The translations under genes and the position numbers were made by a program. Positions 1 through 26,264 of a stretch of 26,264 nucleotides of DNA are shown here, piece by piece (position 1 is the first letter of the stretch; every line of letters starts with the position of its first letter). Origin of the DNA: a virus; the IMG/VR virus record IMGVR_UViG_3300048588_000044, positions 1 to 26,264 of that record; one strand, 5' to 3'. The notes below the pieces were generated by a model, which worked only from the letters and a program-made list of their open reading frames with translations, was not told where the DNA came from and ran no database searches.

Positions 1-1
1 G

Positions 2-85
2 ACTATTAAGAAAGTTTACAAGACACCAGAGGAAATTGCAGAAGAACGACTATTCAAGGCATTGGAAGAGAAGGGGATGCTATGA
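2..85 (+). CDS. 3' end of an unknown phage gene (partial)
   Basis: The frame is open from the window edge and reads ...KKVYKTPEEIAEERLFKA... to a TGA. Only the last 27 residues are visible. They are charged and helical-looking. The TGA overlaps the next ATG (ATGA), which is typical of translationally coupled phage genes. The function cannot be judged from this tail. Confidence 0.6.
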   Translation, partial: TIKKVYKTPEEIAEERLFKALEEKGML

Positions 86-270
86 GTGCATATAGTACAC
101 GAGCAGTTACACGGCAATTTGCAATAGAGCAGATTATAGCCAAGGTTTACACAGCAGATAAAGAAAAGCTAGAAGATATGCTACTAGAAGCAATAGGGCA
201 TGATACACTAAATAACTTTTGGGTGATGGACACTCAGGAAGAAGTGGATAGGTTCAACAACCATGAGTAG
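82..270 (+). CDS. hypothetical protein, 62 aa
   Basis: This is a small soluble protein, predicted mostly helical, with no motif I recognise. Its start overlaps the previous stop by ATGA and its 3' end overlaps the next ATG by 8 nt, so it sits in a coupled run of early-type small genes. An upstream GAAGAGAAGGGG stretch could serve as the ribosome-binding site. There is no signal peptide or membrane segment. The gene call rests on packing and frame continuity, not on homology. Confidence 0.6.
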   Translation: MSAYSTRAVTRQFAIEQIIAKVYTADKEKLEDMLLEAIGHDTLNNFWVMDTQEEVDRFNNHE

Positions 271-505
271 AGAGTCAATATATAAAGGGGTACTAGCATT
301 TAAGCTAGAGAATACCAAGTATGTGATACGATATGTGAAGAGCAACGATGAGTTACTAGCAAGGTTACGCAAGGCAGGTAAGAAGAGAATCGAAGCTGAA
401 GCGTTTCAATGGGCTGAAGAGCACAACAACGAGTTCGGGAATAGGTTCGAGACAGAATTGTACGATGTATTCTGGGACAAGGTTTGGTATGGCATACGCA
501 ATTAA
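263..505 (+). CDS. hypothetical protein, 80 aa
   Basis: This is a charged 80-residue protein rich in Lys, Arg and Glu, with a helical middle (residues about 27-55) and aromatic residues near the C-terminus (FWDKVWYGIRN). I do not recognise a family. It overlaps the upstream gene by 8 nt, and the small membrane-protein gene at 489 begins inside its 3' end in another frame. The opposite-strand ORF over the same interval is a shadow. The context suggests an accessory early phage gene, but nothing in the sequence indicates a specific role. Confidence 0.6.
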   Translation: MSRESIYKGVLAFKLENTKYVIRYVKSNDELLARLRKAGKKRIEAEAFQWAEEHNNEFGNRFETELYDVFWDKVWYGIRN

Positions 506-602
506 ACCACCAGAAAATGATACCCACATTTACATTTTGTTTGCAGGTTTGATACTAGTTTTATGGGTAGTGTATGCAAGATTGTATATTCTACAACAAT
601 AA
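489..602 (+). CDS. small single-pass membrane protein, 37 aa
   Basis: An ATG at 489 opens a 37-codon frame ending in TAA. After a polar N-terminus with KPPEND, residues about 14-30 form one hydrophobic helix (YILFAGLILVLWVVYA), followed by a short tail. It overlaps the upstream gene by 17 nt, consistent with coupled translation. The promoter at 608 begins just after its stop, so this is the last gene of the preceding transcription unit. Small phage membrane peptides often act in inhibition, exclusion or lysis. No specific role can be assigned here. Confidence 0.5.
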   Translation: MAYAIKPPENDTHIYILFAGLILVLWVVYARLYILQQ

Positions 603-607
603 TTCTA

Positions 608-636
608 TTGACTTTTACGCCAAAGTTTGATATAAT
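608..636 (+). promoter_or_regulatory. strong sigma70-type promoter (P1)
   Basis: TTGACT (608-613) and TATAAT (631-636) are separated by exactly 17 bp, with an extended -10 TG one base before the hexamer (TGATATAAT). The TTGACTTTT start and the GTTTGATATAAT end recur at 3477-3505 and 6680-6708. Transcription would begin near 643 and run into the ORF-poor region that follows. Confidence 0.85.
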
Positions 637-639
637 CCT

Positions 640-1057
640 TACATGTCAATAACGACATAACGGCACAATATTAACTAGGTGTAATCGAGTGAGTAGCCCA
701 TAAGGTGAAGTTACAACTGGACAAAAAATCAATGAGTCACGTGTTCTCAGATTCACGTGGATAGTAAAAAATCGACACGAGTGTAATATCTTATATCAAG
801 GATTGTTCTGACGGCTTGAGCACCTTGTCCCCGATACTCTAAGGAGTTAGCGAGATACACAAAACTGGCATACAGCCATCTAGTAGGGAAGTGAAATAAC
901 TAATCAGAATTGCAACAAGAGCGTTGCTACGGTGGTTAGGCTAGATAAGGGTATGTTCTCATTGATTCGACACTGTAGTAGCTAACTTCTAATAGCTCGC
1001 CCGAGGTAATATCGGGGAAGAAGAAGCCGAAGGTGTAATTTAATACAGGGGAAAACG
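640..1057 (+). ncRNA. candidate structured RNA or long structured leader downstream of P1
   Basis: About 400 nt follow a strong promoter without a convincing ORF. Nested complementary segments suggest a folded domain. An outer helix pairs 829-835 (CCCCGAT) with 1011-1017 (ATCGGGG). Inside it, 846-851 (GTTAGC) pairs with 981-986 (GCTAAC), and 878-883 (ATCTAG) pairs with 941-946 (CTAGAT). Local hairpins lie at 866-878 (TGGC/GCCA) and 912-927 (GCAAC/GTTGC). Upstream, 797-801 pairs with 823-827, and two CACGTG copies (738-743, 754-759) can pair. A hairpin at 1000-1016 would compete with the outer helix. No U-rich terminator is visible, so it may be a leader of the 1058 gene or a separate RNA. I do not recognise RNase P, tmRNA, 6S or group I intron signatures. 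Confidence 0.5.
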
Positions 1058-1249
1058 ATGGAAGAATGGAAATCACCACGTAAAATTGAAGAAGAAGTTA
1101 AAGAGTATAGGTTAAAACGTTTTGAAGATTATATGGTACTGGTTGACAGGGGTGAATTAACTAGGGAACTAGCATTTACGGCACTCAGAGAGGAGATTCA
1201 GTACCAAGATGAAGTTACAAGACTATCCGATGCACTTTTGAAGATATAG
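1058..1249 (+). CDS. hypothetical protein, 63 aa
   Basis: This is a small acidic and basic helical protein (MEEWKSPRKIEEEVKEYR...), the first convincing ORF after promoter P1 and the structured region. A purine-rich ACAGGGGAAAAC stretch just upstream supplies the ribosome-binding site. No known domain, membrane segment or cysteine motif is visible. Its position makes it the gene most directly affected if the upstream RNA is a regulatory leader. Confidence 0.6.
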   Translation: MEEWKSPRKIEEEVKEYRLKRFEDYMVLVDRGELTRELAFTALREEIQYQDEVTRLSDALLKI

Positions 1250-1284
1250 CAACTAAAAATAAATTAAGAAAGAAGGATTTGAAA

Positions 1285-1461
1285 ATGAGCGATACAGTAA
1301 AGACAAAGCAACCAACTGCTAAAGTTGACAAGAAGAAAAATACATTGAGTGTATATACATACTTAAACTTTAAGCGATTCGGTCTAGCAGTAGCTATTGA
1401 CGATGGTATTAAAATTACAGTATTATGGTTCGAAACACATATTAAGTTCGAAAAGAAGTAA
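1285..1461 (+). CDS. hypothetical protein, 58 aa
   Basis: I chose the ATG at 1285 because AAGAAGGA lies just upstream. A TTG two codons earlier (1279) is a possible alternative. The protein has a Lys-rich N-terminus (about 20 residues) followed by a beta-rich hydrophobic stretch (LSVYTYLNFKRFGLAVAIDD...). It lies between two other small genes on the same strand. I recognise no family. Confidence 0.55.
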   Translation: MSDTVKTKQPTAKVDKKKNTLSVYTYLNFKRFGLAVAIDDGIKITVLWFETHIKFEKK

Positions 1462-1473
1462 GGCGGTTCGGAA

Positions 1474-1740
1474 GTGATAGTTGGTCAAGGGAATCTTTTG
1501 TCTGGTACTATCGAAGGGCTTGATAAACTTGTCAGTAAACCAGAAGTATTAGAGCATGATGGTTTGAAGGTTGTCAAGCTAGTAATAGCACAGAAAGAGA
1601 TTGACACACCCCAGTATGTTGAAACAGCATTGGGTATAGCCCGAAAACTAGTACCAGATATTAAGTCTAAAGAGAAACCACCATGGCTACAACAGGGATG
1701 GCAGGTTAAAAGAAGGAAGAAACAGGCAGGTTTACTATGA
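1474..1740 (+). CDS. hypothetical protein, 88 aa, coupled to the helicase gene
   Basis: The frame starts with GTG, since no better ATG is available, and ends with TGA overlapping the helicase ATG (ATGA at 1737-1740). The product is a small mixed protein with a basic C-terminus (QVKRRKKQAGLL) that could contact nucleic acid. There is no recognisable domain. Tight coupling to the PIF1-like gene suggests co-translation and perhaps a related role, but this is inference from position only. Confidence 0.55.
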   Translation: MIVGQGNLLSGTIEGLDKLVSKPEVLEHDGLKVVKLVIAQKEIDTPQYVETALGIARKLVPDIKSKEKPPWLQQGWQVKRRKKQAGLL

Positions 1741-2969
1741 AGTATCCAAGAGCACTAGAGATAATGCTCGAGGGACATAACGTACTACTCACAGGTCAGG
1801 CAGGTTCTGGTAAAACATGGACTATCAATGAGTTTGTCAAGCAAGCCAAGAAGAAGCATAAGAAGGTTGTTGTAACAGCTACAACAGGACTTGCATCTTC
1901 ACACATTGGTGGACAAACAATACACAGTTGGTCTGGGATGGGGCTTGATGACCATCTACACGATGACTACATCTATACTATGAGCGAGACTAGGAAGAAA
2001 GATATTCGGAAAACAGACATTCTTATCATAGATGAGATAAGTATGATGCACGATTACAATCTGGATATGGTTGATGAAGCCATGAGGCTTATACGTGAGA
2101 ATGATAAGCCGTTTGGGGGGATTCAGATTATCCTAGTTGGGGACTTTTTCCAGTTACCACCAGTTAAACAAGGTGGTTCGGGGAAGTTCGTAGTATTCAG
2201 TAAAGTCTGGAAACGCATGAATGTCAAGGTATGTTACCTCGAAGAGCAGTTTCGACAAGACGATGCAGATTTACAGGACATCTTGAATGCTATGCGTGAT
2301 GGAACGTTGAATCAACGCCATCTACAACTCTTAAAGAGTCGCATAGGACACAAGGCAACCGATAATGTTACAAGATTATATACCTTGAATATAGATGTTG
2401 AGAATATAAATAATAAGAAGCTCGATGAACTACCAGGTGATACGCATTATTTTTTGCGTACAACAAGAGGCAGTTCGTGGAACGATGCACAGATATTACA
2501 AAAGAATGTTCTAGCACCAGAGATACTCAAACTGAAACAGGATGCAGTAGTTATGGCGGTTAAGAACGACCCAGAAGGAAGGTTTTTCAATGGCAGTATC
2601 GGAACGGTACAAGGATTTTCTGGTGACGGTTTTCCTATTGTTGATTTTGGCGATATGTACGCCTACACGGTCTACCCCGAAGAGTGGGAATACAAACGTG
2701 GTGATAGAACGACAGCAGGATTAACACAGATACCACTAAGGTTAGCATACGCTATCACAGTACATAAATCGCAGGGAATGACACTAGACACAGCAGAGGT
2801 AGATTTATCAAATGCTTTCGTAGAAGGTATGGGATATGTAGGTCTATCACGAGTCAGAAGCCTCAAGACTCTATACCTAAAAGGTTTTAATCAGAGGGCA
2901 TTGATGGTTAGTCCAGTGGCAAGAGCAATCGACACTAAGTTTAAGGAGAAGAGTAAAGAAAATGAATAG
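1737..2969 (+). CDS. PIF1/Dda-like superfamily 1 DNA helicase
   Basis: This 410-aa protein has the layout of PIF1-type SF1B helicases. Walker A is GQAGSGKT at residues 20-27. A TTGLAS-type motif Ia follows near residue 50, and Walker B is ILIIDEISMM near residues 93-103. A GDFFQLPPV stretch (motif III region) follows near residue 133. The C-terminal motifs are AITVHKSQGMTLD near residue 340 and VGLSRVRSLKTLYL near residue 370. Such enzymes are 5'-3' ATP-driven DNA helicases that phages use in origin melting, recombination or fork progress (as for T4 Dda). It is of normal length for a compact phage version. The gene leads the replication and recombination group. Confidence 0.92.
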   Translation: MKYPRALEIMLEGHNVLLTGQAGSGKTWTINEFVKQAKKKHKKVVVTATTGLASSHIGGQTIHSWSGMGLDDHLHDDYIYTMSETRKKDIRKTDILIIDEISMMHDYNLDMVDEAMRLIRENDKPFGGIQIILVGDFFQLPPVKQGGSGKFVVFSKVWKRMNVKVCYLEEQFRQDDADLQDILNAMRDGTLNQRHLQLLKSRIGHKATDNVTRLYTLNIDVENINNKKLDELPGDTHYFLRTTRGSSWNDAQILQKNVLAPEILKLKQDAVVMAVKNDPEGRFFNGSIGTVQGFSGDGFPIVDFGDMYAYTVYPEEWEYKRGDRTTAGLTQIPLRLAYAITVHKSQGMTLDTAEVDLSNAFVEGMGYVGLSRVRSLKTLYLKGFNQRALMVSPVARAIDTKFKEKSKENE

Positions 2970-3105
2970 GAATATCAACTTACTAGAGAAACTTTTGAAG
3001 CGTAAAATACGTTTAGATGACCTTGCGAAACGCAAAACTATCAAACGTAGAGCACAGAAAAAGTTCGCACGTAAAACTAAGCAAGCACAAAGGAGAATGA
3101 AGTAA
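2962..3105 (+). CDS. very basic small protein, 47 aa
   Basis: The ATG at 2962 overlaps the helicase stop. The 47 residues contain many Lys and Arg (for example KRRAQKKFARKTKQAQRR) and would carry a strong positive charge, suggesting binding to nucleic acid. An AAGGAG lies about 14 nt upstream, farther than usual. Its TAA overlaps the next ATG (TAATG), indicating coupling to the acidic coiled-coil protein that follows. The opposite charges of the two products are notable, but any complex is speculation. Confidence 0.55.
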   Translation: MNRNINLLEKLLKRKIRLDDLAKRKTIKRRAQKKFARKTKQAQRRMK

Positions 3106-3311
3106 TGCAGGGTGATTTAAGGGCAGAACTAGACGAAGCAAGGGAAGAGATTGAAGACCTAAACTCTGAGCTAGAAAACGCCAGGGATGAAATTGATACG
3201 CTACAGGAAGAGGTAGATAGCCTGGAGAGTCAGCTAGATGACAGGTATGACGAAGGGTATAATCAAGCACTGGAAGACATAAAGGCACACGCTGAAGAAA
3301 TTGAGCGATAA
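3105..3311 (+). CDS. acidic coiled-coil protein, 68 aa
   Basis: An AAAGGAG ribosome-binding site precedes the ATG. Residues about 3-48 form a near-continuous heptad pattern (LRAELDEAREEIEDLNSELE...), so a coiled coil is expected. The tail carries a YDEGYNQA motif that recurs in the coiled-coil protein at 16882. The product is strongly acidic. It ends at the base of a leftward terminator hairpin. Function unknown. Confidence 0.65.
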   Translation: MQGDLRAELDEAREEIEDLNSELENARDEIDTLQEEVDSLESQLDDRYDEGYNQALEDIKAHAEEIER

Positions 3312-3345
3312 AAAAAGAACACCTGGCAGGGGATACCAAGTGTTC
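3310..3345 (-). terminator. Rho-independent terminator of the leftward sRNA
   Basis: On the minus strand a 10-bp stem (3336-3345 with 3317-3326, one G-U pair) with a 9-nt loop is followed directly by seven U residues (A tract 3310-3316 on the plus strand). There is no U tract on the plus-strand side, so it acts leftward only. Confidence 0.8.
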
Positions 3346-3390
3346 AAAGAAAGGAGTTAAGCGTAGAGTAACGACAAAGAAATCTCTACA
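3310..3390 (-). ncRNA. predicted phage small RNA (~81 nt) with anti-Shine-Dalgarno segment
   Basis: A consensus promoter at 3397-3425 and a terminator at 3310-3345 on the minus strand define a transcript of about 81 nt with no ORF. Predicted layout: a 5' hairpin (GTAGAG/CTCTAC around a 15-nt loop), an unpaired linker containing TAACTCCTTTCTTT, and the terminator hairpin. The linker is complementary to ribosome-binding sites. It matches AAAGGAGTTA at 3591-3600 (before the nuclease gene) and at 16868-16877 (before the coiled-coil gene). This is the usual architecture of a trans-acting sRNA. Expression and targets are inferred. Confidence 0.65.
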
Positions 3391-3417
3391 CCAGGTATTA
3401 TACCATAACTCCTTTCT
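3348..3417. repeat. perfect 12-bp inverted repeat around the sRNA 5' region
   Basis: AGAAAGGAGTTA (3348-3359) and TAACTCCTTTCT (3406-3417) are exact reverse complements. The left arm forms the sRNA linker and the right arm lies in the spacer of the sRNA promoter. A second nested pair is GTAGAG/CTCTAC, and GGTATTATACC over the -10 is also a dyad. This could be an operator or simply a duplicated ribosome-binding-like word. Confidence 0.7.
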
Positions 3418-3425
3418 AATGTCAA
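3397..3425 (-). promoter_or_regulatory. leftward sigma70-type promoter for the sRNA
   Basis: On the minus strand TTGACA (3420-3425) and TATAAT (3397-3402) are spaced by 17 bp with an extended -10 TGG. This is a full consensus match. Transcription would start near 3390. It is divergent from the promoter at 3477-3505. Confidence 0.85.
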
Positions 3426-3476
3426 TAGCCCAGAGATGGAATTGTAAATAGTACAACATATTTTTGGCAAAAACTA

Positions 3477-3505
3477 TTGACTTTTGTGGTCAAGTTTGAT
3501 ATAAT
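3477..3505 (+). promoter_or_regulatory. strong sigma70-type promoter (P2)
   Basis: TTGACT (3477-3482), a 17-bp spacer and TATAAT (3500-3505) with TG extended -10. The spacer ends in GTTTGA, as in the promoters at 608 and 6680. It would drive the recombination gene group beginning at 3526. Confidence 0.85.
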
Positions 3506-3525
3506 ACCCAGTATGAAAGGCAAAG

Positions 3526-3612
3526 ATGATATTAACAATAATAGTATTAGTGGCTTTGGTCGTGACGTTACTAGTCTCGAGAAAGTTCGTAAAGGAGTTA
3601 GATAGTGAGTAA
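3526..3612 (+). CDS. very small membrane peptide, 28 aa
   Basis: The ATG at 3526 is preceded by GAAAGG at 5-nt spacing. The product is one hydrophobic helix (ILTIIVLVALVVTLLV) with a charged tail (SRKFVKELDSE). It lies directly after promoter P2 and overlaps the nuclease start by 8 nt. It resembles the 37-aa membrane protein before P1 in size and topology but not in sequence. A frame starting at 3513 competes, but it has no ribosome-binding site and a less protein-like product. Function unknown. Confidence 0.5.
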   Translation: MILTIIVLVALVVTLLVSRKFVKELDSE

Positions 3613-4867
3613 ACTATTCAAATATAATAGCAAGCTCGTAGGGGTAACTTTTGAAGGTAGGCAAGCAGTCATATCTACACTCAAAGGTGATGAGCCACTA
3701 CGTGTAAGGCGAGAAGCAGACAACGAATACGACCCAAATGCAGTAGCAGTTGACGTAAAAGTTGGTGAGGAACTGTTGCCGATTGGCTACATAGCAAAAG
3801 ACAAGAATCTTGAAATTGCTAAGTCACTCGATGCAGGTATCCCAGTAGAGATTAAGCTGGCAAGTATTACAGGTGGCGATGGTAAGAGTTTCGGTGTCAA
3901 TATCGAACTACAGTACCAAGAAGCACCTAAGAACGCAACAGTCGCAGCACCAGTCAAGACGGAAGAAACTTTCGTTAAACCGACTAAGGCTGAGATGCAA
4001 AACGTTCTACGTTACTTGACCCAGGTAGTCGATGCTAGTGGTAAGAAGACAGTTGAACCTACCATGTACAATTCGGTACTGTTAGGTAAGAACATAGAAG
4101 TCCAAGAGGTAAATGGTCACAAACGACTTGAAGGATTCTTGAGTGGTAGTAAGTTCCCAGAACAGTTCTACGCTCCATTTGATGAAGAGCAAATCCTTGA
4201 AGCAATGGTCAAGAAGTACGAAGTCAAGAAGGAAGACTTGCTTGCAATGTGGGGTATAAACTCTGATATTTCTACAAACTTTGGCAATGCAATCCACTTT
4301 GCGATGGAGAACTACGACAAGAACCATGTTCTAGGCGAGAAAGTTCGGAACTATGTAAAGAAACCTACCAAGGCAAATCCAGAAGGTGTATTATCCGCTA
4401 ACAAAGCGTTGAACCGTAACCCATTCTTGCAAAAGATTGTGAACGATTTCCACGAAAAGTTTGGTGGCGATTACATCCGATTCAACGAAGAGTTTGTGTG
4501 GGACAAGGGTCTGAAGTTGTGTGGTTCTATTGACCGTATCAAGGTTGTAGACCTCAAGAAACGAATCATTCGTATCCAGGACTTCAAGACAGATGCAGAT
4601 GTACATGAGACTAAGTACCAGTTAACGACTAGTCCGTTCTACCACTTGACACAGGGTGAAAATCCAGTCATGGGTAAAGAACTGTTGGACTACCACTGGT
4701 TACAGCTTTCATTCTACGCATTCATCTTGCAACGTGCAGGTTGGAAAGTAGAAGGACTCGATGTATACTGGGTCAACGGTGAGAAATTAGCCAATGGTGA
4801 AAATCCTTGGGAAGAGTTCAGTCACGATGTGATTGATATAACAGTAGTAATTGTAGGAGAAGAGTAA
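3605..4867 (+). CDS. HIRAN domain fused to PD-(D/E)XK (RecB/Cas4-like) nuclease
   Basis: This is a 420-aa protein. Residues about 6-110 match a HIRAN domain: VGVTFEGRQ..., READNEYDPNAVAV and IGYIAKD are its usual elements. HIRAN binds DNA ends or damaged DNA. From about residue 225 the protein has the RecB-family nuclease order: GNAIHFAMENY (motif with His), GSIDRI (Asp near 309), RIQDFKTD (Asp-x-Lys near 324-326), and a C-terminal LQLSFYAFIL (QxxxY) helix. It is probably an end-processing exonuclease for phage recombination. The start is GTG, with AAAGGAGTTA four bases upstream. The SSB-like gene follows with no gap. Confidence 0.85.
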   Translation: MSKLFKYNSKLVGVTFEGRQAVISTLKGDEPLRVRREADNEYDPNAVAVDVKVGEELLPIGYIAKDKNLEIAKSLDAGIPVEIKLASITGGDGKSFGVNIELQYQEAPKNATVAAPVKTEETFVKPTKAEMQNVLRYLTQVVDASGKKTVEPTMYNSVLLGKNIEVQEVNGHKRLEGFLSGSKFPEQFYAPFDEEQILEAMVKKYEVKKEDLLAMWGINSDISTNFGNAIHFAMENYDKNHVLGEKVRNYVKKPTKANPEGVLSANKALNRNPFLQKIVNDFHEKFGGDYIRFNEEFVWDKGLKLCGSIDRIKVVDLKKRIIRIQDFKTDADVHETKYQLTTSPFYHLTQGENPVMGKELLDYHWLQLSFYAFILQRAGWKVEGLDVYWVNGEKLANGENPWEEFSHDVIDITVVIVGEE

Positions 4868-5329
4868 ATGAGTCAAGCATATAAAGTAGCACAGGCATTC
4901 CAAGCAACAGTAAGCAAGGAAGACAAAACGCCTAAGACAGTAGAACTGAATGGTAACACATTCAACGCATGGAAAGTAAAACTCGAAGGTCAAAGCGACA
5001 AGGGTTGGATTAACGTAAATAAAAAGCCAGGTAACGAGATTAAGCCAGGCGATGAACTCTATGGAGACATTAAGCAGATTGATGGCAAGTTTGGAACATT
5101 CTATAACTTCAGTTCTGCATCACGTCCACTAGGTGAACAGGCAGCACCTGCAGCACAACCAAGCGAGGGTGAAGACTGGACTTCTAATCTTAGCACAGAA
5201 CTTGCACACGACAAGCTAGATTACATTATCGGTCTTGTTGAAGCAATCGCAGAAAAAGTAGGCTCTAATCCAGCACAGCCTAGCACAACAGCTCCAGGGT
5301 CTCCAGACCTAGACGACTTGGATATTTAA
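4868..5329 (+). CDS. putative single-stranded DNA-binding protein (SSB-like)
   Basis: The 153-aa product has a beta-rich N-terminal half (residues about 22-85, including FNAWKVKLE, GWINVNKK, GDELYGDIK and GTFYNFSSAS) compatible with an OB fold. A Pro/Ala-rich flexible linker follows, then an acidic tail ending PDLDDLDI. That arrangement and the acidic hydrophobic-ended tip resemble SSB proteins, whose tip recruits partner enzymes. There is no clear family signature, so this is a structural analogy plus context. A good GGAGAAGAG ribosome-binding site lies inside the nuclease gene's end. Confidence 0.55.
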   Translation: MSQAYKVAQAFQATVSKEDKTPKTVELNGNTFNAWKVKLEGQSDKGWINVNKKPGNEIKPGDELYGDIKQIDGKFGTFYNFSSASRPLGEQAAPAAQPSEGEDWTSNLSTELAHDKLDYIIGLVEAIAEKVGSNPAQPSTTAPGSPDLDDLDI

Positions 5330-5330
5330 T

Positions 5331-5765
5331 ATGAACCCAGAACAGACAGCAGAACTAATTGGGAAGATTATGAAAATCAACCATCAGTTGTCTGACGAGG
5401 CGTTTCTAAAGTCACTTTCAGGCGATGTGCTTTCATACATTGGGGTAAAACTCAGTGCTATGAAGGCATCATTGCTTGATGTCAAAGTAGATGCACATGC
5501 AGATGCTATGCGTAAAGAAACTCTTATGCAAAAGGCTAAGGGAGAAGCATTCTTACGTGCCAAAGCAGAGCACAACGCTACAACTGCAGGAGATGCTAAG
5601 TACACTGATGAAGAGTTCATAAAAGCCCAAAACGAATATACAGATGCAAAAGTCCTGTTCGAGAAACTCAAATCAATCGTTGCTGATAGCCATGACCTAA
5701 TTGACGCTATTAAGTCTCGGGTAATTGATTTGCAAGGTGCTCGTAAAGATGAACGACTCGGGTAG
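5331..5765 (+). CDS. helical hypothetical protein, 144 aa
   Basis: The protein is almost entirely alpha-helical, with Ala/Lys/Glu-rich stretches (residues about 45-80 and 95-140) that may form a coiled coil. There are no cysteines and no recognised motif. It follows the SSB-like gene by one base and is overlapped at its 3' end by the next small basic gene. Its place inside a recombination cluster suggests an accessory protein of DNA metabolism, for example a mediator, but the sequence does not show this directly. Confidence 0.6.
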   Translation: MNPEQTAELIGKIMKINHQLSDEAFLKSLSGDVLSYIGVKLSAMKASLLDVKVDAHADAMRKETLMQKAKGEAFLRAKAEHNATTAGDAKYTDEEFIKAQNEYTDAKVLFEKLKSIVADSHDLIDAIKSRVIDLQGARKDERLG

Positions 5766-5910
5766 ACTGATAAAGAAGTTTGCTGGTCGTAAGGGCGGTA
5801 GACGAAAAGTGAAGAAGGGCTTCGCAAAAACCCTAACTAGTGAGAAAGCGAGAGAATATGCCAAAATACGTTGGGAAAAGGCAAAGACCGACAAAGAACC
5901 CATCTATTGA
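5749..5910 (+). CDS. small basic protein, 53 aa
   Basis: I chose the ATG at 5749, preceded by AAGGTG. A frame from 5725 with an alternative start is possible. The product is rich in Lys, Arg and Gly (AGRKGGRRKVKKGFAK), followed by a helix (SEKAREYAKIRWEKAK), suggesting nucleic-acid contact. It overlaps the end of the helical protein by 17 nt. No known family is recognised. It could be a small DNA-binding or ribosome-associated factor. Confidence 0.5.
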   Translation: MNDSGRLIKKFAGRKGGRRKVKKGFAKTLTSEKAREYAKIRWEKAKTDKEPIY

Positions 5911-5950
5911 ATAAAAACTCGTCTTTCGGATTAACTACAGGGGCGAGATA

Positions 5951-6346
5951 ATGAAAGTAGGGGTAAATAAGTACAAGAACAAGTTCGAGATTGTAACAGG
6001 TGAGTTCTTAACAAAGAAAAAGCTCAAGTTTGAGTACGAAACGGAAAAACTTGAATACACTATTACATCGAACTATATCCCTGATTTCATTGTCAAAACG
6101 AAGTCTGGTAAGAAGATATACATTGAGACAAAGGGGAATGGACGTTCCTGGGATGGAGCAGCTAGACGGAAACTAGTTGCAGTAAAGAAGCAACATCCTG
6201 ACTTAGATATACGCTTGGTATTCTGGTCTGATGGTAAGTTCGGTGCTAGTCGTAAAGACGGCACGAGGCAAACCCAATCAAGCTGGGCTGAAAAGAACGG
6301 CTTCCCATGGGCTATAAGGGAGATACCTGATGCGTGGTTACAATAG
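5951..6346 (+). CDS. T7 endonuclease I-like Holliday junction resolvase
   Basis: The 131-aa protein matches the phage endonuclease I pattern. There are N-terminal acidic residues (Glu13 and Glu18), then YIPDFIV (Asp45) and IYIETKG (Glu59-x-Lys61), which form the PD-(D/E)XK metal site. KFGASRKDGTR and a C-terminal WAEKNGFPWA follow, as in family members. The length is slightly below T7 gp3 (149 aa). The enzyme would act as a dimer to cut branched DNA during recombination and packaging. It fits with the upstream exonuclease and SSB-like genes. A GGGGCGAG sequence lies before the ATG. Confidence 0.85.
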   Translation: MKVGVNKYKNKFEIVTGEFLTKKKLKFEYETEKLEYTITSNYIPDFIVKTKSGKKIYIETKGNGRSWDGAARRKLVAVKKQHPDLDIRLVFWSDGKFGASRKDGTRQTQSSWAEKNGFPWAIREIPDAWLQ

Positions 6347-6650
6347 TACAATAGACATAATGGGGGAAAAGACACATGAATGGCTCAAGTTCATCCAAAA
6401 ATGGAAGAGAGACAACCCACCACTCGACAACGGTTGTTACGTCTGTGGACACTGCGGAAGGTTCGTCCTCGCAGATGAAGTCACGCTCGGTCACATCTAC
6501 TCGAGGTCAAGAGAGCCGAGTCTTGTATTCGAGCCGACTAACATACAGCCAGAACATCCAGCGTGTAACTCGTGGAAGGGTAGCAGATACTTTGCTCCAA
6601 GATTTACAGTAGACCAGTATGAGTTTATGTATTGGATGAGTAGAATGTAA
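6330..6650 (+). CDS. HNH endonuclease-like protein with zinc cysteines
   Basis: The 106-aa frame starts at 6330 with AAGGGAGA upstream, overlapping the resolvase gene by 17 nt. It has a CxxCxxC cluster (CYVCGHC, residues 36-42) and LGHIYSRS (His55). TNIQPEHPACNSWKG (Asn71 and His76, near 70-84) follows, so the order matches the beta-beta-alpha HNH metal finger. Free-standing HNH proteins in phages may be homing endonucleases or packaging partners. The spacing here is unusual, so activity is uncertain. Confidence 0.7.
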   Translation: MRGYNSTIDIMGEKTHEWLKFIQKWKRDNPPLDNGCYVCGHCGRFVLADEVTLGHIYSRSREPSLVFEPTNIQPEHPACNSWKGSRYFAPRFTVDQYEFMYWMSRM

Positions 6651-6679
6651 AAACCACAACACAAAATGTCATAAAACAC

Positions 6680-6708
6680 TTGACTTTTTGGCTCTGGTTT
6701 GATATAAT
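6680..6708 (+). promoter_or_regulatory. strong sigma70-type promoter (P3)
   Basis: TTGACT (6680-6685) and TATAAT (6703-6708) are spaced by 17 bp, with extended -10 TG and the same GGTTTGATATAAT end as P1 and P2. It precedes the lysozyme-like gene and the tRNA region. Confidence 0.85.
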
Positions 6709-6791
6709 ACCAAGTACAGTAGAAACAGTTAGAGAGACCTGTCCACAGCCACTAGGCTACTTTGAATAGAAGACAGACTAACCGCTACTAT

Positions 6792-7085
6792 ATGTCAACT
6801 AACGAAAGGACGTTTATTCGTACAATCGTGAAATGGTCTAAGACCGCAGCTGCCTTGGCAGTGGTTACAGTCCTTCTAGTTGCTTATGTGTTTGTTCAAA
6901 AGGTTCACGCCAATGAAATTACCCAGGTTAATCATAGCTTGGTTAAGTCACAGCAAGAGACTAGTAAAACTAAAACTCAACTTGAAGAAGTGAAATCTGA
7001 ACAGACTAAGCTCCATAGCGAGGTTCAAGTCAGAGATGAGAAGATAAACCAGCTCGAAAAGGAAAATGCCGAGTTAAAAGGCTAA
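6792..7085 (+). CDS. N-terminal part of a membrane-anchored lysozyme-like protein (frameshifted)
   Basis: The frame carries one membrane segment (AAALAVVTVLLVAYVFV), a short exposed stretch (QKVHANE), then a coiled coil to the TAA at 7085. I used the ATG at 6792. A TTG at 6762 preceded by a weak AGG is an alternative that adds ten residues. The coiled coil is cut off abruptly. The -1 frame continues it without interruption into an SLT/Apf-like domain (next entry). One extra base in the AAAA run at 7076-7079, or a -1 ribosomal slip there, would join both parts into a protein of about 210 aa. Confidence 0.6.
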   Translation: MSTNERTFIRTIVKWSKTAAALAVVTVLLVAYVFVQKVHANEITQVNHSLVKSQQETSKTKTQLEEVKSEQTKLHSEVQVRDEKINQLEKENAELKG

Positions 7086-7423
7086 AGCAAGCTAAGTTAG
7101 ACGCAGCACGACAGCAGACCAGAAACGCAAATATTAGCGTGGCTGCAGTCAGCGGTAACTGTGCGTCTTGGCTTGCAGAGGCTGGTGTATCAGACGTTCA
7201 GGCAGCTATGACCTTAATTGGTAAAGAGTCTGGATGTAACCCTAATGCAGTCAACCCTTCTTCGGGAGCGTGTGGCGTAGCACAGGAATTACCTTGCGGT
7301 AAATCTGGGTGTTCATTAGGAGATGGTGCTTGCCAAGTTAAATGGATGAAGTCTTATGTGGATAGACGCTACGGTGGCTTTTCACAGGCTCTAGCGTTTC
7401 ACTACGCAAATAACTGGTATTAA
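7082..7423 (+). pseudogene. C-terminal Apf/SLT-like lysozyme domain, out of frame with its N-terminal half
   Basis: The frame opens after a TGA at 7037-7039 and has no ATG. Only a GTG at 7139 without a ribosome-binding site is available. The first residues continue the upstream coiled coil (LKQAKLDAARQQTRNANIS). After them comes a lysozyme-like domain: NCASWLAEAGV, LIGKESGCNPNAVNPSSGAC with the catalytic-type Glu, GVAQELPCGKSGC, QVKWMKSYVDRRYG and ALAFHYANNWY at the end. This resembles the aggregation-promoting-factor/transglycosylase domain common in Saccharibacteria and lactobacilli. It would cleave or bind peptidoglycan during entry or exit. It is a frameshift, a sequencing error or a programmed slip. 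Confidence 0.65.
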
Positions 7424-7452
7424 ACCATCAAAAATAACTCATAGGAGGTCTT

Positions 7453-7563
7453 ATGACCAAAAAGAGTAAGAAGTATCAACCGACAACTGAGCCTCGACCA
7501 GAAGCACCTAAAGGTACTTTCGGTAATCCAGGCAAAGCTGAAACCAAGATACTAAATAAATAG
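7453..7563 (+). CDS. small hypothetical protein, 36 aa
   Basis: A strong ribosome-binding site (ATAGGAGGTCTT) precedes an ATG. The product is 36 residues, Lys/Pro-rich and probably disordered, without hydrophobic segments. The strong translation signal supports a real gene despite its size. It is the last ORF before about 700 nt of RNA-gene territory. Confidence 0.55.
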   Translation: MTKKSKKYQPTTEPRPEAPKGTFGNPGKAETKILNK

Positions 7564-7734
7564 CTAATGCTATCGCTGAATCAATGTATGCCCTACGCCA
7601 TGAGACTTAGTTTCTCCTTGAAGGCAGTAGGTGTTGGCGTTCCGTTGCCCCACAAGACCATTTATAGGAAACGATAAGGGGCGATTACAGAGGATTCTCA
7701 CGATGGGGTGCGTTAAGCCCCTGCCCTCCTTTCT
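7564..7734 (+). ncRNA. structured non-coding segment upstream of the tRNA genes
   Basis: There is no convincing ORF. A long hairpin combines 7592-7596/7627-7631 (CCTAC/GTAGG), 7597-7599/7623-7625 (GCC/GGC) and 7602-7606/7610-7614. A second hairpin pairs GGC 7636-7638 with GCC 7647-7649. A third pairs GGGGC 7678-7682 with GCCCC 7717-7721, with a competing GGGG at 7705-7708. This may be a 5' part of the tRNA precursor or an independent RNA. I do not recognise a family or a canonical tRNA in it. Confidence 0.35.
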
Positions 7735-7855
7735 GTCGATGTGACCGAGTGGCTAAAGGTAACGCAAAAGAAGTATCGAGGTTTTGTAATCTTCTTCCTG
7801 TTAGCGTGTCTCTCCTAGTGGGAGACCAAGGGTTCGAATCCCTTCATCGACTCCA
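7735..7855 (+). tRNA. class II tRNA-like gene with enlarged anticodon region; anticodon not assignable
   Basis: The acceptor stem GTCGATG/CATCGAC is perfect, with encoded CCA. The D-arm ACCGAGTGGCTAAAGGT is canonical. A long variable arm (GTCTC...GAGAC) and a T-arm AAGGGTTCGAATCCCTT complete a Ser/Leu/Tyr-type tRNA. Between the D-arm and the variable arm, however, there are 46 nt instead of about 17. ACGC/GCGT can form an outer stem, and AAGAAG/CTTCTT a second stem with a 17-nt loop. The extra ~29 nt may be an intron-like insertion. Otherwise this is a tRNA-derived RNA. Confidence 0.6.
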
Positions 7856-7858
7856 TAA

Positions 7859-7939
7859 GGGGTATCAAAGGTTAGACCAGCCGTAAATCCACATGTGGAA
7901 ACCGTTGGGACGTGAGTTCGATTCTCACATACTCCACCA
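7859..7939 (+). tRNA. tRNA-like gene with normal acceptor and T-arm but abnormal core
   Basis: GGGGTAT pairs with ATACTCC (one G-U), followed by discriminator A and an encoded CCA. The T-arm GTGAG-TTCGATT-CTCAC is canonical. The 46 nt between them cannot be folded into a standard D-arm plus a 5-7-5 anticodon arm. The best helix is CCAGC/GTTGG with a 22-nt loop that contains a TCCACATGTGGA palindrome. It lies four bases after the previous tRNA-like gene, so the two are probably co-transcribed. It may be a degenerate tRNA, one with an insertion, or a tRNA mimic. Confidence 0.5.
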
Positions 7940-7943
7940 ATAC

Positions 7944-8018
7944 AGGGAATTAGTGTTAGAAGCAACACATCGGATTCCAAACCCGAAGAACTGGGGGCAG
8001 TACCTAGATTCCCTGCCA
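7944..8018 (+). tRNA. tRNA-Trp (CCA anticodon) with atypical D- and T-loops
   Basis: All arm lengths are standard. The acceptor is AGGGAAT/ATTCCCT, then G73 and an encoded CCA. The D-stem is GTGT/ACAC. The anticodon stem is TCGGA/CCCGA with one mismatch. The anticodon loop is TTCCAAA, with U33, CCA and A37. The T-stem is CTGGG/CCTAG. G73 is the usual tRNA-Trp discriminator. The T-loop is GGCAGTA rather than TTCRANY and the D-loop lacks GG, so elbow contacts would be missing, as in some mitochondrial tRNAs. It begins four bases after the preceding tRNA-like gene. Confidence 0.65.
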
Positions 8019-8262
8019 TACACATACCAATCAGGCGTAAGTCAGCCAAACGAGATTTCCGTAGCAGCTGTTGATGACAGTTCCGTAGAAATACTTCAGA
8101 GCCAATCTTGGGCTATAGCCCTAGTATGCAGTGGGAGTGCGTTCCCGACTACGTTTTAACTGAATGGGGGTTAATCACCTCGTGGCATCGGGCTGGGAAT
8201 CCTAGCCGAACTCGTAGCGAATTGGTTGGTAGGTGTATGGTATAGAAAATAATGGAGAATAG
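8019..8262 (+). other. ORF-poor stretch with several hairpins after the tRNA genes
   Basis: An 88-codon frame crosses this segment, but it starts inside a tRNA and shows the typical artefact peptide of translated tRNA ends (GREFDSHILH), so I do not accept it. The segment holds a GGGCTATAGCCC palindrome near 8110, a GGGA/TCCC hairpin near 8131-8144 and a TCGG...CCGA hairpin near 8188-8209. No tRNA could be fitted. It may be the 3' part of the RNA transcript. Confidence 0.35.
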
Positions 8263-8352
8263 ATGAGTAATACTAATAAACCAGATGAGACCGAATTATG
8301 GCTCATCAATGAGGCAACTCAGGAAGATATAGAGCGAATAGCAAATGAGTAA
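8263..8352 (+). CDS. small hypothetical protein, 29 aa
   Basis: The ATG is preceded by TGGAG at suitable spacing, and the stop overlaps the exonuclease start by 8 nt. The product is a short acidic helix-forming peptide (ETELWLINEATQEDIERIANE). It may be a leader peptide coupling translation into the exonuclease gene or a small protein of its own. No family is recognised. Confidence 0.45.
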   Translation: MSNTNKPDETELWLINEATQEDIERIANE

Positions 8353-9094
8353 AATAATACTTTATGACCTGGAGACAAGTCGAACAAGAGTTGAGGGTTA
8401 TGGCAACAGATGGGATTTCAAGGTTGTAAAGTTTATTAAACAATCAGAACTCATGTGTTATAGCTGGAAAGAATTAGGGGAAAAGAATGTCCACTTTGTA
8501 TCACGGTACGACTTCAAAACGTATCATGCGTTTGTCGAAAGCTTGCGAGAATTACTCCATAGTGCGGATATTACTATCGCACACAATGGTGGCAGCTTTG
8601 ACGATAAGATGGCTAACAGGTTCTTCGTCACTGAAGGTATCCTACCTCCAAAGCCACGGAAGACCATTGACACTAAACGTGAAGCCAAAAGGTGGTTCAG
8701 ATTCGAATCAAACTCCTTGGATGACCTTGGTCAATTTCTTGGACTTGGTAGGAAAGAGAGTATCGGTTACGCAGACCTTGAAGACGACTACATGTCAGGA
8801 AATCCAAGTAAAAAGACTGTCAAGTTACTAAAACAGTACAACGACCAAGATGTTAACTTACTTGAGAAGATTTATTTGAAACTACGACCATTCATGGCAA
8901 GTCACCCGAACATGGGAGACCTGAATCAGATTGATGGTGTTTGTCCTAAGTGTCTCAGTGCAGACTTGAAATTAGAAGGTACACACGCAAGACGTAACGG
9001 AAGAGTTCAATCATTCAGTTGTAATAACTGTGGTGGTTGGTGTAATGATAATAGTATTGTAAGACCAAACGGAAGGAAGGTAAACGGTGTCTAG
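8345..9094 (+). CDS. DEDD-type 3'-5' exonuclease with C-terminal zinc finger
   Basis: The 249-aa protein has the three exonuclease motifs of the RNase H-like DEDD group. Exo I is YDLET (Asp8, Glu10), Exo II is HNGGSFDD (residues 80-87) and Exo III is YNDQD (Tyr165, Asp169). A zinc ribbon follows at Cys200, Cys203, Cys226 and Cys229. The N-terminal part is of DnaQ/ribonuclease H-like size. The target could be DNA (proofreading or degradation of host DNA) or RNA. No polymerase gene lies nearby. The zinc ribbon probably adds nucleic-acid binding. Confidence 0.82.
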   Translation: MSKIILYDLETSRTRVEGYGNRWDFKVVKFIKQSELMCYSWKELGEKNVHFVSRYDFKTYHAFVESLRELLHSADITIAHNGGSFDDKMANRFFVTEGILPPKPRKTIDTKREAKRWFRFESNSLDDLGQFLGLGRKESIGYADLEDDYMSGNPSKKTVKLLKQYNDQDVNLLEKIYLKLRPFMASHPNMGDLNQIDGVCPKCLSADLKLEGTHARRNGRVQSFSCNNCGGWCNDNSIVRPNGRKVNGV

Positions 9095-9317
9095 TCCAGC
9101 AGAACAAGGAAGAGAAGTATGGGTACAACCAGTTCTCGAAGGAATGTCAGAGCGAGAGATACTTGAGGGTTTCGACCCAACACAGTTACTCGAATATCGA
9201 GGATTTCTATTAGAGAAATACTCAGACCTAGAGCGTCAGATTCATTTAACTAATGATGTGCTCGATGGATATGGTGTAAGTCATGGAGAAGACAATATAG
9301 TATTAGGGGAGAACTAG
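9087..9317 (+). CDS. hypothetical protein, 76 aa
   Basis: It starts at GTG 9087, overlapping the exonuclease stop by 8 nt, with GGAAGGAAGG upstream. The sequence is acidic and helical, with SEREILEGFDPTQLLEYRGFLLEKYSDLERQI suggesting two helices. No conserved motif is recognised. It is directly followed by the next gene with no gap, so it belongs to a coupled run. Confidence 0.6.
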   Translation: MSSPAEQGREVWVQPVLEGMSEREILEGFDPTQLLEYRGFLLEKYSDLERQIHLTNDVLDGYGVSHGEDNIVLGEN

Positions 9318-9653
9318 ATGGCTAAAGAGTTTAGTGTTGAGTGGTTAAAAGAACAAATGGAGCTACTCAAGGAAGAAGATAAAAAGTTCGTCCTAGCCAA
9401 ACTCGTGCCATCTATTTTTGTCACTCAGGGAGATAGGGTTGACACATACGCCCTGGAAGCTGACGGTAAATGGTCTAAGGATAAGTATCCTCGGGAACTA
9501 TTACCTGCAGTCAGAGCATATAAAACGGCACTATTAAAAGAACTCCGTGAGGCTGAATACTACATCCGTTATCTACAAGACGATGGATTATATCCTCTAG
9601 GAAGAATACAAGTTAAAGTAACCTACGAGGAAAAAGATGATAACGATTTATAA
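9318..9653 (+). CDS. hypothetical protein, 111 aa
   Basis: This is a soluble charged protein with helices at both ends and no Cys. The start follows the previous stop with GGGGAGAAC upstream, and the 3' end overlaps the glutaredoxin gene by 17 nt. I recognise no domain. The position between exonuclease and redoxin genes gives no firm functional hint. Confidence 0.6.
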   Translation: MAKEFSVEWLKEQMELLKEEDKKFVLAKLVPSIFVTQGDRVDTYALEADGKWSKDKYPRELLPAVRAYKTALLKELREAEYYIRYLQDDGLYPLGRIQVKVTYEEKDDNDL

Positions 9654-9882
9654 GACACCGACATGTGCATATTGTCCGATGGTAGCAAAACTATTTGACA
9701 TGAAAGGAGTCAAGTATAACTTTGTTGACGTGAGTGAAAACCCAGAACTACGGCAAGAAGTAATAACAAAATCTGGGGCACAAACTGTTCCGATAACAGT
9801 CGTTGGTGACTGGGAGAAGTTTGTGGTTGGTTGGCAGCCAGGAAAACTTATGGAGCTTATAAATGCGGAAAGTAATAAATAA
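9637..9882 (+). CDS. glutaredoxin / NrdH-like redoxin
   Basis: The 81-aa protein is a complete thioredoxin-fold redoxin. IYKTPTCAYCPM carries the CxxC active site (Cys10, Cys13). FVDVSENPELRQEV follows, then TVPI with the cis-proline near residue 52, and GDWEKFVVGWQPGKL at the end. Such proteins reduce disulfides, often of ribonucleotide reductase. No reductase gene is visible here, so it may serve a host or distant phage enzyme. The CAYC version is glutaredoxin-like rather than the classic NrdH CMQC. Confidence 0.85.
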   Translation: MITIYKTPTCAYCPMVAKLFDMKGVKYNFVDVSENPELRQEVITKSGAQTVPITVVGDWEKFVVGWQPGKLMELINAESNK

Positions 9883-10249
9883 AGCACCTAACTATAGTAT
9901 AGATGAACACGGCATCATCATTAACAGGACTACTGCTCGTGAAATGAAAATAAACTATACTACAAAGCGTGGCTATCCAACTATTTGTTTGTCGGTTGAT
10001 AAGAAACCGAAAACGTTTCTGGTTCACCGATTAGTTGCCGAGGCATTCTGTGAAGAGTACAGCGATGACCTATATGTTGACCATATTGATAAGTGTAAGA
10101 CAAACTTCAATTCTTATAACCTGAGATGTGTAACTGCAAAAGAAAATGCTGCGAATCGTGGCGTTGACGAGAAGATAATAGATGCTATTATCAAGTTACA
10201 TGAATCAGGCATGAGCAGGGAAGAGATACGATATATAGTAACATATTAG
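9863..10249 (+). CDS. HNH homing-type endonuclease with C-terminal helix-turn-helix
   Basis: The 128-aa protein has VHRLVAEAF (His55), YVDHID (His74) and NSYNLRCVT (Asn86), the usual order of phage HNH_3-type enzymes. Residues about 105-127 (IDAIIKLHESGMSREEIRYIV) look like a helix-turn-helix that would give DNA specificity. The N-terminal IDEHGIIINR resembles the NUMOD-like lead found in such proteins. It overlaps the redoxin gene by 20 nt and is probably a mobile insertion. It is followed by an AAAGGA ribosome-binding site for the next gene. Confidence 0.8.
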   Translation: MRKVINKAPNYSIDEHGIIINRTTAREMKINYTTKRGYPTICLSVDKKPKTFLVHRLVAEAFCEEYSDDLYVDHIDKCKTNFNSYNLRCVTAKENAANRGVDEKIIDAIIKLHESGMSREEIRYIVTY

Positions 10250-10260
10250 AAAGGAACGAT

Positions 10261-10428
10261 ATGGGAGTTGAGTCAATAGTAATTGTAAAGAACGGTCTTC
10301 TAGGATATGTAGCAAGCCTACGCTTTGAAGATAGTACACGTGATTGCGACATCGCACACACGGACAAGCAGAAACTTTATAAAATGATTAACTACACAGT
10401 TAGAAGGGGCGGTCATGTCAGCGAATAA
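10261..10428 (+). CDS. hypothetical protein, 55 aa
   Basis: The ATG is preceded by GAAAGGAACGAT, a good ribosome-binding site. The product is a small mixed protein (VIVKNGLLGYVASLRFEDS...), beta-like at its N-terminus. The end overlaps the next gene by 14 nt. No motif is recognised. Good translation signals and tight packing support it. Confidence 0.5.
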   Translation: MGVESIVIVKNGLLGYVASLRFEDSTRDCDIAHTDKQKLYKMINYTVRRGGHVSE

Positions 10429-10675
10429 CGTTTGGATTGGTAAAGAGCATAAAGGCAAGTTTTACGGTTGGGACGAGATGGCAGAGACTAATATGGATGA
10501 CGCAGTTGATGGCTACAGGCTATTAAACTACGCATCAGCAATGGTCGAAGCAGATTCAATGGAAGAACTCGAGAAGCAAATGCAAGAACGAAGTTACCTT
10601 GGATACGCAGAATATGGCTGGGACTTTAGCGGTCATCTACCAAAAGACGGTTTACCAATTAAGTTCGTAGAATAG
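10415..10675 (+). CDS. hypothetical protein, 86 aa
   Basis: GGGGCGGTC lies upstream of the ATG at 10415. The protein is acidic, with aromatic-rich ends (NVWIGKEHKGKFYGWDEMAE; GYAEYGWDFSGHLPKDG) and a helical middle. No family is known to me. It overlaps the previous small gene and is followed seven bases later by the next one. Confidence 0.6.
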   Translation: MSANNVWIGKEHKGKFYGWDEMAETNMDDAVDGYRLLNYASAMVEADSMEELEKQMQERSYLGYAEYGWDFSGHLPKDGLPIKFVE

Positions 10676-10682
10676 GGGACAT

Positions 10683-10913
10683 ATGAAAGTTATTTTAACA
10701 ATTAGTGAAGAAGTGACTCATATACGTTATAACACCCGAAAAGACGTAACTCAGATTACCACCAGGGGCGAGATTGACAATCATGGGGTATGTAGAGTGT
10801 CTTACAGTAAGAACGAATACAACGAGTTCGAGTTTGATGGTAAGGAAGACTTTAGACAGAAGTTTAAGCCTTGTGTAGAGCGTGATTTGTTGAGGTTCTT
10901 GGGGGTTATATGA
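10683..10913 (+). CDS. hypothetical protein, 76 aa
   Basis: This is a beta-rich small protein (MKVILTISEEVTHIRYNT...). Its stop overlaps the nucleotidyltransferase start by 4 nt (ATGA). GGGGACAT supplies the ribosome-binding site. No conserved motif is visible. Coupling to the nucleotidyltransferase may be meaningful or may only reflect phage packing. Confidence 0.55.
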   Translation: MKVILTISEEVTHIRYNTRKDVTQITTRGEIDNHGVCRVSYSKNEYNEFEFDGKEDFRQKFKPCVERDLLRFLGVI

Positions 10914-11632
10914 AGCAGATAGCAAAGGTATTAGTAGGGAGCAGGTTACATGGTTTACACACCGACACCTCTGATTACGATTATCGTGGCATTCATACGC
11001 ACGATTTACGAGAGATTCTTAGCCCTTTTAAGACAGTTAAGAATACTACCTGGATTGAAGGTGACGAAGACAACACCAGTTATGAACTTGCCGATTTCTG
11101 CAAGGGAGCTGTCCACGGTAACGCCACTTACCTTGAGGTATTCTTTAGCGATGCTATCATCGAAACCTCACCAATACACCAGGAACTACGAGAGAATTGG
11201 AAGAAGTTTATTGATACAAAACGCTTCGTGGCTGCCTCCAGGGGTTATGCTCATAACCAGTGGAACAAGTTCTATAATTTTGAGGACGCAGGAGTAAAAG
11301 GTCAACCACGTACAGCTAAGTTTGCGGTTGCATTCTTACGAGTTATGTGGCAGTGTGAACAATTCCTTCTGACTGGTAAGTTTGAATGTAATGTTGAGAA
11401 GTCAGACCTTGCACCGCTAATGCGTAAAATCAAACCATTGACGCTCGAAGAGATTCGACCAATGACCGCAGAGATTGTGGCAGCAATGAGTGAGATGGAC
11501 AGACGTGTGGCTATGGCAGAGTCAACCTCTAAGTTTATGGATATGACACCAGACATCCCTTGGATTGAGGATTTCATATACAGGGCTTACACACAACAGT
11601 TTACAATAATGGATGAGGAGTATCCAGGATGA
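10910..11632 (+). CDS. Pol beta-superfamily nucleotidyltransferase (YcgL/COG3541-like)
   Basis: The N-terminus shows the nucleotidyltransferase signature: VGSRLHG (Gly10-Ser11) followed by TDTSDYDYRGI with Asp22 and Asp24 as metal ligands. The remaining 200 residues are helical, as in the predicted nucleotidyltransferases found in many phages. Substrates of this family are mostly unknown. Here it sits four bases ahead of an RNA ligase, and a polynucleotide kinase lies 2.5 kb downstream, so a role in RNA end modification or repair is plausible (inference). Length (240 aa) is normal for the family. Confidence 0.8.
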   Translation: MKQIAKVLVGSRLHGLHTDTSDYDYRGIHTHDLREILSPFKTVKNTTWIEGDEDNTSYELADFCKGAVHGNATYLEVFFSDAIIETSPIHQELRENWKKFIDTKRFVAASRGYAHNQWNKFYNFEDAGVKGQPRTAKFAVAFLRVMWQCEQFLLTGKFECNVEKSDLAPLMRKIKPLTLEEIRPMTAEIVAAMSEMDRRVAMAESTSKFMDMTPDIPWIEDFIYRAYTQQFTIMDEEYPG

Positions 11633-12540
11633 GCAAAACGGCAGCGTTCCCGAAGATATTAGCAATCGGGCACAAAGAAATCCTTACGCTTTTCGAAGGT
11701 GAGGTAGAGATTACAGAGAAACTTGACGGTTCACAGTTTTCATTTGGTAAGATAGATGGTGAAGTTATCACTCGCTCTAAGGGGCGTGAGTTCGCTGAAC
11801 CAGACAAGCTATTTAAGCCAGTATGGGAATATGTGCACTCGATAGCAGATAGGTTGCCAGAAGGCATTTGGTTCTACGGTGAAACACTCGGGACTCCAAG
11901 GCATTCAACTCTGGCGTATGACAGGACACCAAAGAACTTCTTTGCAATGTTCGGTGTTTATGTCATGGAAACACATGAGTTTCTAAACTACGATAGTATC
12001 GTGGAATGGAGCGAAAAACTTGATGTTGACCCTGTACCACTGTTATTCCGTGGTGAGATTAGTCAAGATAAAATCCTTGAAATGGTTGACGATACAGTTA
12101 GCTATCTCGGTGGACAGAAAATTGAAGGGGTGGTCGTAAAGGCTTACAAGCCCTGGCAATACCTAAGTCAGATACCATTAACGGTTATGGCTGGTAAGTA
12201 TGTTACTGAGGCATTCAAGGAAGTACACCAGAAAGATTGGTCTAAACTCAACACTGGCAAGGGTAAGTTTGATGTCTTGAAAGAGAACTATCGAACTGAA
12301 GCACGATGGAATAAAGCCATCCAGCACTTGCGAGAACGAGGAGAGTTAGACGGAAGTCCGAAGGATATTGGTGCTCTACTTAAAGAAGTCTACACAGACA
12401 TCGAAGAGGAAGAGTCAGAGAACATTAAGAACCAACTTTATAGCATCTACAAGGGTGATATAATGAAGTACGCCACTCATGGGTTAGCCCAGTGGTATAA
12501 AGAGAAATTAGTTAAAGGGGAAATCAATGGGGACAATTAG
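11629..12540 (+). CDS. RNA ligase, T4 Rnl2-like
   Basis: The 303-aa protein carries nucleotidyltransferase-ligase motifs in order. Motif I is EKLDGSQ with the adenylated Lys31, motif III is WFYGET near 81-86, and motif IIIa is FFAMFGVYV near 104. Motif IV is EGVVVKA near 166 and motif V is MAGKYV near 188. It seals 5'-phosphate to 3'-OH RNA ends using ATP. The C-terminal ~100 residues are helical. It overlaps the nucleotidyltransferase by ATGA. With the kinase-phosphatase at 14099 it would form an RNA-healing and sealing pair such as T4 uses to repair cleaved tRNAs. Confidence 0.88.
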   Translation: MSKTAAFPKILAIGHKEILTLFEGEVEITEKLDGSQFSFGKIDGEVITRSKGREFAEPDKLFKPVWEYVHSIADRLPEGIWFYGETLGTPRHSTLAYDRTPKNFFAMFGVYVMETHEFLNYDSIVEWSEKLDVDPVPLLFRGEISQDKILEMVDDTVSYLGGQKIEGVVVKAYKPWQYLSQIPLTVMAGKYVTEAFKEVHQKDWSKLNTGKGKFDVLKENYRTEARWNKAIQHLRERGELDGSPKDIGALLKEVYTDIEEEESENIKNQLYSIYKGDIMKYATHGLAQWYKEKLVKGEINGDN

Positions 12541-12841
12541 TAGAATTACAACTGATATGTTGTATGACAAAATACACGCTGCAGCAGAACGAGCAGCACC
12601 GCTGTTTTCACTATACGGTTGGACATACGGAGAACAGCGTACACCAACTCATAGTGAACTGGTGGACACAATAACACGACTAACCGATTCTGCACTAGAT
12701 TATTTCTACAAATCAGATGAAGAATATCGTGATGCAGAAGTAGGCTCGGGACGATTCAGTGTCCGAGTTAAAGAGTTCGAAGATGAAGTAACAGTAAGAA
12801 TAGTATTAGATTTGGGGGAGCACTCATGGTACAAAGCGTAG
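12527..12841 (+). CDS. hypothetical protein, 104 aa
   Basis: This soluble protein has a helical first half (TDMLYDKIHAAAERAAPLF) and a beta-rich second half (RFSVRVKEFEDEVTVRIVLDL). It starts inside the end of the RNA ligase gene with GGGGAAATC upstream and overlaps the next gene by 16 nt. No family is recognised. An operon position next to RNA-repair genes is the only functional hint. Confidence 0.6.
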   Translation: MGTISRITTDMLYDKIHAAAERAAPLFSLYGWTYGEQRTPTHSELVDTITRLTDSALDYFYKSDEEYRDAEVGSGRFSVRVKEFEDEVTVRIVLDLGEHSWYKA

Positions 12842-13365
12842 AACAAGTATTGGAAGAACGTGGAACACGTTACGGAGTTTTTATGGGACAGGCACGAATA
12901 GCACAATCACTTCACATAGTCCTTCGACAGGGTATGGAGATGGCTGGCAAGAATACATTCGACTTTGCACCAGATGAACTTGAGGCAATGCACATGATTG
13001 TCAATAAGATTGCTCGAATCTACAATGGTGATAATCACTATTCAGATTCATGGAGAGACATAGCAGGTTACGCTACACTTGTGGCTGACAGACTCGACAA
13101 CGACACACAAGAACAGAAACGTTTAGCCGACATGAAGGAGCAATATGAACGAAACAGAACTCCAGAACAAATTAAAGCTGATAGAGGCTGCGATGAAGGA
13201 TGCGACTGTGCCACAGAGCCAACAGCTGCAGAACCTGGAAGCGATAATCGACCCACAGGACAGCCTGAATTGCGAAGGTTGCCAGTAGGGTTAGAGGTGC
13301 AAGATGGAATCCATAACTCGACCTCAGAAACCCAACCTGGAGTACCAGGAACACCTAGACAGTAA
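12826..13365 (+). CDS. DUF6378-like phage protein with a long low-complexity tail
   Basis: Residues about 5-95 match a phage family of unknown function. ERGTRYGVF is followed by a helical stretch, then DELEAMHMIVNKIARIYNGD and YSDSWRDIAGYATLVADRL. After about residue 105 the sequence changes to a Pro/Thr/Glu/Gly-rich tail with a CDEGCDC cluster, unusual for the family. The DNA under this tail is also open in the +1 frame, with its own ribosome-binding site (13145-13288), and then holds the 13304 gene. The tail may have arisen by loss of the original stop. GGGGGAG lies upstream of the start. Confidence 0.75.
   Translation: MVQSVEQVLEERGTRYGVFMGQARIAQSLHIVLRQGMEMAGKNTFDFAPDELEAMHMIVNKIARIYNGDNHYSDSWRDIAGYATLVADRLDNDTQEQKRLADMKEQYERNRTPEQIKADRGCDEGCDCATEPTAAEPGSDNRPTGQPELRRLPVGLEVQDGIHNSTSETQPGVPGTPRQ
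13145..13288 (+). CDS. candidate overprinted ORF inside the DUF6378-like gene, 47 aa
   Basis: AAGGAG (13135-13140) lies four bases before an ATG that opens 47 codons in the +1 frame. The product (MNETELQNKLKLIEAAMKDA...) is a plausible amphipathic helix ending in NCEGCQ. The codons lean to CAG, CTG and GCG, unlike neighbours, which argues against long coding history. It is thus either a young overlapping gene or a chance frame. The next gene (13304) is in the same frame after two TAG codons. Confidence 0.35.
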   Translation: MNETELQNKLKLIEAAMKDATVPQSQQLQNLEAIIDPQDSLNCEGCQ

Positions 13366-13498
13366 CGGAGTACTTGTCAGGAGTTTAACACCAGAATCCG
13401 AGCAAGTGTGGTCACGTTATTTACACGCAGACTACCTTGCTAGGGTTGCAATATATAGGAGTTTACATGAAGAAGAACAAGAAGTTTCCAGTACCTAA
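13304..13498 (+). CDS. hypothetical protein, 64 aa
   Basis: The ATG at 13304, with AGAGGTGC upstream, opens a 64-aa frame. It overlaps the tail of the DUF6378-like gene by 62 nt and the next small gene by 32 nt. The product is acidic with a helical C-terminal half (SEQVWSRYLHADYLARVAIYRSLHEEEQE). No known domain is recognised. The large overlaps on both sides lower confidence, but the frame after 13365 is the only one open there. Confidence 0.5.
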   Translation: MESITRPQKPNLEYQEHLDSNGVLVRSLTPESEQVWSRYLHADYLARVAIYRSLHEEEQEVSST

Positions 13499-13601
13499 TG
13501 TCGTATATTCGATTGCGTCAAAGGGAGCTGCCTGGTTTCACTTTCCATTTAACACTGGCGAGAATAAAAGAAAACTTGAAGAATTAAAGAAAGCACTATA
13601 A
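13467..13601 (+). CDS. small basic protein, 44 aa
   Basis: ATAGGAGTTTAC gives a clear ribosome-binding site before the ATG. The product is Lys-rich at both ends with an aromatic centre (AAWFHFPFNTGENKRKLEELKKAL). Its stop lies one base before the next gene. No family is recognised, but translation signals and packing support it. Confidence 0.5.
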   Translation: MKKNKKFPVPNVVYSIASKGAAWFHFPFNTGENKRKLEELKKAL

Positions 13602-13602
13602 T

Positions 13603-14112
13603 ATGGCAAAGCACGAGTCCCTGATTGGTAACAAGTATGGGAAACTAGAAGTGGTAAGATTACATGACCGCAAAAGCGGTAAAATACGTTGGCAATGTCT
13701 CTGTGACTGTGGTAACACAGCCTACGTTATGAGCAACAACCTCAAGAAGCCTGGCGGTACTAAGTCATGCGGTTGTATCGGTATAGAAAGATTGAAGGGT
13801 ATGCTTGGCGAAAACAGCCCCACATGGAAAGGTGGCAGGTTCATCGACAGCGGTGGCTATGTTAATGTATATAAACCACAACACCCTAACGCAAAAAGCT
13901 CTGGGTATATCCGAGAACACAGGTTTATAATGTCAGAGATGCTCGAAAGACCGCTTACAGAAGATGAAAATGTTCATCATAAGAATGGTGACAAAACTGA
14001 CAACACTCCCAATAACCTTGAATTATGGAACACCTCACAACCATCTGGTCAGAGAGTCCAAGACAAGGTAAAATGGGCTAAAGAAATATTGGAGTTATAT
14101 GGAAGAAGTTAA
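13603..14112 (+). CDS. HNH endonuclease with N-terminal zinc-ribbon-like module
   Basis: Residues 1-60 hold GNKYGKLEVV, a cysteine set (Cys32, 34, 36) and CGC (56-58), the lead module often seen in phage HNH/AP2-type homing enzymes. A short GENSPTWKGG linker follows. The C-terminal HNH has EHRFIMSEMLERPL (His106), NVHHKNGDKTDN (His125-His126) and NNLELW (Asn138). It probably cuts DNA at a specific site and spreads by homing. It overlaps the Pnk gene by 14 nt, so it lies between the RNA ligase and the kinase genes without disrupting them. Confidence 0.85.
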   Translation: MAKHESLIGNKYGKLEVVRLHDRKSGKIRWQCLCDCGNTAYVMSNNLKKPGGTKSCGCIGIERLKGMLGENSPTWKGGRFIDSGGYVNVYKPQHPNAKSSGYIREHRFIMSEMLERPLTEDENVHHKNGDKTDNTPNNLELWNTSQPSGQRVQDKVKWAKEILELYGRS

Positions 14113-15016
14113 AGAGAGTATAGTAGCGACAAAGAAACCTCAAGTTACTAAGAATCCGAAGTTACTCTGTCTCAGGGGGCTGCCTGGTTCTGGTAAAACC
14201 ACTTATGCTCGAGAGTTAGCAAACAAAGGGTGGGTTCGTGTGAACAAAGATGACTTACGAGCCATGCTGAACAACGGTAAGTTCAGTAAACAAAACGAAT
14301 CATACGTGATTGCGTTGCGAGATGAGATTATCATTTCGTCACTAGTACAGGGAAAGAACGTGGTAGTCGATGACACCAACCTTGACCCTAAACACTTGAT
14401 AGCATTTGAGTCTATCGCTGGTGAGTTCCTGGCAGACTTCGAGATTCGATTCTTCGACACAGATGTTCAGGAATGTATCAGACGTAATAAACTACGTGAG
14501 CATCCAGTACCAGAGAAGGTAATTTATACTATGTATGAACGCTACCTAAATCCTCCAGTACCACCAGTTGCTTACGATGACAATTTAGAAGAGTGTCTGA
14601 TTGTAGATATTGACGGAACACTAGCACACATCGCAGATGGTCGCAGTCCTTATGACGCAAGCCGAGCTATGAACGATGCACTAGATGAGAACGTTGCTCT
14701 ACACGTAGCTATGATGTACAATCATGGATACAAGATAATCATTGTCAGTGGTCGTCACGAAGAACATCGTGAGGTTACGGAAGAATGGTTGAAACTACAC
14801 AATGTGCAGTACGATGAACTTTACACACGCCTGGAAACAGATGTTGATGAAAATGGCAATCGTCTTGATGATACTCTCGTAAAAGAACGTATCTATAACA
14901 CTCACATCAAGGGAAGATTCAATGTTAAATACGCATTGGATGACCGTAATAGGGTAGTCAACAAGTGGAGAAGCCTTGGCATAACCTGTTGGCAGGTAGC
15001 ACCAGGTAACTTCTAA
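14099..15016 (+). CDS. polynucleotide 5'-kinase/3'-phosphatase, T4 Pnk-like
   Basis: The 305-aa protein has an N-terminal P-loop kinase (GLPGSGKTT, residues 27-35; VNKDDLRAML and VVDDTNLD follow). A C-terminal HAD phosphatase has the DxDGT motif (LIVDIDGTLAH near 168-178), IIVSGRHEE and a YALDDR acidic end motif. The domain order and length match T4 Pnk. It converts 2',3'-cyclic or 3'-phosphate and 5'-OH ends, as left by anticodon nucleases, into ligatable ends. Together with the Rnl2-type ligase it can form an RNA-repair pathway. The extra N-terminal ~20 residues are basic. Confidence 0.92.
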   Translation: MEEVKESIVATKKPQVTKNPKLLCLRGLPGSGKTTYARELANKGWVRVNKDDLRAMLNNGKFSKQNESYVIALRDEIIISSLVQGKNVVVDDTNLDPKHLIAFESIAGEFLADFEIRFFDTDVQECIRRNKLREHPVPEKVIYTMYERYLNPPVPPVAYDDNLEECLIVDIDGTLAHIADGRSPYDASRAMNDALDENVALHVAMMYNHGYKIIIVSGRHEEHREVTEEWLKLHNVQYDELYTRLETDVDENGNRLDDTLVKERIYNTHIKGRFNVKYALDDRNRVVNKWRSLGITCWQVAPGNF

Positions 15017-15294
15017 TGAGTAAACTCCAGGAATCCTTAAAGAAAAGGGATAAGTATGGTGCTATACTCAATCCTGGAGATATATGCGTTTGGGGTAGTA
15101 AGGCAGGTGCAATCATTTGTATCTATGCTGGAACTGCCCCAGGTGGCATGACAGGTCGTTATGGTTCATTCCACACGCCTGTTGGTCTCAAGAGTATAGC
15201 ATATAAAAATATCGTGGTAGCCTATGATTCAATGGGTAAACGAGTAATCAACCATGATATAACGAAACGACTAATGAGAGAGTTTTATGGATAA
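15016..15294 (+). CDS. hypothetical protein, 92 aa
   Basis: The start overlaps the Pnk stop by one base (TAATG), so the two are coupled. The protein is beta-rich with LNPGDICVWGSKAGAIICIY and GRYGSFHTPVGLKSIAYKNIVV, which may form a small barrel. No family is recognised. It ends inside the methyltransferase start. Confidence 0.6.
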   Translation: MSKLQESLKKRDKYGAILNPGDICVWGSKAGAIICIYAGTAPGGMTGRYGSFHTPVGLKSIAYKNIVVAYDSMGKRVINHDITKRLMREFYG

Positions 15295-15844
15295 ACAATA
15301 CACAACAGACTGGCTAACACCATTTCTACCGATTTGGGATAAGCTACTAACACCACTAGAAGACGGTGGTAATGTACTAGAAGTTGGTACATACGAGGGT
15401 CGAGCAGCTTGCCATTTGCTGTATGCCTACCCAGACATTCACATTGATGTGCTTGATAACTTTGTTGATACATACAATGAAGGTTTCGAAGCTCGATTTG
15501 ATTCGAACATCGCTGAATATGAAGGACGTTTCACTAAGATTACTGGCGACAGTAAAGTAGAACTTCCTCGATTACTTGCAGAAGGTAAGAAGTATAAGTT
15601 CATCTATATTGATGGAGACCACAGCTACGAAGGCGTAAAGCCAGACCTCGAAGCATGTTGGGAAATGTTAGAACCAGGTGGTTTACTATTCCTAGACGAT
15701 TACAACGACCACTTGCGAGAGAACCCTTTCAAGTTTGGAGTTGATAGTGCAGTCAACGAGTTCTTCTTAGGACGCACAGACTTTAAGCTCGAATCTAACG
15801 TACACACTGACTACCAGTTCTACGTTAGGAAAAGCAATGACTAA
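15287..15844 (+). CDS. class I SAM-dependent methyltransferase
   Basis: The 185-aa protein has motif I VLEVGTYEGRAACHLL near residue 30, an acidic loop at LDNF, then FIYIDGDHSYEGVKPDLEACWEMLEPGGLLFLDDY, typical of the Methyltransf_24 group. This group often acts on small molecules or sugars. It is directly followed, with overlap, by a glycosyltransferase gene, so the likely substrate is a glycan or modified nucleobase precursor (inference). ATGG start within the end of the previous gene. Confidence 0.82.
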   Translation: MDKQYTTDWLTPFLPIWDKLLTPLEDGGNVLEVGTYEGRAACHLLYAYPDIHIDVLDNFVDTYNEGFEARFDSNIAEYEGRFTKITGDSKVELPRLLAEGKKYKFIYIDGDHSYEGVKPDLEACWEMLEPGGLLFLDDYNDHLRENPFKFGVDSAVNEFFLGRTDFKLESNVHTDYQFYVRKSND

Positions 15845-16880
15845 GGTCGGCATATTCTACGAGAACCCATTCAGGGCAGGTGGTACAGAGACATGGATTC
15901 TCAACATCTGCCTTGTGTATAAGGATAAATATGATATTACTATATATTATCCCGATAACCTGCACATTGGCGAAAACGTTGCTAAGGGAGCGTATGACCG
16001 TCTTGCACAGATGGTTAAGCTAGTACCAGTATCGACAGAACGCATCAAGGTTGATGTAGCAGTATTCGCATTTGATTACTTTCATTTACCACTAGTAGAA
16101 GCAGATAAGAAGATACTGTTCATACATCCAGGCAATGGTCACGGTGCTCATGCTAGAAATGTAGAGGCATACTCAGACTTCGATGAAGTTGTTGGAGTTA
16201 GCCAGTATACGGTTGACAAGATGGCTAAGTGGTGTCCTGGACTCAAGGTAACAAGAGTGTATAACCCAGTACCAGAACAAGAGCTACGATTCATTTCGTT
16301 ATCACGTTCTGCTAAGGACAAGGGTTGGACACGGATGAAAAGACTTGCAACAGCATTGCATAAACGTGGAGTTAAGTTCAGATGGGATGTCTATACAGAC
16401 TACCAAGGCGTACACACATGTAAGTATATGAACTTCTGCAAACCTACGATACATGCTATTGATAAGTTACGAGAAGCAGATTTCCTAGTGCAAATGTCAG
16501 ATTATGAGTCGTTCGGTTACTCTATGGTCGAGGGGTTACAGTACGCAAAGTTAGTCATAACTGATATTGAGATATTACCAGAAATGGGTGTAAATAAAAA
16601 CAACGCTGTAATAGTTCCGCTAAAAAAAGCAAACTACGACAACGTTGTGGATGACATTTTGTCAAGGACGTATAAACCACCACAGACAGATTATGCTGTG
16701 ATATTTGGTGAACCGTCTAAGATTAAAGAGTCAGATAGAATTAAGGTAAAGAATACAACAGACCAAGACCATCTCATTGCAGACCAGGATTACTGGGTTG
16801 AAGAGGGAAGTGTGACGTTTGTGTATGACACGAAAGATGCTCGAGATTTAATCGAGAAGAAAGTATTAAAGGAGTTATAA
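15837..16880 (+). CDS. GT-B fold glycosyltransferase (family 4-like)
   Basis: This 347-aa protein begins with a Rossmann domain (VGIFYENPFRAGGTETWILNI) carrying the N-terminal GGTE loop seen in family 4 enzymes. Its C-terminal domain has LVQMSDYESFGYSMVEGLQYAKLVITDIEILPEMG, with the E-x7-E donor-binding motif (ESFGYSMVE). It transfers a sugar from a nucleotide donor. Phages use such enzymes to glycosylate DNA bases, virion proteins or host surface sugars. It overlaps the methyltransferase by 8 nt. The last ~60 residues are charged and less conserved. Confidence 0.85.
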   Translation: MTKVGIFYENPFRAGGTETWILNICLVYKDKYDITIYYPDNLHIGENVAKGAYDRLAQMVKLVPVSTERIKVDVAVFAFDYFHLPLVEADKKILFIHPGNGHGAHARNVEAYSDFDEVVGVSQYTVDKMAKWCPGLKVTRVYNPVPEQELRFISLSRSAKDKGWTRMKRLATALHKRGVKFRWDVYTDYQGVHTCKYMNFCKPTIHAIDKLREADFLVQMSDYESFGYSMVEGLQYAKLVITDIEILPEMGVNKNNAVIVPLKKANYDNVVDDILSRTYKPPQTDYAVIFGEPSKIKESDRIKVKNTTDQDHLIADQDYWVEEGSVTFVYDTKDARDLIEKKVLKEL

Positions 16881-16881
16881 G

Positions 16882-17466
16882 ATGAAGTACAAATTAGTTA
16901 AAGTAGACGAACTAGAAGAGCTATTACAAAAGGCTCGTGAAGTTAAACGCAATGAGCGTGATGAAGCATACGAAAGTGGTTACGATGATGCAACTGCAGA
17001 ATACGAAGCACAAGTAGAAGAGCTTGAAGAGACAGTAGATGAGCAAAAAGCAACAATCAAGTCTAAGAATCGTAAGATTAGTGAACTTGAAGCTGAAGTA
17101 GAAGTTCTTAAAAAGAATCAGACCGATGCACGTAAGCTAGTAGAAAGCCGTATCGAAAACGAAACCACTAGTTCTGAATTGTCAAGCCGACAAAGCCGAA
17201 TCTACAAGCGTGAAGAAGCTCTTGACAAACGAGAAGAAGAGTTGAATGCTCGTGAGACCAGTGAAGACGACAAGCGATACAAAGAAGGTTACGCTGATGG
17301 TGTCTCTGATGGTGTACGCAAGATTGGTGAGATTACTGCAGCTGACCGTAAGGACGCTATGGATGTCGCTAAGATTTCCGCAGCTAGTCACAGCAACAGC
17401 GAAACAGTAAAGGCGGTGCTCGATGGCAAAGTTGAAACCAGTCTTAAAGACAAGAAAGCTAAATAG
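16882..17466 (+). CDS. coiled-coil protein, 194 aa
   Basis: AAAGGAGTTATAAG gives a strong ribosome-binding site, one predicted to pair with the sRNA from 3390-3310. Residues about 45-85 and 110-135 form long coiled coils. Two YxxGYxxA/G motifs occur (AYESGYDDATAEY near 30; RYKEGYADGVSDG near 137), like that in the 68-aa protein at 3105. The product is strongly charged with a disordered C-terminus. It may be a structural or scaffold-type protein, but no family is recognised. Confidence 0.7.
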   Translation: MKYKLVKVDELEELLQKAREVKRNERDEAYESGYDDATAEYEAQVEELEETVDEQKATIKSKNRKISELEAEVEVLKKNQTDARKLVESRIENETTSSELSSRQSRIYKREEALDKREEELNARETSEDDKRYKEGYADGVSDGVRKIGEITAADRKDAMDVAKISAASHSNSETVKAVLDGKVETSLKDKKAK

Positions 17467-18043
17467 TTTACCGTCAGACCTAAAGTCAATAGCGGAAGAG
17501 CTAATCATTGCCAAGTTTGGTGATGAAGCAGTAGTTAAGAAGGTTGTCAAGAAGGAGGTAAAAAGAGCTAAAAGCTCTTCCTCCTTTCCAGGATTTGATG
17601 AGTTCCGTCAAGAGTATACAGTCGGATTCGACATGGGACGTGAAAGCGTTACAACAGTTGATGAACGATTCGTTGGCTCTTCAATATCAGCCCTCCATGA
17701 AATGGTTGCTGCCACCAGACGTGAGCCAGGAGTCGATAGACGAATTGATTTCCACTCCAGGAGCAGTTATTTCGTTACCCCGATTACCAGAGCCGATACT
17801 AGAGCCTTTCGAGATGCAATTCAACGACTTGACTATGAGAATGCTCCAAACCATAAACGTAGAGCGTCCGTCTCGCCCGATTTCGCTAGGGAGCTTCTAA
17901 ATCATCCAGATTTTAGATACTTCGCAGGCTACAGGGATGACAGGTACAGAGGATATAGATATGGAAATTACATCGGAGAACTGTTCGGAGTACCAATCTT
18001 CGCAGTAGAAGGTGTACATCCAGAAATAATAGCAGAAGGATAA
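17423..18043 (+). CDS. hypothetical protein, 206 aa
   Basis: The ATG at 17423 overlaps the previous gene by 44 nt with GGCGGTGC upstream. The N-terminal ~50 residues are Lys-rich. A helical region with EYTVGFDMG follows (again a YxxGFxxG motif), then an Arg-rich middle, and a C-terminal YRYGNYIGELFGVPIFAVEG segment that looks beta-structured. I do not recognise a family. A 101-codon frame in +1 overlaps the middle, but this frame shows the stronger purine-first codon bias. A strong hairpin lies at 17552-17586 in the mRNA. Confidence 0.65.
   Translation: MAKLKPVLKTRKLNSLPSDLKSIAEELIIAKFGDEAVVKKVVKKEVKRAKSSSSFPGFDEFRQEYTVGFDMGRESVTTVDERFVGSSISALHEMVAATRREPGVDRRIDFHSRSSYFVTPITRADTRAFRDAIQRLDYENAPNHKRRASVSPDFARELLNHPDFRYFAGYRDDRYRGYRYGNYIGELFGVPIFAVEGVHPEIIAEG
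17552..17586 (+). other. strong intragenic RNA hairpin masking an AAGGAGG
   Basis: AAGGAGG (17552-17558) pairs with CCTCCTT (17580-17586), and AAGAGC (17563-17568) pairs with GCTCTT (17574-17579). This gives 13 perfect base pairs with one 4-nt bulge and a 5-nt loop. It lies within the coding sequence at KEVKRAKSSSS. No U tract follows, so it is not a terminator. Confidence 0.6.
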
Positions 18044-18045
18044 AG

Positions 18046-18279
18046 ATGATACCACAAGAACCATTTAGCGTAGAAGAAGCACAACGCATTCGAGAAGAGC
18101 TACTAGCTCCAGCCTACAAAGCACTCGAAGCATTAGCAGAAACTATGCCACTGCACGGTCAACAACTGACCTTTGCAAAGAATCATGTTCGCCTTGCGTT
18201 CATGGAACTAGGTTTTGGAATGGCATTAACGAATGGTTTAGACCCACTCGCTAATAAAGTCAAACCAAGATTTGAGTAA
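18046..18279 (+). CDS. hypothetical protein, 77 aa, last gene of the forward block
   Basis: The protein is helical and acidic (EEAQRIREELLAPAYKALEALAETM; HVRLAFMELGFGMALTNGLDPL), with pattern of two or three amphipathic helices. AAGGATAAAG precedes the ATG. It is followed immediately by the bidirectional terminator, marking the end of rightward transcription. No family is recognised. Confidence 0.65.
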   Translation: MIPQEPFSVEEAQRIREELLAPAYKALEALAETMPLHGQQLTFAKNHVRLAFMELGFGMALTNGLDPLANKVKPRFE

Positions 18280-18281
18280 AT

Positions 18282-18315
18282 AAAAAAGACACTCCGTAAT
18301 GGGGTGTCTTTTTTT
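18282..18315. terminator. bidirectional Rho-independent terminator between convergent blocks
   Basis: AGACACTCC and GGGGTGTCT form a 9-bp stem (one G-U) with a 5-nt loop. It is flanked by an A run on the left and a T run on the right, so each strand has a U tract. It ends the forward block after 18279 and the leftward lysis genes after 18321. Confidence 0.92.
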
Positions 18316-18320
18316 GTTGC

Positions 18321-18875
18321 TTAAAAGGGCAACAGACCTTTGACTGGAGTCGCTGGATTCTCGTGAATCGAACGGTCAATAGACTTGAGCACTAATAGAA
18401 TAGTACCACCTAGTGAACCACCGAGACTTGGATTATCCGTCAACACAGTAATCAGAATACCTGGTACTGCAAAGACTAAGAGCCTAGCTGCTTCCAGGAG
18501 TGCTTTCTTAAATACTTTCGTATTCACAGTTGTCTCCTTGTTTAATACCCCATCTTCCGTATCTCGCCCCTGTGGTTGGACAGGATTAGGCGTTGTAGGT
18601 ACTAAAGGTGATAATGTATCAACCTCAGTATTTAGAGTGGGCTGTTCTGGACTTTCTTCTTGAGGTGCTTCAGAGGTAATCTCCGCAGTACCGAAGTAAA
18701 TCACTTTATTTTTAGGGTGGGTTGTCTTATCGCTAACGATTTGACCATCTACCCGAGTAATAATGCGAACGCCATCTACACCATCTTCAATGACTTCCTC
18801 GTACCCCTGTGGCTTATCACCATAGGGAATACGATTAGTCTCAAATGGGATGACTTGTTTTTCAACGTCTTCCAT
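18321..18875 (-). CDS. G5-domain protein with C-terminal holin-like membrane helices
   Basis: I chose the ATG at 18875 because it overlaps the endolysin stop (TAATG). The 184-aa product starts with a G5-like domain (residues about 3-65: VIPFETNRIPYGDKPQG, EDGVDGVRIITRVDGQIV, NKVIYFGT). G5 domains are surface modules, often with peptidoglycan or glycan binding. A Pro/Thr-rich linker follows (about 70-115), then two hydrophobic segments (LLVFAVPGILITVLT; LGGSLGGTILLVLKSI) like a two-helix phage holin. It lies last in the lysis group. It may be a holin with an outward or wall-binding domain. The combination is unusual. Confidence 0.7.
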   Translation of the reverse strand: MEDVEKQVIPFETNRIPYGDKPQGYEEVIEDGVDGVRIITRVDGQIVSDKTTHPKNKVIYFGTAEITSEAPQEESPEQPTLNTEVDTLSPLVPTTPNPVQPQGRDTEDGVLNKETTVNTKVFKKALLEAARLLVFAVPGILITVLTDNPSLGGSLGGTILLVLKSIDRSIHENPATPVKGLLPF

Positions 18876-19765
18876 TATTTTTCTACCCAATACTTAGCTA
18901 GGAACTTTCCTAACCTACGAAGCCATGTGTCAGCAGTTTGCTTGTCTTCAGCTTCGTTCTTTTCATATTCAGCAATTTGTTCAGCGAGTTTTTTATTCTC
19001 TGCAATCTTTGCATCAGCGTTAACCTTTGCTTCATCAAACTTGCTAGATATATCTGCTAGTTTTGCTTGAGCATCAACTAATTGTTCTGGTGTCGGACGA
19101 CCCTTCAATGCTGCTTGCAAGTCGTAAATCTGTTGCTGCCAGTTATCACGTACTGCAATTTCACCAACTGATTGCCAGTTGAGTGCGTTGTCGGCTTCTT
19201 TACTATCAGATATTTGTTCAATAAATGTTAGTGTATCTTTGCCAGCCCACCATGCTAATTCGCCTCGATTACCCCAAGGGCGACCAAGAACCTGTAGGTG
19301 CAACTTATTCAGTCTCCACCACCAGTTATCTGCGTTTTGAATTATAGCCACTGGATTCTCCTGTATTATGTATTTGTCAAGGTTAATTATCTGTTGACCT
19401 TGAGTGATTGGTCGTGTATTCTTCGTAGTCCTTAGAGCCTGACGACCATTTTGCTCATAGTTGGCTTCATTTGCTAAATCCACCCAGATATGTCCATATC
19501 GGACACCATCAATCAAACCCATATCACGGTTAACTACAACGTTTAACCATCCAGAACCATTAGTAGCGATTCCTTGTCTTAGTAGCGTATCACCACAGTC
19601 CTTGGCATTACCACGAGCTGCGTAAGGGTTTGGTACTCCAAGGAAGTTCATCAGACCTTTAATCAGTGAAACACACTGACCCTGGTAAACACCACAGTTT
19701 GCATCTATGCTTTGACCGATAGCTCTTTCGAGATAGTCTCTAACTTCTGCCTTAGTCCGTGCCAT
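18875..19765 (-). CDS. CHAP-domain endolysin
   Basis: I chose the ATG at 19765 (MARTKAEV) with GAGG upstream. A TTG at 19789 is an alternative. The 296-aa protein has an N-terminal CHAP amidase/peptidase domain. Cys31 lies in YQGQCVSLIKGLMNFLG, His92 in RYGHIWVDL, and ARGNAKDCGDTL lies between them. The middle (about 100-180) is rich in Trp and Asn and may bind the wall. The last 90 residues form a coiled coil (AKLADISSKFDEAK...). There is no signal peptide, so export needs a holin, and holin-like genes flank it. It cleaves peptidoglycan for release. Confidence 0.85.
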   Translation of the reverse strand: MARTKAEVRDYLERAIGQSIDANCGVYQGQCVSLIKGLMNFLGVPNPYAARGNAKDCGDTLLRQGIATNGSGWLNVVVNRDMGLIDGVRYGHIWVDLANEANYEQNGRQALRTTKNTRPITQGQQIINLDKYIIQENPVAIIQNADNWWWRLNKLHLQVLGRPWGNRGELAWWAGKDTLTFIEQISDSKEADNALNWQSVGEIAVRDNWQQQIYDLQAALKGRPTPEQLVDAQAKLADISSKFDEAKVNADAKIAENKKLAEQIAEYEKNEAEDKQTADTWLRRLGKFLAKYWVEK

Positions 19766-19856
19766 CTGTAGCCTCGGGTTCTGGAACAAAAGCCTTCTTA
19801 GATGCTAGACTTATATCCTTATTGATAACACTAGCTACTACACCATTGCTTCCCAT
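19752..19856 (-). CDS. small hypothetical protein in the lysis group, 34 aa
   Basis: AAGGAGAATAAT is a strong ribosome-binding site before the ATG at 19856. The 34-aa product (MGSNGVVASVINKDISLASK...) ends in an acidic Pro/Glu tail and overlaps the endolysin start by 14 nt. It is not hydrophobic enough for a holin. It could be a translational coupler for endolysin synthesis. No family is recognised. Confidence 0.5.
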   Translation of the reverse strand: MGSNGVVASVINKDISLASKKAFVPEPEATDGTD

Positions 19857-19872
19857 ATTATTCTCCTTATGT

Positions 19873-20238
19873 TTAACCACCAAATACGCCATTGAAAGCG
19901 TAAGCAGTTAGCAATGCTAATACTGCACCGAAGACTGCAGACAGAGTATTTTGTATCCAAGTCTTCTTTTTGAGGGACTTAACATCTTCCTTTATATCTT
20001 CAATCTCCGTATAGATAGCTTCATGTTCCAATTTAGCCTGTTCTTTCGCCACCTCAATATCTTTATGTGTAGCGAAGTTGTGCGACATTGTTTCTAACTT
20101 TTCAGTTACAGCTTTGAAGCCTTCACGACTTGCTTTTTCAAGCTCCCCAACACGATAGGCAAGGACAGCAGGACTATCCTCACCCATCTGTGGGTTTACA
20201 TTTACTATAGGTTGATTGTTTGTTTTATTGCTAGACAT
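19873..20238 (-). CDS. XhlA-like membrane protein (holin accessory)
   Basis: The 121-aa protein has a disordered N-terminus, a coiled coil (residues about 30-95) and one C-terminal membrane segment (LSAVFGAVLALLTAYAFNGVF). This layout fits hemolysin XhlA-type phage proteins, which associate with the membrane and assist holins. The ATG overlaps the stop of the 1466-aa gene (TAATG), with GAGGAA upstream. Together with the endolysin and the G5-holin-like gene it forms a lysis cassette. Confidence 0.7.
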   Translation of the reverse strand: MSSNKTNNQPIVNVNPQMGEDSPAVLAYRVGELEKASREGFKAVTEKLETMSHNFATHKDIEVAKEQAKLEHEAIYTEIEDIKEDVKSLKKKTWIQNTLSAVFGAVLALLTAYAFNGVFGG

Positions 20239-23200
20239 TATTCCTCATCCAATGCATCATCTATTTTACCTTGTACATCAATGAATAACTTAGAAGTCAT
20301 TTCATCTTGTAGTTCTGGTGGAAGTTCTTTGTGCTTTTTGAAGTAACCTTGTAGGGCAGTAGTTGCCTTCTGATTATATTCATCTCCAAGCCTTTGAGCC
20401 TTCTTAATATTGCCATCACGAACTGCCTCTTTAATCTTATCCAGAGCGTCATTCCTACCAGTCACTTTTTTAGTTTGTGCATAGTAGTCATAGAACTCTT
20501 GTTGGGTTTCACGAGGTAATTGCTCGAATGTAATATCACCAGAGCCTTCTTTCGAACCAAGTCTCATTTCGCTATCGGTTAAAGTTGGGAATCCATCTTT
20601 AATCCATTGACGACCTGCATCCGTAGAATACTGACCGAATAGTGAAGCCTTGAGCTGGTTATCTATACCCATGTCCTGTAAGTAGCGAACCTTACCTTGT
20701 GGGTTTTTGCTGATACCAGACGTAGTAGTTTGTAGTCCTTCTACAGTCTTTTTAATTTGAGTACCAGCTGGGACAATCTGTGACCAGTTGTCATTTAAGA
20801 ACTCATCCATCTTACCAGATTTAATTGCATCGAGCAGACCAATCTTACCCTTGCCGTTACCAGCAATAAGTGATACGAGTGGTGAACGATACAACGATTC
20901 TCCAGCAGTTGAATCTGGGTCGGTAATACTTGCAACCTGGTCGTAGAATGGAATCCATTCCTTCTCGTTGAATCCGATGACAGGCTTCAGTATCTCCGTG
21001 AAGAGAGCTGCAGTTGCACCAGCTGCGAGTAAGTTACCAGCTTGTTTGTAGTTAATACCGTAAGTTCCATCTTTTCGCTTTATAGTCTTAACACCAAGCT
21101 CTGCAAGCATTTCTGCCTGTTTGATAGAGAAGGTAGCCAGCTGTGTAAGTGAGCGAACACCTGCACCGTTAAGTTTGACTGGAATATCTGCAGCACTAGT
21201 TATGAACTGAGTATCTGCAACCTTTTTGATTGCAAAGTCTTTAGCAAACTTCTGAGCGGCTTCACCCTTCAAACCTTTTTCTAAGGCTTCTTCAAGACCC
21301 ATTGATTTAGCACCCCAATATGCCTGTGCACGAAGTGATACGTCAGTACCACGAATCATACCCATCATAAAGTTAGCACCCTTTTCACCAATGTTCTGAA
21401 CCTTATTAAGTCGTCCTAGCTCTGAGTCTAAGTCAACTTGGAAGTGGCGACTAATACCACCATCGAAGATACCAGAGGCAATCATTTCTTTCCATTCAGG
21501 AGAGTTTTTACCTGCAGCAAATGCACGAGTAGCCTGGATTGCACCCTTTGTAGCATTCTTAGCACCGATACCTGCCACTGTGTTTACCACCTGTGTCATG
21601 TTACGGATAGCAGTACCAGGGTTAAGACCCATAGTAGCTACAGCACTAATCATACGTTGTGCACCTAGCGTTTGGCGATAGTGATTACCACCAGTTGCTT
21701 TTCCAGCTTTACCTAATGCAGCATCGACAATACCGTTGAATGCTTTTTCAGCACCGCTTGGTTCTGTGATACCCTTTAGGTTCTCGATATAGCCATCTAC
21801 CCAATCACCAACGGCTTTTGAGGATTCGACTTGCATCTTTATATCTTCTAGTGGTTTAAGAGCTGGCTCGAGCAACGTCTTACGGTTGTAGCCTCGAGAG
21901 TATGCAGCCATAACTTCAACGATGTCTCGGTTGAAATCTCCACCTTCTTCCATACGCTTTTTCAAGTTACCGAAAGAGATGTCAGCTGTAGTTTTACCCT
22001 TAAACAGTCTTTTTACATTTGGGTCATTTTTGTTAAACAAGTGAGGGAAGTAGTCATCAAGAGTTTTATAGCCTAGTGCATTCAAACCAGCTTTCTTCGT
22101 ATCGAAGAACTCTTTGACCAACCCTGCAGTCTCTTCATCGAAACCACTTAGTGTGGAACGCTTACCTTCAACAAAGTCGATTATTTGGCTTGCTTGTTCC
22201 TTACTATTGATACGTTGTGCAATCTGAGAGATTACTGAAATGTCAGCCTTGTTAGCTTGGTTTACAGCAGACTCTGCTCGGATAATACCAGAGAAGATTT
22301 CATCACTACCTGTTAGGGCTTTGATGTTCTTGCTTGGACTGGTAAAGTTAAGCATTGCTTCACGTACACCACCAATGTTTTTAATACTAGGAGATGGTAG
22401 GTCTGTCTGAGTCATAATCTGTGACTGGTATGCATTACGCACATCAGGGTCAGATTCTACAACCTTTTCAGGTCGAGGACTCGTAGAGACATCATCTACT
22501 ATAGCAGTATTATCATTGAATCGTTTTGCAGTTTCTAGGTTGTCTGCACGAGCTGTGCGTTGAGCGTTAAACTCTGCCTCATCAACACTGCGGAATTGGT
22601 CAGGAGCTTGCTCCATCAGGTAGTTGCTCTGGCGAACCAGTTCAGCTTCCTTATTGTCCAAGTGTTCCGCAATCTTAGTTAACTGAGTTGCTTTAGCTGC
22701 GTCATTATCATACCTAGTTCGTAGGTCTTCTATATCTGCAGTATATTTCTCATCAAGTTTGGCTTGTTCTATCTCTTGTCGAGGTAGTGGCATGTTATCA
22801 ATCTCAGCCTGTTGTGCACGGTATGCATCATCAAGTTCAGCTTGTTCAGCCTCAGCCTTAGCAGCAGTAGTAAGTTTTTCAAGTTCAGCCTGGACAACCT
22901 TACGGTCTCCTATTAGTTCACTGGCTGCGTTCTTTACTTCTACTGGCATATTCTGATGTGCAAATATATCTTGAGCACCAGTAACTGGAGTGTCTTGTCG
23001 TGTTGGCAATTCTACTTGACCGTTATCAAACTCATCAAGAATCTTCTGTGCTTCAACTGGGTCATTAGGTAGACCGTTGTTCTCAAAGTTCTTACGAGCA
23101 TCTTCACGTTCTAATGTGAATCCACGTTCTGCGTCATTCTCAAGTGCTATCTTACGCTCTTCCTGTAAAGCAGCGAACTTAGCACGAGCTTGGTCTGGAG

Positions 23201-24638
23201 TTAAGTCTGGAGCACCTTCAGTTTGCATCTTCTGAATCTCGGCATCAACTTCTGCTATATCTCGAGCAGGAGTACCAGCACCTAATAGCTTTTGACCATT
23301 AGAGGCAGCTTGACTACCATCATCAGTAAGACCAATCATTCGGTTGCCTTGGATTTGATTAAACTCACCTTGGCGTTGTAGTTGCTCCGCAGCATCAGCC
23401 TCGTCAGCTAGTTTACCAATCTTAGCATCGGTATCGAGTTCATCAATAACCTTGCCAGAAGTAGCATCTATATCTTCAAGACCTTTAGGAGTTGCTTTGG
23501 GGTCAAACTCTGCAGTTTTTGCAGCCTTAGCAGTTACATCTAATGGAGAACCAATAAATCCACCTGCAGCACCCCTTCGAGCACCTTCCCAAGCAGCGTC
23601 ACCTACGTCACCACCATTTACGGCAGCGACACCAGCACCAAAACCAGCACCGACAACTGCACCAGTTGCGGTAGATTTTGCAGTCTGTTTAGCAATCTGT
23701 CCAGCACCTGCTTCAGCTATTTCTTTAACAGTTTTCTTGGCTACAGACTTTCCGTAGGTTTCAGCAGCTTCTTTGAATCCAGCTTTGACACCAGACTTAA
23801 CAGCTACTTTAGCACCTTTACCAGCAGCACTACCGACACCAGGTAATACATCGAGTGTGCTTAGAGCACCACCAATGTTCCTTTCGGCAAGAGCAGCCTT
23901 TTTTTCTTCATCAGAAAGTTTGTCCCATTCCTTACCCTGGGTAAGTTCGATAAGAGCCTTGTTGACCTCACCATCCTCACCTTCAGCCATAGCTGCCAGA
24001 GTACCGACACCCTCTACACCAAGACTTACGCCTGGGATATATTGAGCACCTTTATAGAACTGTTTACCAGCATCCTTGAACTCTTTTTCGTTCTTAGCTT
24101 GCTCTTCAAATAACTTGTTTGTTTTCTCCGAGTCACCACGAACGTTGTTCTTGGAATACTCACCCATCTCAGCTTTACGCCTAGCCTGGATGTCTTCCCA
24201 TGCTTTTTGCCTATCTGCAGGAAGTTCATCAACAGATGCTGCATTCTCAAAGCCCTTCCAGACCTTTTCATCAGCTTCTTGATTGTACTTCTTATTGATG
24301 GCAGCTTCGCCTTCTTGGTACTTAGACTCTTTAGCCTGTTCGTTACCAATTTCTACGAGACCTTTAACGCTTTCGCCAGTCTCTTTTACGAAGTTGAAAC
24401 CCCCTACACCAATATCTTTTACTGCGTTACCGACACCACCAGCAATATCGCCAGCCCTGTCCCACAGTGATTTGTCATTTTTCTTTGCTTCATCTTCTGC
24501 CTTAGCAGCTGCCAAAAGCTCTTCTTGTCGTTTTTGTCTAGCCTGTTCTTTAAGGTCAGCTTCAGTTGGCTTGTTCCTTTTTTCAACAGCAGCAAAAGTC
24601 TTTAGAAAGTCATCTGCTTCATCTTGTGTCCATGCCAT
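20238..24638 (-). CDS. very large virion-associated protein (internal or ejection type), 1466 aa
   Basis: The start has a strong AGAAAGGAGC ribosome-binding site. The N-terminal 100 residues are charged helices. Gly/Ala-rich weakly hydrophobic segments follow (GAVVGAGFGAGVAAVNGG near 330), then long coiled-coil stretches (about 470-700). A folded region lies at about 750-1250, with GYKTLDDYFPHLF and ATMGLNPGTAIRNMTQVVNTV. A hydrophobic AAGATAALFTEILKPVIGF lies near 1225. There is no enzyme signature that I recognise. Size, position next to lysis genes and composition suggest an internal virion or DNA-ejection protein of podovirus-like phages (inference). Confidence 0.65.
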   Translation of the reverse strand: MAWTQDEADDFLKTFAAVEKRNKPTEADLKEQARQKRQEELLAAAKAEDEAKKNDKSLWDRAGDIAGGVGNAVKDIGVGGFNFVKETGESVKGLVEIGNEQAKESKYQEGEAAINKKYNQEADEKVWKGFENAASVDELPADRQKAWEDIQARRKAEMGEYSKNNVRGDSEKTNKLFEEQAKNEKEFKDAGKQFYKGAQYIPGVSLGVEGVGTLAAMAEGEDGEVNKALIELTQGKEWDKLSDEEKKAALAERNIGGALSTLDVLPGVGSAAGKGAKVAVKSGVKAGFKEAAETYGKSVAKKTVKEIAEAGAGQIAKQTAKSTATGAVVGAGFGAGVAAVNGGDVGDAAWEGARRGAAGGFIGSPLDVTAKAAKTAEFDPKATPKGLEDIDATSGKVIDELDTDAKIGKLADEADAAEQLQRQGEFNQIQGNRMIGLTDDGSQAASNGQKLLGAGTPARDIAEVDAEIQKMQTEGAPDLTPDQARAKFAALQEERKIALENDAERGFTLEREDARKNFENNGLPNDPVEAQKILDEFDNGQVELPTRQDTPVTGAQDIFAHQNMPVEVKNAASELIGDRKVVQAELEKLTTAAKAEAEQAELDDAYRAQQAEIDNMPLPRQEIEQAKLDEKYTADIEDLRTRYDNDAAKATQLTKIAEHLDNKEAELVRQSNYLMEQAPDQFRSVDEAEFNAQRTARADNLETAKRFNDNTAIVDDVSTSPRPEKVVESDPDVRNAYQSQIMTQTDLPSPSIKNIGGVREAMLNFTSPSKNIKALTGSDEIFSGIIRAESAVNQANKADISVISQIAQRINSKEQASQIIDFVEGKRSTLSGFDEETAGLVKEFFDTKKAGLNALGYKTLDDYFPHLFNKNDPNVKRLFKGKTTADISFGNLKKRMEEGGDFNRDIVEVMAAYSRGYNRKTLLEPALKPLEDIKMQVESSKAVGDWVDGYIENLKGITEPSGAEKAFNGIVDAALGKAGKATGGNHYRQTLGAQRMISAVATMGLNPGTAIRNMTQVVNTVAGIGAKNATKGAIQATRAFAAGKNSPEWKEMIASGIFDGGISRHFQVDLDSELGRLNKVQNIGEKGANFMMGMIRGTDVSLRAQAYWGAKSMGLEEALEKGLKGEAAQKFAKDFAIKKVADTQFITSAADIPVKLNGAGVRSLTQLATFSIKQAEMLAELGVKTIKRKDGTYGINYKQAGNLLAAGATAALFTEILKPVIGFNEKEWIPFYDQVASITDPDSTAGESLYRSPLVSLIAGNGKGKIGLLDAIKSGKMDEFLNDNWSQIVPAGTQIKKTVEGLQTTTSGISKNPQGKVRYLQDMGIDNQLKASLFGQYSTDAGRQWIKDGFPTLTDSEMRLGSKEGSGDITFEQLPRETQQEFYDYYAQTKKVTGRNDALDKIKEAVRDGNIKKAQRLGDEYNQKATTALQGYFKKHKELPPELQDEMTSKLFIDVQGKIDDALDEE

Positions 24639-24652
24639 AAATCAGCTCCTTT

Positions 24653-25393
24653 CTATAGATACGACTTATATCGGTCAGTGCTTTTATATTGTTCAGAAGA
24701 ACCACCAGTATAACGCCAGTAGGTATCTGTGAATGTTTTATAGTCACCACCGTTGGCAACCCATACATCTCGAGCGAGGTTGAATGTTCCAGGACTAACA
24801 TATCCATCTCCACCCATTCCTTCTTTAAGAAGTCCAAGTACAAGTTGTGTTTTATCAGCTGGCTTAGGTGCACTTGCTGCACGATTAGCTGCTGCTTGAG
24901 CTGCCTGAGCTGCACGGTCTTTTTCAGCCTGTGATGCTCTGAAGTCACGGTCAAGACGAGCTGCTTCTGCTGCTGCTGCCTGTGCTTCCTGTTGCAAGTT
25001 CCACTGGTTAAGTGATTGCTGTTGTGTCTCACGACTACCAAATGCCTTATTACGAATGTCCGTATCAAGAGACGCATTCATACCCTCTAGGGTTAGAATG
25101 TCTTCTTGCTGTTTAGCTTTAGCTGCTTGTTTGCCTGGTAGGTATTTAGTTGACAGGTAATCAGCCTGTTCCTCGATAGGGATACCACCGAAAGCTAGAC
25201 CCTTACCTGTAGCCTGTTCATTGATTTGATTGAAACCCTGGGTCTTACTAGCATCCAGTGCAAGCTCACTGGCTTTGTAAGTCTCGTTGGTATTTTGTAT
25301 ACCCTTTCCGATGACTTCTCTCTGTGCTGTATAACCTGGTTGCAACTCAGCCATTATCTGGTCGAGAGTTTGCACTGTTGGTGCTGTAGCCAT
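24653..25393 (-). CDS. virion-associated hypothetical protein, 246 aa
   Basis: It is the first gene after the leftward promoter, with AGAGGAAAAATA before the ATG. Residues about 60-95 hold GKGLAFGGIPIEEQADYLSTKYLPG, and residues about 125-180 form an Ala/Gln/Glu-rich helix (QQEAQAAAAEAARL). The C-terminal part (LVLGLLKEGMGGDGYVSPGTFNLARDVWVANGG) is globular and EF-like in its acidic Gly spacing. The pairing with the 1466-aa gene suggests a smaller internal virion protein, but no family is recognised with confidence. Confidence 0.6.
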   Translation of the reverse strand: MATAPTVQTLDQIMAELQPGYTAQREVIGKGIQNTNETYKASELALDASKTQGFNQINEQATGKGLAFGGIPIEEQADYLSTKYLPGKQAAKAKQQEDILTLEGMNASLDTDIRNKAFGSRETQQQSLNQWNLQQEAQAAAAEAARLDRDFRASQAEKDRAAQAAQAAANRAASAPKPADKTQLVLGLLKEGMGGDGYVSPGTFNLARDVWVANGGDYKTFTDTYWRYTGGSSEQYKSTDRYKSYL

Positions 25394-25423
25394 TATTTTT
25401 CCTCTTGTTTAATTCTGTTGTGT

Positions 25424-25452
25424 ATTATACCACATTTAATTAGATTTGTCAA
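25424..25452 (-). promoter_or_regulatory. leftward sigma70-type promoter for virion and lysis genes
   Basis: On the minus strand TTGACA (25447-25452) and TATAAT (25424-25429) are spaced by 17 bp with an extended -10 TGG. It lies just after the stop of the tail-type gene and about 25-30 nt before the 25393 start. It lacks the GTTTGA signature shared by P1-P3 and resembles the sRNA promoter instead. Confidence 0.85.
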
Positions 25453-25457
25453 TACCC

Positions 25458-26264
25458 TTATGCTATTGCTAGTGGAGGATATGGGAATAGTTTTCTATCT
25501 TTAGGGTAGAGATATGAGTCTGCATTTGTATCGAACTGATATGTGTAGCTTCGAATGGCACTGAAAGCACCAGGAAGTACAGTAGTCAGAACGAACGAAT
25601 CATCATAACCCTCAAAGTTCTGTGTAGAACCGTTATAGATAACTGAGTCATAGTAAACAAACTTACCAGCAGGAGAGCCACCGCCACCCTGACCGCCAGG
25701 TACAAACCTAGTAGGGTTAGCGATTTCCCAGTAAATACTGCCAGCTGGTAACGCTTCAGTACGTGGGGTAAGAGTAACAGTTCCTGCCATCCATCGGATA
25801 GTAGTTCTGATTACTAGGTAGCCACTCCTGTGAGCAAAGTATGTGTGGTTATATACAGCCCAGTTTGTTCCGTCATGGAAATAAGTACCAGAGTCTTTTA
25901 TCTCTTCTTTGGTACTATCATCCCTAACAAACATTTGTATTTTACCGCTGAATCCTTGAACGTCTGCTAGAATCTCTGCAAGACCTGGAATCCAGATAAA
26001 TATATCCGATGTATAGCCAATGTTTGTACTATTAAGTGTTAGAGTGCCACTTCTACGAATAGAGTTCCAGCTTAGAGTACCACTGCCAGAGTTGACGATT
26101 TTCCACATCTTCCAGTTAGAAGACATAACAAGTTCGTCTTGTGAGGCAGTTCGTACATCATCACCGTCACCACTAACGTTAATTGCGTATGTACCATCAT
26201 CCTGTTTACCCAAGATAATACGGACATTACCATCTTCGTCAGTGATAACTTTTCGCCTATCCTG
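25458..26264 (-). CDS. tail appendage-like protein, C-terminal part (5' end outside window)
   Basis: The frame is open to the window edge and continues beyond a TTG at 26213, so this is a partial gene. About 268 residues are visible. The first ones (ITDEDGNVRIILGKQDDGTYAINVS) resemble the repeat-like opening of many phage tail and host-specificity proteins (IIGKLPDGTYG type). The rest is beta-rich with Ser/Thr/Gly and aromatic residues, including a GGQGGGG linker near 195 of the visible part. It probably contributes to a tail fibre or baseplate appendage that contacts the host surface. No catalytic motif is visible. Confidence 0.7.
   Translation of the reverse strand, partial: QDRRKVITDEDGNVRIILGKQDDGTYAINVSGDGDDVRTASQDELVMSSNWKMWKIVNSGSGTLSWNSIRRSGTLTLNSTNIGYTSDIFIWIPGLAEILADVQGFSGKIQMFVRDDSTKEEIKDSGTYFHDGTNWAVYNHTYFAHRSGYLVIRTTIRWMAGTVTLTPRTEALPAGSIYWEIANPTRFVPGGQGGGGSPAGKFVYYDSVIYNGSTQNFEGYDDSFVLTTVLPGAFSAIRSYTYQFDTNADSYLYPKDRKLFPYPPLAIA

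Follow-up and report, generated by a model that had tools for sequence, protein, structure and literature searches.

A conserved small RNA gene predicted in phages that probably infect Saccharibacteria

The window analyzed here comprises the 26,264 bases of a virus record from IMG/VR, and its minus strand almost certainly carries a real, conserved small RNA (sRNA) gene with a predicted 81-nt transcript. The gene is complete, has its own promoter and intrinsic terminator, and recurs in 13 further IMG/VR phage contigs. The reading that we favor, and consider rather probable, is that of an Hfq-independent trans-acting phage sRNA that would act as a start-site antisense RNA, with a 58-aa phage gene among its targets. 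Gene anatomy, conservation, stem covariation, and complementarity that is statistically in excess at gene starts support this reading; that the gene is transcribed and that its RNA pairs with and represses targets in the cell is what we infer from the sequence.

Anatomy of the sRNA gene

The gene extends from 3425 to 3310 on the minus strand. Its promoter consists of TTGACA, a 17-nt spacer that includes an extended -10 TG, and TATAAT, and is followed by an 81-nt body and an intrinsic terminator. The -35 hexamer (3420–3425) and the -10 hexamer (3397–3402, with the TG directly upstream) match the consensus at 12 of 12 positions, as the sequence-only reading had stated. This promoter is the sole 12/12 match within the first 9 kb, the runners-up reaching 11/12; promoter-like sites numbered 23 against 18.8 expected, and single sites arise by chance. 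With a predicted start 7 nt after the -10 hexamer, at about 3390, the RNA would span 3310–3390 on the minus strand, in agreement with the body of about 81 nt proposed earlier. The predicted fold of the 86-nt RNA (3395–3310) has a free energy of -27.5 kcal/mol (z = -6.0), which none of 200 dinucleotide shuffles equaled. It comprises a 5' hairpin (3360–3392) with a 9-bp stem (3392–3384 with 3368–3360) and the 15-nt loop AUUUCUUUGUCGUUA (3383–3369), followed by a single-stranded pyrimidine linker of about 14 nt, UUAACUCCUUUCUU (3346–3359), that is anti-Shine-Dalgarno-like. The terminator (3310–3345) has a 12-bp stem (3345–3334 with 3328–3317), a C-rich loop, and seven T (3316–3310), which bears out the U-tract terminator described before, and it has the most pairs among the seven terminator-like sites in the first 9 kb.

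The body had also been described as free of open reading frames, and this holds only in substance. It lies within a chance open frame of 148 aa (3013–3459, minus strand), which is not credible as a gene because its start precedes the sRNA promoter and because it is antisense to genes that are absent from the relatives. The gene thus combines its own promoter and intrinsic terminator with the lack of a conserved reading frame, as expected of a trans-encoded sRNA. As a separate observation, part of the promoter spacer, AGAAAGGAGTTA (3407–3418), repeats the linker (3349–3360) in inverted orientation, exactly or nearly so, in the window and its closest relatives. This 12-bp repeat was rejected as an essential element because it is lost in distant relatives.

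Conservation among related phages

Relatives with the sRNA were gathered by helicase-based and pattern-based searches. In the 13 further contigs, the sRNA gene occupies a constant site downstream of a Dda-like helicase gene and runs in the opposite direction. Three of these contigs (G006–G008) are identical across the sRNA stretch, such that the 14 contigs represent about 12 distinct sequences. The promoter TTGAC[AT]-17-TATA[AG]T is present in all 14 copies, with an invariant spacer length and exactly 7 nt between the -10 hexamer and the stem that begins the core. Identity of the 42-nt core is 88–100% in 13 of the 14 copies, namely 100% in the close group, 95–98% in G009, G010, and G014, and 88% in L141; the G013 copy (64%) contains an inserted hairpin. 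In the distant genomes G009, G010, G013, and L141, identity is 38–42% at helicase third codon positions and 35–53% in the promoter spacer. Conservation of the promoter, the spacing, and the core therefore goes far beyond chance.

Within the core, the loop is unvarying apart from an R in its first position and two bases that differ in G013, and the linker is kept in 13 of 14 copies, with ACUCCUU retained in G013. In the stem, 94% of cells are paired across the copies; compensatory changes include an A-U to U-A replacement in L141 and one more pair altered on both sides. As good a covariation was reached in 13 of 500 shuffles, and sliding the partner strand destroyed the covariation. The terminator stems vary in sequence among the relatives yet still pair. 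At the sequence level, this pattern marks an RNA that is both transcribed and structured, with the loop and the linker under the strongest constraint. The sequence-only reading had named conservation in related phages as a point on which its proposal could fail; promoter, hairpin, linker, and terminator were all retained in the 13 contigs, and with them the proposed layout of the trans-acting type (5' hairpin, pyrimidine linker, and terminator hairpin).

The sRNA is absent from three contigs (L144–L146) with 59–60% identical helicases. Among 84,980 species genomes of bacteria and archaea, none matched the core pattern, and megablast of positions 2800–4000 likewise found nothing in 50,697 phage records. 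A scan of viral contigs with the bare 15-nt loop returned many chance matches, none of which scored as the sRNA by covariance model.

Probable host

The best chromosomal relatives of the helicase are mostly from Saccharibacteria (47–56% identical, versus 41–44% for Bifidobacterium), suggesting, indirectly, that Saccharibacteria are the probable hosts of the phage lineage. The exonuclease gene that neighbors the sRNA was found in only one of 80 genomes of the Saccharibacteria class. An Hfq-dependent sRNA presupposes a host that has Hfq; the Hfq family (PF17209) was found in none of these 80 genomes of the inferred host class, and the control search was positive in five known genomes. The 16S genes of three Saccharibacteria genomes end in GGAUUACCUCCUUUCUAG, and the sRNA linker UUAACUCCUUUCU matches the anti-Shine-Dalgarno tail UUACCUCCUUUCU at 12 of 13 positions.

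Candidate targets

For the target scan, the start regions (-30 to +42) of all genes in 49 ortholog groups were scored against the RNA. The top match to the RNA core was a 58-aa gene (1285–1461, plus strand) located two genes upstream of the helicase; its score was -7.16 against a best-of-49 null of -2.74 ± 0.83 from mononucleotide shuffles, to be read with the caveats that A-rich gene starts favor pyrimidine-rich RNAs, that the ortholog sequences are not independent, and that the gene was chosen as a target after the scan. With correction for the 49 gene groups, one of 150 dinucleotide shuffles of the core was as good. For the hairpin part alone, five of 167 dinucleotide shuffles were as good. 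When the full-length RNA was ranked by net hybridization energy in the six phages that have the gene, it placed 2/35, 2/26, 3/44, 1/59, 1/34, and 2/64. The predicted pairing in the window (1268–1320) covers the Shine-Dalgarno, the start codon, and codons 4–12. Four phages (the window, G004, G005, and G007) share a predicted arrangement in which the linker lies on the Shine-Dalgarno (GAAAGAAGG in the window, G004, and G005) and the loop on codons 4–10 or so, downstream of the AUG; this geometry is consistent with antiparallel pairing. The loop pairing in G005 is perfect over 14 nt (AGUAACGACAAAGA). The G001 gene pairs in another register, with a perfect 12-nt match (AGTTAAGCGTAG), and the G002 ortholog shows only moderate pairing. 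Based on these predictions, the 58-aa gene is the most likely conserved target.

The 58-aa gene was not detectable in the distant carriers G009, G010, G013, G014, and L141, some of which are fragments, and these carriers keep the loop unchanged except for the two bases in G013. The gene therefore cannot alone explain the conservation, and from the sequence comparison the RNA of the distant carriers must have further targets or a linker that serves as a decoy. The 58-aa protein had no confident family assignment (DUF3242 only below the cut-off, and no PHROG) and no confident predicted fold (pLDDT 54). Because the complement of the RNA resembles the start region of the 58-aa gene, we speculate that the sRNA may have arisen by inverted duplication of that region.

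Complementarity at gene starts extends beyond this gene. Within the first 45 nt of genes, the hairpin strand has nine perfect matches that are 9 nt or longer, versus 2.0 expected from shuffles and one to three in other windows, and four that are 11 nt or longer, versus 0.15 expected. Long matches are thus enriched in the first 45 nt relative to later windows, the antisense strand, and shuffles. A conserved single-stranded seed with imperfect complementarity to distant ribosome-binding regions is, by prediction, what a trans-encoded sRNA has. The strongest pairing in the window, revealed by DNA self-comparison, is with the start region (14078–14142, plus strand) of a polynucleotide kinase gene (14099–15016). 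This gene was demoted from main target because the relatives lack the complementarity, and it is perhaps a second candidate target specific to the window. In the stretch 13603–14112, an HNH endonuclease gene ends within the start of the kinase gene.

Mode of action and alternative explanations

In the favored reading, a constitutive-type sigma-70 promoter with an extended -10 would give an 81-nt RNA ending at its own terminator, and this product of a free-standing gene would pair in trans with mRNAs. The 15-nt loop would serve as the seed on the first codons of the targets and the pyrimidine linker would pair with their Shine-Dalgarno. The 5' hairpin would open on pairing and the terminator hairpin would remain intact, such that ribosome entry would be blocked and translation initiation stopped without Hfq. 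The 58-aa message would be the most likely conserved target, and further phage genes, such as the polynucleotide kinase gene of the window, would be likely extra ones. The absence of Hfq from all 80 genomes of the probable host class suits such a self-sufficient loop-and-linker RNA.

Several other explanations were considered. The likeness between the linker and the host 16S end in three Saccharibacteria genomes suggests an anti-Shine-Dalgarno decoy, in which the hairpin and UUAACUCCUUUCU would mimic host helix 45 and the 16S tail and thereby block many ribosome-binding sites simultaneously instead of a single selected target. The retention of the linker, including ACUCCUU in G013, and the occurrence of AAGGAGTTA in many phage Shine-Dalgarnos are consistent with such a role. 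However, a pure decoy has no need of a near-invariant 15-nt loop; in addition, it is long loop complements that are enriched at gene starts, whereas the best linker-only targets form a separate and weaker group of genes, such that we regard a decoy as unlikely. It is conceivable, if doubtful, that the phage uses the sRNA to mimic the 3' end of host 16S rRNA, in which case a targeting-loop hairpin is joined to a near-exact anti-Shine-Dalgarno copy and would block chosen start sites. If true, this would be a chaperone-free two-part RNA acting in ultra-small Saccharibacteria. The near-invariance of the loop among phages that have no common detectable 58-aa gene, together with the precedent of phage sRNAs such as PreS of lambda, which acts on the host dnaN message (PMC12197685), would also fit an sRNA whose main partners are mRNAs or a protein of the host, the phage mRNA complementarity being incidental. 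Nevertheless, the full loop complement (at most one mismatch), a form that leaves room for shorter host matches, was found in only 41 of 195 Saccharibacteria genomes, close to the level of a reversed control pattern, and no shared locus was apparent; this explanation seems improbable.

The sRNA and the helicase operon converge, and the sRNA T-tract abuts the stop codon of the open reading frame at 3105–3311. This could point to a cis-antisense RNA, in the style of lambda OOP, directed at the 3' end of that operon or at transcripts reading through into the following one. Yet the overlap with the neighboring coding frame is about 2 nt, the adjoining gene differs in most relatives while the sRNA persists, and the loop and linker of such an RNA would drift with the opposite strand, all of which make this very unlikely. 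A DNA-level element (an operator or a replication or packaging site) or a chance pair of promoter and terminator is extremely unlikely: a regulator-type palindrome does adjoin the sRNA gene, but the covarying stem, the terminators that still pair despite sequence turnover, and the fixed promoter-to-core spacing mark a transcribed RNA, and composition does not shift near 3.4 kb. A role as a replication origin or primer is unsupported, and GC skew follows the gene strand. As for an RNA-based anti-CRISPR in the form of a solitary repeat mimic, which would resemble a host CRISPR repeat, the core pattern was unmatched in the species genomes searched.

Comparison with known RNAs

The sequence-only reading knew of no named RNA with this sequence, and Rfam likewise yielded no matching family. 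The best Rfam match for the whole RNA is FsrA (RF02273), at 20.7 bits, far below the gathering threshold of 80. FsrA is a C-rich Bacillus sRNA that acts by pairing at the ribosome site. It resembles the phage sRNA in layout and length but differs in loop sequence, lineage, and targets. Lambda OOP, a short RNA transcribed leftward from its own promoter to its own terminator within the rightward early/replication block, is cis-antisense to the cII message. The sRNA described here is also a short leftward phage RNA in a rightward block; however, it lacks a matching overlap with an opposite-strand target (about 2 nt with a neighbor that is not conserved), and its complements lie elsewhere in the genome. 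VpdS of VP882 and PreS of lambda are phage sRNAs whose mRNA targets are encoded at other loci (PMC12197685), as is predicted for the sRNA of the window. Both come from phages of Vibrio and E. coli and are described as binding Hfq (PMC12197685), in contrast to the probable host class without detectable Hfq; the distinction is drawn from these descriptions. The sRNA is a new RNA family within a class, the trans-encoded base-pairing sRNAs, that is already known.

Neighboring and other genomic features

A divergent promoter (TTGACT-17-TATAAT; 3477–3505, plus strand) precedes the HIRAN/PD-(D/E)XK exonuclease gene (3605–4867; Pfam HIRAN and PDDEXK_1). Between it and the sRNA promoter lies a palindromic box, TGTAAATAGTACAAC (3443–3457). 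The box TGTAnnnnnTACAACA occurs at 583–597, 3443–3457, and 6646–6660, in each case 11–20 bp upstream of the -35 hexamer of one of the three best plus-strand promoters (608, 3477, and 6680). The motif TGTAnnnnnTACAAC with at most one mismatch has 10 matches versus 2.75 expected. The box is recurrent in the relatives; it is probably an operator of a phage regulator and may also act on the sRNA promoter. Because the same box precedes these three promoters, the rightward operons look co-regulated.

Elsewhere in the window, positions 7735–8015 contain a run of tRNA-like genes, of which ARAGORN calls none. Rfam gives a tRNA match at 7944–8015 (33.8 bits) that is without a normal T loop, a tmRNA-model match at 7859–7939 resembles a short tRNA ending in CCA, and a further tRNA-like 3' half is located near 7735–7855; these may be decayed or unusual phage tRNAs. 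The gene at 1474–1740 begins at an internal GTG, and its orthologs start upstream with MARRK (region 1446–1480), such that a frameshift or an altered N terminus in the window genome is possible.

Significance

To our knowledge, no sRNA has been described for phages of candidate-phyla-radiation bacteria, Saccharibacteria included, and our literature searches found none from phages of these groups. The conserved sRNA is a ready marker for the phage lineage, and the prediction that it pairs with the 58-aa gene is specific enough to be tested by reporter. Given hosts that apparently have no Hfq, a strongly conserved sRNA of the trans type would show RNA regulation in very reduced cells.
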